Shown here: piece after piece, positions 1-64,000 of the stretch
How the letters are laid out: each line of letters begins with the position of its first letter
How positions within the stretch are numbered: position 1 is the stretch's first letter
Assembly: GCA_029260295.1 (NCBI GenBank)
Contig: JAJDDN010000008.1
Span: 62,001 to 126,000, forward strand
Reading direction: 5' to 3'
Length of the DNA: 64,000 bases
Origin: Phycisphaerales bacterium
GTDB lineage: Bacteria; Planctomycetota; Phycisphaerae; Phycisphaerales; UBA1924
The notes under the pieces: model-generated
What the model was told of the DNA's origin: nothing
Seen by the model: only the letters and a program-made list of their open reading frames with translations
The model's database searches: none
Translations under genes and position numbers: made by a program

Positions 1-1
1 A

Positions 2-169
2 CAGCAGATGAATGCGGGAGGCCAAGCCGGTCAGCAGATTGGTGAGATCATTGGCTTGGTGTTGACCATATTATTGGGCGTCCTCATCCCCGCGTTCTTT
101 GTGATTTGGTTCGGATTGATCAAAACCAAGCCAGAGCAGATGACCGGCACCGCAGAAGCCTTCGACTAA
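2..169 (+). CDS. C-terminal fragment of a small membrane protein
   Basis: The window opens inside a reading frame that ends with TAA at 167-169; the start lies outside. The visible 55 residues are a Gly/Gln-rich stretch (GGQAGQQIGEIIG), then one strongly hydrophobic segment (LVLTILLGVLIPAFFVIWFGL) and a short polar tail ending AEAFD. That is the pattern of a protein with a single or last transmembrane helix and a short soluble C-terminus. The family cannot be recognised from this fragment. The next gene starts about 85 bp downstream on the same strand. Confidence 0.5.
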   Translation, partial: QQMNAGGQAGQQIGEIIGLVLTILLGVLIPAFFVIWFGLIKTKPEQMTGTAEAFD

Positions 170-254
170 CGGGCGGACGACTAATCTTCCGATCAGTAAT
201 AGATCCACCCGCATGGCGGAGAGGATTTGGTATCATGGTTCGTATGGAGGTTGC

Positions 255-1442
255 ATGTCGATAGTCCGGATGATTATTGCGTTGAGTCTGCTTGGCGTCT
301 CGGGCTGCGTGCTCAATGGGTCCGGCAGGTATGAAGATTCACCCAAGGCCGTGGCGATTGAGCATGGGCTCTGGATCACCCGGTGGGATTATCAATCGCC
401 CGATGATGTCCGCCGGGCCATCGCCGATGCGGCGTCGATTGGAATTACGGACATCTACTGGCAGGTGCGGGGGCAGGCCGATGCGTACTACCCCTCGGCC
501 AAAGAGCCTTGGGGGATCGAGCTCCTCAAATACAACGCCAATCCGCCCGGCTTTGATCCATTTCAGATCGCTGTCACCGAATCCAAGGTCCACCGAATCA
601 AGATCCACGCGTGGGTCAATGTGATGCCGATGTGGAGGGGGAAGCTCCCGCCCAAGGATCGCTCGCACATCTTCCACACCCACCCCGAGTGGCGGCTCCG
701 CGATGATGCTGGAAACATGCAAACAATACATGATGGGTATGTAGTCGTCAATCCGGTGCTCGATGATGTCCACGATCACATTGTCGGTGTCATCCGCGAC
801 ATTGTTAAACGCTACGACATTGATGGCATCCATCTCGACTATGTCCGCTACCTCGCCGATGAGATTAAGCCCGGGCAGCTCATGCCCGGGGACCCGATTA
901 GCCGGGCCTTGTACGCCAAGCAGACGAACTCCAGCAGCGATCCAGATCAGATTGATCGTAAGGACTACCAGCAGTGGATCAGATCCAGAATATCAACGCT
1001 GGTCGAGCGGATCGACACGGAATCAATCCGGAATCATCGGGGCGTCCGTCTGAGTGCGGCGGTCTGGAGACGCCCAGACATTGCCAACGATCGCTATTTG
1101 CAAGACGCGGTCGGTTGGGTGAATGATGGGTATATGGATGCGGTGATGCCCATGATCTATACGGACAAGAACGAGCAGTACACATCGGATCTCGCCTCGT
1201 GGCATGCTCTGGTAGAACAGCGCCGGGTTATTCCGGGTATCGGGGCGTACAAGCACGCGACGAGTTCGCAGACATCGTACCAGATTGCAATCGGTCATCC
1301 GAAACGATTCGCAATTTTCGCGTATTCGACACTCTTTGAATCCCCCAATCCTGACCAGAAAAAGGATCAGATCTCTCAGCGTCTCCGAAGCCAGAAGCGT
1401 GATGCTCTTGCGGATCTTATCAGCCGTGTTGGATCTCCGTGA
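255..1442 (+). CDS. GHL10-type glycoside-hydrolase-like lipoprotein
   Basis: Predicted cell-envelope lipoprotein of 395 residues with a GHL10 (YddW/DUF187-like) TIM-barrel, a family of putative glycoside hydrolases whose substrate is generally unknown. The start at 255 is preferred over an in-frame ATG at 213. GGAGG lies five bases before it, and it gives a clean lipoprotein signal (MSIVRMIIALSLLGVSGC, lipobox VSGC). Family-like blocks include HGLWITRWDYQSPDDVRRAI near the N-terminus, a TDIYWQVRGQADAYY strand, DIDGIHLDYVRY in the middle and DAVMPMIYT towards the end. These fit the beta-strand ends of a GH-like barrel with acidic candidates (DGIHLDY). The stop overlaps the GTG of the ROK gene, so the two are co-translated. 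A role in handling sugar or peptidoglycan fragments is inference. Confidence 0.75.
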   Translation: MSIVRMIIALSLLGVSGCVLNGSGRYEDSPKAVAIEHGLWITRWDYQSPDDVRRAIADAASIGITDIYWQVRGQADAYYPSAKEPWGIELLKYNANPPGFDPFQIAVTESKVHRIKIHAWVNVMPMWRGKLPPKDRSHIFHTHPEWRLRDDAGNMQTIHDGYVVVNPVLDDVHDHIVGVIRDIVKRYDIDGIHLDYVRYLADEIKPGQLMPGDPISRALYAKQTNSSSDPDQIDRKDYQQWIRSRISTLVERIDTESIRNHRGVRLSAAVWRRPDIANDRYLQDAVGWVNDGYMDAVMPMIYTDKNEQYTSDLASWHALVEQRRVIPGIGAYKHATSSQTSYQIAIGHPKRFAIFAYSTLFESPNPDQKKDQISQRLRSQKRDALADLISRVGSP

Positions 1443-2299
1443 TGGTGTCGCTCGGTATTGATATTGGAGGGTCTTCGGTCAAGGCTCTGAGTATTGATGA
1501 AGGCGGGGGCGTGATCGGTACGGCGAGTAGTGTACGGTATTCTGAACCTGATCGAGCGGGACTTACGCGAGCCATCAAGGAGTGCGTGGCCGAACTTGAT
1601 GCTGGGGGGGCTCAGTGTGTAGGGCTTTGTCTGCCGGGGCGTGTGAACCCTGAGCGTACCGCGATCGAAACGGCGGTGAATCTGCCCGCACTGAACAACT
1701 GGGCGTTTGACAAGTTGCTCGCTTCGGTGTCTTTAGATCAGGTCCGGGTAAGCCGAGTGGTTTCGGATGCCGATGCTGCGGGGTACGACTTTGTGACCGA
1801 GTTCCCAGTTGTCGGGCGGACAGCAGCGGTCTCGCTGGGAACCGGCGTTGGGCTGTGTGTTCTCGATGGTGATGAGATTGTGACAATCGGAGATGTAGGC
1901 ATCGGGCATCTGGGGCATATGGATGTCGGTCGGATCGGGGAAGCCGACCGCATCGGTCGTGATGGTTCACGCAACACACTTGAATCATTCATCGGAGCCC
2001 GGGCTTTGGGGCAATGGATGGATGGACAGATCCTGGATTTTGATGGGCTTACGAGTTCAGACACGCCTATCCGAGCGATTGTGCACGCATTAAGAGTTGT
2101 CCACGCGATCTACCGTCCACACCGGATCGTGCTTTTGGGCGGGGTCGGTCTGGCACTCAAGCCCCATGCACACATGATGGCCGGCATGATCAGCGACGGG
2201 CTCACCCAACTCGCGGCTAAGGGCTGGACGCTCGAGTTTGCGACCTCCGCTCACCACGCGGCATGCGGAGCCGCGAAACTCGCGGCTCAATCATCCTGA
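1439..2299 (+). CDS. ROK-family sugar kinase-like protein
   Basis: 286-residue ROK (repressor/ORF/kinase) family protein, a predicted cytoplasmic ATP-dependent sugar kinase. The N-terminal phosphate loop DIGGSSVKALSID, the central LGTGVGLCVL phosphate motif, GHLGHM in the place of the family ExGH region and a late adenosine-type LLGGVGLAL support the fold. No DNA-binding HTH precedes the kinase domain, so it is an enzyme rather than a repressor. The Cys-rich zinc motif (CxCGxxGCxE) usual after GH is absent: the sequence runs MDVGRIGEADRIGRDGSRN instead. The substrate therefore cannot be guessed by similarity. It starts with GTG overlapping the stop of the lipoprotein gene (GTGA); an ATG follows at 1442. 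Its last 13 bases overlap the convergent symporter gene. Confidence 0.8.
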   Translation: MMVSLGIDIGGSSVKALSIDEGGGVIGTASSVRYSEPDRAGLTRAIKECVAELDAGGAQCVGLCLPGRVNPERTAIETAVNLPALNNWAFDKLLASVSLDQVRVSRVVSDADAAGYDFVTEFPVVGRTAAVSLGTGVGLCVLDGDEIVTIGDVGIGHLGHMDVGRIGEADRIGRDGSRNTLESFIGARALGQWMDGQILDFDGLTSSDTPIRAIVHALRVVHAIYRPHRIVLLGGVGLALKPHAHMMAGMISDGLTQLAAKGWTLEFATSAHHAACGAAKLAAQSS

Positions 2300-3882
2300 A
2301 CAGCAGCAGGGCTCTTACCCACCATACAGACAGTTGTTGAAATGATGACACCGATGGTGAGTTTCCATGTGAAATGGATGTCGTACCAGTGCTCTAGCCA
2401 AGGCGTATGAAGAGCACCAGACGCATTGAATACAAACCGCTGATTAAGCAGCATCCAGACAAACCCAACGATGAGGGCCGCGATCGCAGATCGTGAAGAC
2501 CCCCGTTTGGTAAACAGCGCGGTGAAGAATACACCAATGAGCCCCGCGTACGCGAAGGTCATCACACTGAGCGCAAACCCGATCAGCGTATCGTTCTCGG
2601 CCCGCTGCCAGTAGATGCACACCACCGCGAACAACCCAAGTAAGATGCCCCACACTACAACCGAAATCCGACCGACGACCACATAGTGCCGGTCGGTTTT
2701 GGGGGTGCCGGACCGGGCCTCGATCATCGGTCGGTACAGATCAGAAATAAACGCGGCTCCCATCGCATTGATCGCACTGTTTAAGCTCGATAGTCCAGCC
2801 GCGAACAATCCCGCCATCATGAGCCCCCGAACCCCAGGCGGGATCTGGGTCAGGATGTAGTGCAAGAACACGGTCACCGATTCACCCGGGGGTGTTTGTG
2901 AACCGATGGTGGTCAGCTCTGGTCGTTGATACACGATCCAGAGGAGTAGCCCGACGCTCAGAAAGATCGCGGTGGTGGGGATACCGAGCAGAATGCCTGT
3001 GATGATGGATCGGGCTCCGTTTTTTGCGTCTTTGCAGGTGAGCAGGCGTTGGGCGAGGTCCTGGTCAGTGCCATAGGACCCAATCCCCAGGAGCGTGAAG
3101 CCGATGATGACGGCAGGGATGGAATAGCGGTGGGTGGGGTCGAGCGACATATCGAAGAGCGTGAGTTTGGAGGAGTCATCGGGGCCTCCGGTTTGGAGTT
3201 GGGTGATGATTTCAGAGAACGGGGCGTTGAACGAACTGGTGATCAGCACGATGGCGCACAAGGCGGCACCGATGAGAATCCCGAACTGGATGACATCCGA
3301 CCAGATTACCGAGCTGATCCCTCCAGCCAGCGTGTAAACAATCCCGACACAGGTCAGAATCGCGATGGCGGCCATGAGGTGCCCGGGGTCGGTTCCCTTG
3401 TCGAGTCCAAAGAGCAGGATCGAAGCCGGGATCGCACCGGCATAAATCCGTGCCCCCGATGCGAGCACCCGTCCGCACATAAAGGTCACACTCGCTGCTT
3501 TCCTCGCCGAGGGCCCGAAACGAGTTTCAAGCAGGTGGTAGATCGATTCGGATTGAGATTTATAGAAGACCGGGATAAAGAGTATCGCGATGACCATCGC
3601 TGCCAAGACCATCCCGATGTTGGTCGCAAGGTAGGTCAGGTTCCCGCTGTACGCTTCTTGTGGTGCCCCAATGAATGTGACGGCTGAGAGCGAGGTGGCG
3701 ACGATTGAGATCGATACCGCCCAAGAGGGCATCTTCCGTCCACCCAGAAAGTAATCGGTCGCATTTTTCTGCTCCCGTCTTGCAAAGAACCATCCGGTCA
3801 CCGCGAGGATCAGGAAATATCCCCCAAGAACCACCCAATCCATCCCTCCGAACCCCTGATTGATAGCCTGTGCATTATCCAT
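2287..3882 (-). CDS. Sodium:solute symporter (SSS/SLC5 family)
   Basis: 531-residue inner-membrane cotransporter of the SSS family, coupling Na+ to uptake of a sugar or other small solute. It shows about 13 hydrophobic helices beginning at WVVLGGYFLILAVTGWFFA. Family hallmarks are the polar loop RREQKNATDYFLGGRKMPSW, SIVATSLSAVTFIGAPQEAY, GGISSVIWSDVIQF in the middle and MMAGLFAAGLSSLNSAINAM (the ASSLSS-like Na+ site) later. Length is normal for the family. It converges on the ROK kinase gene with a 13 bp overlap, so a transport-plus-phosphorylation partnership is plausible but unproven. The ATG has no strong Shine-Dalgarno; a second in-frame ATG 13 codons in is possible. Confidence 0.88.
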   Translation of the reverse strand: MDNAQAINQGFGGMDWVVLGGYFLILAVTGWFFARREQKNATDYFLGGRKMPSWAVSISIVATSLSAVTFIGAPQEAYSGNLTYLATNIGMVLAAMVIAILFIPVFYKSQSESIYHLLETRFGPSARKAASVTFMCGRVLASGARIYAGAIPASILLFGLDKGTDPGHLMAAIAILTCVGIVYTLAGGISSVIWSDVIQFGILIGAALCAIVLITSSFNAPFSEIITQLQTGGPDDSSKLTLFDMSLDPTHRYSIPAVIIGFTLLGIGSYGTDQDLAQRLLTCKDAKNGARSIITGILLGIPTTAIFLSVGLLLWIVYQRPELTTIGSQTPPGESVTVFLHYILTQIPPGVRGLMMAGLFAAGLSSLNSAINAMGAAFISDLYRPMIEARSGTPKTDRHYVVVGRISVVVWGILLGLFAVVCIYWQRAENDTLIGFALSVMTFAYAGLIGVFFTALFTKRGSSRSAIAALIVGFVWMLLNQRFVFNASGALHTPWLEHWYDIHFTWKLTIGVIISTTVCMVGKSPAAVQDD

Positions 3883-3984
3883 ACCAGTTTGTCGACATCA
3901 GCCATCACATCGCACCAAAAAGTCGATTATTCATCAATCAATGGCTTGTTTTGGGTCTATAGTGGGCTCTGGAAATCGACCACT

Positions 3985-4071
3985 GGAGAGGTGGCTGAGC
4001 GGTTGAAGGCGCACGATTGGAATTCGTGTGGAGGAGTAATCCTCTCGGGGGTTCGAATCCCCCCCTCTCCG
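3985..4071 (+). tRNA. tRNA-Ser (anticodon GGA)
   Basis: An 87-nt cloverleaf folds by eye. The acceptor GGAGAGG pairs with CCTCTCC, with discriminator G. The D arm is GCTGAGCGGTTGAAGGC-like, the anticodon stem CACGA/TCGTG has loop TTGGAAT giving anticodon GGA, the variable arm is long as in class II tRNAs, and the T arm is GGGGG-TTCGAAT-CCCCC. CCA is not encoded. A strong terminator hairpin follows 18 bp downstream. Confidence 0.95.
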
Positions 4072-4088
4072 TTATATGAAAGAACTTC

Positions 4089-4132
4089 AGGCCGGAATGT
4101 CCACTATTTTGGGCATCCCGGCCTTCTTTCTT
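4089..4132 (+). terminator. Rho-independent terminator after tRNA-Ser
   Basis: AGGCCGG at 4089-4095 pairs with CCGGCCT at 4118-4124. The stem extends inward through ATGTCC/GGGCAT with two mismatches, and a T-rich tail (TTCTTTCTT) follows. It ends the tRNA transcript. Confidence 0.8.
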
Positions 4133-4139
4133 ATATATG

Positions 4140-4585
4140 GGGAATTGAGTTGTTCGTGTCGAGGTGACGATTGCACTTGGTTTTGAACTGGTATTGAAGC
4201 CCAATAGTTCTATGGAACACTCGCCAATCATGACGGATGTGGGGAACAGAACAATATCTTGGACAATTGTAGACTGCAGACTCGAAATCAAGTTTGATTC
4301 GAGCGATTTCGAGCGGGGTAGTGTGGGGAGATGGGGGGGGCAAGATTGTATTTCGTTGCTCTCAAGAAATTTGGATTTTCTGAACACAAAGAACTCGAAA
4401 GTATAGATTGTTAGAACCCTGTTGAAATTTTGATTGAATCTCGCAAAATTTAGGCGGTTGATTGTTCAGTTATGATTTATACTCTACTGAAAGAGTTTTT
4501 AGCTTGGTCGTGGAAAGCTGCGCAAAGAAACGGACTAATTCGTGTCGTGTAAGGCTCAAGGCGTGCTGGATTGAGAGTGTGATTC
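4140..4585. other. 446 bp intergenic region, no gene recognised
   Basis: AT-richer than its surroundings. An open frame at 4164-4406 has no ribosome binding site and no recognisable composition, so I do not call it. A TATACT hexamer at 4478-4483 could be a -10 element for the sigma-factor gene that starts about 100 bp later. The nearest -35-like TTGATT (4458-4463) is only 14 bp away, so the promoter is weakly supported. Confidence 0.4.
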
Positions 4586-5143
4586 ATGGATGCGATTCGT
4601 ACAGATCCGAATCTGATTGCTTTAATCAAGAATCAGGATAACCACGAGGCTTGGAGTGAGTTCGAGGGTTGGTACGCGCCGATCATCCGGTCATTCTGTA
4701 TTTCTCGGGGCATGCTTCGGCAAGACGCTGATGACATTTCTCAAGAGGTGTTTCTTCGTTTATCACAGTCGCCTATTTCTAGTCAGTACGATCCGACGAT
4801 CGGTCGGTTTCGTTCGTATCTGTTCCAGGTTACCAGGAGTGCGGTTTCATCAGTTGCCCAGCAGAACCCACGCTTGAAAGTATTTGAACTGTCGCCTGAG
4901 CAGGCATGCAAGGAGGATTGGAATGCTGCATGGGATAAAGAATGTGTTCGGCGAGCGATCGCAACAGTGGAAAGAACTGTTTCAGAAAGCTCAAAGCAGA
5001 TTCTAAACTTATCCATGCGAGGAACAACTCCGCGTGTGATTGCTGAAACTCTCGGGGTTTCGGCTGAGTCGGTGTACAAAGCCAGACAACGGCTACATTC
5101 AAAGATCCAGACCGCAATACAACGCATTCAGTTTGAAACCTAG
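4586..5143 (+). CDS. ECF-type RNA polymerase sigma factor (kinase-linked)
   Basis: 185-residue group IV sigma factor. Region 2 is clear (DADDISQEVFLRLSQ, residues about 47-61), and region 4 carries the helix-turn-helix GTTPRVIAETLGVSAESVYK followed by ARQRLHSKI. Regions 1 and 3 are absent, as expected for ECF factors. No anti-sigma gene is next to it. Instead a membrane Ser/Thr kinase gene begins 9 bp downstream on the same strand. This matches the known planctomycete ECF groups that are genomically paired with Ser/Thr kinases, in which the kinase is thought to control sigma activity. The target regulon cannot be read from this window. ATG at 4586 is the only sensible start; the Shine-Dalgarno is weak. 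Confidence 0.88.
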   Translation: MDAIRTDPNLIALIKNQDNHEAWSEFEGWYAPIIRSFCISRGMLRQDADDISQEVFLRLSQSPISSQYDPTIGRFRSYLFQVTRSAVSSVAQQNPRLKVFELSPEQACKEDWNAAWDKECVRRAIATVERTVSESSKQILNLSMRGTTPRVIAETLGVSAESVYKARQRLHSKIQTAIQRIQFET

Positions 5144-5152
5144 GACTGATTT

Positions 5153-7531
5153 ATGAAACTAGATAAAGCCACAGATGATTTCTTTCAAGAGCTGAAATGC
5201 ACATTGATGCCGAGCTTCAGTCGGGTTGGTCCGTATCAGATTCTTCATGAAGTTGCTCACGGGGGGCAGGGCGTAGTCTATCAAGCAAGTGATCTCCGAG
5301 ATGGCTCCCTTGTTGCGATTAAACGATCATACGAATCGAGCGGGGATACCTACAAAAAACTGATGCGTGGCACAGAGTTGGCCGCAACTTTGGACCATCC
5401 GTATGTTCTTCCGATTACCAGTATTGAGACTCAGTCAGAAACGATTTGGATCGCAACCCCTTGGATTGATGGGAAGACTGCAGATGTGTGGGCAAAGGAG
5501 GCCGGTAGAAAGGCCGAAGATGTCATCAAGGTGTTTATAAAGATCTGCTCTGCCGTATCACACGCACACTTTCGTGGTGTCATTCATCGGGATCTCAGGC
5601 CATCGAATATTTTGATTTGTGAAGACGGCTCGCCTTGTATTCTTGATTTTGGAATCGCAAAGCGTGTTTCAGTTTCAGATCCGATTTCAATTAAATCCAA
5701 TACAATTCTCACAGGAAATATCAGGTATCTCTCACCAGAAGTACTGAATCAAACTGACGCTTCACCAGATATTCGTCAGGATGTGTATTCTCTGGGCGTT
5801 CTCCTCTACGAGATGCTCATGGGTAAACATCCGATGGACGGGCAGACTCCCAGTGAATGCATCAGCCAGGCGGCCTCAGGAAAGTTATTCGATTCAAATA
5901 TTGATAGAACGCTTGTAGGCTCGCTAGGCCCAATTATTCGCAAGGCGACCTCCGTTGAGTTGGGTGCTCGGTACAGCACTGCACTGGAACTCGTTGAAGA
6001 CATAAAGGATGACCAACGGGGGCTTCCCGTCCGGGCACTTGTCCATACAAAGCGGTATCTTCTGTCTCGGTTCGCGATGAGAAACAAGACTCCTATTGCA
6101 GCCTGCATGATTTTATTTGTGGCCGTAATGCTCGGGTGGTCATTCGCCGAGGGGGTCGCTCAGACAGAAAGCGATCTGCGTGTGTCGAACTCTCAGACAC
6201 TCGGTGTGCTCACAGGCTTTATTCAGTCACTGGGGCCGGCAAAGGAACTCGGTCCAAATATGGACAGCGTGGATGTCCTCCAGCTTGTGAGTAACGAGGT
6301 CTGGAAGATGGAGTTCTCGGATGATGAGGGGATAGCCGTGGCGATTGCGGGGCTTCATGAATCATTGGGGGATAGTTTTTTGCAAATACGAAGAGAGGAT
6401 CTTGGTATCCATCATGTGCGTGAATCCTATGAAATCTATACCAGATTCTTTGGGCTTTGGGATGAGAGGACACAAAGGAGTGGGGCGCGGTTGGCACATC
6501 ATCTCATCGGTACTCATAAGCCGGTGCTTGCCGAGTCGCTCACAAGAACTCTTGTTGGAGACGCAGCGCCGGCTGACATCCTGTTTGAAGAGCATCTGTT
6601 AAATTTGGCGATATCGCTTATCAGGCAGCAGAGAATGTCAGAAGTCCGGCCTTATCTAGACGAGTATCTCAGCAGATTTGATAGCGACACTGCGGAATAT
6701 GCCATTGGATTGGAATCGAGTGTTATTTATTACAATGTCCTTGGTCAAGCTTGGTTTGGTCTTCGTGATGCGGAGGAAATGTACATCGTAAACTACACAC
6801 TGTTTGGGGCTGAGGATGCGAGGACGCTCTCGGCCCAACTGTTTCAGATCAAATCTTTACAGTTGCTCGGTGAGTTTCGCAAAGAGCGTGAGCTTGTGTT
6901 AACGGTTCTTCCATTAATATCCCAAGCATTTGGTGAGAGTGACTCTCGATATTTTAGGGCGATGGCTCATTTAACGATAAGCGAAACTGAACTGGGGTAT
7001 GGAGAAGAGGCTCTCGCTCGGGCGAGGCATCTTCTTTCAATCAACATACAAAGATCAAGTGTCAACAGCTGGGGATCAACGCAGTCACGGTTTCTTGTGT
7101 CGCATGCTCTGTTGGAAACCGGGCGTCCTGAGGAGGTCATTGAGTTGATGACTCCTGAAGTTGATCGGGTGTATTCCATGATGAAATCGCGACCGATTGC
7201 TCGGCATAGGCCGCGGTATTGGATTGCTCGCGCTCACAACAACTTGGGGCAGTACGATGCCGCCAAGTCTATTCTCGAGCCGGCCATCGAGGATCTACGC
7301 GAGTCGCTGGGGCATGATCATCAGCAACTGCTTCTTTTTGAATATGAACTGATTCAGGCGTCGGCAACGACGATGTCAGTTCAAGAGTTGCGGGATTCTG
7401 TTGGTCAGCTTGCAGGTCGCTTTGCAGTAGGTTTCGGGCCAAATCATCCGTATACGGCTCGGGTGTTAAGCCATTCAATGGCAGAGACCTATGAAGCGTT
7501 GGTTCGCCCTCCGGCTCGTTTTTCAGAATAA
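5153..7531 (+). CDS. Transmembrane Ser/Thr protein kinase with long C-terminal repeat region
   Basis: 792-residue Hanks-type kinase. The cytoplasmic kinase domain spans about residues 25-290: glycine loop VAHGGQGVVY (34-43), VAIK with Lys57, catalytic HRDLRPSN with Asp147, DFG at 165-167, LSPEV in place of APE, and QDVYSLGVLLYEML. One transmembrane helix (about 313-334, TPIAACMILFVAVMLGWSF) places the remaining 450 residues outside the cytoplasm. That half is helical, with repeating ALETG/AHNNLGQYDAAKSILEPAI-like units, suggesting degenerate TPRs for ligand or partner binding. It sits 9 bp behind the ECF sigma gene, so it is the likely input to that factor. A good terminator at 7707-7730 closes the unit. 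Confidence 0.9.
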   Translation: MKLDKATDDFFQELKCTLMPSFSRVGPYQILHEVAHGGQGVVYQASDLRDGSLVAIKRSYESSGDTYKKLMRGTELAATLDHPYVLPITSIETQSETIWIATPWIDGKTADVWAKEAGRKAEDVIKVFIKICSAVSHAHFRGVIHRDLRPSNILICEDGSPCILDFGIAKRVSVSDPISIKSNTILTGNIRYLSPEVLNQTDASPDIRQDVYSLGVLLYEMLMGKHPMDGQTPSECISQAASGKLFDSNIDRTLVGSLGPIIRKATSVELGARYSTALELVEDIKDDQRGLPVRALVHTKRYLLSRFAMRNKTPIAACMILFVAVMLGWSFAEGVAQTESDLRVSNSQTLGVLTGFIQSLGPAKELGPNMDSVDVLQLVSNEVWKMEFSDDEGIAVAIAGLHESLGDSFLQIRREDLGIHHVRESYEIYTRFFGLWDERTQRSGARLAHHLIGTHKPVLAESLTRTLVGDAAPADILFEEHLLNLAISLIRQQRMSEVRPYLDEYLSRFDSDTAEYAIGLESSVIYYNVLGQAWFGLRDAEEMYIVNYTLFGAEDARTLSAQLFQIKSLQLLGEFRKERELVLTVLPLISQAFGESDSRYFRAMAHLTISETELGYGEEALARARHLLSINIQRSSVNSWGSTQSRFLVSHALLETGRPEEVIELMTPEVDRVYSMMKSRPIARHRPRYWIARAHNNLGQYDAAKSILEPAIEDLRESLGHDHQQLLLFEYELIQASATTMSVQELRDSVGQLAGRFAVGFGPNHPYTARVLSHSMAETYEALVRPPARFSE

Positions 7532-7912
7532 TCTTCTTTATTTGATTTTCAATGTCCAATCGGGCATCGAAATCGTCTACCTCTCAATAGAGGACAGATC
7601 TATGCGCGTTGTTTAAACGGGCAGGTGTACATTTGCACAATAATTTGAGCTCGACCTATCAGTATGAAGATAGATATCATTATTTCATATTTCTAGTTTC
7701 ATACAGCCGCCCATTGGGCGGTTTATTTTTCATGGCTCTGGTGTCAGAGATGATTCTCTATGATCTACTCGCAGGAGGCATTTTGCGATGGGATGGTTCT
7801 GGTTAGTTAATCAGGACTAGGGCGGGCGTATTGAGTTGGGGGAATGGGGGGGCTGGAAATGGCCCATTTGAACCCATAGGGCGTATCTGAGATTCTAATC
7901 AAGGGTGTGTAT
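7532..7912. other. Intergenic stretch holding only the terminator
   Basis: Apart from the hairpin at 7707-7730 I see no gene. The frame 7609-7806 runs through that terminator and lacks a ribosome binding site. A G-rich stretch (about 7835-7855) has no evident function. Confidence 0.4.
7707..7730 (+). terminator. Rho-independent terminator after the kinase gene
   Basis: CCGCCC-ATT-GGGCGG (7707-7721), a perfect 6 bp stem with a 3-nt loop, is followed directly by TTTATTTTT. Confidence 0.85.
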
Positions 7913-7940
7913 TTGATTCAGCATCTGAATTTGCTACACT
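7913..7940 (+). promoter_or_regulatory. Sigma-70-like promoter of the metal-efflux operon
   Basis: TTGATT (7913-7918), 16 bp spacer, TACACT (7935-7940). The expected transcription start is near 7947, only a few bases before the GTG at 7951. Either that mRNA is almost leaderless or translation begins further in, for example at the ATG at 7996. Confidence 0.55.
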
Positions 7941-7950
7941 TTGACCAACA

Positions 7951-8400
7951 GTGAGCAAAGCAATTAATCATTCTGTGCTGGCTTGGGTGCTGATTATGAC
8001 CCAGCTTGTCGTCGGTGTCTTGGGACACGGGCGGGTGGTGGTTTGTATTGAGAATGATGGATCTTCGCATATTGAGCTTGTTGGAGAAGTGTCATCTAGT
8101 TCAACGGAAGACGATCACTGCGGCGTATCGGTTGGCGGATTAGCCGACGGCGTTTCGAGTGTGTGCTCTGAGATGCCTTGCGATGATGAACTCCTTGAGT
8201 TGGCCTACACGCTTTCTAATACTCGCAGAAGTGGACATTTGGCACCCACTGCTTTGATGTCTTCACCGATGGCTGTTCATACGGATGAGGTTCTGACCTT
8301 TGCGACCAATGACGCGGTTACTGTGCGAACCAGCCTTGAAGATGCTTTTTTATTCAAAGAACAGCGTTGTTCCCTTCGAGCGACTGTCCTGAATCTTTAG
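7951..8400 (+). CDS. Small secreted Cys-containing protein heading a metal-efflux operon
   Basis: 149 residues, GTG start. A hydrophobic N-terminus (SVLAWVLIMTQLVVGVLG) looks like a signal peptide. Then come VVVCIENDGSSHIELVGE, an acidic segment DDHCGVSV, a SVCSEMPCDDELLEL stretch and the C-terminal SLRATVLNL. The four Cys and scattered His/Asp of the mature part could bind metal. Comparable small secreted proteins, with a C-I..DG..HIE block and an L..TVL end, are found ahead of CzcCBA-type efflux genes in other bacteria; this is from memory and unchecked. Here it lies 74 bp before the outer-membrane component gene, supporting a periplasmic metal-handling or sensing role. No named family can be assigned with certainty. 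Confidence 0.6.
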   Translation: MSKAINHSVLAWVLIMTQLVVGVLGHGRVVVCIENDGSSHIELVGEVSSSSTEDDHCGVSVGGLADGVSSVCSEMPCDDELLELAYTLSNTRRSGHLAPTALMSSPMAVHTDEVLTFATNDAVTVRTSLEDAFLFKEQRCSLRATVLNL

Positions 8401-8474
8401 TTCTTAGAAATGATTTGAAAATGTAGCGGCCGATGTGTTTCGCTCTTTTTACTCAGTTGTTTCTAGGAAAAATT

Positions 8475-9881
8475 ATGAATATGAAAATTTGGCTAGCTGC
8501 CGCTACCGGGGTTGTAGTTTTAACCGGCTGCGCGGGGCCGTTGAGTCAGAAGTGGGATGATCCGCTTTATCGATCCATTCAAGAACAGTACCGTCAGCGC
8601 GATCGAACCGCCTCCGGGTTGGCGAGCTCGATGCATGCGATCCCCAGTATTGAACCGATGGTGCATGGGCCTCTTCGAGTTGGTGATGCTATCCGTGCCG
8701 CAATTCATCACAACCCAGAGTTGAGATCGGCTGGGTATCTTGTTGATGCGGCTTCCGGGCGGGTGCATCAGGCGGGGCTTTATCCAAATCCGTCGCTTAA
8801 CTTTGAGGCAGAAGCTGTAGGGTCAGACGCTGGCAGTGGGGGGGAGACGGCTTATGTGATCGAACAGGAGATTGTTCTTGGTGGAAAGCTCCGGAAGGCA
8901 CGGAGTGTTGCTGAATCAGATGTACTGGCCGCCAGAGCCGGGTTTGTAGCACAAGAGTATGCATTGGCAACTAGGGTAACACGGGCGTATTTCGCGGGTG
9001 TTTCGGCTCAAGAGCAACTGCAGAAACGAGAAGAGTTGGTAGCGTTGGCTTCTCAGCTTCGCGATGCGGCTACTTCTAAGGTTGTAGCCGGAACTGCAAC
9101 GATGGCTGATCAGCTCCGGGCCGAGGTGGTGCACGAGCAGGCGTTGATTGAGCTCGATAGTGCCCGATTCGAGTTGGAGTCTGCAATGGAGGTGCTCGCA
9201 TCAACTATTGGTGTTGATAGTGGGATTGATTTAGAGCTTGAATCTTCGATAGAGCAGTTTCCGGATCTCCCGAGCCGTGAGAGCCTTCTGTCGGCAACAC
9301 TTGAAGTCAACAGCCGGATATCTCTGGCCCGTATTGCTGTTGAAAGAGCTAGGCGGACACACAAACTTGCTCGATCAAATGCGGCTCCGGATCTTGTCGC
9401 GTCGATCGGGCCGCGGTATTCTGATATTGATAGTGAAACAACTATTGATGTCGGCCTGAGCATTGAAATACCGCTCTTTGATCGGAACCAAGGAGAGATC
9501 AGCGCGACGCTCGCTGAAAGACTTTCAGCTTCTGCCAAACTCAGAGGGGTTCAGTTGGAACTGATCGCAGAAGTCTCCAAGGCTTGGTCTCTGTATCAGT
9601 CCTCATATGCTGCTGTCCACCGGTTCAGAGATCAGCTTTTGCCAAAGGCAGAGAAAACTTTGGAGCTCACCCGGCAGGCATATCAGAGCGGAAAATCGGA
9701 TTATCTGCGGTTGCTTGACGCCCAGCAGGTCGTGGTTCAATCACACATTTCGTATATCAGAACTCTGGAGCAGCTGCAGAGTGCAGCAGCTTTATTGAAT
9801 GAACTTTCTCAAACACAGGCTCCGTGGCGGGGTCCCCGTAATGAAGACCATACCGAGCGGAGATCAAACAACCATGAATAA
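8475..9881 (+). CDS. czcC: CzcC-like outer-membrane efflux lipoprotein (TolC family)
   Basis: 468-residue outer-membrane factor of a tripartite heavy-metal exporter. ATG 8475 is chosen over the in-frame 8433 because AGGA sits six bases upstream and it gives a lipoprotein signal (MNMKIWLAAATGVVVLTGC). The mature protein has the two OEP repeats of the TolC fold, seen as AIHHNPELRSAGYLVDAASG, then GLYPNPSLNFEAEAVGS, and later PDLVASIGPRYS with DVGLSIEIPLFDRNQGEI, which is the CzcC-type strand. AYQSGKSDYLRLLDAQQ near the end is a typical OEP helix. The adaptor gene overlaps its stop by 8 bp, so the genes are co-translated. Confidence 0.9.
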   Translation: MNMKIWLAAATGVVVLTGCAGPLSQKWDDPLYRSIQEQYRQRDRTASGLASSMHAIPSIEPMVHGPLRVGDAIRAAIHHNPELRSAGYLVDAASGRVHQAGLYPNPSLNFEAEAVGSDAGSGGETAYVIEQEIVLGGKLRKARSVAESDVLAARAGFVAQEYALATRVTRAYFAGVSAQEQLQKREELVALASQLRDAATSKVVAGTATMADQLRAEVVHEQALIELDSARFELESAMEVLASTIGVDSGIDLELESSIEQFPDLPSRESLLSATLEVNSRISLARIAVERARRTHKLARSNAAPDLVASIGPRYSDIDSETTIDVGLSIEIPLFDRNQGEISATLAERLSASAKLRGVQLELIAEVSKAWSLYQSSYAAVHRFRDQLLPKAEKTLELTRQAYQSGKSDYLRLLDAQQVVVQSHISYIRTLEQLQSAAALLNELSQTQAPWRGPRNEDHTERRSNNHE

Positions 9882-11337
9882 TCCAAGGTATTTACTGTAT
9901 TGCATTCTTGCATTTCTTGTTCTTGGGATCGCCGGGTGCGGCCCAAGTGGTGATGATCACGCAGGTCACAATCGTGCCGATGAGGAGCATGATGATGGAG
10001 GGCATGTAGAAAGTGAGGATGAGCATCACGAGGATGTTGTCATACTATCTGACGAGCAGCTCCGTGAGGCTGGAGTTGTGATTGCACCGTTGGCGGGCGG
10101 AGAGATCGCAAGCTATATCATGCTGCCCGCTGAAGTCGGTTTAAATCAGGATTATGTGCTTCATGTCACGCCTCGCGTTCCTGGAATTGTCACGCAAGTC
10201 AGTGGGTACCTTGGGCAGCAAGTTGTTGCTGGCGAGTTGCTCGCGGTCATAGAGAGCCCGGAGCTTGGGGAAGCCAAGATTTCATATCTTCAGAAAATAC
10301 AAGCCAAGAATATCGCAGATTCGGAGCACGCCCGGCAGGAAACTATCAGCCAGAATACTTCCAAGCTCCTCGACATCCTCCGCAAGGACCCAACCCTTGA
10401 GAGCCTGCGGAATCAGGTTTCGGATCTGCGTATAGGTGAGAATAAGGGATTATTGCTGACCGCATATGCGAAGATGCATGCAGGAGCGGCGAACTATGCC
10501 CGGGAGAGGCAGCTCAATGAAAAGGGGTTATCCACCCAGATCGATCTGCTGGCATCGCAAGAGTTGTACAACAGTTCGCTGGCTCAGTACATGGCCGAGT
10601 TTGAAGATGTTGATTTTTCGTTTCGACAAAGAATGCAACAGGCCCAGCAGGGCGCGATGATCGCGATGTCCGGTGTTGAGAATGCGGAGAGAAAGTTGCA
10701 TTTGCTTGGTTTGAATCATGATCAGATTCAGTTGGTTTCATCTGAGCCTGACATGAATGTAGCCAGGTACGAGCTCAATGCGCCGATCAACGGCCGGATT
10801 GTTTCCAAGCACATTACCCCGGGCGAAAGGGTTGGGGTTGATACTTCTGTGTACACGATTGCTGATCTGAGCACTGTGTGGCTCAATATTTCAGTGTACG
10901 CTCAATACGCAGAAATGATCAATGAAGGACAACATGTGACAGTGCGGATGGGAAACCGGACCGCTTCAGGGGTTGTTGACTACATCAGTGCCCTGGTTTC
11001 TGAAACAACCCGTACCGTTGCGGCACGCGTGGTGCTTGAGAATGCGGACAGGGCGTGGAAGCCTGGCGAGTTTGTCACGGTTCGTGTTGAGACCGACATG
11101 GTTCATGCTGACCGGCTTGTGCCCGTGGGCGCTGTCCAGACCTATGAAGGGCATGAGGTGGTGTTTGTTCAGGACGCAGACGGGATTGAGCCTGTTCGTG
11201 TAAGGCTTGGTCTGAAGAATGATGATCATGTTGAGTTGCTCGGAGATGAGATCAAGATCGGGACATTGGTTGTCATTGAAAATAGTTTCCTTATCAAAGC
11301 AGAACTCGGCAAGGGTTCCGCCGGTCACGATCACTAA
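9874..11337 (+). CDS. czcB: CzcB-like RND membrane-fusion adaptor
   Basis: 487-residue periplasmic adaptor linking the RND pump to the outer-membrane channel. The start at 9874 (ATGAATAA overlap with czcC) gives a lipoprotein signal with lipobox IAGC; an upstream ATG at 9841 is an alternative. Right after the lipid-anchored Cys comes a His/Asp/Glu-rich segment (HAGHN, DGGHVESEDEHHED) suited to divalent-metal binding, as in CzcB-type adaptors. The lipoyl/barrel-sandwich halves (VTPRVPGIVTQVSGYLGQQV and NAPINGRIVSKHITPGERV) flank a long helical hairpin, followed by beta-barrel and membrane-proximal domains. The RND pump gene follows 12 bp downstream. Confidence 0.9.
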   Translation: MNNPRYLLYCILAFLVLGIAGCGPSGDDHAGHNRADEEHDDGGHVESEDEHHEDVVILSDEQLREAGVVIAPLAGGEIASYIMLPAEVGLNQDYVLHVTPRVPGIVTQVSGYLGQQVVAGELLAVIESPELGEAKISYLQKIQAKNIADSEHARQETISQNTSKLLDILRKDPTLESLRNQVSDLRIGENKGLLLTAYAKMHAGAANYARERQLNEKGLSTQIDLLASQELYNSSLAQYMAEFEDVDFSFRQRMQQAQQGAMIAMSGVENAERKLHLLGLNHDQIQLVSSEPDMNVARYELNAPINGRIVSKHITPGERVGVDTSVYTIADLSTVWLNISVYAQYAEMINEGQHVTVRMGNRTASGVVDYISALVSETTRTVAARVVLENADRAWKPGEFVTVRVETDMVHADRLVPVGAVQTYEGHEVVFVQDADGIEPVRVRLGLKNDDHVELLGDEIKIGTLVVIENSFLIKAELGKGSAGHDH

Positions 11338-11349
11338 AGGGAGGATCAG

Positions 11350-14300
11350 ATGCTTAGTAAAGTAATTGAGTTTTCGATCCGCCAGAGTGCGATCGTACTA
11401 CTGGCAACCATTGCGATAGCCGGGATCGGTGTGTACAGTTTCACCAAACTCCCGATCGACGCAGTGCCTGACATTACCAATGTGCAGGTTCAGATTAATA
11501 CAAATGTAACCGCTCTTTCTCCGGTTGAAGTTGAGCAGCAGATCACCTTCCCGATCGAGTGGTCGATGGGCGGATTGCCCAAGGTCGAGCAAGTCCGATC
11601 AATTTCACGGTACGGTTTGTCGCAAGTCACAGTTGTATTCGAAGACGGGACTGATATCTACTGGGCTCGGCAGCTTGTGAGCGAGCGTCTTACCGAGGCA
11701 CGCGAGTCGCTCCCCGCCGGGTTGGCGGACCCACAGATGGGACCGGTCTCCACGGGGCTTGGTGAGATCTACATGTGGGCTGTAGAAGCGGTGGGGCCCA
11801 GGCCTGATGGCACCGAATATACGCAACAGGATTTGAGGACTGTTCAGGATTGGATTGTGAGACCTCAACTGCGAACGGTGCTCGGGGTCACGGAAGTCAA
11901 CAGTATCGGCGGCTTTGAGCAGCAGTACCATATCAATCCGGACATGGCCAAACTGATGGCCTACGGGCTGACACTCCGTGACATCATGCAGTCGTTAGCG
12001 GAAAACAACTCAAATGCCGGCGGCGGATACATCGAGCATGCCGGTGAGTCGTACCTTGTCAGAGCGACCGGGCTGATCGGGAGTGTTGAGGACATTGAGA
12101 ATATCAAGGTCAAAAGTGTTGATGGCATTCCGGTCTATATACGGGATATCGCAAAGGTCATCATTGGAGAGGAACTCCGCACGGGTGCGGGAACGCACGA
12201 AGGTGAAGAGGTTGTCATCGGGACAGCGATGATGCTCCTGGGTGCAAACAGCAGGACGGTTTCCGAAGGTGTTCACGATCGGATGCAAGAGATCGGAAAG
12301 ACACTCCCGGAGAATATTGAGATCACCACGCTGTACAACAGGACTTATTTGGTTGATGCCACTCTGAGGACGATTGAGAAGAACTTGGTTGAAGGTGCGA
12401 TTCTTGTTGTCGTGATTCTTCTGTTGCTCCTGGGAAACTTGAGGGCGGCCATTATTGTCGCTTGCGCGATACCTCTCTCGATGCTCATCGCTGCCACAGG
12501 GATGGTGGAGAACAAGGTCAGTGCAAACCTGCTGAGTCTTGGAGCGGTTGACTTTGGCATTATCGTCGATGGAGCCGTGGTCTTTGTGGAGAACATTGTC
12601 CGTAGGGCATCGGAAGAGCAAAAAAAGAAGGGCAGGCGTCTCACCAATGAGGAACGGATCGAAGTGATTTCGGCGGCCGGTAAACAGATCGCTAAGCCAA
12701 CATTTTTCGGGATTCTGATCATCATGATTGTCTATCTCCCGATCCTCACCCTTACCGGCATTGAGGGAAAGATGTTCCGCCCGATGTCATTGGTGGTGCT
12801 GATGGCGCTCGCCGGGGCCATGATTCTCACCTTTACATTCGTCCCCGCTGCTTGTGCCGTCTTTCTTCGTGGGAAGTTCTCGGAAAGGGAAAGCTTTCTT
12901 ATTCGTGGATGTAAAGCGGTGTACCGGCCGTTACTCATCAAAGCAATCCATATACGATGGATAACAATCGGTATCGCGGTAGTTGTATTGGGGATATCAG
13001 GATTGGTGGCATCGAGACTCGGGAGTGAGTTTGTTCCCCAGCTCGGAGAGGGGGCTTTGGCGATTCAGCCGGCCCGTATCCCCAGTATAGGAATTACAAC
13101 AAGCATTGCGATGCAAAAAAACCTGGAAAGAGCTTTGTCCGACGAGTTCCCAGATGAAATCGAAAGTATTTTTTCCAGAATTGGCACAGCCGAGGTCGCT
13201 ACAGATCCTATGGGTCCCAATGTCAGCGATACCTACCTGATGTTGTTTCCTCGAGAGCAATGGACACGGGCCAAGACACAGGAGGAATTGGCTGGAGTAA
13301 TCGAAGAGTTTATAAGCAATATCCCCGGGCAGAACTATGAGATTACGCAGCCAATTGAGTTGAGATTCAACGAGTTAATCAGCGGGGTCCGCAGCGATTT
13401 GGCTATAAAGATATTTGGAGATGATCTGGATCAGTTGCTTCAATCAGGGAATGACATAGCTAAGGTTTTGAAAGAGATTCCTGGGGCGTCGGATGTGAAG
13501 GTCGAACAAGTGAGCGGGCTATCAGTGCTTACCGTTGATATAGATCGTCACAAAATTGCTCGCTACGGACTGAATGTCAGTGATGTGCAAGAGGTTATTT
13601 CAATCGCATTTGGTGGGCAAGAGGGCGGAACACTTTATGACGGTGATCGCAGATTTCCGATTATTGTGCGGCTTCCAGAAGAGATCAGAGGAAAGGTTGA
13701 TCTTGTTCGACAGGTTCCGATCCCCCTTCCCGAAAGCGCAACCCTGCAAACCGACGATACCGATTTGATCGGCGGAATCGAAACGGGTATCCGGTATATC
13801 CCTCTCGAAGCGGTAGCGACGATTGAGATTGCGGAGGGGCCCAATCAAATTAGCCGCGAGAATGCAAAGCGGCGGATTGTGGTGCAAACGAATATCCGAG
13901 GCCGCGACATGGGATCCTTTGTTGCACAGGCCAAAGAACTGCTCGATGCAGAAGTCGCACTACCCGATGGATACTTCATCACTTGGGGGGGGCAGTTCGA
14001 GAATCTAGCCAAAGCTCGCCAGAGACTAATGATTGTTGTTCCTGTTGCTCTCTCGCTGATCTTCATCATGTTGTTGTCTGCGTTCGGAAATGCAAGGCAC
14101 GCAATAATTGTGTATACAGGTGTGCCCCTCGCGCTAACCGGCGGGGTACTGGGGCTCTGGTTGCGTGGGATGCCATTTAGTATCAGCGCCGGCGTTGGGT
14201 TTATTGCATTATCAGGCGTCGCAGTTCTTAACGGTGTTGTGATGATTACATTCATCAACGATCTCATTAAAGCGGGGAGCCCCGCACGCGATGCGATAAT

Positions 14301-14544
14301 TAATGGGAGTTTGTCCCGATTGCGACCGGTGCTTATGACGGCGCTCGTAGCGAGCTTGGGCTTTGTCCCAATGGCGCTCAATACCGGGATGGGAGCTGAA
14401 GTGCAGAGGCCATTGGCAACCGTCGTAATCGGCGGGTTGATCAGTTCAACTGTTTTGACCCTGTTTGTCTTGCCCACTTTGTATTATTGGTTCGGCGCAG
14501 GAAAGCAAGACGGCATGGATAAAGAGGTTGGCCGGTCCAGTTGA
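11350..14544 (+). CDS. czcA: CzcA-like heavy-metal RND efflux pump
   Basis: 1064-residue inner-membrane proton/metal antiporter of the HME-RND class. The N-terminus (IEFSIRQSAIVLLATIAIAG, then KLPIDAVPDITNVQVQINT) is typical. The transmembrane-4 motif reads AVDFGIIVDGAVVFVEN, with Asp401, Asp407 and Glu414. This is the divalent type (Zn/Co/Cd/Ni) of CzcA/CnrA; the monovalent Cu/Ag CusA type lacks this pattern. Twelve membrane helices and two large periplasmic loops are present at full family length. GGGAGG lies just upstream of the ATG. It closes the four-gene efflux operon and converges on the hybrid kinase gene with a 16 bp gap. The exact metal cannot be decided from sequence. Confidence 0.93.
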   Translation: MLSKVIEFSIRQSAIVLLATIAIAGIGVYSFTKLPIDAVPDITNVQVQINTNVTALSPVEVEQQITFPIEWSMGGLPKVEQVRSISRYGLSQVTVVFEDGTDIYWARQLVSERLTEARESLPAGLADPQMGPVSTGLGEIYMWAVEAVGPRPDGTEYTQQDLRTVQDWIVRPQLRTVLGVTEVNSIGGFEQQYHINPDMAKLMAYGLTLRDIMQSLAENNSNAGGGYIEHAGESYLVRATGLIGSVEDIENIKVKSVDGIPVYIRDIAKVIIGEELRTGAGTHEGEEVVIGTAMMLLGANSRTVSEGVHDRMQEIGKTLPENIEITTLYNRTYLVDATLRTIEKNLVEGAILVVVILLLLLGNLRAAIIVACAIPLSMLIAATGMVENKVSANLLSLGAVDFGIIVDGAVVFVENIVRRASEEQKKKGRRLTNEERIEVISAAGKQIAKPTFFGILIIMIVYLPILTLTGIEGKMFRPMSLVVLMALAGAMILTFTFVPAACAVFLRGKFSERESFLIRGCKAVYRPLLIKAIHIRWITIGIAVVVLGISGLVASRLGSEFVPQLGEGALAIQPARIPSIGITTSIAMQKNLERALSDEFPDEIESIFSRIGTAEVATDPMGPNVSDTYLMLFPREQWTRAKTQEELAGVIEEFISNIPGQNYEITQPIELRFNELISGVRSDLAIKIFGDDLDQLLQSGNDIAKVLKEIPGASDVKVEQVSGLSVLTVDIDRHKIARYGLNVSDVQEVISIAFGGQEGGTLYDGDRRFPIIVRLPEEIRGKVDLVRQVPIPLPESATLQTDDTDLIGGIETGIRYIPLEAVATIEIAEGPNQISRENAKRRIVVQTNIRGRDMGSFVAQAKELLDAEVALPDGYFITWGGQFENLAKARQRLMIVVPVALSLIFIMLLSAFGNARHAIIVYTGVPLALTGGVLGLWLRGMPFSISAGVGFIALSGVAVLNGVVMITFINDLIKAGSPARDAIINGSLSRLRPVLMTALVASLGFVPMALNTGMGAEVQRPLATVVIGGLISSTVLTLFVLPTLYYWFGAGKQDGMDKEVGRSS

Positions 14545-14560
14545 GTTGCGCGATGATGAG

Positions 14561-17500
14561 TTATGCTGCAGACGCTGATCGATTCGCATAGAAATCGATG
14601 AGTTCAATCAGCTTGGCTTTATCGATTGGCTTCGTGGCAAAGTCGTCACATCCGGCATCAATACATTTCTTCCGATCACTCGCCATCGCATGAGCAGTCA
14701 GGGCGATGATTGGGCCGTTGTATTGAGCCGAACGCAACGCGGAAGATGCTTCGTATCCACTCATGACCGGCATTTGCATGTCCATTAAGATGACATCGAA
14801 TGGGTTGCCATTGGATTGTGCAGCAAGGGCGGCATCGAGTGCAAGCTTTCCGTTTTCAACAACTTCAATACTCGCTCCGGCTTTCTTCAGAATGAATGTA
14901 AACAGTCGTTGGTTGTCCGGGCCGTCTTCGGCCAGTAGGATTTTGCAGTTAAGTTTTTTGATGACAGTTTTATCACAAAGTTTTTTCTCAGAACGATTAT
15001 TAATCATCTGGGCAGGGTTTTTGATCAGTTTGACATCATTTAGATTTGGTGATGCGATTGTGATCCGGAAAGTACTGCCTTGGCCACTGTTGCTAAAGAC
15101 TTCGATCGTGCCGCCCATCATTTCTGCAAACTTTTTGCTGATATCGAGTCCAAGACCGGTCCCGCCAAACTTGCGAGTTGTTGATGAGTCAGCCTGGGCG
15201 AATGCTTTGAAAAGCTGTCCAATTTGAGCTTTAGTAATCCCAATGCCTGTATCAACAACATCAATCTGTATCAAAGAGTTGTGTAGTTTGTCATTGGTAA
15301 AGCTTGAAACAATCTTCACGCTGCCATTTTCGGTAAACTTGATCGCGTTCCCGATGATGTTAACCAGAATCTGGCGTAACCGTGTTGGGTCGCTCTCAAT
15401 AATCTCTGGCAAGGATCCATTAAACTCCAGCTTGAGTGGTAACGATTTTTCGTTAGCACGAATTGTCATCAACTTTGTGACATCGGATACGAGTTCAATA
15501 AACGAAAATCGAACACATTCCAGTTCTACTTTCCCCGCTTCAATCTTAGATATGTCAAGGATATCATTGATAATTGTGAGTAGATGTTCGCCATTGCGTT
15601 TGATTGTGTCTATCGCATCTGAATTGGCGTTTTTGTTTCTGCATGAATCATCATTGACCACAATTGTATCAGCGAATCCGAGAATCGCGGTCATTGGCGT
15701 TCTGATCTCGTGACTCATATTGGCAAGAAAGTCACTTTTTGCTTGATTCGCATTCTCAGCTTCCTTGCGTGTAATTTCTAAATCTTGTGTCAGTGAGAAC
15801 AACTCGTTCCGCTGGTCTGTGAGCGAGTCATTTGCGACCAGGATTTGGGATTCTGATTCCTTCATCGCGGTGATGTCTGTACGAATTGCCACATAGTGAG
15901 TGATTTTCCCTTCACCGTTTTTAAACGGGACAATCGTTGCTCGCACCCAATACGCAGACCCATCCTTAGCCAAGTTCTTGATTTCTCCGGTCCAGACATT
16001 CTTGCTTGCAATCGTTTTCCATAGGTCGCGATAGAAGCGATGGTCGTGCTCGTCGCTCTTGATCATACGGTGATTTTGACCGATGAGTTCTTTTTGAGAG
16101 TATCCGCTGAGTTCAACAAACTTATCATTGACATAGGAAATAGTCCCTTGAATATCAGTAACTGAAACAATCGCATGTTGGTCCAACGCGTATTTTTGAT
16201 TGTTCAAATCAGCAAAGGACATCTTGAGATTCCGAATCATTGAGTTGAATGATTCAGCAAGGTCGCCGATTTCATCGTGCGAGGTGACATTGCAAGATTG
16301 GTCAAGATCGCCGTTGGCAATCTGAACGGCTATCGCAGAGAGATCAGCAATTGGTTGGACAACTCGACGAGAAGTGCGCTTTGCAATTAGGATCACCAAC
16401 AAACTTGTTGAAAGAATAATCCAGAGCATCAGATTCCTGAGTTTATCTGAGGAAGCGTACGCGATGTCTTCAGGAATTTCAGAAATAACACCCCAGTGAA
16501 TGCCGGCGATGGTAAGGTTTGCGTGGGTTCCTAGTACGCGGCCATTATTCTCATATGAAGTTGTATTCTCAGTATCCACTCCGCTCTGCGATCCGAGTTG
16601 ACCGTGTTCTGCAAGCCAGAGCTTAGCTTGAGGATTGTTGTCCTCGTTAACTGTTAAAAGATTTGGATGTGTGTTCGAACTCAGTTTCGATCGAACTGAA
16701 ACTCCATCGCCTACTTTGTTTGTTCCTACGATATATGAGTTTATACTGGTGTCATTAGAGAGCGAGCTTTTCGCTGCAAAATCAAGCTGCTCAGGCGACA
16801 GTTGGAATGCAAGTACCCCAATTTTCTCGCCATCGGAGTTCGAAATTAGTGTGCATAGGAACCCTGTCGCCTGACCGTTTGATGGCTTGTAAAATTCAAT
16901 GTCTGAGAACGATGTACGGCCGGTATTACGAGTCTTTATAAACGATTCAGAGAAAAGAGAGTTTGAATAGGTCCCTGTGAGCAAATTGGTTCCAAGGTCG
17001 TCCTCTTGCCCGTTGGTGTACAATATATTGCCTTCGAGGTCAATGTATAGAACATCATAGTATCCATACGATCGTTGGAAATTCAGGACATCTGGGCCAT
17101 GCTCATATGCAAGGTTGTTCCATTGGTAACTTCTTGTGAAGTCGGATAGATTTTGACCGCTATCGGTGTATGAGTCGCTGAGCTTCACCAGAAACGCGGT
17201 TGTATTCCAGTTCGATGCCAGCGTTTCGAGATCAAGAATTCTATTGCTGAACCAGTTTTCAATGAATGTAACAGTGTTCCGAACGCTCATGGTGAGTGAA
17301 TCACGCGCTGAATCATGGAGGCTGGCCTTTGCGGTGGTATAGCTCGCATAGGAAACCACTATCATTGGTATTAATGAGACCGCCAAGAATCGAACTAAAA
17401 GCTTTCCACGCAAACTGCGCTTTGTTCCACTGGTGGCGTGTTCATTAATGCCGGCAACTCTTTCTTTGCCAGATGCGGAATGAGTTGTGTTTTTAGTCAT
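14561..17500 (-). CDS. Hybrid sensor histidine kinase (Cache-HAMP-PAS-HK-REC)
   Basis: 979-residue membrane kinase. The order is a polar N-terminus, TM1 (about 37-55), a large periplasmic sensor (about 60-350) with a double-Cache look (YYDVLYIDLEGNILYTNG; HWGVISEI before TM2), TM2 (about 357-373), HAMP (to 430), PAS/PAC (about 436-545; YVNDKFVELSGYSQKELIG), HisKA with SHEIRTPM and His597, HATPase (N-box near 714-723, DTGIGI at 750-755, GGTGLGL at 779-785), and a C-terminal receiver (DVILMDMQMPVMSG) with phospho-acceptor Asp907 and Lys957. All catalytic residues are present. Its ATG overlaps the stop of the substrate-binding-protein gene (ATGA), so the two are translationally coupled. No separate response regulator or Hpt gene is adjacent, so the output is unknown. 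Confidence 0.93.
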   Translation of the reverse strand: MTKNTTHSASGKERVAGINEHATSGTKRSLRGKLLVRFLAVSLIPMIVVSYASYTTAKASLHDSARDSLTMSVRNTVTFIENWFSNRILDLETLASNWNTTAFLVKLSDSYTDSGQNLSDFTRSYQWNNLAYEHGPDVLNFQRSYGYYDVLYIDLEGNILYTNGQEDDLGTNLLTGTYSNSLFSESFIKTRNTGRTSFSDIEFYKPSNGQATGFLCTLISNSDGEKIGVLAFQLSPEQLDFAAKSSLSNDTSINSYIVGTNKVGDGVSVRSKLSSNTHPNLLTVNEDNNPQAKLWLAEHGQLGSQSGVDTENTTSYENNGRVLGTHANLTIAGIHWGVISEIPEDIAYASSDKLRNLMLWIILSTSLLVILIAKRTSRRVVQPIADLSAIAVQIANGDLDQSCNVTSHDEIGDLAESFNSMIRNLKMSFADLNNQKYALDQHAIVSVTDIQGTISYVNDKFVELSGYSQKELIGQNHRMIKSDEHDHRFYRDLWKTIASKNVWTGEIKNLAKDGSAYWVRATIVPFKNGEGKITHYVAIRTDITAMKESESQILVANDSLTDQRNELFSLTQDLEITRKEAENANQAKSDFLANMSHEIRTPMTAILGFADTIVVNDDSCRNKNANSDAIDTIKRNGEHLLTIINDILDISKIEAGKVELECVRFSFIELVSDVTKLMTIRANEKSLPLKLEFNGSLPEIIESDPTRLRQILVNIIGNAIKFTENGSVKIVSSFTNDKLHNSLIQIDVVDTGIGITKAQIGQLFKAFAQADSSTTRKFGGTGLGLDISKKFAEMMGGTIEVFSNSGQGSTFRITIASPNLNDVKLIKNPAQMINNRSEKKLCDKTVIKKLNCKILLAEDGPDNQRLFTFILKKAGASIEVVENGKLALDAALAAQSNGNPFDVILMDMQMPVMSGYEASSALRSAQYNGPIIALTAHAMASDRKKCIDAGCDDFATKPIDKAKLIELIDFYANRSASAA

Positions 17501-18690
17501 TCAGTCACCTTTTTACTCAGTTCTGCATCCGCGATATTGATATTTGTTGTAATTGAAGTTGAAAACTGATTGTCGGCAAAGGCATCAATATCAATCGTGG
17601 ACTCAAGGATGCCGCTTTCAACAGCATAATCCATAATCAACTTCAGCCCGGGGATATCAAGATTCAAGTTTTTGTAGTTGATCACATTGAGATCGGGGCG
17701 AAGGCTCTGGATAATGGCTTGCGGGTCGTGCGCAGGAATATGTTTGCGGATCATTGTGGTAATTTCATCGAGAGGCTCTCCGCCATCCACACGCGCATTT
17801 TCAATATCCAAACCAGCTTTATGAATATAGTAGATAACTTCTTTGAGGGCTTTATTTTTTTCAGCGATCGCCTGGTCTGTCGCAATGGCTATGCACTCTA
17901 CATGGCCGTTTGGCCAGACGATGACATCCTTTGAGTACCATGCCACATGCCCGTAGTTATTCGTTTCAACGACTTCGGCCCATGGGAGTGACTGCTCAAA
18001 TGCTGCTGGAACTGACCTGGCGTTATTTTTCTTCAGAAACGCTGGAGATTTATTTGGAGCTACTGCGATCGCTCGGACATGCGCCGGTTCCCCACGGTCA
18101 AGATCAAGAGTAAGGCCGTGATCTTTGAGATATTTATACAGAACTACAGTATGGGTCGCATGAAGCGAAGGCACTGCACAATGGATTGGTTCGCCACCGT
18201 TATCTTTTATGGACTTAATCGCTTCAATTAATGATTCGTCTGGAAGTCTTTGTGTTCTGGATTCGGGGAGTTGAATCATTTCGCTGAGAAGTTGATTGAC
18301 AGCCATCGCATTCCCATCCCGATGCATCAAGCTCACCCAGCGAAAGTTCTGGCGTTCATTGAACATGTCCATAGCCTGAGGGCTAATTATGTATGCCAAG
18401 TCCGCCCCTCCAGACATAAAATTACTCCGGAGAAGTGGCCAGCTTTTCATTTGTTCGATCTGATAATCAGCATGAACCATTTGATCGCGGTATTTTTCAT
18501 ATGCGATGATCCCGGCATAATGATCAGCAAGCGGGATATAGATGGATTTGATAACAGTCCTTGTATTGGATTCTACAGCTTCATCTGCTTGAGAATCTTT
18601 GGCGTTGACTGTACCGGTTGCAAGTTGAGAGATAATGCCTACACAGATCAGCCCAACTCGTGTTCGTTCTAATGGGTTGTTGGGTCTCAT
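17497..18690 (-). CDS. Periplasmic substrate-binding protein (NMT1/SsuA-like), sensor-linked
   Basis: 397 residues with an N-terminal signal (VGLICVGIISQLATGTVNA). The body resembles ABC-type solute receptors of the nitrate/taurine/thiamine-precursor (NrtA/SsuA/THI5) kind: IKSIYIPLADHYAGIIAYEK, MKSWPLLRSNFMSGGADLAYI (the G.aDia block), PIHCAVPSLHATHTVVLYKYL, and VVETNNYGHVAWYSKDVI with a late VECIAIATD. ATG 18690 is chosen because GGAG lies 10 bases upstream and the signal peptide follows; an upstream frame to 18738 exists. No ABC permease or ATPase is adjacent. Instead the gene overlaps the hybrid kinase by 4 bp. That makes it a likely ligand-presenting subunit of the sensor rather than a transporter part. 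Ligand unknown. Confidence 0.8.
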   Translation of the reverse strand: MRPNNPLERTRVGLICVGIISQLATGTVNAKDSQADEAVESNTRTVIKSIYIPLADHYAGIIAYEKYRDQMVHADYQIEQMKSWPLLRSNFMSGGADLAYIISPQAMDMFNERQNFRWVSLMHRDGNAMAVNQLLSEMIQLPESRTQRLPDESLIEAIKSIKDNGGEPIHCAVPSLHATHTVVLYKYLKDHGLTLDLDRGEPAHVRAIAVAPNKSPAFLKKNNARSVPAAFEQSLPWAEVVETNNYGHVAWYSKDVIVWPNGHVECIAIATDQAIAEKNKALKEVIYYIHKAGLDIENARVDGGEPLDEITTMIRKHIPAHDPQAIIQSLRPDLNVINYKNLNLDIPGLKLIMDYAVESGILESTIDIDAFADNQFSTSITTNINIADAELSKKVTE

Positions 18691-18743
18691 ATGATTTGTG
18701 CTCCAGTACGGAAACCAAGATGATTCACGACCCCACATGGGTC

Positions 18744-19166
18744 CACTGTTGATTTATCGAGCTATTCCAAGTCTTTTAATCGACACATTCATTCACTTTT
18801 ATAACTCATACCGACAACTTTTGAGAGGTTGTGAAATTTGCTCAATAATCCACAGATTTATCGCGGAGGGCCTTAATCATTTCTGCTGTCGCCTTTTAAA
18901 TGGTCCAAATAAATACACGAGGAGTATCCACGATTGGAGGAGTAAATCACTTGACACTTTGTTCAAGTCATACTCTGTGACTAGAATTCAAGATGAAGCC
19001 AGGTCGCGTTTTTGTGGTTAATATGGATTCAACTAGAAATTATTGAGCGACAGCCGATTCGATAGAAGCGGGCCTATGGGGGTAAAGCTCTAGATGCACA
19101 ATACCCGAATCTCGTGTTGATTAAACGGCCCCATGGTAGAGGTCGGACTCGGTTTTCAATGCAAAC
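18744..19166. other. Intergenic region between two minus-strand units
   Basis: No convincing gene in either strand. An inverted repeat GACCC-CACAT-GGGTC at 18729-18743 lies just upstream of this stretch and 39 bp before the substrate-binding-protein start; it could be an operator. The frame at 18698-19021 on the plus strand lacks a ribosome binding site and runs across that regulatory region. Confidence 0.35.
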
Positions 19167-19191
19167 GCCCCCGGCAATGAAAGCCAAGGGC
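19167..19191 (-). terminator. Possible terminator after the FG-GAP dockerin gene
   Basis: On the minus strand GCCCTTGGC-TTTCATT-GCCGGGGGC forms a 9 bp stem with two G.U pairs about 35 bp past the stop. The tail is only GTTTG, so it is a weak candidate. Confidence 0.4.
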
Positions 19192-19225
19192 ATTTGATCC
19201 TGTTTGGAATTTCTAGTTACTTAGA

Positions 19226-20506
19226 TCATGGGCATCCAGCGGCGAATAGAATCAGGAAGCTTGAGATGTCGAAGAAATCAAAGGCTCCGTCACCATTAAT
19301 GTCCGCAGCGGGTTGGCCCGTTGTGAAGAGCGACAAGAACTCAGCAATATCGAAGAAATCCAGTTCGCCCAGCGGGGCTGCAAAGTCCGCTGCGTTGCAT
19401 GCGGCTGCTCCGTTTGTGTTCATGAAGATCGAGACCGAGTTTGAATCGGTATTGGCAATCGCGATATCAGTTCCACCATTCCCATCAAGGTCTCCCACAG
19501 CAATGTTTCCTGGGGTAGCTCCGGTAGTAGAGACTACACCCGCGTTAAAGAGTCCCGTTCCCGTGTTCTCTAGAGTACTCATGCTGCTTGAATCAGAATG
19601 TGATGTGATTAGATCTACATCGCCATCGCCGTCGAGATCAGAGGCTGCGATCCCGCTGACATTCATCCCATTGACAAGTGTGTCAACGCGCCCACCCATC
19701 CCGGTGCCGGTGTTGAGCCAGACTGACGCAAAGTTCAGAACGGTATCGCTCGATGCAGCTGCGAGGTCAACAAGGCCGTCCCCATTGAAATCAGCAGCAA
19801 CCAAGCCGTCGGGCCGATTGGCAGCACTGACGGGTAAACCTTGAACAACAGAGAATCCTGATGCTCCAGAGTGGATATTTACAATCCGGTTGTCTTGATC
19901 GCTTACCGCAATATCAGCAATCCCGTCACCAGTAAAGTCCCCAATTGCTGTTGAACGAGGCTCGCCACCGCCAGCAAATGATGATGCTGTAAGTACGCCC
20001 GCCCCATTATTTATAAGCACGGTAATATCAGCACTGTCTCTATTGGCTACAGAAAAATCAGGGATGCCATCGCCATCCAGATCTCCAGAGGCGAGGTCTA
20101 CCGGGCGGCTCCCTACTCCAATGCTGGACCCGACGCTAAATGATCCACCGATGTTGATATATGTCCGTACCGAATCAATTCCTTTGAGAAGGACGACCAG
20201 ATCGAGATCCCCATCAGCGTCGATGTCTGCTGCGATAATATCATCGGATCCGGTGCCGGCTCCTGTTGGGATTGGTGTTGGTGTTCCAAGTACACCGCCT
20301 GAATTCAGGAAAACATTGATCTTGTCGAAGTTGTCTGCAGTGACAACCATATCAATATCACCATCGTTGTCAAAGTCTGCTAGTGCAACACCGCTTGGGC
20401 GTTCGCCCGCTGGGATCGGAGAATCGGCATCGAAGGCTGGTGCTGCCGAAGCAATCGAGCCCGCCAATGCCAGTAATATAAGCGGCGCTTTGTGTTGTGT
20501 CTTCAT
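19226..20506 (-). CDS. Secreted FG-GAP/VCBS-repeat protein with GC-type dockerin anchor
   Basis: 426 residues: signal peptide (APLILLALAGSIASA), then seven FG-GAP/VCBS-type repeats recognisable by their calcium loops (DFDNDGDIDMVV, DIDADGDLDLVV, DLDGDGIPDFSV, DFTGDGIADIAV, DFNGDGLVDLAA, DLDGDGDVDLIT, DLDGNGGTDIAI). Together they would build a beta-propeller. The C-terminus has two dockerin-like loops (LDFFDIAEFLSLF, DINGDGAFDFFDISSFLILF) and ends AAGCP, the planctomycete GC-type dockerin anchor. Such tails are thought to direct surface attachment by an uncharacterised route. AAAGGAC precedes the ATG. A near-consensus sigma-54 promoter sits about 80 bp upstream (20594-20609), next to the gene cluster of an NtrC-type activator. 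Biochemical function is unknown. Confidence 0.88.
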   Translation of the reverse strand: MKTQHKAPLILLALAGSIASAAPAFDADSPIPAGERPSGVALADFDNDGDIDMVVTADNFDKINVFLNSGGVLGTPTPIPTGAGTGSDDIIAADIDADGDLDLVVLLKGIDSVRTYINIGGSFSVGSSIGVGSRPVDLASGDLDGDGIPDFSVANRDSADITVLINNGAGVLTASSFAGGGEPRSTAIGDFTGDGIADIAVSDQDNRIVNIHSGASGFSVVQGLPVSAANRPDGLVAADFNGDGLVDLAAASSDTVLNFASVWLNTGTGMGGRVDTLVNGMNVSGIAASDLDGDGDVDLITSHSDSSSMSTLENTGTGLFNAGVVSTTGATPGNIAVGDLDGNGGTDIAIANTDSNSVSIFMNTNGAAACNAADFAAPLGELDFFDIAEFLSLFTTGQPAADINGDGAFDFFDISSFLILFAAGCP

Positions 20507-20593
20507 GTCTTTGTCCTTTGGGTTGTGTGTTTCACATTTATTGTAAATGTCGAATCGTTGGGTCAGAAACGATAAAGTTCGACATAAGACATA

Positions 20594-20609
20594 TACAAAC
20601 AGCGTGCCA
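20594..20609 (-). promoter_or_regulatory. Sigma-54 promoter candidate for the FG-GAP dockerin gene
   Basis: Read on the minus strand the site is TGGCACG-CTGT-TTGTA. The consensus is TGGCACG-N4-TTGCW. The -24 element matches at all seven positions, the spacing is exact, and only the C of the -12 GC is replaced by T. The predicted start is near 20583, giving a leader of about 77 nt to the ATG at 20506. Confidence 0.6.
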
Positions 20610-20647
20610 GTATGATCGGACGGTTTAGGTCGTCTTCTCTGAGTGTG

Positions 20648-20697
20648 TGGCCAAACACTTGGCCAGCCCGGATGCTTCTGGTGTTAATATTGGCCAT
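20648..20697 (-). promoter_or_regulatory. Cluster of TGGCCA sites, possible activator-binding region
   Basis: TGGCCA occurs at 20648-20653, 20660-20665 and 20691-20696. The first two form an inverted repeat; the third lies in AATATTGGCCAT. Relative to the sigma-54 start predicted near 20583 they sit at about -67, -79 and -110, within the range used by NtrC-type enhancer sites. The same AATATTGGCCAT 12-mer recurs upstream of the pseudopilin gene. Confidence 0.45.
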
Positions 20698-20734
20698 ATA
20701 TCCACGGCAATAGTTCAGGATGTAGATGTTTAGA

Positions 20735-22195
20735 TTACGGGCAGCCTTGGGTGAACAAGGTGAGGAACGCAGAGATGTCAAAGAAGTCCCAGCTGTTGTC
20801 GTTGGTGAGATCTGCTTGAGAGTCTTGGGAGGTGAAAGCATTCAGGAATGCGAAGATATCAAAGAAATCAAGCACGCCGTCTCCGGTGAAATCGGGGATG
20901 CACGGAAGAGCTGGGAAATCAGCGGCTGACACTACGCCGTCGTAGTTCAGATCATAGAAATGAAACTCGAACGCAAAAGATGGGGTCCCAATCTGATCGT
21001 TAATGGCTGAGTCGCTGTCAATAGAAGTGCCATCATTGTCATTGATAAAGTCTTGGACAACTTGGATGTCGTTGCTTGTAACCAGATCGTCGAAATCGAA
21101 ATCCGCATATGACTCATCGAAACCGGTGTCCGTCCATATATAAAAGGATAAAGGTTGCGGCGTAGTGGGGGCGGTTCCGATCAGAGCGGTTACAGACCAC
21201 CTGGATGGATCGCGATAATCAGTTCTGTCATTCCCTTGCCAGTTTTCGGTGAGGATGCCCAGGTCCCCTGATGTGAAGCTGGCACCAATGATTAAATCGT
21301 CGAGTGCTTCCTCGATAGAAGTATGGTTTAATGATGTTTCCAAATCGATGGGTTGTTCAGGCTCATTGGCAGCCAAAGCTGCCCCCGCATTGGTAATTTG
21401 ATACACAAGCGTAACTGTTGTTTGATCAAAAATAGGGTCGTGCACGAACTGGAGTGTAGTGATCGGATCGAAGAGGCCAAAGTCGGATCCGCCAAACAAA
21501 AAACTTTCTGGAAGGAAGGATTCAAATCGTTCGAAGAACCTTCCCTCAACAATCCAGGACTCGCCCCAATCAAAGAGTGAATCCATATTGCCGTCTTGCG
21601 AAACTATTGTTGGGGCAAAGCATCCGCACATAATGAGTGTGAACTCTGATCCTGTTTGTTCAAAGGTTGGTCCACTGAAAAAATCTCCGTCAAAGTCATT
21701 GCCGCTCTGGACCATGCGTTCAGCAATTGAGCCGGTCGGGTGTAATCCAAACCGGCCGACATTCGCAAGATATCTGCTGCGGGCTATGGGCATGAGTTCT
21801 CCGCCCGAGTTCTTTTGGTCATCAATGTCCAGTTCGATAAAGCCGGTAATTGGTCGATCGCCAAACTGGTAGGGATTGTAAGGGAATCCGTTTAGACCGA
21901 TGGGGCCGGGAGGGGAAACCAGGCCGTCAACAACTATTTGTATTCTGACAAAGTCGGCATCGCCTTGTATGATCGATCCGGAATACAGGTCGGTGCTGGG
22001 TGAGACAGGCATCCATCCATCGAGTGAAACTGATAAGAGATCAATCGGATCAAATCCCGCGGGGAGTGGGGCGTCATTGCCAATGTCAGTACGACGAACC
22101 ACGGCATCCCCTTGAGGATCAGTCCAGATATTCTGTGCCAAAGTAGTCTGAACAGAGAAGCATAAAATCAGAATCAAAGAAGGTATAGATCTCAT
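20735..22195 (-). CDS. Secreted protein with GC-type dockerin anchor, coupled to a two-component system
   Basis: 486 residues with signal peptide (MRSIPSLILILCFSVQTTLA). The main body begins IWTDPQGDAVVRRTDIGND and continues with DPIDLLSVSLDGWMPV. I recognise no named domain; it has the look of an all-beta extracellular module. Near the C-terminus are calcium-loop segments DLNYDGVVSAADF, DFTGDGVLDFFDIFAFLNAF and NSWDFFDISAFLTLF, then the terminal QGCP, the GC-type dockerin anchor. The ATG overlaps the stop of the NtrC-like regulator gene (ATGA at 22192-22195), so a surface protein is translated from the same message as its probable regulator, an uncommon arrangement. Confidence 0.85.
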   Translation of the reverse strand: MRSIPSLILILCFSVQTTLAQNIWTDPQGDAVVRRTDIGNDAPLPAGFDPIDLLSVSLDGWMPVSPSTDLYSGSIIQGDADFVRIQIVVDGLVSPPGPIGLNGFPYNPYQFGDRPITGFIELDIDDQKNSGGELMPIARSRYLANVGRFGLHPTGSIAERMVQSGNDFDGDFFSGPTFEQTGSEFTLIMCGCFAPTIVSQDGNMDSLFDWGESWIVEGRFFERFESFLPESFLFGGSDFGLFDPITTLQFVHDPIFDQTTVTLVYQITNAGAALAANEPEQPIDLETSLNHTSIEEALDDLIIGASFTSGDLGILTENWQGNDRTDYRDPSRWSVTALIGTAPTTPQPLSFYIWTDTGFDESYADFDFDDLVTSNDIQVVQDFINDNDGTSIDSDSAINDQIGTPSFAFEFHFYDLNYDGVVSAADFPALPCIPDFTGDGVLDFFDIFAFLNAFTSQDSQADLTNDNSWDFFDISAFLTLFTQGCP

Positions 22196-23643
22196 GATTG
22201 ACCAACTCTCGGATCAGAAGTAACAATTTCATATCTCTCAACACGATACCGGAAGCTCGACCGTTGCATCCCGATTAGCTTGGCGGCTTTGGATACATTC
22301 CCATTGGAATGCACAAGCGCCTGAATCATGAGTTCACGCTCTACAGCAGCAGCAGTATGGCCGCCCGAATGGAAGTCGAATCGAAGGGAACCATCACTGT
22401 GATCGGAGTTGTTCTGGGATTCATGAGGTCTTCCAGTATGGATCCCCAAATCTGCAATCGAGATGATGTTGCTCGAAGCGAGCATCGCTGCTCGTTGAAC
22501 AGTGTTGAAGAGTTCACGGACATTGCCCGGCCACCGGTGCCCGCAAATCATTGCCTTGGCCTCTTCGCTCAGCGACGCTGGGTCCATGCCATATTCGATA
22601 CGGAGCTGGTCGAGCATTGATTGGGCGATCAGAACGGTGTCTTGGCCTCGGTCTCGGAGAGCGGGGAGTGGAATGGCAAACGCGTTAATTCGGAACAAAA
22701 GGTCTTCTCGGAAGAGGCCGTCTTTAACCATTGATTCAAGATCTTTATTCGTAGCCGCAAGCACACGCATACGGACAGGGCGTTCCTTGGTCGCGCCAAC
22801 TTTGCGGATCAAGCCGTGCTCAATGACAGAAAGAAGTTTAGATTGTAGTGAGAGATCAAGGTCGCCGATTTCATCGAGGAATATAGTGCCCCCATCGGCC
22901 ATTTCAAAGAGGCCCTCGCGTGTTGCCTTGGCATCAGTAAACGCGCCCTTCTCGTGTCCGAACAACTCAGATTCAATTAATGATGCGGGTAATGCGGTGC
23001 AGTTGACATGGACAAAGGGGAGGCTGTGTTCTGGGCTAGAGTCATGTATATGCCGGGCAACGACGCCTTTACCAGATCCTGTTTCACCTGTGATCAAAAT
23101 AGTTGTCAGCGCGCCGCCGCTGGATTCATTGAGATCGTGAGAACGGTTCAATACTGGTATTTGTGCAAGCCGTTCCGCCATCGTAACGGCATCAACCCAA
23201 GCCGGGGATTTACCGAGCGGTTGACGGGATTTTTGTGATGTTTTGTCGAGTCGTTGGTAGAGACGCAATCGGCGGGTTTCGGATTGTTGTTTGATGACTC
23301 GATCGGTAATAAGCAGCAGCTCTTGAAGGCGGACGGGTTTGGCAAGGTAATCGTCAGCTCCAAGCTTCATTGCCCGCACGGCATCATCAACAGTCGCAAA
23401 GGCGGTCATCATGATGATCCCGCCGGCATACCCAGACTCTCGGACTTCCTGAATGTAATCAATTCCCGATTCCGATCCGAGGTTGACATCAGAGAGGATC
23501 AAATCGAAGTGTTCAGCTTTGAAGGCTTCTCGTGCCGATTTGATTGAACCGACCGCGCAGACCTCGTGGCTGTGCTTATTGAGAGCCCGGCCGACTGTCA
23601 GCCGTAGGTTCTCGTCGTCTTCTATGAGCAGAATATTGGCCAC
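22192..23643 (-). CDS. NtrC-family sigma-54-dependent response regulator
   Basis: 483 residues: receiver domain (1-120, phospho-acceptor Asp52 in DLILSDVNLGSESG, KPVRL for the conserved Lys), AAA+ domain with Walker A GETGSGKG (186-193), sigma-54 contact loop GAFTDA (233-238; GAFTGA is the textbook form and the Asp variant is found in natural members), Walker B GGTIFLDEIGD (251-261), and a C-terminal Fis-type helix-turn-helix (GNVSKAAKLIGMQRSSFRYR). It starts with GTG behind AAGGGG, 37 bp after the partner kinase gene. It should activate sigma-54 promoters when phosphorylated. Candidates are the sites upstream of the pseudopilin gene and of the FG-GAP dockerin gene. Confidence 0.93.
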   Translation of the reverse strand: MANILLIEDDENLRLTVGRALNKHSHEVCAVGSIKSAREAFKAEHFDLILSDVNLGSESGIDYIQEVRESGYAGGIIMMTAFATVDDAVRAMKLGADDYLAKPVRLQELLLITDRVIKQQSETRRLRLYQRLDKTSQKSRQPLGKSPAWVDAVTMAERLAQIPVLNRSHDLNESSGGALTTILITGETGSGKGVVARHIHDSSPEHSLPFVHVNCTALPASLIESELFGHEKGAFTDAKATREGLFEMADGGTIFLDEIGDLDLSLQSKLLSVIEHGLIRKVGATKERPVRMRVLAATNKDLESMVKDGLFREDLLFRINAFAIPLPALRDRGQDTVLIAQSMLDQLRIEYGMDPASLSEEAKAMICGHRWPGNVRELFNTVQRAAMLASSNIISIADLGIHTGRPHESQNNSDHSDGSLRFDFHSGGHTAAAVERELMIQALVHSNGNVSKAAKLIGMQRSSFRYRVERYEIVTSDPRVGQS

Positions 23644-23680
23644 TTCATCCCCTTAATGGCCACTACTGGCCGGGTCGCTC

Positions 23681-25156
23681 TCAAGCCCTGTCTGTTGGAT
23701 CTACTGGAATTCTAAGTGTAAAGGCACATCCAGCTTGCTGAGCATCATTTAATGGCGATTCAACTTCAATCAGCCCATTATGCTGATCAATCACCCGCTG
23801 ACACATTGCAAGTCCGATGCCAGTTCCTGATTGGCGTGTAGTGAAGTATGGACGAAAGATCGTCCGATGCAAGTCTTGTGGGATCATCGCCCCCGCATTG
23901 GCGATCCGAAGGGTCCAATAGGCCCTTTGGTTATCGGCAGTTTGGTTGATCCTGATCTGAACGGTCGTTGAAGTGGGGGCAAACTCAACCGCATTGCTTA
24001 ATATCGATGTAATCGCGTGTTCGAGATGGTGGGCATCACCAATCGCCTTTTCGGGCGGGTCCTCAGCGGAGTAGTCAAATGTCAAGCCGTTGGCCTCGCC
24101 GGCACTGCGATGCGCATCAACAACCGAGTCAACAAGGCTTTGGGGACAGTACTCTCCCAGATGCAGTTCTAGCGGAGACGAGGTACGGAGCATCTCCTTG
24201 AGCCAGTTCTCGAATCGATCAACAGTTGAGATAATCCGCGATTGTAAGTCTCTCAGATCAGAGCTGGGTTCGAGTTCATCAAGTGTCGTTTCCGACAACG
24301 CCCGTATGCCCGCCAGCGGCGTCCGAAGATTGTGAACAGTCCTCTGGGCCATCTCGCCCATTGCGGCGAGGCGTTCTTGCTCAATCTTTCGGCCTTGCAT
24401 CTCACGAATCAAAATGCCCATACGATTAAACTCATCACTAAGCTGTCCCAGTTCGTCGTTTGTGTGAACAGAAATTGGCTGATCAAAGTTGCCCTGGGAC
24501 ATCCGCTGGGCACCAGCTCTGAGCCGTTCGATTGGAGAGAATACCCAGCGACGGATGAACAAAACCATGAGTAGCCCAATCGCAAGCGCTCCAACAAGAG
24601 TCACCAGAATAATCGAATACATCCGAGTCTTGAGCCCTTGGCCAAAGTCCGCCGCAAGCTGGGCGTCATCAAGAATTCGCCCCTCGATCCGTTCGATCAG
24701 TTCGTGCCTTGCATCAATGAGCTCGATTAAATGTTGTCCGTCAGAGTCGTCGAGTGAATCAACCCACTTCAGATTGGCGTTCTTAATGAGTTGAGATCTC
24801 GAACGCATGTTTTGAATTGTGGTGATCCCAGACCGCAGCATCACAGTCGGCAGTGAATCCAGTTCGTCAACCATCAGGTTGATGCTGCTCTCAATCGTTG
24901 TGAGTTCCAAACTCGTTTGGTGTACAGTTGCTGGGTCAGATTTGCTTTGGGCTATGGCTTGTGAGATGAGATCAATCTCATTCTCTCCGGATCTTTTGAT
25001 CTCAAAGAGCCGGTGCATGACCAGTTCCATTGATCGCAGCGGCAGGGAGAGTTCCTGCTCAAGAAAGCGGATGCTCCAGACGCTGAGCCCAACATTTGCG
25101 ATAAGAGTTGATATGAGTAGGGCAAGAACAATAGAAAGCTTTGTTCTGAGCTGCAT
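23681..25156 (-). CDS. Sensor histidine kinase, partner of the NtrC-type regulator
   Basis: 491 residues: TM1 (about 6-28), a helical periplasmic segment (29-180) predicted to be a four-helix-bundle-type sensor, TM2 (181-201), HAMP (about 202-255), a dimerisation helix with His275 in RTVHNLRTPLAGI, and an HATPase domain with DLHRTIFRPYFTTRQSGTGIGLAMC near the end. The N-box region (HAITSILSNAVEFAP) is present. The H-box departs from the usual SHExRTP form but keeps His and RTPL. Its ATG lies 4 bp after the pseudopilin stop and the regulator gene follows, so this is a cognate pair resembling PilS/PilR. The sensed signal is unknown. Confidence 0.92.
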   Translation of the reverse strand: MQLRTKLSIVLALLISTLIANVGLSVWSIRFLEQELSLPLRSMELVMHRLFEIKRSGENEIDLISQAIAQSKSDPATVHQTSLELTTIESSINLMVDELDSLPTVMLRSGITTIQNMRSRSQLIKNANLKWVDSLDDSDGQHLIELIDARHELIERIEGRILDDAQLAADFGQGLKTRMYSIILVTLVGALAIGLLMVLFIRRWVFSPIERLRAGAQRMSQGNFDQPISVHTNDELGQLSDEFNRMGILIREMQGRKIEQERLAAMGEMAQRTVHNLRTPLAGIRALSETTLDELEPSSDLRDLQSRIISTVDRFENWLKEMLRTSSPLELHLGEYCPQSLVDSVVDAHRSAGEANGLTFDYSAEDPPEKAIGDAHHLEHAITSILSNAVEFAPTSTTVQIRINQTADNQRAYWTLRIANAGAMIPQDLHRTIFRPYFTTRQSGTGIGLAMCQRVIDQHNGLIEVESPLNDAQQAGCAFTLRIPVDPTDRA

Positions 25157-25160
25157 GGCT

Positions 25161-25946
25161 TTAGTTCACAGGCTGGTAATCCCAGCGCCATCCCGATTCT
25201 TTTGCTGGTGCAGAAGACGAAGCGACATGCCCATCCATAAAGGCGACATTGGCCCGTCCGTTGTGCCGCTTTCCTGGGAACCAGACCCGGTCGCCGGCAT
25301 ATGGGCCCAGCGAATCAAGAGATGGTCCAGTATATATTGGTGAGACACCGAGCTCAAAGGCCCGTTGGCCATCGACATCAAGCATCAGCGGGACACTAGA
25401 ATGCTGAAGGATCGATGACCCAAGCTTCACGAGTTCGGCCCTTGGTCTGCCGTGTGAATCAATGACTTCCGCGCGATTGAGCCGGGCATTGAATCCGAAT
25501 GACACGCTCTGGGGCGGGCTTACAGCTCCACTGCTGCAGGAAAAATTATTCCGGAGTACCAAAGGTTCTCGCACGCTCGGGCACCGCATCGGATCGCCCC
25601 CGTCGGAATCCGGTGTTTCATGGGCCGATGAATCGTCCCCCCATCTCCAGAACTCATCAACTCCATATTGGCTTTCCTGAAAGGTTTCAATCTGAAAGAG
25701 GCGGCCACCTTCGTCATCGCCTCGGTCGCCGTGGAGAAGATCGTCTGCAAAGAGTTGGAAATCAAACGCGACGGTACGCTGCGCCATCGAGCACTTAAAC
25801 TCGCGTGCGCGTTCGATCGAACTGGCCAGCATCGGAGCCATGATACCGATGAGCGTTGCGATGACTCCCATGACAACAATCAACTCGATCAGTGTAAACC
25901 CAGATCGAGCCCGAAGTTGGCAAATATGTGAACGGTGCGATTTCAC
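25161..25946 (-). CDS. Type II secretion/type IV-like pseudopilin with H-X9-DG motif
   Basis: The prepilin cleavage site is unmistakable: RARSG^FTLIELIVVMGVIATLIGI, with Glu at +5 and a hydrophobic helix. The C-terminal half contains HNGRANVAFMDGH, the H-X9-DG motif of a planctomycete/lentisphaerae class of secreted pseudopilin-like proteins. GTG 25946 gives a 16-residue leader, as expected for prepilin peptidase substrates; the frame stays open to an ATG at 26057, which would give an unusually long 53-residue leader, so the true start is uncertain. The gene is first in a five-gene-long minus-strand cluster (kinase, NtrC-type regulator, two dockerin proteins). A pilin-like gene beside a kinase/NtrC pair recalls pilA-pilS-pilR. 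Confidence 0.8.
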   Translation of the reverse strand: MKSHRSHICQLRARSGFTLIELIVVMGVIATLIGIMAPMLASSIERAREFKCSMAQRTVAFDFQLFADDLLHGDRGDDEGGRLFQIETFQESQYGVDEFWRWGDDSSAHETPDSDGGDPMRCPSVREPLVLRNNFSCSSGAVSPPQSVSFGFNARLNRAEVIDSHGRPRAELVKLGSSILQHSSVPLMLDVDGQRAFELGVSPIYTGPSLDSLGPYAGDRVWFPGKRHNGRANVAFMDGHVASSSAPAKESGWRWDYQPVN

Positions 25947-26083
25947 GGGTAGATAATAACAGGAATTGCGGGCTAGTAAATGCAAACATGAAGATCTTGC
26001 GAATAAAAAAATTCGCAGAACCAATTCGCGTTGAGATTCACAAGTATTCATGTGCATGCGGAGTATCGAGTGGAAGTCAAATT

Positions 26084-26101
26084 TTGCGGGATAGTTGCCA
26101 A
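26084..26101 (-). promoter_or_regulatory. Weak sigma-54-like site upstream of the pseudopilin operon
   Basis: Minus strand TGGCAAC-TATC-CCGCA keeps the invariant GG-N10-GC spacing (GG at 26099-26098, GC at 26087-26086) and TGGCA, but departs elsewhere from TGGCACG-N4-TTGCW. The predicted start is near 26074, upstream of both possible pseudopilin starts. Confidence 0.35.
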
Positions 26102-26125
26102 TTGTTCATATGCATTAAATAGATC

Positions 26126-26137
26126 AATATTGGCCAT
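26126..26137 (-). promoter_or_regulatory. AATATTGGCCAT site upstream of the pseudopilin operon
   Basis: Identical over 12 bases to 20686-20697 upstream of the FG-GAP dockerin gene. It lies about 58 bp upstream of the transcription start predicted from the sigma-54-like site. Confidence 0.4.
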
Positions 26138-26383
26138 GTGGGTTTGCGGCAATCTTCGGGTGAATAGTAATCACAAGTGGGCTCATGAATATTTCGGGTT
26201 TTTTGAGGTTCTGCACATCTATTTATACGGCGTTGCTCTGGAGAGTTCTTGGGGTCAAAAATACTGATAATTTAATCGTAAAGGTCGAATTCCTACCAGA
26301 TTTTCGTAGTTTGATTGCAACCCGGCTCAGAGATCGTTGTAGGATCATGTTCGCGACTTGTGGACTGGGTATGGAGTTGAACT

Positions 26384-28330
26384 GTGGTTATGGCGTCAAG
26401 CAAACTAGGGTCAAAGCTAATCGGATTGATGGTCATTTGTGTGATGCTGCCATTGGTCGGATGTCGCTCGCCACAATCATACCGGCAGGAAGCCGATGAA
26501 GTCTCGAGCTCAATTCTTGACGAAACATGGCAATCCGCGATGGGGCGTTCGGAGGATGGATTCACAATCGAGCCAGCCAGTGATTCTCTACGCCGTAGGC
26601 TCATGCTGGATCAGAATCTGCCCATGCGTGTGCCCGCCAGTGCAAGCTCAAGCGATGATCAACTGATCAAGCAATGGCCTGACGACAGATACTTTGATGA
26701 GCGCCCTGTGGTAGAGAACGCCAAGGTCATAGAGATCCCCAGGTTCACCCTTATAGAAGCACTCCAGATCGCGGCGACCAATAGCAGATCGTACCAATCT
26801 CAAAAAGAGGCCGTCTTTCAGACCGCGCTCCGGTTAGACCTAGAACGCAACGAGTTCCGAAACACTTGGCGTGGCGTTGCCGACACAATCCTGAGCTCAA
26901 ACCTGAGTGCCACCGGTGAAACCAACGGCATCCTCAATCAAGACTCGCTGAGCGTATCGAAAAAATTCAAAAACGGCTCCGAGTTCATGGGATTGCTGGC
27001 AGTGGATCTGGCCAAACTCCTGAGTGGGTCACGGGAAGGATCCACCGGGATCCGTCTTGAAACAAGCTTGTCGATCCCGCTGTTGAGAGGCTCAAGCCGG
27101 TTCATCGTGACCGAACCACTCACTCAAGCGCAGCGCGATGTGGTTTATTCGATTTACAACTTTGAGCGGTTCAAGCGGACATTTGCAGTAGGTATCGCCA
27201 GCGACTACCTCTCTGTTCTCCAGCAACTCGATCGCGTAGACAACTCCGTTGAAAACTATAAACGCGTGGTCGCATCAACCCGCCGGGCTCGAAGGCTGGC
27301 CGACGCGGGGCGACTCCCCGAGATCCAGGTTGACCAATCTGTTCAGGATGAACTCCGAGCGAGAAACTCATGGATCAGTGCTCTCCAAGCATCGGAACAA
27401 ACCCTTGATCGTTTTAAAATGGCGCTTGGGCTCCCGACTGATGCTCAGATCGAGCTCGATCCGGGCGAGTTTGATATCTTGCTCAACTCAGACCGGTACG
27501 CGAGGTATCTAGAGCCTCGTGAATCCATGGCCGATGAAGAGGTTCCACCCGCCGATGCCCCGGTTATTCTTGTGCCGCCATCAATCGAAGACGCTGGGCC
27601 CATGGAGATGCCCGAAGCCGATGCGGTTCTGATCGCACTCATGAACCGGCTTGATTTGCGGGTAGCGGTGGGGGAGATCGTTGATGCCCAGCGGGGTGTT
27701 GCCGTGGCGGCTGACAACCTGAGAGCTGATGTCACGCTCCTTGGCTCGGCATCGCTTGGCGAAAGCCGATCGTTGGGATCCGCCGGGTTTGATGATGCCC
27801 AGGTCCGAACCGATCATGGATTTTATTCGCTCTTGCTTGGGATTGATCTCCCGTTTGAGCGGACAGCAGAACGCAACAGCTACCGGAATGCATTGATCGG
27901 CTATGAGCAGATGGTCCGCCGGTTCCAGGAAGCAGAGGATTCGGTCAAGTTTGATGTCCGCAGCGTGCTCCGAACACTGCTCGAGTCCAGAGAAACGATC
28001 AAGATTCAGGCGGAATCTGTGCGTGTTGCTCAGAGGCGTGTTGATTCGACAGATCTCTTTTTGCAAGCCGGTCGTGCAGAGATTCGGGATCTACTCGAAG
28101 CACAGAACGCGCTCAACTCCGCGCAAGACGCCTTGACTGATGCGGTGGTGAACTACCGCATCGGTGAGCTTGAACTCCAGAGAGATCTGGGAGTCCTTGA
28201 AGTCAGCAGCGCCGGGCTGTGGACCGAGTTTGATCCCAATGATTATGACATCGAAGAAATCACCGCTGTCCTCCAAAGCATGCGGCCAAGCGACAGCAAC
28301 CAACCAAATACCGACGCCACTAAGAACTGA
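26384..28330 (+). CDS. TolC-family outer-membrane efflux lipoprotein
   Basis: 648-residue outer-membrane factor, longer than a typical TolC (about 450-490) owing to an N-terminal extension and an acidic Pro-rich insert (MADEEVPPADAPVILVPPSI). Signal with lipobox LVGC follows SKLIGLMVICVMLPLVGC. The two OEP halves are visible: LIEALQIAATNSRSYQSQKE, then SGSREGSTGIRLETSLSIPL in the first, and LRADVTLLGSASLGESRS plus SLLLGIDLPFERTAERNSYR in the second; AGRAEIRDLLEAQNALNSAQ is the conserved late helix. GTG 26384 has GGAG seven bases upstream; ATG 26390 is the alternative. It leads a four-gene export operon and would form the outer-membrane exit duct. Confidence 0.87.
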   Translation: MVMASSKLGSKLIGLMVICVMLPLVGCRSPQSYRQEADEVSSSILDETWQSAMGRSEDGFTIEPASDSLRRRLMLDQNLPMRVPASASSSDDQLIKQWPDDRYFDERPVVENAKVIEIPRFTLIEALQIAATNSRSYQSQKEAVFQTALRLDLERNEFRNTWRGVADTILSSNLSATGETNGILNQDSLSVSKKFKNGSEFMGLLAVDLAKLLSGSREGSTGIRLETSLSIPLLRGSSRFIVTEPLTQAQRDVVYSIYNFERFKRTFAVGIASDYLSVLQQLDRVDNSVENYKRVVASTRRARRLADAGRLPEIQVDQSVQDELRARNSWISALQASEQTLDRFKMALGLPTDAQIELDPGEFDILLNSDRYARYLEPRESMADEEVPPADAPVILVPPSIEDAGPMEMPEADAVLIALMNRLDLRVAVGEIVDAQRGVAVAADNLRADVTLLGSASLGESRSLGSAGFDDAQVRTDHGFYSLLLGIDLPFERTAERNSYRNALIGYEQMVRRFQEAEDSVKFDVRSVLRTLLESRETIKIQAESVRVAQRRVDSTDLFLQAGRAEIRDLLEAQNALNSAQDALTDAVVNYRIGELELQRDLGVLEVSSAGLWTEFDPNDYDIEEITAVLQSMRPSDSNQPNTDATKN

Positions 28331-28339
28331 GGCTTGAGA

Positions 28340-29923
28340 ATGAACCGAATCACAAAGAACCTGATAATCCTGAGTGTCATACTGGTCGTTGTCATTGCCG
28401 CTGTGGCTTTGATTGTGATCAAAGGAGGTCAAGGATCGTCCAGTATTGATGCGGGCTCCGCATTTACCGTTGAGCGAGGGTTGCTAGAGATCAATCTCAC
28501 CGAGACTGGGACGATCAAATCACGCGATCAGTTCGTAGTCAAAAGTGAGGTTGAGGGGCGGACATCGATTATCTATGTCATCGACGAAGGGGTGCAGGTC
28601 AAAGAGGGCGAGCTGCTGATCGAGCTCGATTCAAGCGGTCTCCAAGACCGGCTTGTGGATCAGCAGATCAAAGTCGAAAATACGGATGCTGACTTTGTTT
28701 CCGCGAAAGAAAACCTCGAAGTTGTCAAGATCCAATCGCAAAGCAACATCGCCAAGGCATCGTTGGAAAACCAGTTTGCCCAAGAAGATAAAGTCAAATA
28801 TTTAGAGGGTGAATGGCCAAAGACCCTCATGGAATCTGAAACAGATCTCACACTGGCTCGGGAAGACTCTCGCCGGGCAACTGATGAGTTTGATTGGTCG
28901 AAAAAACTGTACAACGAAAAATACCTCTCTGAAACCGAATACCGCGCAGACGAGCTCGCGCTCAAGCGTGCAGAGCTTCAGGTCGCGCTGGCGAGCGAGA
29001 AGCTGAACTTACTCAAAGAGTTCACACACACTCGGAAGCAGACCGAGCTCGATGCGGATATCGCACAAAAAAGTCTCGCTCTCGAGCGGGTCAACCGTGA
29101 ATCGTCGAGCGATCTGGCCCAAGCCCAGGCCCGCTTGCGTGCACGCGAGGCGGAGCTCAATCGTCAGAAGAGCAAGCTCGAGAAAATCGAAGATCAGATT
29201 TTCAAGACCAAAATGTATGCTCCCGCAGATGGGATGGTCGTGTACGCGACAAGCTCAGAGTTCAGCTGGCGTGGCGATACCCAGCCGCTTGATGAGGGCC
29301 AAGAAGTCCGCGAACGCCAAGAGTTGATCCATTTACCAACCGCGGATTCGATGATGGTTGTGATCCGTGTGCACGAATCCGCACTCGGGAAGGTGCAACT
29401 CGGCCAAGATGTACAAATCGTTATCGATGCCCTTCCAGATTCAACCTATACCGGCAAGGTTACCAAAATTGCCCCTCTCCCTGACGCGGCATCGGTTTTC
29501 ATGAACCCGGATCTCAAGGTGTACAACACCCAGATCATGATCGATGGTGTATTCGCCAAAATCCGTACAGGCATGAGCTGCAAAGCAACGATTCTTGTAG
29601 ACGAGTACGAGGATGCCTATTCGGTGCCCTTGCAGGCGGTTGTGGGCCGAGGCGGGCAAACCGTTGTGTATGTTATCGAAGACAACCAAGCTGTCGCTCG
29701 TCCGGTTGAAACCGGCCTCGACAACAGCGCCATGGTTCACATCCTCAGCGGGCTCAGCGATGGCGAGCTGGTGCTGCTGACTCCGCCGCTTGGTGGAGAC
29801 ATGACAAATGGCTCCAGACCTGATTCCCGATCAGCAAGAGGCCCGCGCGCACCATCTTCAAACCAAAAAACACAAGCCTCGAGGTCGCCGGGTTCGGGTA
29901 TGCCATCAGGGAAGCGTCCCTAA
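28340..29923 (+). CDS. HlyD/MacA-type periplasmic adaptor
   Basis: 527 residues: N-terminal membrane anchor (LIILSVILVVVIAAVALIVI), lipoyl halves flanking a long coiled-coil hairpin (roughly residues 95-285, rich in Glu/Lys/Ala, including QQIKVENTDADFVSAKENLE and ARLRAREAELNRQKSKLEKI), then KTKMYAPADGMVVYATSS, and beta-barrel segments ending in ELVLLTPPLGGDM. The last 40 residues are a disordered Ser/Arg/Pro/Gly tail (SRSARGPRAPSSNQKTQ) unusual for the family. ATG 28340 has TGAGG seven bases upstream; a TTG two codons earlier is also open. It bridges the TolC-like duct and the MacB-type transporter downstream. Confidence 0.88.
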   Translation: MNRITKNLIILSVILVVVIAAVALIVIKGGQGSSSIDAGSAFTVERGLLEINLTETGTIKSRDQFVVKSEVEGRTSIIYVIDEGVQVKEGELLIELDSSGLQDRLVDQQIKVENTDADFVSAKENLEVVKIQSQSNIAKASLENQFAQEDKVKYLEGEWPKTLMESETDLTLAREDSRRATDEFDWSKKLYNEKYLSETEYRADELALKRAELQVALASEKLNLLKEFTHTRKQTELDADIAQKSLALERVNRESSSDLAQAQARLRAREAELNRQKSKLEKIEDQIFKTKMYAPADGMVVYATSSEFSWRGDTQPLDEGQEVRERQELIHLPTADSMMVVIRVHESALGKVQLGQDVQIVIDALPDSTYTGKVTKIAPLPDAASVFMNPDLKVYNTQIMIDGVFAKIRTGMSCKATILVDEYEDAYSVPLQAVVGRGGQTVVYVIEDNQAVARPVETGLDNSAMVHILSGLSDGELVLLTPPLGGDMTNGSRPDSRSARGPRAPSSNQKTQASRSPGSGMPSGKRP

Positions 29924-29934
29924 GTGAACCGATC

Positions 29935-30672
29935 ATGACCGAAGCAGCCGCACAGAATCCCGATTCGAATCATGTCATTGAACTCCACGAGGTCTGGAAG
30001 ACCTATCGCATGGGGAGCCAGGATGTTCACGCGCTGGCGGGGGTATCGCTCACTATCGAGCGTGGTAGTTTCTGGGCAATATCCGGCGCCAGCGGCTCTG
30101 GAAAGAGCACCATGCTCAACCTGCTCGGGTGTCTGGATCGGCCAACCCAGGGCAGGTACGCCCTTGAAGGGCAAGACATCGCCTTGACCAGCGATGACGA
30201 ACTCTCAGATCTTCGATTGAAACACCTGGGTTTCGTTTTTCAAAGTTTCAATCTGATCCCGCAGCTGACTGTTCAAGAGAACATCGAGCTCCCGTTGTTT
30301 TATCAGGGGGTTGATTCCGCCATCGCCGCCAAAAGGGCTCAGGCAATCGCCGAGCGTGTCGGGCTCTCAGACCGACTCGGCCACCGCCCGACGGAACTCT
30401 CAGGCGGCCAGCAGCAACGCGTAGCCATCGCTCGGGCGCTCTCAAACAACCCTTCTGTGCTCCTGGCCGATGAACCTACAGGGAACCTGGATACGGCAAC
30501 CGGCGATTCGATCATGGAACTGCTCACCGAACTTCACGAGCAGGGCAAGACCATCATGATGGTGACTCATGAGCCCGAGATCGCGGATTATGCCCAGTTC
30601 CAGTTGGTGATGCGTGACGGAAAGATTGAATCGATCACAGAGAATCCGCGATTCGCAATGGCAGGTGCATAG
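29935..30672 (+). CDS. ABC transporter ATPase (MacB/LolD type)
   Basis: 245-residue cytoplasmic ATPase with Walker [12 protein letters not shown]-loop [20 protein letters not shown], signature [15 protein letters not shown], Walker [13 protein letters not shown] and the switch His in [10 protein letters not shown]. The close match to LolD/MacB ATPases and the MacB-type permease 2 bp downstream mark it as part of a mechanotransmission exporter working with the adaptor and TolC-like protein upstream. The cargo (peptide, lipid or small molecule) is unknown. Confidence 0.93.
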
Positions 30673-30674
30673 TC

Positions 30675-31943
30675 ATGATGAGTTCGCGATTCATCCGAAA
30701 TGTTCGCCTTGGGATCAAGACCCTGCTTCTGCACAAGATGCGTTCAATCCTCACGATGCTCGGGATGGTCTTCGGTGTTGGCGCGGTGATCGCGATGCTC
30801 GCGGTGGGCGAAGGAGCGAGCAAACAAGCACTCGATCAGATCCGCCGACTCGGCAGCCAGAATATTATCATCAACTCCCAAAAACCGATCGGGCAGGCAG
30901 CGTCGGGCTCAATGCAGGTCCGGATGAATATCTACGGCTTGCTGTACGATGATCTCGCAAGAATAGAACAAAGCTTCAGCACCATCGAACGAACCGTCCC
31001 GGCCAAGCTGATTCGAGGCCAAGGACGCGTTGGAGGACGGACACTCGAACTCAGGCTCGTCGGGACTACGCCAAACTGGTTCGAGCTTGTGTCGCGAGAA
31101 CTTCTCACAGGTCGAGTGATGACAGAACTCGATGTAGAAAGTACCGCCAGCGTTGTTGTGCTCACAGAGCACGGCGCGAGAAAGCTGCTCGTGGGTAAAA
31201 CCACAATCGGATCAAAGGTGCTCATCAACCAGGGCTACTTCACGGTCATTGGTGTGATCAAATCCGAGAGCACCCAGTCTGGCACCATGCAGACACCAGA
31301 TCAGGAGATCGATGCGTACATCCCGCTCAATGTGGCGATTGAGCGTTTCGGGGATTTGGCCGTCACGCGATCATCGGGTTCAAGGTCACGCGAACTGGTC
31401 GAACTCCATCAGTTGATTGTTCAGGTTGATTCAATCGAGAATGTCGAATCCACCGCCGCGGGGATCGAACGGATGCTCTCGATGTTCCACCCGAAGGGTG
31501 ACTACCGGATGAGCGTTCCTCTGGCATTGCTGCGGCAGGCCGAGGCAACCCAGCGGACATTTAACATCGTACTCGGCTCGATCGCCGGAATATCCCTGCT
31601 GATCGGTGGCATCGGCATCATGAACATCATGCTCGCATCGGTCACCGAGCGGACCAGAGAGATCGGGGTCCGCAGGGCTATCGGCGCACGCCGGAAGCAG
31701 ATCATCGGCCAGTTCCTGATCGAAACCGTCGTCCTCTCAGTCACTGGTGGTTTCATCGGGATCGGGATCGGAATCCTGATCCCATGGCTCATCACAATGT
31801 TCGCCGATATGCCGACAGTTGTAACGCTCTGGAGCGTCCTGCTCTCGGTGGTCATCAGTATCGGTGTGGGTGTCATCTTCGGGATGTACCCGGCGATGCG
31901 GGCAGCGAACCTCGATCCAATCGTCGCACTCCGCCACGAATGA
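30675..31943 (+). CDS. MacB/FtsX-type ABC transporter permease
   Basis: 422 residues with the MacB topology: one helix at the N-terminus (SILTMLGMVFGVGAVIAMLAV), a large periplasmic domain (about 60-290; HKMRSILTMLGMVFGVGAVI precedes GSQNIIINSQKP), then three helices (FNIVLGSIAGISLLIGGIGI, FLIETVVLSVTGGFIGIGIG, VLLSVVISIGVGVIFGMYPA). The conserved cytoplasmic motif SVTERTREIGVRRAIGARR that contacts the ATPase is intact. It ends PIVALRHE as the family does. ATPase and permease are separate genes here, unlike Escherichia coli MacB where they are fused. Last gene of the export operon; converges on batE with a 41 bp gap. Confidence 0.92.
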   Translation: MMSSRFIRNVRLGIKTLLLHKMRSILTMLGMVFGVGAVIAMLAVGEGASKQALDQIRRLGSQNIIINSQKPIGQAASGSMQVRMNIYGLLYDDLARIEQSFSTIERTVPAKLIRGQGRVGGRTLELRLVGTTPNWFELVSRELLTGRVMTELDVESTASVVVLTEHGARKLLVGKTTIGSKVLINQGYFTVIGVIKSESTQSGTMQTPDQEIDAYIPLNVAIERFGDLAVTRSSGSRSRELVELHQLIVQVDSIENVESTAAGIERMLSMFHPKGDYRMSVPLALLRQAEATQRTFNIVLGSIAGISLLIGGIGIMNIMLASVTERTREIGVRRAIGARRKQIIGQFLIETVVLSVTGGFIGIGIGILIPWLITMFADMPTVVTLWSVLLSVVISIGVGVIFGMYPAMRAANLDPIVALRHE

Positions 31944-31984
31944 GCTCTATCGGGGTTGCGAACTTGTCTGTGATACTTGATTGA

Positions 31985-32806
31985 CTACTGGCGAACCATT
32001 TCAACCGAGTGATCGAGTATCCACCCCTCCTGGGCATTGTTGAGCCGGACCTGCACCCAGCTTTCGCGTGTATCGAGTACGACCCCCTCGGTACCGATTC
32101 CAAGAGCACCGTCATACACCTCCTGATACACCCGTGTCCCGGGCCCGGAGTACAACCCCGTGCCGGGTAATACGACCACCAGTCTCTGGTCATGGTCCGT
32201 TGTCCATTGATTCAACCCAAGCAATCCAAAGCCGATCAATGCGAATGCCATGAGTCCAACCGGTATCTTGCGGGGTACTCGGGTGCCAAATCCCGCGGCC
32301 CTCGCGGTCCATAGTGCCGATGAGAGACCAAGCATCACAACGACCACAATCCATAATGTCCAGGGATCGATCACCCTCTGCCACGAGAGCAACGCCAACT
32401 GGATTCCAAGCCGCTTTCCTTTGCTTGGAACCGTCGGCTCAACAAACGAGCGGGCGTGGGCCAGGTTCTGCCTCAGTTCCTGATGGTTCGGATCAATCAG
32501 CAGCCCTCGGTTGTAATGGAGAATCGCTCGGCCAAGATCGCTGTTGATGAAATAAGCGTTCCCCAAGGTCAGGTGGCCCGCTGCGGTTTCAATCTCATCT
32601 CTATCGAGCACAAAGGCGAGAACAGCCGCGGCCTGGGTCACTTTGGAATCCCCGCCGAGCCCCGATGTCTGCTGAATGGCATTGTCGAGTTGCTCAATAG
32701 CCTCTTCAAGCGATAGTGATTGGTTCACTGAGATCTGAGCCTGGCAAGGCATCCATGCGAGTATCAAACTCAATACGATAAAGATCAAACGGATTCGAGT
32801 GCTCAT
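31985..32806 (-). CDS. batE: BatE-like TPR/SH3 membrane protein
   Basis: 273 residues: signal peptide (LIFIVLSLILAWMPCQA), a TPR region (AAGHLTLGNAYFINSDLGRA, ILHYNRGLLIDPNHQELRQN), two membrane helices (about 143-160 and 177-194) and a C-terminal bacterial SH3-like domain (VVVLPGTGLYSGPGTRVYQE ... ESWVQVRLNNAQEGWI). This layout is that of BatE, the last member of Bat operons in Bacteroidetes and planctomycetes. Start overlaps the batD stop (ATGA) behind GGAGG. Bat proteins are linked to aerotolerance and envelope stress in the original Bacteroides work; their mechanism is unresolved. Confidence 0.8.
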   Translation of the reverse strand: MSTRIRLIFIVLSLILAWMPCQAQISVNQSLSLEEAIEQLDNAIQQTSGLGGDSKVTQAAAVLAFVLDRDEIETAAGHLTLGNAYFINSDLGRAILHYNRGLLIDPNHQELRQNLAHARSFVEPTVPSKGKRLGIQLALLSWQRVIDPWTLWIVVVVMLGLSSALWTARAAGFGTRVPRKIPVGLMAFALIGFGLLGLNQWTTDHDQRLVVVLPGTGLYSGPGTRVYQEVYDGALGIGTEGVVLDTRESWVQVRLNNAQEGWILDHSVEMVRQ

Positions 32807-34596
32807 CGCTGCGCCCTCCTCTTGCTTTGGTGTGATCCATGGAGCCGGATATCTCGTCTCATCGCGCGGAGCAAAGATTCATCAGTACGCCCGCCCGGCA
32901 TGGAACCGAACTGCATACTCTCAGATTCGGCGAGTACCGATGCGGATCGAGTGACGACATCATCTGACACATCAAGATGCTTGAGATCGGCACCGGTCAA
33001 CGATTCGGGTTCGATTTCAAGAATGGCCCCGCCATAAACCCGGATCGCCCCGACATCATCGCCACGGCTATGAAGTCGCTTGGCTTGCTTCCAGGCGCGT
33101 TCGATCGCAGCGGCCCGAGGATCGTTCTTGTGAGAGATTCCCCGAGCGGTCCAGCCCAGTAAAGGTACACCGCAGATGCATGCGATCCCAACAATCCAGC
33201 CGGGCTTACTAAGCGTCTTCCATAGGGAAAACTCTTGTGTTGATGAGCGGATACCATCGGCGTCAGGATGCGCCCAGAGTTGCGATGGGCTTTGGGCAAG
33301 TTCGGCCCGCTCAGTATCGCCTTCTAGGTTTCTCTCAAATCCGGAGGTCACCGCATCAGACAGTGTCACCGTCCGAACCGACCGGACATCGAGAGCGATC
33401 GCTTCTGATTCAAACACCTCGAACTCACCCGTCTCAGGATTAAACGCGGGGAGTCTGATCGCGGGTATTTCAGTAATTGAGTCATTGGTAGCGCGGATGG
33501 TGGTGGTAAACAGCCTCTCTCCGCTCCGGCGTCGTTCGACTTCCCGCCATCCATCTGGTGAGACTCTGAACCCATCGGCTTCGAGTGATTGCACACCCAA
33601 GGTGCTTTCAAGCCCGACCATTGGGTCCGGACCGGATACAAGCAAACGAAACTCGATCGGATCTCCAACATTGACCTGGCTATTGGACGCATCTGTTTGG
33701 GCTTGATACGATCCGATCAATCCTCGGTAGCCATCGGGCTTCCCATCGGTGGGGACTCCTATGACATGAATCGATTCAACATCGGATTCAGCATACATTC
33801 TCGATGCCCGGGCAAAGTCGTCTTGCCGAGTGAAGACAACTCGAACGGGCCCAAAGTCGAATCTTCCTGATAGAGTTGGGGTCAGCATCAGATCAAACCT
33901 CAGGCGTGTCATCGGCTGTCCTTTATAGATCCCCCGGTCGGAGTAGGCCGAGAACTGTTGCCCGAAGAGTTTGAGCGGGTGTTCTTGCCCCGACATGCCC
34001 TGCGGGCTCGCGGGCGTGACATGGATCGATTCGGGGAACTGTGATGTATCAAAGCTGAGTGATTGTGTAGAACTTGACACCCACCATGTCACCTCAACGA
34101 CGGCCGATTCACCTGCGTAAATAGATCTACTTGGTAGTTTGAGTTCAATGATGTCGTTCTGTGCAAACTCAGGCAGCAGAGCGGTCATCGTGACCGGGTT
34201 TGATGTAAACCGATTGGAACCCTGCTTGAGAGATGCAGAAGGAATGGAAATAGCTCCATCTTTCACGACAGTCAATAAATATTGATGCTTGAAGTATGAG
34301 TCGGTGAATGTTCGTTGCTGACCGTTGACGGATCGCATTGTGGTAAATTTTTGCGAGCTCGCCCCATGATATTCCGCAACAACCCCTTCAGGGAACTCAA
34401 CACTCGGAGGCGTCCCATCGCTAGCGCCTCTGACCAGCACCTGGTAGGTGACGGAATCCCCGATATACACCCGCGCCCGCGAGAGCTCGGCTTCAAGAGT
34501 GACTTCACTGTTCTGACCGCTGGCACCTGAGCACAGGAGAAATCCGAGCAGCCCAAAGATGTACCAGAGTTTAGGTTTATAGCTGTTCATATTCAT
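32803..34596 (-). CDS. batD: BatD-like oxygen-tolerance protein
   Basis: 597 residues, signal peptide (LWYIFGLLGFLLCSGASG), then repeated immunoglobulin-like beta domains beginning VTLEAELSRARVYIGDSVTY, the characteristic BatD opening. Later come SRSIYAGESAVVEVTWWVSS and VNVGDPIEFRLLVSGPDPM. One transmembrane helix (GWIVGIACICGVPLLGWTA) precedes a cytoplasmic tail with ERAWKQAKRLHSRGDDVGAI. ATG 34596 shares a base with the batC stop (TAATG) and has AGGAGG seven bases upstream; the frame extends two codons further to a TTG. Neighbouring VWA proteins BatA and BatB are its probable partners in the membrane. Confidence 0.85.
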   Translation of the reverse strand: MNMNSYKPKLWYIFGLLGFLLCSGASGQNSEVTLEAELSRARVYIGDSVTYQVLVRGASDGTPPSVEFPEGVVAEYHGASSQKFTTMRSVNGQQRTFTDSYFKHQYLLTVVKDGAISIPSASLKQGSNRFTSNPVTMTALLPEFAQNDIIELKLPSRSIYAGESAVVEVTWWVSSSTQSLSFDTSQFPESIHVTPASPQGMSGQEHPLKLFGQQFSAYSDRGIYKGQPMTRLRFDLMLTPTLSGRFDFGPVRVVFTRQDDFARASRMYAESDVESIHVIGVPTDGKPDGYRGLIGSYQAQTDASNSQVNVGDPIEFRLLVSGPDPMVGLESTLGVQSLEADGFRVSPDGWREVERRRSGERLFTTTIRATNDSITEIPAIRLPAFNPETGEFEVFESEAIALDVRSVRTVTLSDAVTSGFERNLEGDTERAELAQSPSQLWAHPDADGIRSSTQEFSLWKTLSKPGWIVGIACICGVPLLGWTARGISHKNDPRAAAIERAWKQAKRLHSRGDDVGAIRVYGGAILEIEPESLTGADLKHLDVSDDVVTRSASVLAESESMQFGSMPGGRTDESLLRAMRRDIRLHGSHQSKRRAQR

Positions 34597-35705
34597 TACC
34601 AATCCTCCTCGACCTTCACAGGCCGCCCCGTTGCCCGGTACGCCTGCCGGCGTTCTCGTTCGCGTCTTTCCTTATCAAGAAGCTGCTGGGCAACCTCATC
34701 AATCTCAGGCTCCTCGCCCTCGCCGGGTTGATCCTGCGGCTGCCCCCGCTGTCCATCTTGCTGTTCCGATTCCTGCTCTTTTTGTGATTCACGCACACGC
34801 TCGGCGGCCCGGTCCAGTGCGTCGGCTGCCTCTTGCTGCTTCTGAGCGGCTGTCTCGTTGTCCCCATTGTCGAGTGCCTCCTGCGCATCTTGCTGAGCCT
34901 GCATCGCTTCATTCAGATCGTCCATCATCTCTTGATCAGCCCCCGACTCTTCCATCTGATCCTTCGCCTTTTCGGTTTCGTCATTTAGCTCTTCTTGCTC
35001 ATTACTCCGCTCTTGCTGCTCGCTCTGTTGTTGATTCTGAGGTGCAGATTCGCTCTCTTGCGCCTGCTCACGCTGCTGGTCTGCAAGATCTTGCAGTTCC
35101 TCAGCCATGTCCCCCGGCTCGCCCTCGCCGCCCTCTCCCCCTTCGCCCTTCTCGCCGTCCTCGCCCTCTTGCTGTTCCTCAGATTCCTGCTGCTCCTCGA
35201 TCTGATCTTTCATGTTCTGAAGCTCTTGAATCCGCCTGCGGATGCGTTCGACATTCCGTTTGGATTCAATATGCCCCGGGTCGGCCCGCGACGCATCAAG
35301 AAACGCCCGTTCTACCCCGCCCAGTGATTCGATCATCTCTCCAATTTTCTCCGGGTCCATCATCAGCTGTCCGCTCGAATCGATTCCGCCGTTGAGCGCA
35401 TGGCCAAGATTGAACATCGCATCCCGACGCTGCTGGGCGTTTGTTGCGTACCGCCCCGCCAGCCGGAACGCCTCCCCAGCCCCCCCTAAATCTTCGGCTC
35501 CCATCAACAGCACCCCGCGATTAAACGCCGCGATGTTCCGCTCGCGATCAACAACAGACTGCTCCACAACCTCGTTATACAGCTCGATCGCGTGCACCGG
35601 GTCAGTCCGCTGCACATTGATCGCCATCTCAAGATTCAAGCTCGGCTGCGATTCTTGAGCAGCCGCAAATCCAACGCACACCAAGAGCACCAGGAACAAT
35701 TTCAT
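34596..35705 (-). CDS. batC: BatC-like TPR protein with Glu/Gln-rich tail
   Basis: 369 residues: signal peptide (MKLFLVLLVCVGFAAA), TPR-type helices (DPVHAIELYNEVVEQSVVDR, RNIAAFNRGVLLMGAEDLGG, RRDAMFNLGHALNGG), then from about residue 165 a long low-complexity region dominated by Glu, Gln, Gly and Asp (EEQQESEEQQEGEDGEKGEG) continuing to residue 345, with a coiled-coil-like middle (QRERSNEQEELNDETEKAKD-like register). The tail ends RRQAYRATGRPVKVEEDW. Position between BatB and BatD identifies it. TAATG overlaps at both ends show tight translational coupling. The repeat tail is probably disordered and may tether partners. Confidence 0.78.
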   Translation of the reverse strand: MKLFLVLLVCVGFAAAQESQPSLNLEMAINVQRTDPVHAIELYNEVVEQSVVDRERNIAAFNRGVLLMGAEDLGGAGEAFRLAGRYATNAQQRRDAMFNLGHALNGGIDSSGQLMMDPEKIGEMIESLGGVERAFLDASRADPGHIESKRNVERIRRRIQELQNMKDQIEEQQESEEQQEGEDGEKGEGGEGGEGEPGDMAEELQDLADQQREQAQESESAPQNQQQSEQQERSNEQEELNDETEKAKDQMEESGADQEMMDDLNEAMQAQQDAQEALDNGDNETAAQKQQEAADALDRAAERVRESQKEQESEQQDGQRGQPQDQPGEGEEPEIDEVAQQLLDKERRERERRQAYRATGRPVKVEEDW

Positions 35706-36766
35706 TACACCGCCTCCTTCCGCATCCCCAAGCTGCTCAAAAGCATCTCGATCAGAATCAGCACCAGCCCAGGCGCGAGTGCAACCGCGTACCGCTCATC
35801 CCACCGGGTCACCGACGCCGTCCCAAGCACCGTCTGATCACCGCGGGCGATGAGTTCCTGGTAAACCTGCGCCAGATCAATATCCCCGGTCCCGATCTCC
35901 AGATACGCCCCGCCCGGAGTCGCGGTCGCGATCTGCGAGAGTGTTCCCGAATCCAGCCGCGAGCGGACTTCAACCCCATTCTGTCGCACCGGGCGATTAT
36001 TCTCATCAACGACCCGGGCCCCGGATTCTGACCCGATACCAAGAGCGATGATCCGGATCCCCGCCGCCCCCGCAGCACGAGCCGCCTCAATCGGGAGCGA
36101 CTCCTGATCCTCGCCGTCAGTAATCAAAATGATGTCCCGATGACTCGTAGTCTCCGAATCTTCAAGATCATAAAACACCATATTCATGCACCTGCGGATC
36201 GCATCGCCGATATTGGTGCCACCGACATCAACAACCTTCGGCGAAAGCTCATCAAGTGCCAAATCAAAGAACAGGCGGTCAGTTGTTAATGGAGATTGAA
36301 CGGAGGACGAGCCCGCAAAGGCTACCAACCCCACGCGATCTGTCTTGAGCTCAGAAACCATGTCATTGATCCACAGCTTCGCCCGCTCAAGCCGATTCGG
36401 TGCCACATCCCGAACAAGCATTGATTTAGACACATCCACCAGGAACACAATGTCCCGCCCGAGCGTTTCGGTTGTTTCCTGGTGCGGATTCGATCGCGGC
36501 CGCATCGTTGCTCCAACAATGAGCAGCAGCCCAATCACCATCACCAGTGCCCGCGTCCATCCAATCAGCCGCCGCCGTTTACCCAGCAAATGCGACAATC
36601 GATCCGCATCGGCAAACCGTCCCGCTGCCCGAATCTTCATCCGAGCTGCGATCAGCCCAAGAGCCAGAATCCCCACAACACCCCAAGCCCCAAGCACCCA
36701 CCGTGGCTCGCCAAACTCAAACGCGGCTCCAAAAAACGATTCAAATAGCTGATCTAAATATCCCAT
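35705..36766 (-). CDS. batB: BatB von Willebrand factor A membrane protein
   Basis: 353 residues. Two N-terminal membrane helices (WVLGAWGVVGILALGLIAA and LIGWTRALVMVIGLLLIVGA), a VWA domain with MIDAS residues (FLVDVSKSM, TTDRLFF, ILITDGED) and a C-terminal helix (YAVALAPGLVLILIEMLLSS). ATG 36766 overlaps the batA stop (TGATG) with GGGGGAG upstream, so the longer frame to 36829 is not used. It should bind a partner through a divalent metal at the MIDAS, probably BatA or BatD, in the inner membrane with the VWA domain outside the cytoplasmic face or inside depending on topology, which I cannot settle. Confidence 0.88.
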   Translation of the reverse strand: MGYLDQLFESFFGAAFEFGEPRWVLGAWGVVGILALGLIAARMKIRAAGRFADADRLSHLLGKRRRLIGWTRALVMVIGLLLIVGATMRPRSNPHQETTETLGRDIVFLVDVSKSMLVRDVAPNRLERAKLWINDMVSELKTDRVGLVAFAGSSSVQSPLTTDRLFFDLALDELSPKVVDVGGTNIGDAIRRCMNMVFYDLEDSETTSHRDIILITDGEDQESLPIEAARAAGAAGIRIIALGIGSESGARVVDENNRPVRQNGVEVRSRLDSGTLSQIATATPGGAYLEIGTGDIDLAQVYQELIARGDQTVLGTASVTRWDERYAVALAPGLVLILIEMLLSSLGMRKEAV

Positions 36767-37809
36767 CACACGATCTCCCCCCCGACCCCAAGCCGCCACA
36801 GGTACCCAAAGCCAAGCAGCCCCAAGCATGCCACCGCAAACGGGTGGTACTGTTCTTCGTAACGGGTTGTCTCAGAAATTTGCACCTCGGTCCGTTCAAG
36901 CTCGTCAATCGTCGCGTAGACCTCCGAAAGATCGTCAAGGGAATCAACCCCCCAAAAACCTCCTCCGGTATGCTCGGCTACCGCCGCCATCCGTCCTTCG
37001 TTGACCTCTTGCCCCATCCGCATGCCGAAGCCAAACTGGTTTCTCACCCCGCCGCGGATGCCCACGATATAGATTGTAATTCCCCAGTCCGCCGCTAAGT
37101 GTGCCGCTTGATTGGGCGAGTAGTCCCCGGCCCGGTTCTCCCCATCAGTCAGCAGAATAATCGCCTTGCTCTTGATCTCGAAGTCTTGATCGTCCAAGTC
37201 AATTCTCATTGAATCCTCAGACGCCTTGAGGCGAGCGCAGGCGAGAACCAACGCATCGCCAATGGCCGTCGATCGTTCACTCTCCTGCCTTGGCAGTTCA
37301 ACCCGGCGGATCGCATCAACCAGTACATCATGCGACTGTGTCAGCGGCATCATCGTGTCGGCGTAGGACCCGAACACAATCAGCCCCAGCAGATCCCCAG
37401 GCCGCCCCTTGAGCTGGTCCCCGTCGCCGAGCACAAACTCCTCAACAACCTTCTTCACGGCTTCAAGCCTTGTCGTCCTGGTTCCCTCGAAGTTCGCCTG
37501 TTCATCCATAGACCCGGACCGGTCAACAACCAACTCGATCGCGATCGCGTCCTGCTGGCTCTTGCTATCAGTAATCGCTTCTCTCGGGCGTGCAAGGGCA
37601 AAGAGACCCGCAAGCAGCCCCGCCGAGAGCAGCAGGGGGCCAACCCAGCGTACTTTCATCCGCACACTGGAGCCCGCGGCTTTCAATCGCGTTGGCACCG
37701 ACGAAGCCACCCCATGCCGGCGTCGGTCACCGATCAACTCGATCACCCAGATCAAAGGCAGCACCGCCGCAAACCAAAGCACCCACGGGTACGCAAACTC
37801 AGCATTCAT
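36766..37809 (-). CDS. batA: BatA von Willebrand factor A membrane protein
   Basis: 347 residues. N-terminal membrane segments (YPWVLWFAAVLPLIWVIELI and VGPLLLSAGLLAGLFALA), then a VWA domain with IELVVDRSGSMDE, SERSTAIGDALVLA and IILLTDGENRAGDY as MIDAS elements, and a terminal helix (YHPFAVACLGLLGFGYLWRL). ATG 37809 overlaps the preceding gene's stop (ATGA). Order MoxR, DUF58, lipoprotein, BatA, BatB is the standard MoxR-operon arrangement, where the AAA+ ATPase is thought to remodel VWA-containing partners. Confidence 0.88.
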   Translation of the reverse strand: MNAEFAYPWVLWFAAVLPLIWVIELIGDRRRHGVASSVPTRLKAAGSSVRMKVRWVGPLLLSAGLLAGLFALARPREAITDSKSQQDAIAIELVVDRSGSMDEQANFEGTRTTRLEAVKKVVEEFVLGDGDQLKGRPGDLLGLIVFGSYADTMMPLTQSHDVLVDAIRRVELPRQESERSTAIGDALVLACARLKASEDSMRIDLDDQDFEIKSKAIILLTDGENRAGDYSPNQAAHLAADWGITIYIVGIRGGVRNQFGFGMRMGQEVNEGRMAAVAEHTGGGFWGVDSLDDLSEVYATIDELERTEVQISETTRYEEQYHPFAVACLGLLGFGYLWRLGVGGEIV

Positions 37810-38663
37810 AGATTCACCCCACACACTTCAACAGCACGCTGTGCCGCCGCCCGCACCCGATGGTGATCCACAACTCCCCCAGAGAATCGTTCCCGCTCGA
37901 TCTCATGAGAGATTAGAAGCAACTGCCCATGTTTTTCACTCAATGTATCAAGCGCCCTGTGCAGTGCCCCAAGATCTTCTTCCGACAGGGTCTCGGAGGC
38001 AGCGGCCACAGCCAACACGGCTTCTGGGTCAATCGATTCGAGCCCGCCGCCAGCACCACGCATCCGGAGCCACACAATAACAATCCCAGATATACACGCC
38101 ACCCCAAGCCCGCCCCAAACACCCCAACTCACACTTGGATTGTCCTCGGCAGCAACAATCGACGCCAATCCAATAGCCGGGTCCAGATCCCGTCCGTCGC
38201 CCTCTTCAAGCACCGGGGTCACCAGAACTTCAACCGGTGAAAGCCGGGCAATCCGCCTCCCTGCGGCTTCAGATTCCGCACGGATACCGATTGATGGCAC
38301 TTCATAAGTCCCGTCCAAAAACGGCTCAAGTTCATATTCAATCAACTGCGAATACACCGACCCATCAAACCGGATTTCCTTCGCCCGCTCAGTCGCATAC
38401 GCCCATCCTGCGCCGAGCCAGTCCGGGTCAATAAGCTCAACAGTCACGCCCTCGCCCCAGAGCACTGTAACACGAAGCGAAACCAATCCCGTCAGATCAA
38501 TCTCGGTTTCCATGATCTCAACACGCAGCCGGGCCCCGGTCATGGGTTCAGTAATCTCTGAAACAGAATCCGCCTCAAATGCCAACGCGGCCTCACTAGC
38601 CTCGCCGCACCCGCAAAGTAGCAGTGCAATCAATCCCAATATGAACAACAAGTATGCTTTCAT
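37806..38663 (-). CDS. Lipoprotein with one membrane helix in the MoxR/Bat operon
   Basis: 285 residues. Signal with Cys-rich lipobox (FILGLIALLLCGC), an extracytoplasmic beta-rich part (GARLRVEIMETEIDLTGLVS ... FLDGTYEVPSIGIRAESEA), a helix at about 182-200 (VSWGVWGGLGVACISGIVIV) and a helical cytoplasmic tail (SEEDLGALHRALDTLSEKHG, then ERFSGGVVDHHRVRAAAQRA). This matches the unnamed small membrane protein (DUF4381-like) that sits between DUF58 and BatA in many MoxR operons; exact family assignment is from layout, not search. It overlaps its neighbours by 4 bp on both sides. Confidence 0.7.
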   Translation of the reverse strand: MKAYLLFILGLIALLLCGCGEASEAALAFEADSVSEITEPMTGARLRVEIMETEIDLTGLVSLRVTVLWGEGVTVELIDPDWLGAGWAYATERAKEIRFDGSVYSQLIEYELEPFLDGTYEVPSIGIRAESEAAGRRIARLSPVEVLVTPVLEEGDGRDLDPAIGLASIVAAEDNPSVSWGVWGGLGVACISGIVIVWLRMRGAGGGLESIDPEAVLAVAAASETLSEEDLGALHRALDTLSEKHGQLLLISHEIERERFSGGVVDHHRVRAAAQRAVEVCGVNL

Positions 38664-39571
38664 CGCCGCTTCCCCCGAACCTGAAAGTACCGCACCAACT
38701 CGTCGGCATAATCTCGCCCAGTTGAAAGCTCCACATGATCGATCTGCGCTTTCTTCAGCGTAGATAAAATCAACTCGTTCTCCAGCACCGCTTGTTTCGA
38801 GTATCGCTCCCGAACCCGCTTGGAGCCTGTATCCACCATAAACCGGTGCCCGCTCATCGGATCATGCATCCGCACCACCCCAGACCGAGGCAGCTCAAAC
38901 TCTCGCGGGTCCGTAAACTGCAGCGCGATCACCTCATGCTTCCGCGACAGCATCCGCATGGTCTTGCCCCAGTTGGGCTCCGTTTCATTGTTCAGTCCCG
39001 ACAAGAAATCCGACAGCACGATGATGATGCACCGCCGCTTGTGTGTCCGCCCGATCTCAGTGAGCACCGAAGATAAATCTTCTTGGTTATCTCCAGGCGA
39101 AGCATCAATCAGTTCCCGGATAATCCGCATCCCATGCAGCCGCCCCTTAGTCGCAGGCACATGCAGCGTCTTTCCGTCCTCAAGATGGTCCGAACCAAAC
39201 AAGCACAGCCCAACCTTGTCGTTGTTCCGTCCGGCGGCGAGCGTCAGCACCGCCCCAACCTCGCTCATCAGTTCATGCTTGGACCTCCGGACCGTGCCAA
39301 ATGCGGTGGAGCGAGAGCAATCCACCGCAAGCACAACCGTCAGTTGCCGTTCTTCTTCAAACCGCTTAATAAACGGCCGCCCCATCCGAGCCGTGACATT
39401 CCAATCGATCGACCGGACATCATCCCCCGGCTGGTACTCGCGTACTTCCGAGAACTCGATCCCCTGGCCTTTAAAAGCTGAGTGGTACGACCCTCCGAAC
39501 ATATCGTCCACCCGTCTCCGGGCACGGATCTCGAGCCGCTTGACTGCCTGCATGAGTTCTTCAGTAATCAT
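38660..39571 (-). CDS. DUF58 (VWA-like) protein
   Basis: 303-residue cytoplasmic DUF58 protein. The family signature GQGIEFSEVREYQPGDDVRS followed by IDWNVTARMGRPFIKRFEEE is exact. A VWA-type fold follows, with VVLAVDCSRSTAFGT at the MIDAS position and CIIIVLSDFLSG later. ATG 39571 is supported by the normal DUF58 N-terminus (MITEELMQAVKRLEIRARRR); the longer frame to 39667 would run into moxR. Function in the family is unknown beyond association with MoxR ATPases. Gap to moxR is 22 bp. Confidence 0.9.
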   Translation of the reverse strand: MITEELMQAVKRLEIRARRRVDDMFGGSYHSAFKGQGIEFSEVREYQPGDDVRSIDWNVTARMGRPFIKRFEEERQLTVVLAVDCSRSTAFGTVRRSKHELMSEVGAVLTLAAGRNNDKVGLCLFGSDHLEDGKTLHVPATKGRLHGMRIIRELIDASPGDNQEDLSSVLTEIGRTHKRRCIIIVLSDFLSGLNNETEPNWGKTMRMLSRKHEVIALQFTDPREFELPRSGVVRMHDPMSGHRFMVDTGSKRVRERYSKQAVLENELILSTLKKAQIDHVELSTGRDYADELVRYFQVRGKRR

Positions 39572-39593
39572 CCGATTCTCACAGCTCGATTCA

Positions 39594-40610
39594 TCAAGGG
39601 ATCGCGATCCGATCAAACACTTCCTGCACCAGGTCTTCGGATGTGATTCCCTCGGCCTCTGCTTCATACGAGATCATCACCCGGTGCCTCATCACATCCA
39701 TCCCAACCATTTTGATATCGCTCGGCGTCACAAACCCGCGTCCTTCAAGGAATGCGTTGGCGCGGGCCGCGCGTGCCAGCGAAAGCGACGCACGAGGCGA
39801 TGCCCCAAACTCGATCATTTTTTCCATGTCCATCGACCACTTGACACCGACCGCCCCCGGATCACGCGTCGCCTGAACCAGCGAAACAATGTAGGTCTTG
39901 AGCTTGTCATCAATGTAGACTTCATTAACTGTCTTCCGCGCTTGGCCGAGTTGATCCAGCGTCAGCATTGCAGAAACAGTGGGGGTCTCAATCGTCGAGA
40001 TCATGCGATCAACAATCAGCCGCTCATCATCCGGCGTCGGATACCCGACCTTGATCTTGAGCATGAACCGATCCACCTGGGCTTCTGGCAGCGGGTATGT
40101 TCCCTCTTGCTCGATCGGGTTTTGTGTTGCCAGCACCAGGAAAGGCTCCCCAGAGGCGACGAGCGAGTGTGTCTCTCCCCCGATCGTTGCATGTTTTTCC
40201 TGCATCGCTTCAAGCAATGCAGATTGCACCTTGGCAGGAGCCCGGTTAATCTCGTCGGCCAGGACAATATTGGCGAAGATCGGACCTTTCCGAGCAGTAA
40301 AGGTCGCTTCCTTCGGGTTGTAAATCTCAGTCCCGATCAGATCCGCAGGCAGCAGGTCGGGCGTGAACTGGATCCGAGCAAACTTTGCGTGGAGTGCATC
40401 GGCGAGCGTCGTAACGGTCAGCGTCTTGGCCAATCCAGGCACGCCTTCGAGCAGGACATGCCCGCCAGTAAGCAGCCCGATCACCAGCGAACGGATCATT
40501 TGCTCCTGGCCCACAACCACAGTCCCGACCGCCCCGATTAACGCATTAATTGGCTCGGCTTGTCTTTGAACCTGTTCGTCACTTGGTGCATTGCTCATCG
40601 TCGTATTCAT
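39594..40610 (-). CDS. MoxR-family AAA+ ATPase
   Basis: 338 residues. Walker A GVPGLAKTLT, FTPDLLPADLIGTEIYNP, Walker B IVLADEINRAPAKVQSALLE, MQEKHATIGGET, sensor FLVLATQNPIEQEGTYPLPE, then QVDRFMLKIKVGYP, and the C-terminal lid with SPRASLSLARAARANAFLEG. These are diagnostic MoxR-proper blocks. ATG 40610 lies seven bases after AGGAG; the frame reaches a GTG at 40625. First gene of an eight-gene minus-strand operon. Predicted chaperone-like ATPase that assembles or activates the VWA proteins downstream. Confidence 0.93.
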   Translation of the reverse strand: MNTTMSNAPSDEQVQRQAEPINALIGAVGTVVVGQEQMIRSLVIGLLTGGHVLLEGVPGLAKTLTVTTLADALHAKFARIQFTPDLLPADLIGTEIYNPKEATFTARKGPIFANIVLADEINRAPAKVQSALLEAMQEKHATIGGETHSLVASGEPFLVLATQNPIEQEGTYPLPEAQVDRFMLKIKVGYPTPDDERLIVDRMISTIETPTVSAMLTLDQLGQARKTVNEVYIDDKLKTYIVSLVQATRDPGAVGVKWSMDMEKMIEFGASPRASLSLARAARANAFLEGRGFVTPSDIKMVGMDVMRHRVMISYEAEAEGITSEDLVQEVFDRIAIP

Positions 40611-40637
40611 TCGCGTGCTCCTCACACAATCCTACAT

Positions 40638-40673
40638 AAAAAACAGTGCCCACGCACAAAACGGGTCACTGTT
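40638..40673 (-). terminator. Rho-independent terminator after the DUF3467 gene
   Basis: On the minus strand AACAGTG(A)CCC pairs with GGGCACTGTT around an 11-nt loop and is followed by TTTT, with one bulged A in the stem. Confidence 0.75.
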
Positions 40674-40751
40674 GTTCTACTTCATTAAGATGTTCAGGTT
40701 GACCGATTCGGTCATGAATTTGAAACAATTCTTCTCGAATCACCAGTCGGG

Positions 40752-41078
40752 TTAGTTGGCACTCGGTGGGGTGCCTTCGGCTGGCGGGGCAGGATTGATA
40801 TCGATTTCACCGAACCGCTCTTCGTACTGGCGTACAGCCGATCCGATCGACATCGCGAGTCTCTTGGCTCCAGCCCAGTTCATCACAACCCGTGATCCAA
40901 CCGAGAACACAACGGTCGGTGGCTGGCCGGGTGCCTGCATTGGCATATTGAGCCCGAAATCCATGATCAGCTCATCGCTGGTGTTGGAGGTGCGGATTGT
41001 GTTGGCGTAGGTCGTTTGCATCTTGGTTTCGTCGATGCGAAGCTGAACCTGCTGTTGTTGTGGCTGCTGATCGGTCAT
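40752..41078 (-). CDS. DUF3467 protein
   Basis: 108 residues after choosing ATG 41078, which has GGAG ten bases upstream; the open frame beyond it crosses tRNA-Leu and is not coding. The N-terminus is Gln-rich (MTDQQPQQQQVQLRIDETKM), then YANTIRTSNTSDELIMDFGL and VVFSVGSRVVMNWAGAKRLA, which match the small DUF3467 family found across bacteria and archaea with no known function. The C-terminus is Pro-rich. It stands alone, with its own terminator 80 bp downstream. Confidence 0.8.
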   Translation of the reverse strand: MTDQQPQQQQVQLRIDETKMQTTYANTIRTSNTSDELIMDFGLNMPMQAPGQPPTVVFSVGSRVVMNWAGAKRLAMSIGSAVRQYEERFGEIDINPAPPAEGTPPSAN

Positions 41079-41137
41079 AATCGGAGAACTCCGTTTTTGT
41101 GTGGTTTGTGAAAGAATTTTGGTCAAAATGACCGCAA

Positions 41138-41221
41138 TGCCGGGGGGGGGAATCGAACCCCCACTCTGTTTCCAGAAGCGGATTTTGAATCCGCCGCGTC
41201 TACCAATTCCGCCACCTCGGC
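41138..41221 (-). tRNA. tRNA-Leu (anticodon CAA)
   Basis: 84 nt on the minus strand. Acceptor GCCGAGG/CCCCGGC, D arm GCGGAATTGGTAGACGC, anticodon arm GCGGA-TTCAAAA-TCCGC with anticodon CAA, 15-nt variable arm and T arm GGGGG-TTCGATT-CCCCC, discriminator A. The acceptor has an A.C mismatch at pair 5-68 that is unusual. CCA is not encoded. Confidence 0.93.
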
Positions 41222-41451
41222 TGTGGGCCACCATCCTAGCCACCAAACGCCCCCCTATCTGCCCCAAGCCCCTTCTCATCCGTCAAGTACGCCTCATCTA
41301 TAGCCGATATTGCGTCTACAATATCAGTCCTGCCGAACTGTTCGGTAGGGTCGGACCGGGTCGCAGGCGTGCGCTGGCGGTTCTGACAGCAGCCCCGCAC
41401 GCACCAACACCTTTCTTAAACGGATAGGTGTCTAAATAAGGCAATTTATCA

Positions 41452-42795
41452 ATGTCCAACACCGTTAAAATCGAAGATATCGGCCCATGTCGCAAGAAAA
41501 TCTCCATTGATGTTCCGGCTACCAAAGTAGATGAGGCCATGGAAACCGCGTTTGCAGCCGTTTCACACGAAGCATCAATCCCTGGTTTCCGTAAGGGGCG
41601 TGCCCCGCGTCGTCTCGTCGAGAAACGATTTGGCTCCTATGTCAAAGACGAAACCCGCTCACGCCTCTGCACCTCGGCGTATCAAGAGGCCGTCGAAGAG
41701 AGTGAACTTAAAGTCTTGGGCCACCCACCAGTTGAGTACTTCGAAGATATCGAAGTCGAAGCCGGCAAACCTGTCCACATCGAAGTCGAAGTCGAAGTGA
41801 TGCCAGAGTTCGATATCCCGGAGCTCAAGGGCATCGAGGTCCTCAAGCCAGAGGCCACACTCCCAGACGGCATGGTTGACGACGAGATCAAGAAAATCGC
41901 GATCAACGAGGGCGACCTCGATGAGCAAGACAAGTCCACCAAGGGCAACTACCTCACTGGTAAAGCCGTTATGGTTGACAGCGATGGCACCGAGCATTAC
42001 AACATCGACGGTGCTGTTGTCCAGCTTCCAGAAGATGGCGACGAGGGAATGATCCTTGGCGTAATCGTTCCGGACTTTAACAAGCAAGTCGGTACTCCAA
42101 AGGAAGGCGACACCGTCACCATCAAGGTCAAGGGGCCTGAAAATCACGAGGTCGAAGCACTCCGTGGCAAGGACCTCGTCGTGACCTTCGAGGTCGTTAA
42201 AATCTATGCGATCGTCCCCGCACCGATGGCAGACATCGTTGCTAAGTACGGCTTTGCATCCGAAGACCAGCTCCGAGAAATGGTCACCACCCGTCTCGAT
42301 CAACGCGCAGCTGCCCAGCAGCAGGGCGTGATGCGTCAGCAGGTCCTCCGGTTCTTGTCAGGCAAGATCGAGTTTGATCTTCCCGCCGGTCTCAGTGCCC
42401 AGCAAGCCGCCCGTTCGCTCGAGCGTCAACGCATGGAACTCATGTACCGCGGCGTAGATCCAACCGAGATCGAAACCAATATGGCCCAGCTCCGAAGCGC
42501 CTCAGCGGCACGAGCAACCGCGGAACTCAAGCAGTTCTTTATCATCAACAAGATCGCAGAATCGCTCGATGTTCAGGTTGAAGAAGCCGAGATTAATGCC
42601 CAGATCGTTCAGATGGCGATGCAGCAGAACAAGCGTCCTGAACAGCTCCGCGATGAACTGATCAAGAGCGGCCAGGGTCAGACACTTGTCCAGCAAGTCC
42701 GTGAGCACAAAACTGTGGACAAGATCCTCGAGGATGCCAAAGTCGAAGAGGTCTCCGCCGATGACTTCAATAAGAAGATGAAGGACGCTGAATAA
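41452..42795 (+). CDS. tig: Trigger factor (ribosome-associated chaperone/prolyl isomerase)
   Basis: 447 residues, normal family length. The N-terminal ribosome-binding domain carries the signature GFRKGRAPRRLVEKRFG (about 45-61). The central FKBP-like PPIase domain runs about 155-265 (YNIDGAVVQLPEDGDEGMIL ... ALRGKDLVVTFEVVKIYAIV) and the helical C-terminal chaperone domain follows (LDQRAAAQQQGVMRQQVLRF, ending FNKKMKDAE). In many bacteria tig precedes clpP/clpX; here citrate synthase follows instead, behind a strong terminator, so it is monocistronic. Confidence 0.93.
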   Translation: MSNTVKIEDIGPCRKKISIDVPATKVDEAMETAFAAVSHEASIPGFRKGRAPRRLVEKRFGSYVKDETRSRLCTSAYQEAVEESELKVLGHPPVEYFEDIEVEAGKPVHIEVEVEVMPEFDIPELKGIEVLKPEATLPDGMVDDEIKKIAINEGDLDEQDKSTKGNYLTGKAVMVDSDGTEHYNIDGAVVQLPEDGDEGMILGVIVPDFNKQVGTPKEGDTVTIKVKGPENHEVEALRGKDLVVTFEVVKIYAIVPAPMADIVAKYGFASEDQLREMVTTRLDQRAAAQQQGVMRQQVLRFLSGKIEFDLPAGLSAQQAARSLERQRMELMYRGVDPTEIETNMAQLRSASAARATAELKQFFIINKIAESLDVQVEEAEINAQIVQMAMQQNKRPEQLRDELIKSGQGQTLVQQVREHKTVDKILEDAKVEEVSADDFNKKMKDAE

Positions 42796-42824
42796 GCGGC
42801 CTTTCCTCATATAAACTCACACTG

Positions 42825-42853
42825 AACCCGGCATTTATGCCGGGTTCTTTTTT
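42825..42853 (+). terminator. Rho-independent terminator after tig
   Basis: AACCCGGCAT-TT-ATGCCGGGTT, a perfect 10 bp stem, followed by CTTTTTT. Confidence 0.92.
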
Positions 42854-42917
42854 GCTCAGTGCCTAAGATAGCACGGTAAAAATCTCCATATTCAAACACC
42901 GACCGAGGAGCCCAGCC

Positions 42918-44072
42918 ATGACCACCGCACCCACCCACGCCAAAGGCCTCGAAGGCGTTATCGCAGGCGAAACAGAAATCTGTAATGTCGAGCAAACCTC
43001 ACTTGTTTACAGAGGCTACGAGATCGCAGACCTCGCTGCAAACGCAACCTTCGAAGAAGTTGCCTATCTCCTGATCGTCGGAGAAAAACCAAACGCCGAC
43101 CAGCTCGCCGCCTTCAAAGCCGACCTCATCGCAAACCGCGCCCTCCCACAACCGGTCGTCGATTTCCTCAAAACCTCAGGCGATCTGGTCAACAACAACT
43201 CCGCCGTCCCGATGGACATCCTCCGCACCGCCGTTTCTATCCAGTCCCATGTTGACCCGGACTGCCAGGACAACTCGCCAGAAGCGAACCTCAACAAGTC
43301 CAAGCGTCTCCTTGCCATGATCCCGACCATGATCGGGCATATGCAAAACTCCATCGAAGGCAAAGACTTCATCGCCCCAAACGCGAACCTCTCGCACTCG
43401 GCAAACCTCCTCTACATGATGACCGGCTCAGAACCAACCCCAGAAGCCGAGAAGGTCATGGATGTTTCGCTCGTTCTCTACGCAGAGCATGACTACAACG
43501 CATCGACCTTCACCGCCCGCGTCATCACAGGCACTCTTGCCGATATGCACGGCGGAGTCACCGGCGCCATCGCAGCACTCAAAGGCAAACTCCACGGCGG
43601 GGCAAACGAAGCCGCCATGGACATGCTCTCCGATATCCGCACCGACATTGGCCCAGAAAACGACACGGGTAAAATCACCGACTGGATGCACAACGCCTTC
43701 GCCGAAAAACGCAAGCTCATGGGCTTCGGTCACCGTGTATACAAAAACGGCGACCACCGCGCCCCGATCCTCCACGCTCTGGGCCGCAAGGCAGCAGAAG
43801 CACGCGGGGACGAGTTCGTCAAGCTCTTTGACCTCGGCGAAACTGTCCAAAAAATCATGGAAGACGAAAAGAAGATCTACCCCAATGTCGACTTCCCCTG
43901 CGGCATGACCTACTTCACCATGGGCATCCCCGTCCCGCAATACACCCCAATTTTCGTCGCTTCCCGCATCACTGGCTGGTGTGCCCACATCATGGAACAA
44001 CACGCCAACAACCGCCTGATCCGCCCACGCGTTGCCTACATCGGTCCGGCACTACGCAACTGGAACGACTAA
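42918..44072 (+). CDS. gltA: Citrate synthase
   Basis: 384-residue citrate synthase, entry enzyme of the TCA cycle (oxaloacetate + acetyl-CoA). Conserved blocks are YRGYEIADLAANATFEEVAY, LLYMMTGSEPTPEAEKVMD, EHDYNASTFTARVITGTLAD, KLHGGANEAAMDML (catalytic His), MGFGHRVYKNGDHRAPIL (the PROSITE-type signature with the second His) and the late FPCGMTYFTMGIPVPQYTPI. The short length and lack of an NADH-site N-terminal domain point to the dimeric (Gram-positive/archaeal-like) type; a methylcitrate synthase role cannot be excluded. Own terminator downstream. Confidence 0.92.
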   Translation: MTTAPTHAKGLEGVIAGETEICNVEQTSLVYRGYEIADLAANATFEEVAYLLIVGEKPNADQLAAFKADLIANRALPQPVVDFLKTSGDLVNNNSAVPMDILRTAVSIQSHVDPDCQDNSPEANLNKSKRLLAMIPTMIGHMQNSIEGKDFIAPNANLSHSANLLYMMTGSEPTPEAEKVMDVSLVLYAEHDYNASTFTARVITGTLADMHGGVTGAIAALKGKLHGGANEAAMDMLSDIRTDIGPENDTGKITDWMHNAFAEKRKLMGFGHRVYKNGDHRAPILHALGRKAAEARGDEFVKLFDLGETVQKIMEDEKKIYPNVDFPCGMTYFTMGIPVPQYTPIFVASRITGWCAHIMEQHANNRLIRPRVAYIGPALRNWND

Positions 44073-44093
44073 CACGACGACTCAAACTAATCC

Positions 44094-44123
44094 AAAGGCC
44101 TATGCAACCGCATGGGCCTTTTT
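44094..44123 (+). terminator. Rho-independent terminator after citrate synthase
   Basis: AAAGGCC-TATGC-AACC-GCATG-GGCCTTT stem with one mismatch and a T run (CCTTTTTCC). Confidence 0.85.
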
Positions 44124-44162
44124 CCTACTATATAGTCAGACGACCACATCTCCGGAGTCCAT

Positions 44163-44813
44163 ATGATCACATTCAACTGCGACAACTGCGAAATGCTCAT
44201 CGAGCTCGACGACGACCAAGCCGGCACCAAACATGAATGCCTCAGCTGCGGCGATATCAATAGGGTGCCAAGTCCAGACAGTGTTGATCCTGAGGCTGCC
44301 GCGACGGGTGGTCCTGTTGATCGAGCAGCCAAGGCGGGCTATCCCGCGGACTTCGGGCCTGAGACCAAAATACTTCAGGTTCGTAGATGCTGGTTCCGAT
44401 CTCGGCCGGTTCGGTTCAGCGTGGCCATGCTCGTAGTCGTCGGTTCACTCGTCGGCGTGCTCTGGTCACAGCTCGGTGACCGGTCGATGCTCTGGTACGC
44501 ACTCTTTATCCCGCTTATTGTTGCCGGGGTTGGTCTCATTGCATGGTGGTGGATTGATCGACTCACAGCTTCATTTGAAATCACCACCAAACGAACTATC
44601 ATGCACCGTGGCTTCTTCTCCAAGTCGTCTTCCGAGGTTGTCCATGACAACATACGCAATATTCAGATTGACCAAACATTCCTTCAGCGTCTTGCCAATG
44701 TGGGCCGGGTCGGTATTTCCTCGTCAGGTCAAGACGGCGTAGAAATACAAGTCAACCACCTCGCAAACCCGAATAAACTGCGTGAAATAATCGATCTCTA
44801 CCGTCCGATCTGA
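44163..44813 (+). CDS. Zinc-ribbon plus bacterial PH-domain membrane protein
   Basis: 216 residues. The N-terminus is a zinc ribbon of two Cys pairs (FNCDNCEMLIEL and HECLSCGDIN). A linker leads to two transmembrane helices (about 79-98 and 106-128: FSVAMLVVVGSLVGVLW and YALFIPLIVAGVGLIAWWW), then a bPH2/DUF304 domain with ASFEITTKRTIMHRGFFSKS, SEVVHDNIRNIQIDQTFLQR and NVGRVGISSSGQDGVEIQVN. The domain is related to YdbS/YdbT proteins. The zinc-ribbon fusion to a PH-domain membrane protein is a recognisable planctomycete-style arrangement. Cellular role unknown. Confidence 0.8.
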   Translation: MITFNCDNCEMLIELDDDQAGTKHECLSCGDINRVPSPDSVDPEAAATGGPVDRAAKAGYPADFGPETKILQVRRCWFRSRPVRFSVAMLVVVGSLVGVLWSQLGDRSMLWYALFIPLIVAGVGLIAWWWIDRLTASFEITTKRTIMHRGFFSKSSSEVVHDNIRNIQIDQTFLQRLANVGRVGISSSGQDGVEIQVNHLANPNKLREIIDLYRPI

Positions 44814-44855
44814 CTCAGATGCGCAACGGTTCCAGTCAATATTGAATAGCAAAAA

Positions 44856-44885
44856 GCGTCCAGACCACTGAATGAGACCGGACGC
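44856..44885. terminator. Probable bidirectional terminator
   Basis: GCGTCC (44856-44861) pairs with GGACGC (44880-44885), flanked by AAAAA on the left and CCTTTGG on the right. It lies between the convergent PH-domain and lipoprotein genes; on the minus strand the tail is TTTTT. Confidence 0.7.
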
Positions 44886-44931
44886 CTTTGGTTGGAATCT
44901 CACAGAGTTTTATCTGCAGATCAGTTGGGGT

Positions 44932-45216
44932 TTAGTACCCATTGATGTGGCTTGGCGAGGTCGGTCCAGTGCGGTCTGGCATGCTATAGCCAACGATTTC
45001 AGACCTGTAGCCCTGGAGATGGCCAGGTGAAAAGATCCCGCTTCTTGATCCCGCTTCGACTGCAGAGCCCGCCCCCCGGTACCCCTGGGTATGTCCAGGG
45101 GAAGTAATGGAGTTGTTAGATACCTGCATTGAAGCGGTGGGGGTGGATTCGCATCCGGTGAGCATCAGGGCACCAAGAGCGGTAATAGAGCACGCGATTA
45201 TTTTCTTGCGATTCAT
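44932..45216 (-). CDS. Small lipoprotein with three 24-residue repeats
   Basis: 94 residues. Lipoprotein signal MNRKKIIACSITALGALMLTGC (Cys22). The mature 72 residues contain TSPGHTQGYR (38-47), FSPGHLQGYR (62-71) and TSPSHINGY (86-94), spaced exactly 24 residues, with Ser/Gly-rich linkers. The last repeat ends the protein. AGGA lies seven bases before the ATG. No family recognised; His and Tyr at fixed spacing could bind metal or sugar, but that is guesswork. It follows the ECF sigma gene by about 110 bp on the same strand. Confidence 0.72.
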   Translation of the reverse strand: MNRKKIIACSITALGALMLTGCESTPTASMQVSNNSITSPGHTQGYRGAGSAVEAGSRSGIFSPGHLQGYRSEIVGYSMPDRTGPTSPSHINGY

Positions 45217-45324
45217 GACTTATTCCTTTTGTTGAAGTCTTTGCTGAGATTCAGCTTCTAAAGAAATAGAGCCACAGTTTGTCGTTTGGTTACAAACAAA
45301 AACGGATAGAGTATAAAGTATCTT

Positions 45325-46014
45325 TCAGCCCGCAACGCCACGCGAGTCGATCCGCCCCATCGTTTCGCGGACAATGCGATCACAACGATGGCCCGCAAAC
45401 GAAAATCGCTCGCATAGCTCGGTAATGGATTGTGTTTCGAGCTTCCCAACAAACTGTGACTTGGCCCGGTGCAGCAGCACCTTGACATTGCTCTCGCTGA
45501 TCCGCAAGCATTCCGCGGTTTCTCGCGTGCTCAGCCCCTCGACTAAGCGGAGCATCAGCACCGACCGGTGCATGGTTGATAGCTTGTCAAACGATTGACA
45601 GATCATCTTGACAATCTCCTTGCGGCGTAATCCTTCGCCCTCTTGTCCCTTGCCCTGCTCATGGTGAGCGGATCCATTGGAAAGTATTTCTGCACCGATC
45701 CGTGCTTTGTGCTTTGAATCTTGTGTCTGTTTACGATGGGCCCGGAGCGCCTCGTGGTATGCGATCCGCGTCACCCAGGTCGCGAAGCTCGAACGCCCCT
45801 CAAACTTTGCCAGTGCCGCGTACGCACGGACAAACGCTTCCTGCACGATATCTTCGGCCTCGGTTTCGTTGCGAACAATTGAACGGGCCATCCGATAGAG
45901 CCGCTGATTGTGCCTGCGCATCAATAACTCATAGGCCCCGATGTCTCCAGCAAGAACCCGATCGACCACCTGTTCATCAGACAGAAGCGTCGCGGGGCAC
46001 GGTTCATCTTTCAT
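45325..46014 (-). CDS. ECF RNA polymerase sigma factor (RpoE-like)
   Basis: 229 residues. Sigma region 2: YELLMRRHNQRLYRMARSIV, NETEAEDIVQEAFVRAYAAL, FATWVTRIAYHEALRAHRKQ. Region 4: LSTMHRSVLMLRLVEGLSTR followed by ETAECLRISESNVKVLLHRA. The C-terminal extension (ELCERFSFAGHRCDRIVRET) resembles the tail of other planctomycete and proteobacterial ECF factors, with Cys residues that might bind metal. ATG 46014 leaves a 4 bp gap to the DoxX gene; the frame extends to 46044. No anti-sigma factor is encoded next to it; the DoxX membrane protein is the only partner in the unit. Confidence 0.88.
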   Translation of the reverse strand: MKDEPCPATLLSDEQVVDRVLAGDIGAYELLMRRHNQRLYRMARSIVRNETEAEDIVQEAFVRAYAALAKFEGRSSFATWVTRIAYHEALRAHRKQTQDSKHKARIGAEILSNGSAHHEQGKGQEGEGLRRKEIVKMICQSFDKLSTMHRSVLMLRLVEGLSTRETAECLRISESNVKVLLHRAKSQFVGKLETQSITELCERFSFAGHRCDRIVRETMGRIDSRGVAG

Positions 46015-46018
46015 AAAG

Positions 46019-46438
46019 TTATCCAGCACTCGTAGCACCCTCATTCTTGCTCGGAATTAATCCCTGACCCTTCATTCCCGCAAGCGACGCGAGTGAGTAA
46101 GCACCCAGTGCCATTACGAGATCCCGAACCGCGATGTCATAGAATCCAGCCAGCAGCACATTGACCGAGATGAGCACAAGCCAGATCGCGACTACATACG
46201 CACCGAGACGAGTGAACTTGCTAAGAACAACGATCCCAGCGATGATCTCGATCACGCCGACCACCATCATAAACACCGCTGGGCTCACCGGACTATTCTC
46301 AGAAACGATGCTCGGGAGGTACTTTTCCCATTCGGTGAGTAAATTCAAGAACTTATCGGCTCCTGCAACAATCGGGACCAGCCCAAAGCAGAGTTTGAGT
46401 GGTGTGTATACGCCATTGAGTTGATCGCCTGTGCCCAT
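46019..46438 (-). CDS. DoxX-like integral membrane protein
   Basis: 139 residues from ATG 46438, which follows AGGA at about nine bases; the frame extends to 46495. Four hydrophobic helices: KLCFGLVPIVAGADKFLNLL, VFMMVVGVIEIIAGIVVLSK, GAYVVAIWLVLISVNVLLAG and LVMALGAYSLASLAGM. The length and topology are those of the DoxX/DoxD-like family of small membrane proteins, sometimes tied to redox processes. It is cotranscribed with the ECF sigma factor and may act as its membrane-side regulator; that is inference from position. Confidence 0.75.
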   Translation of the reverse strand: MGTGDQLNGVYTPLKLCFGLVPIVAGADKFLNLLTEWEKYLPSIVSENSPVSPAVFMMVVGVIEIIAGIVVLSKFTRLGAYVVAIWLVLISVNVLLAGFYDIAVRDLVMALGAYSLASLAGMKGQGLIPSKNEGATSAG

Positions 46439-46606
46439 GAGTGTGTTTCCTTTCAGTGATAGACCCACAATCTGGTGATCGGTTACAGCATTCAATCATA
46501 AATTACTTCAATCTCAATTCCTGCCCTATCGAATCTAAACCGCGATCGTGAAAAATCGCCCCTCATTGCCCTAGAACGCCGATTCGAGTCGCCATACACT
46601 CCCCGC

Positions 46607-47824
46607 GTGACACTCAACCCCCAAGAACAGAAGCTCGCAGACACCATCGCCCTCAAAGCCGATGCCCTGCTCGAAGACCTCATCCTCCATGTTGGCACAC
46701 CGACCGGCGGATTCAACGAAACAGGCATCGAGCATACCCGCGATCTGCTCACTTCCCGCCTCATCGAGTTGGGAGCCACCCACACCCAAACCGACCCCGA
46801 CCCAAAGCCCGATTGGCTCCTCGGCGGTCAACCCGGGGGCTACCAACCCAAAACCTCCATCTGCCAGCGGCTCAACGGAGCGACCGAAGGCCGCGTCCTG
46901 ATTGCTGGTCACATGGACACCGTTCATGATCCAGATGGCCCATTCCAGAAACTCGACATCTCAGACGACGGCACAACCGCCATCGGTCCCGGATGCGTGG
47001 ATATGAAGGGTGGGCTCGTCATCGCCGTCGCCGCACTCGAAGCACTCGAAGAGTGCGGCATCGACGCCAACTGGACCTTTACACTGAACGCCGACGAAGA
47101 GACCGGGACCTACCACTCCGCCCAAACCCTCGCCGACCAAGCCAAGCTCCACGACTTCGGGCTCGCGCTCGAACCCGCGATGCCCGGTGGAGAGCTCGTC
47201 ATCGAGCGCATGGGCGCCGGTCAGTTCATGATCGAAACCCATGGCAAATCCGCCCATGTCGGGCGTGCGTTTACCGATGGCATCTCCGCGGTCACCAAGC
47301 TCGCGGAATGTGTTGTTGCGGTGGGGGACATGCCCGATCCTGATAAAGGGCGCATCCTCAATATCGGACCCCTGCAGGGTGGGCCTGTGACCAATGGCGT
47401 GCCCGATCATGCACGCGCCTGGGGGAATGTCCGCTTCCCGGATCAAACAATTGCCGATGAGATTATCACGATGCTCGAAGCACTCAATACATCTGGAGAT
47501 TCCCTGCCCGGAGTGCAGGTCTACCGGAGCTTCAACCGCCCGGCTAAGCCGTTAATTCCAGCGACAGAGACACTTGCATTGCAAGCCCGCTCGGTCGCCG
47601 AATCGCTCGGCCAGAATCTGCCCTTTGCCAAAACCGGGGGCGTCTGCGACGGCAACATCCTTCAGCAAGCCGGGCTCCCGACCATCGACACGGTTGGCGT
47701 ACGCGGCGGCGGTCTCCACACACCCGACGAATGGATCGAAATCCCAAGTCTCGTTGAACGCTGCCAGCTCCTCGCGATCCTCATCGCAAGGTTGTCCGCA
47801 GGCGGTTCCGAATCACACGCGTAA
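46607..47824 (+). CDS. M20-family amidohydrolase/peptidase (ArgE/DapE/CPG2 type)
   Basis: 405 residues, GTG start. Metal-site blocks: VLIAGHMDTVHD (His and Asp), IGPGCVDMKGGLVIA (bridging Asp), TLNADEETGT (catalytic Glu-Glu), LALEPAMPGGELVIERMGAG (Glu ligand) and a C-terminal VRGGGLHTPDEW (His ligand). The lid domain sits between (MIETHGKSAHVGRAFTDG). All di-zinc ligands are intact. The family removes acyl groups or C-terminal Glu from amino-acid derivatives. The next two genes encode a class III aminotransferase and an AstA-like succinyltransferase, so an N-acyl-amino-acid deacylase is the best guess. Confidence 0.88.
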   Translation: MTLNPQEQKLADTIALKADALLEDLILHVGTPTGGFNETGIEHTRDLLTSRLIELGATHTQTDPDPKPDWLLGGQPGGYQPKTSICQRLNGATEGRVLIAGHMDTVHDPDGPFQKLDISDDGTTAIGPGCVDMKGGLVIAVAALEALEECGIDANWTFTLNADEETGTYHSAQTLADQAKLHDFGLALEPAMPGGELVIERMGAGQFMIETHGKSAHVGRAFTDGISAVTKLAECVVAVGDMPDPDKGRILNIGPLQGGPVTNGVPDHARAWGNVRFPDQTIADEIITMLEALNTSGDSLPGVQVYRSFNRPAKPLIPATETLALQARSVAESLGQNLPFAKTGGVCDGNILQQAGLPTIDTVGVRGGGLHTPDEWIEIPSLVERCQLLAILIARLSAGGSESHA

Positions 47825-47846
47825 TCAGTAAGTAAAGGAAAACGAG

Positions 47847-49286
47847 ATGACCACCCCCCAAAGTACAGCCACGCAGACCACCGGCAGCGAACTGCTCAAT
47901 GACCCCGCAATCCACGATGCCTTCAACAACATCGTCGATCAAGTCGCGGCATACTCCGCGCGCATTACCGATGTCCAGCCCCCGACCTCAGACCTCAAAG
48001 TCTCCTTCCAGCAAATGCTCGACGATGCGGCCAAGGTCAAGGGGCGTCCGCTCCTCTACCCGTCTATTTCCTCAGGCGTGGGCAACGGCGCACTCGTTGA
48101 AATGGCCGACGGCTCAGTCAAGTGGGACATGCTTACCGGAATCGGTGTCCACTTCATGGGCCACTCCAATCCAAAGGTCATCAAGGCACAGCTTGATGCA
48201 GCCCTGCTTGACACCACCAAGCACGGCAATCTCCAGACCTCCTACGACGCCGTCACCTTCGGCGAGAAACTCGTCGAGCACGCCTCCAAGACTTCCGATT
48301 TGGCTCATGCCTTCATCACAACATCGGGTGCGATGGCCAACGAATCGGCCATCAAAGTCTGTTACCAGAAGCACGCCCCGGCAACACGGGTGATCGCCTT
48401 TGAGCATTGCTTCATGGGACGCAGCGTCACCATGGCTCAGATCGGAGACTCCGCTGCTGGCCGTCAGGGTGTTCCGCTTTCAACGCAGGTCGATTACATT
48501 CCGTTCTGGAACGACGATCGTGCCAAAGAAATGGGCGGGGCCACCAAGTTCATCGATTACACGCTCGGCCGGCTCGAAAAATACCACGCCCGCTACGCCG
48601 GTCAAATCTCGACCTTCATCTTCGAACTCGTCCAAGGCGAAGGCGGCTTCAATGTCTCCAACCCCGACTACCTCAAGGCCCTCATGGAGTTCTGTAAGGC
48701 CCACGACATCGCGGTATGGGCCGACGAAATCCAGACCTTCGGGCGCACCCAAGAGATGTTCGCATTCGAGTACTACGACCTCGGCAAATACATTGATGTC
48801 CTCACCGTCGGCAAGATGACGCAAGCGTGCGCCACGCTCTACACTGAAGAGTACAACCCCAAAGCCGGCTTGCTCTCTGGTACATTCACCGGGGCAACCG
48901 TCGATTTCACCGTTGGAAACGCCCTCATCGACGAGCTCGCCTCCGGGGAAAACTACGGCCCCAACGGCAAGTTCGCAAAGCACCACGCCGAGTTTACCAA
49001 GCAGGTTCAGGCCCTGGCCGCCAAGCACCCTGAATGGTTCCCAGAAACCAGTTCGCTCACCGGCGGGCTCGGTGGCATGATGCGGTTTACCCCGTTCGGC
49101 GGCGACAAGGCCAAGGTCATCGCGACATGCAAAGCCGCCTACGACGAGGGCGTCATCTGCTTCTGGTGCGGCCACGACCCGTTCCATGTCCGGATGCTCC
49201 CGCCGCTCCCTGTCATGAAGATGGAAGACTGGCCACGCGTCTTTGCATGCATCGAAAAAGCAATGGCCAAAGTTGCATCAAGCTAA
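47847..49286 (+). CDS. Class III PLP-dependent aminotransferase (ornithine/acetylornithine type)
   Basis: 479 residues, longer than ArgD/AstC (about 400) because of an N-terminal extension of roughly 60 residues. Class III features: MLTGIGVHFMGHSNPKVIKA, THGNL-like KHGNLQTSYDAV, TTSGAMANESAIKVCYQK, EHCFMGRSVTMAQI, FIFELVQGEGGFNVSNPDYL, VWADEIQTFGRTQEMF (PLP ring Asp) and LTVGKMTQACATLY with the Schiff-base Lys, then TFTGATVDFTVGNALIDELA. GGAAAAC precedes the ATG. In context it may transaminate an N-succinylated or N-acylated ornithine or related omega-amine; a lysine or 2,4-diaminobutyrate substrate is also possible. Confidence 0.88.
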   Translation: MTTPQSTATQTTGSELLNDPAIHDAFNNIVDQVAAYSARITDVQPPTSDLKVSFQQMLDDAAKVKGRPLLYPSISSGVGNGALVEMADGSVKWDMLTGIGVHFMGHSNPKVIKAQLDAALLDTTKHGNLQTSYDAVTFGEKLVEHASKTSDLAHAFITTSGAMANESAIKVCYQKHAPATRVIAFEHCFMGRSVTMAQIGDSAAGRQGVPLSTQVDYIPFWNDDRAKEMGGATKFIDYTLGRLEKYHARYAGQISTFIFELVQGEGGFNVSNPDYLKALMEFCKAHDIAVWADEIQTFGRTQEMFAFEYYDLGKYIDVLTVGKMTQACATLYTEEYNPKAGLLSGTFTGATVDFTVGNALIDELASGENYGPNGKFAKHHAEFTKQVQALAAKHPEWFPETSSLTGGLGGMMRFTPFGGDKAKVIATCKAAYDEGVICFWCGHDPFHVRMLPPLPVMKMEDWPRVFACIEKAMAKVASS

Positions 49287-49304
49287 CACACGGAGAGCGT
49301 ACAC

Positions 49305-50591
49305 ATGGACCGACTCAGGCAAGCACGCCCCGAAGACATCGACACCCTGTTGGGTCTGGCCCATACGGGCAACTTTATCAATCTGCCACCATTCAAGGAC
49401 CGAATTGCCGAGATGCTCGAGATCTCTGCGCGATCGTTTGATGCAGTACGCGATCTGGAAAGCCCGCCGGAGGATCACGACCGTACCCACGATAACTATA
49501 TATTGGTTCTCGAATCCGACAGCGGCGAATGCCTTGGCACCTCCGCGATCCGGGGTGGGATGATCGCAACGGATCACCCAAATCTTTCCTACCAACTCCT
49601 CAAACTTGTCCGCGAGTCCACACTGCTCTCAAAGAAGGTTCACGCACCAGAAGAACCCGACAATGACGACGATCGAATGATTGTCTCGGGGCGCATGGAG
49701 CATGTCTACGCGATTCTCTTTCAGGACGCCGCCTGCCCCACCGAACTTGGCGGCAATGTCATGCGTCACAATGCGCGAGGCCGGGGGCTCGGGAAGCTTC
49801 TGAGCTACGCACGCTTCCATTATCTCAAGCAGCACACCGATTGGTTCTCTGATCGCATTTTGGCTGAGATGATGGCCCCAATCGACGAGTACAACGACGG
49901 TACCCCGTTCTGGCGCGGGGTCGTCCGTAAGTTCATCAACATGTCTTACGAGGACGCCGATCGTCTATCAACGCACATGGACAAACGCGAGTTCATGTAC
50001 GAACTCCTTCCAAAGTTTGTCAATCTCTCGTTACTCAACGATGATGTGCTAACTTCTTTGGGAAGCATTAATGTTGCCACAAAACCGGCCGCGGAGATGC
50101 TACGGGATCTTGGGTTCACCACAACCCATCGGATTGATCCCTTCGACGCCGGTCCCCACCTTGAGATGCGGCTCAGCAACATGAAGGCTCTGGCTTGTGC
50201 TCCAACGATTGTCCAGGTCGGTGAACCCGGCCGTGACGCTATCGATGCACTGGTGTCCACAGAAGATTCCCCCGACGGCTTCGTCGCGATCCGCACAAGA
50301 GTTGAACACCCGTTCACCCAAGACGCAAGCAACGCACCGGTCATCATCAGTCACGACGCAGCAAACGCACTCCGGATCGCAAACGGAGCCACTGTGACCG
50401 TTAGCCCGCTCAAAATCCAGCCTGACCGTCCGCGTCCAGATCCTATCCCCGCGATCCATCTCCGCGATGAGATCCGTCGCCGTCGCCCGGATGTCGCCGG
50501 CCAATCACTCGCCGCTCTACCGTTCAATGAGGTTGCGCAGATAGTCCAAGATCGCGTTGATCAGATCGAGCGTGAGCTCCAAGACGATTGA
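49305..50591 (+). CDS. AstA-like N-succinyltransferase
   Basis: 428 residues. The first 250 are a GNAT-type fold in two halves as in AstA/AruF arginine/ornithine N-succinyltransferases: MDRLRQARPEDIDTLLGLAH at the start, GGNVMRHNARGRGLGKLLSY (acetyl/succinyl-CoA P-loop), MAPIDEYNDGTPFWRGVVRK, FINMSYEDADRLSTHMDKRE and AAEMLRDLGFTTTHRIDPFD-AGPHLEM, which mirrors the family's late FDAGP motif. The last 80 residues (PDRPRPDPIPAIHLRDEIRR onward) extend beyond usual AstA length (about 340). GGAG precedes the ATG. It closes a three-gene unit. Substrate (arginine, ornithine or another amine) is not decidable here. Confidence 0.85.
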   Translation: MDRLRQARPEDIDTLLGLAHTGNFINLPPFKDRIAEMLEISARSFDAVRDLESPPEDHDRTHDNYILVLESDSGECLGTSAIRGGMIATDHPNLSYQLLKLVRESTLLSKKVHAPEEPDNDDDRMIVSGRMEHVYAILFQDAACPTELGGNVMRHNARGRGLGKLLSYARFHYLKQHTDWFSDRILAEMMAPIDEYNDGTPFWRGVVRKFINMSYEDADRLSTHMDKREFMYELLPKFVNLSLLNDDVLTSLGSINVATKPAAEMLRDLGFTTTHRIDPFDAGPHLEMRLSNMKALACAPTIVQVGEPGRDAIDALVSTEDSPDGFVAIRTRVEHPFTQDASNAPVIISHDAANALRIANGATVTVSPLKIQPDRPRPDPIPAIHLRDEIRRRRPDVAGQSLAALPFNEVAQIVQDRVDQIERELQDD

Positions 50592-50605
50592 TTGCTTTCT
50601 GATGG

Positions 50606-51412
50606 TTATCCAGAGTTCCGACGGAGATTGAGAACAAGCTCAACCTCGCCCACCGCGCGATTGAGTTTGTTGGCGATTTCAAGGGCATTGAGCCCCTGCG
50701 TTGCCAGTTCATCGACCTGTTCTGGGAAAGTCAGCGGGTGCGGTGATTCCTCAATCGGCTTGGCGTTTATTCCTCGATCGATCCGGAAAATCGGTTCTTC
50801 TTTAGGCTTAGGCTTATCAACCACTCGATCCTCATCAACCCATTGCCGATCTTCGCGGTCCTGGTCAAGTCTTGCCCGGTCAAGGGCTTCGGGCGGAACG
50901 CTCGCGTTGGGCAGAGGTGATGGTGCTGGATTGGGAGCTGTTGACTGAGCCGCAGCTTGTTCAAGTTGGGCAATCCGTTCATTGGCCTCTTGGAGTAAAA
51001 CCTCAATCTTGGCCGCCTTATTGTCGAGCACAGCGCCCATCCGTCTCGTCAGGTTCTCAGCATCAACCATCGCTTGTCGGGCTGGATCCATAGAGCCTTT
51101 CGCACGAGTATTGATTTTATCGATCCGCTCAGTCGTATCCCCCATCGTCCGTGTCTGAAGCTTCCGCTTGGCGGAGGATTTCATCACAGATCGCATAATC
51201 ACGAGCAGTGCCAGCAGCACCCCGCCCATAAACAACATGCTCGGCCCCAACGGCTTGTCCTGGCCCTTCCCCAAGGTCTCAAAGAAGCTCTCCGAGCCCG
51301 ATTCTTGTTCGGTTTGCCCATCGGCCGAGGATAAATCCTGCTCTTGCGGGCTCAGGACCGGTTCATCGGTCTGTGGGGTCGATTTTGATGGTGTTTCTGG
51401 GCCGTGCTGCAA
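50606..51412 (-). CDS. Membrane-anchored coiled-coil protein with C-terminal helical (HTH-like) domain
   Basis: 268 residues. N-terminus acidic/Gln-rich and disordered, one transmembrane helix (LGPSMLFMGGVLLALLVIM, about 55-73), a basic stretch (KSSAKRKLQTRT), a coiled coil (AVLDNKAAKIEVLLQEANER-IAQLEQAAA), a Pro/Ala linker, a charged region (RARLDQDREDRQWVDEDRVV) and a C-terminal helical domain VDELATQGLNALEIANKLNR-AVGEVELVLNLRR. The end resembles helix-turn-helix tails of DUF2802/DUF6115-like membrane proteins, but I cannot confirm the family. Divergent from tilS with 40 bp between starts and convergent with the succinyltransferase gene. Confidence 0.75.
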   Translation of the reverse strand: MQHGPETPSKSTPQTDEPVLSPQEQDLSSADGQTEQESGSESFFETLGKGQDKPLGPSMLFMGGVLLALLVIMRSVMKSSAKRKLQTRTMGDTTERIDKINTRAKGSMDPARQAMVDAENLTRRMGAVLDNKAAKIEVLLQEANERIAQLEQAAAQSTAPNPAPSPLPNASVPPEALDRARLDQDREDRQWVDEDRVVDKPKPKEEPIFRIDRGINAKPIEESPHPLTFPEQVDELATQGLNALEIANKLNRAVGEVELVLNLRRNSG

Positions 51413-51452
51413 GATCGGTTCCTTCTGGGATTCTACACAATATCATCTCCGC

Positions 51453-52517
51453 ATGGACTCTGCCCGCCAAGTACCATATCAAACAGGGTCAAACTCAGAT
51501 TTGACCCGCTCGCACCCAACTGTTGCGCCAGTCCTGCGCCGTTGGAGACAACTCACCGGCGGGCTCAATATTCGAGATCACGACCGCCAAACCCTCGTCG
51601 CTTGCTCCGGTGGGGCAGATTCCATGGCTCTCGCCGCCATCCTGGCACTCGTGACCCCCAAACCAATCATCGCCCACATCATCCACGATCTCCGCCCCCC
51701 AAAACTGACCGAATTGGATAAGGACGCGGCCGCCAAACTTGCACACGATTTCGGGTGCGAGTTCGTTGAACGATCTATCCACATTGCTGATCAACCCGGC
51801 AACACCGAGCACAACGCCCGCACCGCCCGCTACGACGCCCTCGAAGAAATCGCCGTTGAACAGAATCTCGACTATATCGCAACGGGCCACCACGCCGACG
51901 ACCAACTCGAAACCATGCTCATGAACCTGTCCAGAGGCGCGGGCCCAAGAGGGCTCGCTGGCATCCACGACGCCCGCCCATTCCGAGGCATTACCATCAT
52001 CCGCCCAATGCTCTGCATCACCCACCAAGACGCCCTTGATCTTTGCGATCATGCAAATTTGTGCTACACCCACGATCACACCAACGACGACCAATCCCTC
52101 ACCAGAAACAAACTCCGTCACCAACTCCTCCCAGTACTCCGAAATCTCGATCCAGATATTGCCACCAAAGCAAGCACCACCGCCGATTCCTGCCGCTCAA
52201 CGGTCCATGCTCTTAAAGAACTGGTCAATCTCCACATCTGGCCATTTGCGACGATGAACAAAGGCACCATCACCTTCACCCGAGATCAGCTCCGCAACCA
52301 ACCAGACGCCGCCTTGGTTGAAATATTTCACATTTGTATCGAACATTTACGAGTAGTTGGTCACGATGGATTGACCCAGCAGACGATTCGTGACTCAATC
52401 CGGGCCATCACCGATTCTTCGACCGAACCACGCACCTGCCGTCTTGGACCTATCGTCATCACTGTGACCGCCAATCAGATCATCATCACCCCATATATTA
52501 AAGAGCCCAAACAATGA
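51453..52517 (+). CDS. tilS: tRNA(Ile)-lysidine synthase
   Basis: 354 residues from ATG 51453; the frame remains open to 51168 but that part is antisense to the divergent gene. PP-loop ATPase motif TLVACSGGADSMALAAILA, then AHIIHDLRP, EHNARTARYDALEEIAVEQN and IATGHHADDQLETMLMNLSR-GAGPRGLAGI, which are diagnostic of TilS. IRPMLCITHQDALDLCDHAN and SLTRNKLRHQLLPVL follow. It converts cytidine 34 of the CAU-anticodon tRNA-Ile to lysidine, an essential step. The C-terminal region is shorter than in Escherichia coli TilS (432 aa). It overlaps the next gene by 4 bp. Confidence 0.92.
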   Translation: MDSARQVPYQTGSNSDLTRSHPTVAPVLRRWRQLTGGLNIRDHDRQTLVACSGGADSMALAAILALVTPKPIIAHIIHDLRPPKLTELDKDAAAKLAHDFGCEFVERSIHIADQPGNTEHNARTARYDALEEIAVEQNLDYIATGHHADDQLETMLMNLSRGAGPRGLAGIHDARPFRGITIIRPMLCITHQDALDLCDHANLCYTHDHTNDDQSLTRNKLRHQLLPVLRNLDPDIATKASTTADSCRSTVHALKELVNLHIWPFATMNKGTITFTRDQLRNQPDAALVEIFHICIEHLRVVGHDGLTQQTIRDSIRAITDSSTEPRTCRLGPIVITVTANQIIITPYIKEPKQ

Positions 52518-52882
52518 CTTCACACAAAGTTACCCTTGTCGGCCACTGTCGCCCCGATGTCTTCGCCCTGACCGCAGCGGTCCGTGGGTATATCCCAGGG
52601 GCTGAGGTCAACAGCATCAACTCAATCGATCAGATGACCGATCCGACCGATTTGTACCTCGTCAATCGAATCCTCGATGGGCGCTTTCCTAATGAGTCAG
52701 GTATAGAGCTGATCCGCAATATCCCCGATGGATCGCCCCCAGCAATCCTGATCACCAACATCGAAGAACACGCACAAGCCGCGATTCAAGCGGGTGCCCA
52801 GCCCGGATTTGGCAAGGCCGATTCCCGAACCCCCAAAGCCGAGCAAGCCCTCCGCGGCGCTCTCAAAATGGAAGCCAAGTAA
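52514..52882 (+). CDS. Atypical receiver-like protein without the phospho-acceptor Asp
   Basis: 122 residues with a response-regulator-like alternation: KVTLVGHCRPDVFALTAAVR, then DLYLVNRILDGRFPNESGIE, PPAILITNIEEHAQAAIQAG and GFGKADS (switch Thr81 and Lys101 positions kept). The usual phospho-acceptor Asp is replaced by Asn51 in LYLVNRI and the acidic pair after strand 1 is missing, so classical phosphorylation is unlikely. Asp54 is nearby but out of register. No output domain. It overlaps tilS (ATGA) and directly abuts the aminopeptidase gene (TAA then ATG), so it belongs to that operon. Function unknown. Confidence 0.7.
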   Translation: MTSHKVTLVGHCRPDVFALTAAVRGYIPGAEVNSINSIDQMTDPTDLYLVNRILDGRFPNESGIELIRNIPDGSPPAILITNIEEHAQAAIQAGAQPGFGKADSRTPKAEQALRGALKMEAK

Positions 52883-54103
52883 ATGATCGATACCGCAATC
52901 AAAGTTTCAGAGTACCAAGCCCGCCGCAAGAAAGTCCTCACCGCCCTCAAAGGATCGGTCGGCCTTGTCATGGCCGGCGACGGCGCCCCGCCCCTCCGCG
53001 GCGAGTGGTTCCCCAACTTCGACTTCAAATACTTGACCGGCATCGGCGGCGAGCCGGGCGCAATGGTCCTCTTTGATCCAACCAACCCTGACCCCAAGAA
53101 ACGCTGCATGCTGCTTCTCAAACCCGTCAACCCAGAGATGGATGTCTGGGACGGCTACCGCGATCTGGTCACCGAGAAACTCCGCAAGAGCACCGGGTTC
53201 GACGCGATCTTCCGCACCAACTACCTCCCGCGTTTCCTGGGCGAAGCCGTCAAACGCACCAAGTCCATGACCTGCCTGCATCAGCTTTCTAGCTACACCC
53301 AGCCCGTTTCCCCAGACCTGGATCTCTTCCAGAAGCTTGCTGCGCGTATCCCAGGCTCATCGATCCACGACCAGTCCCAGCTCCTGACCAGTCTCCGTCT
53401 CGTCAAGAGCCCCGCCGAACTCAAGCACATGCGCAGCGCGGTCAAAGCAACCGCCGATGGGCTAGACCGCGTCTTCCGCCAGGCCAAGCCGGGCATCAAC
53501 GAACGCATCCTCCACAACACCCTCATCGGTGGCTTCACCGACAACGGCGCTAAAAATGTCGCCTTCAACCCCATCGTCGGATCCGGTGTCCGCACCACCA
53601 TCCTGCACTACAAAGAAAACGACCAATCCACAACCGCCGGCGATCTCCTCGTCATCGACTGCGGTGCCGAGATCAACGGCTACGCGTCGGACATCACCCG
53701 CACCATCCCCGTCAACGGCAAGTTTACCAAACGCCAAAGAGAAATCTACGAGATCGTCCTCAAAGCACAGCGTGCATCGATCAAAGCCGTCAAGCCTGGA
53801 GCAACCATGCTTCAGGTCGATGCCGCGGCCCGCAAGGTCATTACGGACGCAGGCTTCGGTGACTATTTCTTCCACTCAATCGGCCACCACATCGGCCTCG
53901 AAACCCACGACCCGGGTGCCCACAGCGTCAAGCTCAAGCCGGGCATGGTCGTGACCATTGAGCCTGGGATTTATATTCAAGCTGAAAAGATCGGCATCCG
54001 CCTCGAAGACGACATTCTCGTCACCAAGGACGGCCGCCAGAATCTTTCTTCAGCGATCCCCATCACGGTCAAAGACATCGAAGCCGCGATGAAGCAGAAG
54101 TAA
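52883..54103 (+). CDS. M24-family Xaa-Pro aminopeptidase
   Basis: 406 residues. N-terminal creatinase-like domain (MVLFDPTNPDPKKRCMLLLK; GEWFPNFDFKYLTGIGGEPG) and C-terminal pita-bread domain with all metal ligands: LLVIDCGAEINGYASDITRT (two Asp), FHSIGHHIGLETHD (His), VVTIEPGIYI (Glu) and GIRLEDDILV (Glu). Length fits PepP/PepQ-type enzymes. It removes N-terminal residues before proline in the cytoplasm. Its stop is followed within 12 bp by the branched inverted-repeat element at 54115-54212. Confidence 0.92.
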   Translation: MIDTAIKVSEYQARRKKVLTALKGSVGLVMAGDGAPPLRGEWFPNFDFKYLTGIGGEPGAMVLFDPTNPDPKKRCMLLLKPVNPEMDVWDGYRDLVTEKLRKSTGFDAIFRTNYLPRFLGEAVKRTKSMTCLHQLSSYTQPVSPDLDLFQKLAARIPGSSIHDQSQLLTSLRLVKSPAELKHMRSAVKATADGLDRVFRQAKPGINERILHNTLIGGFTDNGAKNVAFNPIVGSGVRTTILHYKENDQSTTAGDLLVIDCGAEINGYASDITRTIPVNGKFTKRQREIYEIVLKAQRASIKAVKPGATMLQVDAAARKVITDAGFGDYFFHSIGHHIGLETHDPGAHSVKLKPGMVVTIEPGIYIQAEKIGIRLEDDILVTKDGRQNLSSAIPITVKDIEAAMKQK

Positions 54104-54114
54104 AAAAACACTCC

Positions 54115-54212
54115 GGGTGGCCCGACGGAGGATTCTGATCCTCCTTCAGGTTCCGTGTGGTACAAACTGGCTAAGACCCGAAGGAACGCAAAGCCGTTCC
54201 GTCGGGCTACCC
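54115..54212. ncRNA. Candidate structured RNA / complex inverted-repeat element
   Basis: Outer stem GGGTGGCCCGAC (54115-54126) with GTCGGGCTACCC (54201-54212), 12 bp including one G.T. It encloses a perfect 7 bp hairpin (54127-54144, GGAGGAT-TCTG-ATCCTCC), a 38-nt middle (54145-54182), and a 6 bp hairpin GGAACG-CAAAGC-CGTTCC (54183-54200). The right-hand part also reads GGC-TAAGACC-CGAA-GG-AACGCAAA-GCC, which recalls the P1b arm of c-di-GMP-I (GEMM) riboswitches, but the second GEMM arm is missing. On the minus strand a T7 run follows after 6 nt, so it may also terminate the SCO1 transcript. It lies between convergent genes, so it is not a leader of either. Confidence 0.5.
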
Positions 54213-54223
54213 ATGTATTCATT

Positions 54224-54886
54224 TCAATCAACGAGCTTCTTGGCATCGGCGATGAGCTTGTCGACTTCGTCGGGGTCGTCGTAGCGGTACAGCCCGATCA
54301 CCTTCCGGTCCGGGCCCAGCAGGATTAGCCGTGTTGGGTGGTTGATGAGCCGTCCCGAATCCTCGGTGTCGCTGGGGTCGCCCAGATCGAACTTGAGCCC
54401 GTCCATGACCATCGAAGCGACAACCGACGGGTCGCCGGTCGCGTAGTGCCAGCGGTCTTTGTCGCTCCCGTAGCGCGTCGCGTATTCGTCGATGGCTGCT
54501 GGGCTATCGACATTACCATCAATCGAGATGCTCATGAACCGGAGCGATGTGCCATAGGTTGCCTGCTGGACCTTTCGCATTGACTGGGTCATCCCCGGGC
54601 ACCAGAGCGGGCACGAAGTAAAGAAGAAATCCACGACTGTGTACTGCCCATCAAGGACATCATGCGTGATTGTTTCCCCGTACCGATCAGTCAGTTCAAA
54701 GTCGGGTACATAGAACTCAGAGTACAAGTTCTCGGGCTCATCCGTAATCTCCACGATTGGTTGGATGCCGGGATCGGTTGCCGCCTGCTTTGCCCCGCCC
54801 CGCAGCACGACCATCGAATAAATGATGATCCCCAATACAGTAAAGGTCAGCAAGATCAGAGAACGAAGCAGTGTTTTTTCAGACAT
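54224..54886 (-). CDS. SCO1/SenC copper chaperone
   Basis: 220 residues from ATG 54886 (the frame extends to 54964 into the permease gene). One N-terminal membrane helix (SLILLTFTVLGIIIYSMVVL), then a thioredoxin-like domain with VVDFFFTSCPLWCPGM (Cys92, Cys96) and the distant ligand His183 in RLINHPTRLILLG. The CxxxC plus His set is the Cu site of SCO proteins, which deliver copper to the CuA centre of cytochrome c oxidase. Last gene of an operon with ctaB, supporting that role. Confidence 0.92.
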   Translation of the reverse strand: MSEKTLLRSLILLTFTVLGIIIYSMVVLRGGAKQAATDPGIQPIVEITDEPENLYSEFYVPDFELTDRYGETITHDVLDGQYTVVDFFFTSCPLWCPGMTQSMRKVQQATYGTSLRFMSISIDGNVDSPAAIDEYATRYGSDKDRWHYATGDPSVVASMVMDGLKFDLGDPSDTEDSGRLINHPTRLILLGPDRKVIGLYRYDDPDEVDKLIADAKKLVD

Positions 54887-54902
54887 ACCAGAGTCTAGAC
54901 AT

Positions 54903-55670
54903 TCATCGCCGCTTGGACGCTTGGCCCATGACTGCTGTCGCCAGCACGATGCACCCACCCGCAAACATTGCTGAGATTAACCAGTCCAGTCCAACAGGAA
55001 CCCCTTCAATCCCAGGCATTCCCAGCGATCCACGGATCGCAGAATGCGCCCAGCTCAGGGGATTGGCCATTGCAATGATTTTCAGCCACCCAGCCGCATC
55101 GTTGATCGGAAACACCGCCCCCGAGGTCAGCCACATCGGCATCAGCACCGCGTTCATAATCCCATGGAATCCCTGCGACGAATCAACAATCCACGCAAGC
55201 CCCAGCCCCAGCCCAATCAACGCGATCGAGATCAGCCCCAACCCCACGCACGCCCCGATCGCCCCCAGCACCGACATCTCCACCCCAAGGAACGGCAACG
55301 CCGCCAGCACCACAAGCCCCTGCAGCATCGCCACCAGAGCCCCAGCCCCGACCTTCCCAACCACGATGCTCCATCGCGGAGCCGGGCTGATGAGCGCCGC
55401 CCGCAACACTCCATCATGTCGATCCTGAATCAATGAGATCGACGCAAAGATTGACGCGAACATTACGGTCAGCGACGCCACGCCGGGGATCATGTATGCC
55501 GTCAGGTTCTGGTCAGTATTATTTTGCCCCACAGCCGAAGAGAACCCGCCCACAAAGAACACCCACACCAACAAAGGCGTCACAATGCTCGCCACAATCC
55601 GTGACGGTTGCCGAACCTGCCGGATCAACTCCCGTTTCCCAAGCGCAATCGCAGCACCCATCCCGTTCAT
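54903..55670 (-). CDS. ABC-2 type transporter permease
   Basis: 255 residues from ATG 55670, which overlaps the ATPase stop (ATGA). Six hydrophobic helices with ABC-2 blocks: ELIRQVRQPSRIVASIVTPL, YMIPGVASLTVMFASIFASI, RHDGVLRAALISPAPRWSIV (the conserved cytoplasmic region before helix 3), GSSQGFHGIMNAVLMPMWLT-like DSSQGFHGIMNAVLMPMWLT and PLSWAHSAIRG near the end. Pairs with the ATPase upstream. In this operon it may move a factor needed for oxidase assembly, by analogy with other ctaB-linked ABC-2 systems; cargo unknown. Confidence 0.88.
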   Translation of the reverse strand: MNGMGAAIALGKRELIRQVRQPSRIVASIVTPLLVWVFFVGGFSSAVGQNNTDQNLTAYMIPGVASLTVMFASIFASISLIQDRHDGVLRAALISPAPRWSIVVGKVGAGALVAMLQGLVVLAALPFLGVEMSVLGAIGACVGLGLISIALIGLGLGLAWIVDSSQGFHGIMNAVLMPMWLTSGAVFPINDAAGWLKIIAMANPLSWAHSAIRGSLGMPGIEGVPVGLDWLISAMFAGGCIVLATAVMGQASKRR

Positions 55671-56563
55671 AGCTCGCCCCCCGAGAAACTCGACCGAGCA
55701 TGCCACAGATACACATCTTCGAGCGTGGGTGCAGCCAGTGTGATCAATTCGGGTTCGCCCGGGCACTTCCCCGCGTGCTCTGGCTTGGCGTGTGAAATCA
55801 ACACTTCATTCCCGCGAGATACTGATGGACAACCAATCTCTTTGCTCCACGCCTTAATCGCTTCAGCCTGCGTCTCGTCCGGCAACCGTATGCGGAGCAC
55901 TGACGATCCCAACCCCTCAATGAGTTCGGCTGGAGCCCCATCTATGACTATTTTGCCATCAGCGAGCAGTACCACCCGGTCCGCCTTGGCCGCTTCTTCG
56001 GTCATGTGCGTCGCGTAGATCACAGCCATCTCTGAGCCGTTCCGGATCGAATCAAGCGATGACCACAACGAGGCCCGTGCTTCGACATCCAGACCAGATG
56101 TCGGCTCATCGAGCAGCAGTAATCCTGGATTGGGCAACAATGCCCGCGCCAGATCCGCGCGTCGTTTGAGTCCCCCGGAAAGATGTCGGACTTGTTGATC
56201 GAGTCGGTCTGTTAGTTCGAGCGATGCGGTTATCGAATTAATCGCAGAACCAATCGCGTTCTTTGTCATTCCGTGCAAAGCCCCAGCCAAAGCCAGATTC
56301 TCACGCACCGTCAGCAACTCATCGAGCGCCGGCGTCTGGAACACCACACCTAATCCATTCTCATAGTTCCTGCGTATTGTCCCATCATCTGCAGTCAATG
56401 TGCCCGCGAGTGCCCCCATTAGCGTTGACTTCCCAGCCCCATTGGGGCCAAGTAGCGCAATCGACTCTCCCCCAACTCCCAACGACACACCGTCGAGCGC
56501 AACCCGATCCCCGTCCTTGTTCGAATATACAACCCGGAGCTGGTCGACCTCGATGATTTTCAT
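55667..56563 (-). CDS. ABC transporter ATPase (ABC-2 associated)
   Basis: 298 residues. Walker A LLGPNGAGKSTLMGAL, Q-loop VVFQTPALDELLTVRENLAL, signature VRHLSGGLKRRADLARALLP, Walker B LLLLDEPTSGLDVEARASLW and switch His in VIYATHMTEEA. A roughly 70-residue C-terminal extension (VLRIRLPDETQAEAIKAWSK) is typical of DrrA/CcmA-like ATPases. Translationally coupled to ctaB upstream and the permease downstream by 4 bp overlaps. Confidence 0.92.
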   Translation of the reverse strand: MKIIEVDQLRVVYSNKDGDRVALDGVSLGVGGESIALLGPNGAGKSTLMGALAGTLTADDGTIRRNYENGLGVVFQTPALDELLTVRENLALAGALHGMTKNAIGSAINSITASLELTDRLDQQVRHLSGGLKRRADLARALLPNPGLLLLDEPTSGLDVEARASLWSSLDSIRNGSEMAVIYATHMTEEAAKADRVVLLADGKIVIDGAPAELIEGLGSSVLRIRLPDETQAEAIKAWSKEIGCPSVSRGNEVLISHAKPEHAGKCPGEPELITLAAPTLEDVYLWHARSSFSGGEL

Positions 56564-57573
56564 CCGGCCGCTCCAAAGAACATCGCACGGACAACCGCTT
56601 CAGCGACAAACACCGTCATGTACACAGGCAGATGGATAATCGATCCAAAGAACACCACCCGAGCGGCCCTGTCCGTCCGCACGCGTGCAAACTTGATCGA
56701 AAGCCACACCAGCAGCAACCCCAGTAAGATTCCAGTCCCCCCGGTCACCCAGCCGCTGAGTTCCGGGACCACCTTCATCGGGAGCAGCGACACGGGGATG
56801 AGCAGCAACGAAGACGCGATCATCACCGTCGCCGTGTGCCCACCAGAAGCGTCCACGCTCGGCAGCATCTTAAACCCGCCCCTTTCATAATCGACTCGGC
56901 ACATCCAGGCAATCGCAAAGAAGTGGGGCATCTGCCATACAAACATCAGCACAAACAGCATTAGCCCGATCGGTTCAGTCAAAGGCTCAAACCCTGTCCC
57001 CGGAGCCACAGCCGCAGTCCCAATCATGGCAGGAAGCGCCCCGGGCACCGCGCCGACTAGGGTATTGGTTATCGTCTTGGTCTTGAGAGGTGTGTACATC
57101 AGCACATAACTGATTGCTGTGAAGATTGCAATCAACGCGGGCATCAATCCCATGGCCAGCCACAAAACACCAGACCCCACCGCACACATCATCAAGCCAA
57201 ACCAGAGCACAAACCGCGGCGACAACCTCGTCGAAGGGATCGGCCGGGTCTTTGTGCGATCCATGAGTGCATCAAGATCCGATTCGTACCACATATTGAG
57301 TGCGTTGGCCCCGCCCGACGCCATCGAGGTCCCAATGACACACCCGACAATCAAGAGTATCCAGTTCGTCAGCCCGGTTGTCCCGTAATGCAGTCCACCG
57401 ACGAGCAGCCCAACCAGAGCCGTGATCGTGACGAGTTTGGTGATCCCGGGTTTGGTGAGTTCCACACACGCCGAAAATACGCCACCAGAATCCTCTGTGG
57501 ATTCCTCAGCGATTTCCTTGGCGGGTTCTTCTGTCGTATTGAGTGCCTGTGTCACGCGTGATCGTAGCCCCAT
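56560..57573 (-). CDS. ctaB: Protoheme IX farnesyltransferase (heme O synthase)
   Basis: 337 residues from ATG 57573. About nine membrane helices. UbiA-type motif NALNMWYESDLDALMDRTKT (NxxxDxxxD for Mg-diphosphate) and the second motif YTPLKTKTITNTLVGAVPGA, both characteristic of CtaB/CyoE. It attaches farnesyl to heme B, making heme O for terminal oxidases. The N-terminal 45 residues are a polar Glu-rich extension (TTEEPAKEIAEESTEDSGG). Four bp separate it from the secreted hydrolase gene upstream. Confidence 0.93.
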   Translation of the reverse strand: MGLRSRVTQALNTTEEPAKEIAEESTEDSGGVFSACVELTKPGITKLVTITALVGLLVGGLHYGTTGLTNWILLIVGCVIGTSMASGGANALNMWYESDLDALMDRTKTRPIPSTRLSPRFVLWFGLMMCAVGSGVLWLAMGLMPALIAIFTAISYVLMYTPLKTKTITNTLVGAVPGALPAMIGTAAVAPGTGFEPLTEPIGLMLFVLMFVWQMPHFFAIAWMCRVDYERGGFKMLPSVDASGGHTATVMIASSLLLIPVSLLPMKVVPELSGWVTGGTGILLGLLLVWLSIKFARVRTDRAARVVFFGSIIHLPVYMTVFVAEAVVRAMFFGAAG

Positions 57574-57577
57574 CCAA

Positions 57578-58738
57578 TCATGGCGAAGGCACAATCAGAT
57601 CAACCCACACCGGGAAATGATCGGATGCAAACCCTTGATCCATGCCATGCCGCCAGATCCCAGAATCAAGCACCCTCAGATCCGAAGACGGCAGCACATA
57701 ATCCACCCGCAGCCGGAACGACGAGGTATCAGTCGCGTCGAGCCGGTTGACTTTGATGTCTGACCGGGGTGCTGGGGACTCCCCGACCCGGTCAAACCCG
57801 AAGAGATATTTGACAATCGGATCCCCAATGGAACTCCCGTCTATAGGATCCGCGTTGAGATCTCCGAGGATCACAAACGATGCCCCTGCTTCAAGCCCCC
57901 CTCGAATACCGGTATCGTCGTACAACGATTTGTTTCCATCAATGTACTCCCGAATCAACCTGATCTCATCACGGTTCCGGTGTTTGTTCTTCATCTCTGG
58001 CCCGTCAAAGGCCGGTGGCGTCGGGTGGGAAATCAGCGCATGGACTACCGACCCATTGGGCATCACAATCGGCACATCCGCAAAGGTCTTTGACGACAAC
58101 CGGAAGATGTCCCACGCCTTGTCCGAGTAATACGCAGATCCGTCTTCATTGGTCGGCGCGATCGCGCCGGGCAGATCCTTCCAGAGAAACGACTGGAATG
58201 TCCGGATCCCATCAAGATCGATCTTCAACTCGGGATCAACCAGCAGCGACATCGCATACTGCCCCGGGAAGGTCCCAAAGCCGAAACAATCGCCGCCACT
58301 CACCCGTTGCTCTGTGTACTGTTGTGTTGATAGGTGTGGAAGTATGATGTCGGTCGTCCCAGAGTTATCAAGATCGAATCCTGTGGGTATTCCCGTATTT
58401 GATCCGAGCAGTTGGCTCGTAAACTCGATCGGTTCAAGCCCCCAGTCCTGCGAGACCATCAGGTAGTTCTTGATGAAGTGCTGAGCCGTGGACATATGGA
58501 GTCCTGTGCCATGGAATAGCTCGATTTCGTTGAGCAGCAGAATATTGGGCCGCACCCGCTGAATAACCTCCGCGATCCGCTCCAGCCGCTCATTGCCAGG
58601 CTCACTCGCCTCAGCGTGCCGGACATCCTCAATATTAAAGGTCATCACCCGGATCGCCACCTCCTGGCCAACTGCCTGGGCAGAGATCACAAAGACCATC
58701 AAAAACAGAGCGAGCGGTTTCAATCGGTGTGCTATCAT
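57578..58738 (-). CDS. Secreted endonuclease/exonuclease/phosphatase-family hydrolase
   Basis: 386 residues with signal peptide (PLALFLMVFVISAQAVG). EEP-fold motifs: IRVMTFNIEDVRH, PNILLLNEIELFHG (catalytic Glu), FVILGDLNADPIDG (Asp/Asn pair), VDYVLPSSDLRV and GFASDHFPVWVDL (catalytic Asp-His). All key residues of the family are present. The insert around NYLMVSQDWGLEPIEFTSQL is longer than in bare EEP domains. It could act on nucleic acid or phosphoesters outside the cell, perhaps for phosphate scavenging. It is first in the ctaB operon by spacing. Confidence 0.85.
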   Translation of the reverse strand: MIAHRLKPLALFLMVFVISAQAVGQEVAIRVMTFNIEDVRHAEASEPGNERLERIAEVIQRVRPNILLLNEIELFHGTGLHMSTAQHFIKNYLMVSQDWGLEPIEFTSQLLGSNTGIPTGFDLDNSGTTDIILPHLSTQQYTEQRVSGGDCFGFGTFPGQYAMSLLVDPELKIDLDGIRTFQSFLWKDLPGAIAPTNEDGSAYYSDKAWDIFRLSSKTFADVPIVMPNGSVVHALISHPTPPAFDGPEMKNKHRNRDEIRLIREYIDGNKSLYDDTGIRGGLEAGASFVILGDLNADPIDGSSIGDPIVKYLFGFDRVGESPAPRSDIKVNRLDATDTSSFRLRVDYVLPSSDLRVLDSGIWRHGMDQGFASDHFPVWVDLIVPSP

Positions 58739-58789
58739 GCCCCTATTGAAGCCGATCCGGAGCCCCGATGCAACCGGTAAGCCAATCTT

Positions 58790-58863
58790 GCCCCGATAGC
58801 TCAGCTGGATAGAGCAGCGGACTTCTAATCCGCAGGTCGAAGGTTCGAATCCTTCTCGGGGTG
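58790..58863 (+). tRNA. tRNA-Arg (anticodon TCT)
   Basis: 74-nt cloverleaf: acceptor GCCCCGA/TCGGGGT (terminal G.T pair), D arm GCTCAGCTGGATAGAGC, anticodon arm GCGGA-CTTCTAA-TCCGC with anticodon TCT, variable AGGTC, T arm GAAGG-TTCGAAT-CCTTC, discriminator G. CCA not encoded. Confidence 0.95.
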
Positions 58864-58876
58864 TTTGGGCACAAAA

Positions 58877-58915
58877 AAACAGGCCGAGTCCAAAGACTCG
58901 GCCTGTTTCGTTTTT
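58877..58915. terminator. Strong bidirectional terminator
   Basis: AAACAGGCCGAGTC-CAAA-GACTCGGCCTGTTT, a perfect 14 bp stem, with GTTTTT on the plus side and, on the minus side, a run of T extending the stem. It serves tRNA-Arg on one strand and the PEP-CTERM gene on the other. Confidence 0.92.
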
Positions 58916-58935
58916 AGATTGGGTCGATCGGATTA

Positions 58936-59487
58936 TTACCGGCGACGACGGGTGGCGACCATGCCGCCCATGCCCAACAGTGCCATTGCACTTGGGGCAG
59001 GAACAACCGAGAAGCCGACATTGAGCTTGTACGCGATTGATTCCATATGCCCGAGCCCATCGGCGAGTTCATCTGTATCAACTGAAGAAGCACCAACATC
59101 ACCGAATCCTGAGAATCCAATGTAGTATGATCCCGCGCTGAGGCTGTCGATCTGGATCGCTGGCATGAATCCAACGCTGCTGTCGTCATCAAACGCGATC
59201 ACATCGCCACCGGCTGAGACAATTTGCATGATGCCATCACCGGTGCCAAAAGCTGCGAAGAACGACAGGGATGCTGTGTTGCTGAGCGAGAATGTGAACC
59301 AGTCAACATCGCCCTCTGAGATGAGGCCTTCGATAGCGATTGAGCCGCCTGGGATATCAAACATCCCAATATCGTTTGCGTTAGCCATTGAGTTGTTGTC
59401 TTCTGACTCAATAAAGAAGCCCCCGGCAGAAGCCGAGCAAGAAACCGCGGCAAACGCAGCAGTTACGATTGTTTTTGTAAACATCAT
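58936..59487 (-). CDS. Secreted PEP-CTERM (VPAPS-type) protein
   Basis: 183 residues from ATG 59487, behind GGAGAG (the frame extends to 59508). Signal peptide TKTIVTAAFAAVSCSASA, then an acidic low-complexity start (FIESEDNNSMANANDIG) and a beta-rich pre-peptidase-C-like domain (GLISEGDVDWFTFSLSNTAS, SLSAGSYYIGFSGFGDVG). The tail VVPAPSAMALLGMGGMVATR followed by RRR is a PEP-CTERM sorting signal of the VPAPS planctomycete form: motif, hydrophobic helix, Arg cluster. Exosortase would cleave it; no exosortase gene is in the window. An inverted repeat GTACT-CTAT-AGTAC lies about 70 bp upstream of the start. Confidence 0.85.
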   Translation of the reverse strand: MMFTKTIVTAAFAAVSCSASAGGFFIESEDNNSMANANDIGMFDIPGGSIAIEGLISEGDVDWFTFSLSNTASLSFFAAFGTGDGIMQIVSAGGDVIAFDDDSSVGFMPAIQIDSLSAGSYYIGFSGFGDVGASSVDTDELADGLGHMESIAYKLNVGFSVVPAPSAMALLGMGGMVATRRRR

Positions 59488-59508
59488 GTGATTTCTCTCC
59501 AAACACAT

Positions 59509-59971
59509 CTTTGTGATTCTTTGTGTAAACGAAACAATGAATCTATTTCTCTCTGTACTCTATAGTACTGCAAGCAAAGGTGGTTACGCGCATTAAACTG
59601 GGGCAATTCAAAAGATAGATAAAATAACACAATTTATTAGGTGGCCAGAATGAACCAAAATTATGTAGAGTATGGACCTATAACAAACTTATTGATGGGC
59701 GGTTTCAATATGGGTTGGGGGCAAAAACGCCCGCTTATACAGTTGAATGTGGTTTTATGGAGCAAGAGCCACATTTCAGTGCGTCCGAGTGAATCGTTTA
59801 GATTTGAAATTAATGAACGATGAAATCGAGATTGGGAACTTTTTATAGGTCCTAAAGTACTTGCACTAGATTGAGGTTATCGGGCCATGCAATGCGTTTG
59901 GCCACAGAATCAGGAGATCAGGAGCTAAGATAATCCGCATCAACTGGCTCATTTCTAATCCGGGACCATGA
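59509..59971. other. Intergenic region, no gene recognised
   Basis: AT-rich. It contains the GTACT-CTAT-AGTAC inverted repeat at 59555-59568. A 60-codon frame at 59641-59823 starts with GTG, lacks a ribosome binding site and shows no recognisable features, so it is not called. Confidence 0.4.
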
Positions 59972-61282
59972 ATGACAAAGACTCATAATGCTGTGCCTCC
60001 CGCCCAAGTCGCCATCATCGGCGCCGGTGCATCCGGGCTCATGGCAGCCATCTCCATCGCCCGAGCCCTTCAAGAGAGTGGTCGAGATCCCAAAGCTGCT
60101 CGAATCATTCTCCTTGACGGCGCCAAAAAAATAGGAATCAAAATCCTCGTTGCCGGCGGCGGGCGATGCAATGTCACCCATCACTTTGTAGACGAGCACC
60201 AATACGCCACCACCAAACCCGCGATCGTTCGCACTGCTCTCAAGCGTTTTTCTGCGGATGATGCTATCAATTTTTTCACAGGCATGGGTGTGGTTCTCAA
60301 GCAAGAGCCCACTGGGAAGATGTTCCCAACCACCGACGACGCCCACACGGTTCTCCACGCTCTGCTCGACGAAGCCGACCGCCTCGGCATTTCAATCATC
60401 AACCCTTGGCGCGTAGAACGAGTGACTCAGTCCGAATCAGGCTTCTTAATTCATTCCGACCAGAGTCATTATCCCATACAAGCCGATCGCATCGTTCTGG
60501 CGGCTGGTGGGAAGGCTCTGCCCAAATCCGGCTCAGACGGCCACGGCTACTCCATCGCTCAATCTCTAGGTCATTCAATCACCAGCGAAGTTCTCCCCGC
60601 GCTGGTCCCCTTTATCGCTGCCGATTGCAGCCGATGGATCACCGAGCTCTCGGGCATCGCGTGCCCTGCCACGCTCTCTGTGGTCACTTCCACCGGCAAA
60701 CGAGTTAAATCCTTCACCAACGACACCCTCATCACCCACTTCGGTCTTTCGGGGCCTGCCCCGATGGACATCTCCCGGTATCTGTCCACAGCCAAACTCA
60801 GCGACCGAAAGTCACATCTCGAAATTAACTGGTTACCCAATCATTCATTCGAGCAGGTTGATCAGGATCTCACGAAGCTCGGCAAAGCCCAAATCAGCAC
60901 TCATCTCCGTACCCTGATCCCTGATCGCCTCGCTCGCGTGCTCTGCGACCAAGCCGGCGGCATCGATCCAACAACTCCCGGCCACACCCTGAGCCGAGAC
61001 TCACGAAGAGCCCTCGCCCATCTCCTGACGGCAACCAAGATCCATATCCAAGCCGATCGAGGATTCACCCACGCCGAAGTGACAGCGGGGGGGATACCGC
61101 TCGAGGAGATCAACCGCAAAAATTTCCAGTCCCGCCAGTGCAAAGGCCTCTACCTCGTCGGCGAAATCCTCGATGTCGATGGTCGCATCGGTGGATTCAA
61201 CTTCCAATGGGCATGGTCTACTGGTTTCATAGCCGGTACCGCGATCGCCAAATCAATCAGCAGCGACAATCCCAGCGGGTAA
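59972..61282 (+). CDS. HI0933/YhiN-family FAD-binding flavoprotein
   Basis: 436 residues. Dinucleotide fold VAIIGAGASGLMAAISIARA near the start, ILLDGAKKIGIKILVAGGGR-CNVTH (the GGGRCN motif of the family), GVVLKQEPTGKMFPTTDDAH, RIVLAAGGKALPKSGSDGHG and at the end GLYLVGEILDVDGRIGGFNF-QWAWSTG, which binds FAD. Length is normal. Family members are annotated as aminoacetone oxidase-like or BaiN-type flavoproteins; true reaction unclear. Its last 30 bases overlap the convergent metallopeptidase gene. Confidence 0.9.
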   Translation: MTKTHNAVPPAQVAIIGAGASGLMAAISIARALQESGRDPKAARIILLDGAKKIGIKILVAGGGRCNVTHHFVDEHQYATTKPAIVRTALKRFSADDAINFFTGMGVVLKQEPTGKMFPTTDDAHTVLHALLDEADRLGISIINPWRVERVTQSESGFLIHSDQSHYPIQADRIVLAAGGKALPKSGSDGHGYSIAQSLGHSITSEVLPALVPFIAADCSRWITELSGIACPATLSVVTSTGKRVKSFTNDTLITHFGLSGPAPMDISRYLSTAKLSDRKSHLEINWLPNHSFEQVDQDLTKLGKAQISTHLRTLIPDRLARVLCDQAGGIDPTTPGHTLSRDSRRALAHLLTATKIHIQADRGFTHAEVTAGGIPLEEINRKNFQSRQCKGLYLVGEILDVDGRIGGFNFQWAWSTGFIAGTAIAKSISSDNPSG

Positions 61283-61795
61283 ATACGGCATCAACTCCCC
61301 CGGCACCCGCTTGAGCCCTCGGCGCAGTGCCTTGGCCAGCGCATACTCAAGCGATTCATGCATTCGCTTATGGACCCGGTCGGTCACATTGAGGCCGAGC
61401 TCTTCCATCTTCTCGATCGAGAACTTCCACGCGTAATACTCTTCCAGGCACCGGGGCTTATAAGTCCCGAACCCGATCGCGTGATGCCCGATCTCATGCA
61501 AAAACACCGCCGCCGACATTGGGCCTCTTGGCCGAGGGGATTCGATTAGTTTGGACATCGTTCCGTCTTTGTAGCTCACTTGCCACGCTACCCCAGACAT
61601 CGATGACCGCCACTTCCGGACCCGCACTCCGTGCTCGGCGAGCATTTGCCGGGTGATTTCTTCGTACCGCAACTGCATCGGTGTTTCACGATTGACCGCG
61701 GTTTTAGCCTTTGGAGTCGGGCGACGACTCGGCTTCCGTTTGAGGAGACGCTTTGGTAGCAGTAGATCCCAGAGTGTGAGCGGATGCAATGTCAC
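61253..61795 (-). CDS. Small HExxH putative zinc metallopeptidase
   Basis: 180 residues. Basic N-terminus (LLPKRLLKRKPSRRPTPKAK), then AAVFLHEIGHHAIGFGTYKP with His100-Glu101-His104 as a zincin HExxH, and Glu118/Glu119 in RCLEEYYAWKF as the probable third ligand 14-15 residues later (gluzincin spacing is longer in most, so this may be an IrrE/ImmA-like minimal domain). No signal peptide, so cytoplasmic. ATG overlaps the fmt stop (ATGA), tying it to def and fmt. Substrate unknown. Confidence 0.7.
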   Translation of the reverse strand: MTLHPLTLWDLLLPKRLLKRKPSRRPTPKAKTAVNRETPMQLRYEEITRQMLAEHGVRVRKWRSSMSGVAWQVSYKDGTMSKLIESPRPRGPMSAAVFLHEIGHHAIGFGTYKPRCLEEYYAWKFSIEKMEELGLNVTDRVHKRMHESLEYALAKALRRGLKRVPGELMPYLPAGIVAAD

Positions 61796-62733
61796 TTCGA
61801 ATCAACCTCGCTCCGCCCGATCAACACTTCGCCATCCTTAACCTGACGGCCATTGGAATACGCCTGCCAGCTCATCGGTTTCTTGCCCGCGGGCTGGACC
61901 TCAAGCAATTGCAGAACCCCAGCCCCACACGCCACAATCCCTGCCCCAGCATCCACAATCGTTCCGGGAACTTCTTGGGAATCTGTCCCGGCCGATTGTG
62001 CCCGAAGCACCTTGAGCACCTGCGAACGATGCTCCACTGCAACACATGGCCAAGGGCTCAACCCATTGATCCGGCACCGGCATGCTGCTGAATTTGCGAA
62101 ATCTATCCAACCATCACTCTTGAGCATCTTTGGAGCGACCGTCACCAGCCCCTCATCCTGCTTCTCCATCCGAACCTGTCCCTTGGCGTGATCCGCAAGA
62201 ACCTTCAGCATCAAATCTGGTCCATCAAGCGACAACGCGTTATGCAGCTCACTGGCCGTCATCGTCGGCTCAATTAACCGCTCCGATTGCCCGAGTACAA
62301 ACCCCGCATCCATCTCCTTGGCAATGGTGATGACACTGTTCCCCGAGATCGAATCTCCCGCGACAATGGCAGCATTGATTGGTGCCGCCCCGCGCCATCG
62401 GGGCAGCCGGCTCCCATGCAGATTGATCGCAAACCGATCCGCGATCAGTTTCGATCCAAGGTATTGCCCGTAAGCGATCACCACCCATGCATCGGATTCC
62501 CATCCTCTGATCGTTTCCCTCGCCTCATCTGTATTGATCTTCTCAGGCTTGGCCATCGGCACATTCGGCAGATACTCCGCCGCCCATTGCCCGATGGGAG
62601 TGGGGGTCAGGTTCTTGCCCCGCCCGACCCGCCGGTCCGGCTGGGTCACAATCCCGGTAATTGTGTGTTGGGCAGCAAGTCGCTCAAGGGTCGGCACCCC
62701 AAATGCCCCAGAGCCCAGAAAGACAATCTTCAT
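61792..62733 (-). CDS. fmt: Methionyl-tRNA formyltransferase
   Basis: 313 residues. Formyltransferase domain with IVFLGSGAFGVPTLERLAAQ, ITGIVTQPDRRVGRGKNLTP, AYGQYLGSKLIADRFAINLH and GSRLPRWRGAAPINAAIVAG (the family reads HaSLLPxxRGaAP; here Leu-Leu is Arg-Leu). The Asp of the active site is in KEMDAGFVLGQ. The C-terminal OB-fold domain is present (CRINGLSPWPCVAVE). It formylates Met-tRNA for initiation. GGAGAG precedes the ATG; def lies 12 bp upstream. Confidence 0.93.
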   Translation of the reverse strand: MKIVFLGSGAFGVPTLERLAAQHTITGIVTQPDRRVGRGKNLTPTPIGQWAAEYLPNVPMAKPEKINTDEARETIRGWESDAWVVIAYGQYLGSKLIADRFAINLHGSRLPRWRGAAPINAAIVAGDSISGNSVITIAKEMDAGFVLGQSERLIEPTMTASELHNALSLDGPDLMLKVLADHAKGQVRMEKQDEGLVTVAPKMLKSDGWIDFANSAACRCRINGLSPWPCVAVEHRSQVLKVLRAQSAGTDSQEVPGTIVDAGAGIVACGAGVLQLLEVQPAGKKPMSWQAYSNGRQVKDGEVLIGRSEVDSK

Positions 62734-62745
62734 AAGTCTCTCCGA

Positions 62746-63300
62746 TCAGCCCTTGGCCGCTCTTTTGAAATCTCGGATTAATGACCGGTTTTTGAGCCGC
62801 GACATATGGGACATCTTGTCCAGAATCATGATCCCATCAAGATGGTCGATCTCGTGCTGCCAGCACCGTGCCATGAGCCCGGTGCCCTGGAGCTTGACGG
62901 TATTCCCATCAAGATCCATCGCCTGCATCGTCACGGTCGTCGGCCGCCGCACCTCGCCGGTCAGATCAGGCAGCGACAAGCACCCCTCGTCGTACGGTTC
63001 CATGTCCTTGGAGAACTCAATAATCGTGGGATTCAGGAAAACCTGGTACTCCTCAGACGAGCACGGGATCTCGGCATCGACCGGATCATCCTCATGGATC
63101 GGCACATGGGCCACAAACAGCCGCCAGCTCAGCCCCACCTGCGGAGCCGCCAGCCCGATCCCCTCGGCCTCACGCATCAGCTCGACCATCCGAGCCGCGA
63201 CGGCCCGGGTTTCATCGTTGGCCTCGATCTCCCTGCCCTTGGTCCGCAGGACCTTGGTCGGATAAATCTCGATACTGAGTTTGGCTGGATCTACGCTCAT
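62746..63300 (-). CDS. def: Peptide deformylase
   Basis: 184 residues from ATG 63300 (the frame extends to 63360). Motif 1 GIGLAAPQVG, motif 2 DEGCLSLP (Cys ligand) and motif 3 CWQHEIDHLDGIMI (two His ligands and catalytic Glu) are complete. It removes the N-formyl group from nascent proteins. First of the def-fmt-metallopeptidase operon; the next gene diverges upstream. Confidence 0.95.
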   Translation of the reverse strand: MSVDPAKLSIEIYPTKVLRTKGREIEANDETRAVAARMVELMREAEGIGLAAPQVGLSWRLFVAHVPIHEDDPVDAEIPCSSEEYQVFLNPTIIEFSKDMEPYDEGCLSLPDLTGEVRRPTTVTMQAMDLDGNTVKLQGTGLMARCWQHEIDHLDGIMILDKMSHMSRLKNRSLIRDFKRAAKG

Positions 63301-63423
63301 ATCCCCATCGTATGGCCGGCTGATGATCGGTGTCCCCGCCCGATACCATTCGGGCCACAAATCGCATACACTCTCCGGTCAATCAACCCGATTGACAATC
63401 AGAGACAGGAGCTAGGTTTACCC

Positions 63424-64000
63424 GTGGCGATGTTTGGCAAAAAAAAGAATGTGGAAGAGGAGTCGGTAGTCTCCAACCCCGTCGCGGATGAAACCTTCAG
63501 CCCGAAGAAGGCCGAGGCGTTCTTCAAGCATGCCCGAACGGTCCACGATTCGGAAAACTACGAATACGCCATGCAGCTCTGGCTCAACGGCATACGCAGA
63601 GATCCAGGCAACATGGAGGCCCTTAATGCCTATCTCCGCTCTGCGGAGGTCTTCAGCGTTGAGAACCCCAAAAAAGGCGTCAGCAAATCTACCAAGTCGG
63701 GCATCGCCGCCAAGGGCGACATCGGTAAATACATCAACGCCCTGCTCGATTTCGGTCTCAAGCGTATGGATGTCAGCACTGCGATCAAAGCCGCCCAAGC
63801 CGCGGGCAAGCTCCAACTCTCGGGGCCAACCCAGCTCATCGGCGAACACGCCCTGACGCTCGCTCAAAAAGATCCCAAGGCTAAGAAAGACATGTTCGTC
63901 AAGCTCCTCGATGCATTCGAGACTGGGAATGTCTTTGATCTCGCTGCAATCGCGGGTGAAATGGCCTGCCGGCTGGACCCAACCGATGGCAATCTCCAGG
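63424..64000 (+). CDS. N-terminal part of a TPR-like protein (runs off the window)
   Basis: Open frame continuing past the end of the window. From GTG 63424 (TAGG seven bases upstream; ATG 63430 is alternative) the product begins MAMFGKKKNVEEE, then KAEAFFKHARTVHDSENYEY, AMQLWLNGIRRDPGNMEALN, AYLRSAEVFSVENPKKG, DIGKYINALLDFGLKRMDVS and FVKLLDAFETGNVFDLAAIA. The helical pairs with NYEYAMQLWLNGIRRDP-type spacing fit tetratricopeptide repeats. No signal peptide, so probably cytoplasmic. Family not identified. It diverges from def with about 120 bp between starts. Confidence 0.75.
   Translation, partial: MAMFGKKKNVEEESVVSNPVADETFSPKKAEAFFKHARTVHDSENYEYAMQLWLNGIRRDPGNMEALNAYLRSAEVFSVENPKKGVSKSTKSGIAAKGDIGKYINALLDFGLKRMDVSTAIKAAQAAGKLQLSGPTQLIGEHALTLAQKDPKAKKDMFVKLLDAFETGNVFDLAAIAGEMACRLDPTDGNLQ

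Follow-up and report, generated by a model that had tools for sequence, protein, structure and literature searches.

The element at positions 20594 to 20609 of the window (the whole stretch of 64,000 nucleotides that was analysed) is, with high likelihood, a sigma-54 promoter of P1, the gene for an exported FG-GAP repeat protein with a C-terminal dockerin_GC domain. Judged from sequence comparisons, it would be driven by the histidine kinase HK and the NtrC-type activator EBP through GGCC dyads, with EBP being autoregulated and acting on few targets in trans. The motif is very probably a genuine, evolutionarily preserved switch under the control of this nearby two-component regulator. The genome appears to use several switches of this kind, mainly for exported proteins. 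The features of the locus are collected in Table 1.

Table 1. Features of the P1 promoter region and the activator operon (positions in the window)
Feature	Position	Strand	Basis
P1, exported FG-GAP repeat protein with C-terminal dockerin_GC domain, 426 aa	19226..20506	minus	ORF and domain searches
Stem-loop at the predicted 5' end of the P1 transcript, TCTGACCC in the loop	20547..20585	minus	Folding and orthologue comparison
Predicted transcription start (G)	20583	minus	Inferred from spacing to the -24 GG
Sigma-54 -24/-12 promoter of P1, TGGCACG-CTGT-TTGTA	20594..20609	minus	Motif search and conservation in 9/9 orthologues
Enhancer-like dyad TGGCCA-AGTGTT-TGGCCA, proposed activator binding site	20648..20665	minus	Sequence comparison
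Third TGGCCA half-site upstream of P1	20691..20696	minus	Sequence
P2, exported dockerin_GC protein, 486 aa	20735..22195	minus	ORF, domain and structure searches
EBP, NtrC-type response regulator (Sigma54_activat, HTH_8), sigma-54 loop GAFTDA	22192..23643	minus	Domain search and alignment
TGGCCA that overlaps the EBP start codon, possibly explained by coding	23637..23642	minus	Sequence
Dyad CGGCCAGTAGTGGCCA upstream of the EBP start, putative operator for autoregulation	23657..23672	minus	Sequence comparison
HK, histidine kinase (HAMP, HisKA, HATPase_c)	23681..25156	minus	Domain search
PIL, pseudopilin-like (N_methyl and H-X9-DG C-terminus), first in the conserved gene order	25161..26057	minus	Domain search, locus comparison

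The sigma-54 site upstream of P1 and its conservation

Read on the minus strand, positions 20609-20594 are TGGCACGCTGTTTGTA: the -24 block TGGCACG is exact, the 4-nt spacer gives the exact spacing of the two elements, and the -12 block is TTGTA instead of TTGCA, leaving a single mismatch (C to T at -12) to TGGCACGNNNNTTGCA. The site lies 87 nt upstream of the P1 ATG. The original prediction of a near-consensus sigma-54 promoter in front of the FG-GAP dockerin gene, complete at -24 and missing only the C at -12, was correct in sequence, strand, coordinates and spacing, and it gained support from the sites found at all P1 orthologues detected in the genus. It did not cover the enhancer-like sites, the leader hairpin, the GAFTDA loop or the conservation of the deviation at -12. 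The sigma-54 gene rpoN, which that prediction presupposed, is present in a single copy (E 9.7e-60); among the 61 genomes searched, the window's included, rpoN was found in 60, and the exception is a genome that is 56% complete.

In the window, 40 sites matched TGGCACGNNNNTTGCA with at most three mismatches, fewer than in shuffled sequences (64.4), and only two of these had one mismatch, the second being TGGCACGGTGCTGGCA at 62858-62873, within an ORF. In the genome-wide scan of both strands (2.91 Mb), the exact pattern TGGCACGNNNNTTGYW (TGGCACGN4TTGYW) was found only twice, at P1 and before the HSP70 gene dnaK, but with one mismatch allowed the 46 sites barely exceeded the 38 of the reversed pattern. 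TGGCACGNNNNTTGYA occurred 102 times over the 61 genomes (control 27) and 39 times within the 21 genus genomes (control 7). Motif counts by themselves do not prove the P1 site, and conservation was therefore used as evidence.

P1 orthologues (full-length-type matches with at least 59% identity) are encoded in nine of the 21 genus genomes, including the window's, and the best named relatives of P1 are Phycisphaerales assemblies. All nine carry the site, 87-104 nt from the ATG, although their shared ancestry means that these are not nine independent events. Seven sites are exact TGGCACGN4TTGTA, while G003 has TGGCACGCCGTGTGTA and G020 has TGGCACCGTGCTTGCA; thus the -24 element is TGGCACG in eight and TGGCACC in G020, and the -12 element is TTGTA in seven (the window among them), GTGTA in G003 and TTGCA in G020. 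When the sequences were anchored at the site, mean pairwise identity was 0.94 in the 12 motif columns and 0.54 in the spacer, and it was 0.29 in either flank (70 nt upstream, 20 nt downstream). The 267 other gene starts in the activator loci that were fetched served as a control; six of them had a site with at most one mismatch, and these six include two dockerin genes, one P1 cut by a contig end and one 140-aa exported protein. The off-consensus T at -12 was retained in eight of the nine orthologues, whereas TTGCA stands at the dnaK and rpoN sites in the genome of the window; the deviation therefore looks selected rather than decayed.

EBP contains a receiver, an AAA+ sigma-54 interaction domain and a Fis-type HTH. 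The loop GAFTDA replaces GAFTGA in all 29 EBPs compared (the window's and 28 fetched orthologues). It is listed as a variant that keeps activity in the available text on Desulfovibrio (PMC4641369), and for Dickeya VfmH, which likewise has GAFTDA, the accessible part of PMC10714721 reports a pull-down in which no sigma-54 was found. EBP orthologues share 61-79% identity in 15 other genus genomes and 44-53% in 13 fetched loci from further genera. The activator gene had been described as lying right beside the site; it is nearby but does not adjoin it, since the dockerin_GC gene P2 (20735-22195) intervenes and overlaps the activator gene by 4 nt. Both P1 and P2 score above the curated cut-off of the dockerin_GC model NF041540 (38.8 and 44.2 versus 29 bits), with the domain at the C-terminus. 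The gene order PIL-HK-EBP-P2 is recurrent, and a P2-like ORF follows EBP in 27 of the 28 fetched loci; locus ORFs were picked mechanically, so that some starts are wrong (e.g. L067, L072, L078), P2 was left unsettled in L078, the one remaining locus, and PIL or HK were unpicked in some. P1 adjoins the EBP operon or its P2, in two orientations, in eight of the nine genus genomes having P1; the contig of G005 ends inside P2 and P1 of G020 is located elsewhere.

The P2 family is exported and kept beside the activator gene across the order, with a C-terminus that varies between lineages (dockerin_GC, another dockerin or arginine-bearing tails). For the N-terminal part of P2 no Pfam family was found, Pfam giving only weak dockerin or EF-hand matches, and its structure model (pLDDT 76.8, pTM 0.70) matched no solved structure in the PDB at E<=0.001. 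Downstream of P1, on the same strand, positions 14561-18738 hold a second sensor system, an NMT1-like protein followed by a large PAS/HisKA/receiver hybrid kinase.

Enhancer-like dyads and candidate targets in trans

Upstream of the P1 site, two TGGCCA half-sites lie 12 bp apart. Within 200 nt upstream of the 46 sigma-54-like sites of the genome, at least two TGGCCA were present in five cases, one in one case and none in 40. Besides that of P1, these five are the sites of a 141-aa exported protein, a VTC-domain gene and two dockerin_GC genes; in the same interval TGGCCA was absent at the sites of dnaK, rpoN, clpB-like, clpC-like and FlgE/F/G-like genes, and likewise upstream of the dnaK sites in six other genomes. 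TGGCCA pairs with a spacing of 5-35 nt occur 21 times in the genome (two overlap), compared to 5 for the control pattern. Four distinct pairs, that of P1 among them, lie 39-73 nt before sigma-54-like sites, with 0.043 expected if placement is uniform (Poisson P ~1e-7). Since it was the P1 alignment that drew attention to TGGCCA, P1 does not count as independent; when it was left out, three coincidences remained against 0.043 expected, P ~1e-5 under the same assumption of uniform placement. In the window TGGCCA is about twofold more frequent than uniform composition predicts (31 versus 15.6).

A related dyad, GGCCN6GGCC with GGCCAGTATTGGCC as its commonest letters, precedes the EBP start by 28-30 nt in 15 of the 16 genus genomes, the exception G012 having GGTC; among other gene starts it was seen at 3 of 150. 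Beyond the genus it was present in G028, G026, G034 and PLA8 and absent from the other ten loci compared from further genera. Six of the nine P1 promoters have the dyad with at most one mismatch, G019 has only a form with two mismatches, and within two mismatches it was not found at the P1 promoters of G005 and G020. In G019, the variant half-site GGGCC/GGCCC occurs both at the EBP start and at the P1 promoter. The N6 dyad is not enriched genome-wide, with 16 matches versus 15 for the control in the window's genome (one mismatch) and 15 versus 11 over the genus (exact). The enhancer is assigned to this EBP on account of the dyad before the EBP start and the variant shared in G019. TGGCCA-type sites common to P1, the EBP start and some other sigma-54-like sites thus support the earlier claim of a regulatory link that goes beyond proximity.

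Alternatively, the sigma-54 promoter could be real, with TGGCCA being bound by a different activator or a general regulator of exported proteins, and EBP controlling something else. The genome encodes at least five EBP-like proteins including this EBP (five matches at E<=1e-60), and some dockerin genes have TGGCCA pairs upstream but no sigma-54 site; other promoters, too, may respond to the pair. We consider this explanation rather unlikely, however, as it leaves unaccounted for the dyad at nearly every EBP start of the genus, its common variant in G019, and the sigma-54-like site and hairpin that are kept beside the EBP operon of two genomes in which P1 has no match. Dockerin_GC genes of this type are L152 (C4:55043) and L358 (C8:259649), both with a TGGCCA pair upstream and without a recognisable sigma-54 site; G008 has one such gene, and G018 has one with a site of three mismatches only.

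Read-through from the PIL-HK-EBP-P2 operon as the main source of P1 expression, with a minor part for the sigma-54 site in the window's strain, is quite unlikely. P2 and, 228 nt behind it, P1 are codirectional, and no minus-strand terminator was found between the two in a scan of 18700-20800, an arrangement that suits read-through. P1 is placed downstream of P2 also in G019, G005 and in part G028, but it is divergent from PIL in G018, G002, G006, G009, G003 and PLA8 and lies on another contig in G020, and the site accompanies it in every arrangement. PLA8 shares the gene arrangement and has a one-mismatch site, with GGCCN6GGCC at both the EBP start and the P1 promoter. A mere chance resemblance, a single good 12-position match in 64 kb overread because of the nearby activator gene, is exceedingly improbable: the near-control number of one-mismatch sites, about 32 of which lie inside mechanically picked ORFs of at least 80 aa (two overextended gene starts left out), would allow it, but not the retention of the site at a similar distance from all nine orthologues, between flanks of such low identity and in differing gene arrangements.

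With an EBP-dependent P1 promoter as the preferred reading, candidate targets in trans can be named. In six more distant genomes (G021, G039, G043, G051, G055, G059) the sigma-54 site that diverges from the EBP operon stands before the gene of a 140-aa exported protein in place of P1; it has one mismatch in G055 and G059 and is exact in the other four. The homologue in the window's genome (C3:264848-265270; E 3.7e-17 for one of the six proteins, 5.8e-6 to 7.4e-5 for five) has the one-mismatch site TGGCACGCGAGATGCA together with a TGGCCA pair, and among further homologues that of G002 has a one-mismatch site and that of G006 a two-mismatch site. The VTC-domain gene L019 (C6:168590) likewise combines a TGGCCA pair with a sigma-54-like site; near it, the Porin_O_P-like gene L018 (C6:167042) has its own sigma-54-like site without TGGCCA.

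Other sites were noted as well. An exact consensus lies 72-85 nt before dnaK in seven genus genomes (L002 at C3:82000-82015, L131, L132, L134, L139, L141, L143), dnaK being identified by Pfam HSP70 for L002 and by a matching N-terminus for the remaining six. One-mismatch sites precede clpB-like (L031), clpC-like (L024) and FlgE/F/G-like (L006) genes and rpoN itself (L023). The 2.9-Mb genome of the window (G000) contains 98 dockerin_GC matches over the curated cut-off, or 105 including weaker ones. The idea that the whole dockerin_GC set forms a sigma-54 regulon was rejected: after the 7 matches below the cut-off had been left out, a start-proximal site with no more than one mismatch was present in 3 of 98, including P1, compared to 0.40 expected. 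A recurrent TGGCATCGGACTTGCA-like match in the HK gene of many relatives was discarded as coding, presumably for the G-I-G-L-A box of the kinase ATPase domain.

The conserved leader hairpin

The predicted start is the first G of a conserved stem-loop. CTGACCC was found in the P1 leader of all nine orthologues, and the flanking arms can pair despite differing between genomes. In eight leader arm pairs, 94.4% of positions were paired compared to 68.7% after shuffling, a percentage biased upward because the arms were chosen by hand; the arms covary, with 15 double-changed cells versus 4.0 after shuffling. The lowest-energy fold shows the proposed hairpin in seven of the nine leaders, the exceptions being G018 and G006, and in G006 the automatic stem search chose a different stem. 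Taken singly, most leader stems are weak: between 2 and 53 of 100 shuffles scored at least as high as the observed stem.

The site followed by CTGACC was detected at the P1-type locus in ten genomes, eight with P1 plus G013 and G016; elsewhere it gave 11 matches in eight genus genomes versus 7 for the reversed control. In G013 and G016, which have no P1 match, the sigma-54-like sites read TGGCACACCCCTTGCG and TGGCACACAGTTTGCT; both genomes also have a hairpin with TCTGACCC ahead of a terminator-like hairpin. G013 has an exact TGGCCA pair and G016 a single TGGCCA. The ORFs listed at these two loci revealed no obvious shared protein, and the element is possibly a small RNA, or else a remnant. 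The loci without a P1 match in the genome are L071 (5476) and L073 (5417, both in oriented coordinates), with the sigma-54-like site, the CTGACCC hairpin and the terminator-like hairpin in both and the enhancer pair in L071 only. An Rfam search of 20400-20760 gave nothing, and GGGTCAG, sought as a pairing target of the loop, had no consistent place in 16 genus loci.

A further reading, which we hold only tentatively and find somewhat doubtful, is that the P1 promoter makes a conserved regulatory RNA. The CTGACCC-loop hairpin would then act itself and might survive without P1 as a sigma-54-driven small RNA in G013 and G016, alongside an EBP regulon mainly of exported proteins and with the C-to-T change at -12 of P1 under selection.

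The proposed circuit and known systems

Most likely, the membrane kinase HK would respond to some cue from the envelope or surface by phosphorylating EBP. EBP would then bind the GGCC-type dyads (TGGCCA pairs), hydrolyse ATP and open the sigma-54 polymerase at the -24/-12 element. The dyad centre is about 73 bp upstream of the predicted start in the window, compared to about 150 bp in several relatives. The resulting P1 mRNA would start around 20583 with the CTGACCC stem-loop and encode the exported FG-GAP protein, of beta-propeller type, with its dockerin_GC C-terminus. EBP presumably also binds GGCCN6GGCC just before its own start codon, the simplest reading of which is autoregulation, whichever its direction. 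In trans it may activate a few genes, namely those of the 141-aa exported protein, the VTC-domain protein and two dockerin_GC proteins.

The promoter itself is an ordinary kind of element, well verified, and the interest lies in the circuit, the enhancer code, the trans targets and the leader RNA. From a single motif match emerges a testable circuit for selective exoprotein expression in an uncultured planctomycete lineage with about 100 dockerin_GC domains, which supplies a predicted binding site (GGCCN6GGCC or TGGCCA pairs), trans candidates, a predicted start and a conserved leader RNA. Our literature search found no paper joining dockerin, sigma-54 and planctomycetes, and none on GC-type dockerin.

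Several partial parallels exist. The NtrC-family EBPs of Desulfovibrio vulgaris resemble the present case in comprising many two-component EBPs, GAFTDA among their variants and some ncRNA targets, but the portions of PMC4641369 at hand describe neither dockerin targets nor a GGCC dyad. The planctosome of freshwater Nemodlikiaceae is likewise a planctomycete cohesin/dockerin exoprotein system, whose regulation is not described in the available sections of PMC6461901. Chaperone genes are predicted to be under sigma-54 in Planctomycetota in the accessible text of PMC12316311, which matches the dnaK and clpB-like sites found here. Regulons predicted across bacteria present sigma-54 as a controller of the cell exterior (PMC12316311, PMC3162934), with dockerin genes or EBP-specific sites not being described in the extracts available from these two sources.

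The closest known scheme is the PrsK-PrsR sigma-54 circuit of the PEP-CTERM/EpsH system, as far as the available text of Haft et al. (2006, PMC1569441) describes it; RpoN dependence has been reported for pepA in Aquincola in the corresponding part of PMC9850573. Common to both are a histidine kinase with an NtrC-type activator, exported and C-terminally sorted proteins, and an enhancer motif followed by a -24/-12 site, at a mean of 71 nt from the start codon there and 87-104 nt here. The targets here end in dockerin_GC, whereas those of PrsK-PrsR carry the PEP-CTERM signal; model searches of P1 and P2 matched dockerin_GC and no PEP-CTERM model. EBP scores 316.2 bits against the PrsR model TIGR02915, under its cut-off of 502.6, and with targets that lack PEP-CTERM the present circuit thus works like PrsK/PrsR without being a member. 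Sites are far rarer among the sorted-protein genes here (3 of 98) than in the part of PMC1569441 concerned (99 of 167), and unlike PrsK-PrsR the present circuit adds a pseudopilin-like gene and P2 to the gene order and a conserved 5' hairpin to the P1 mRNA. The comparison suggests that sorted surface proteins of Planctomycetota are served by sigma-54 together with a two-component system, in much the same way as those of PEP-CTERM bacteria.
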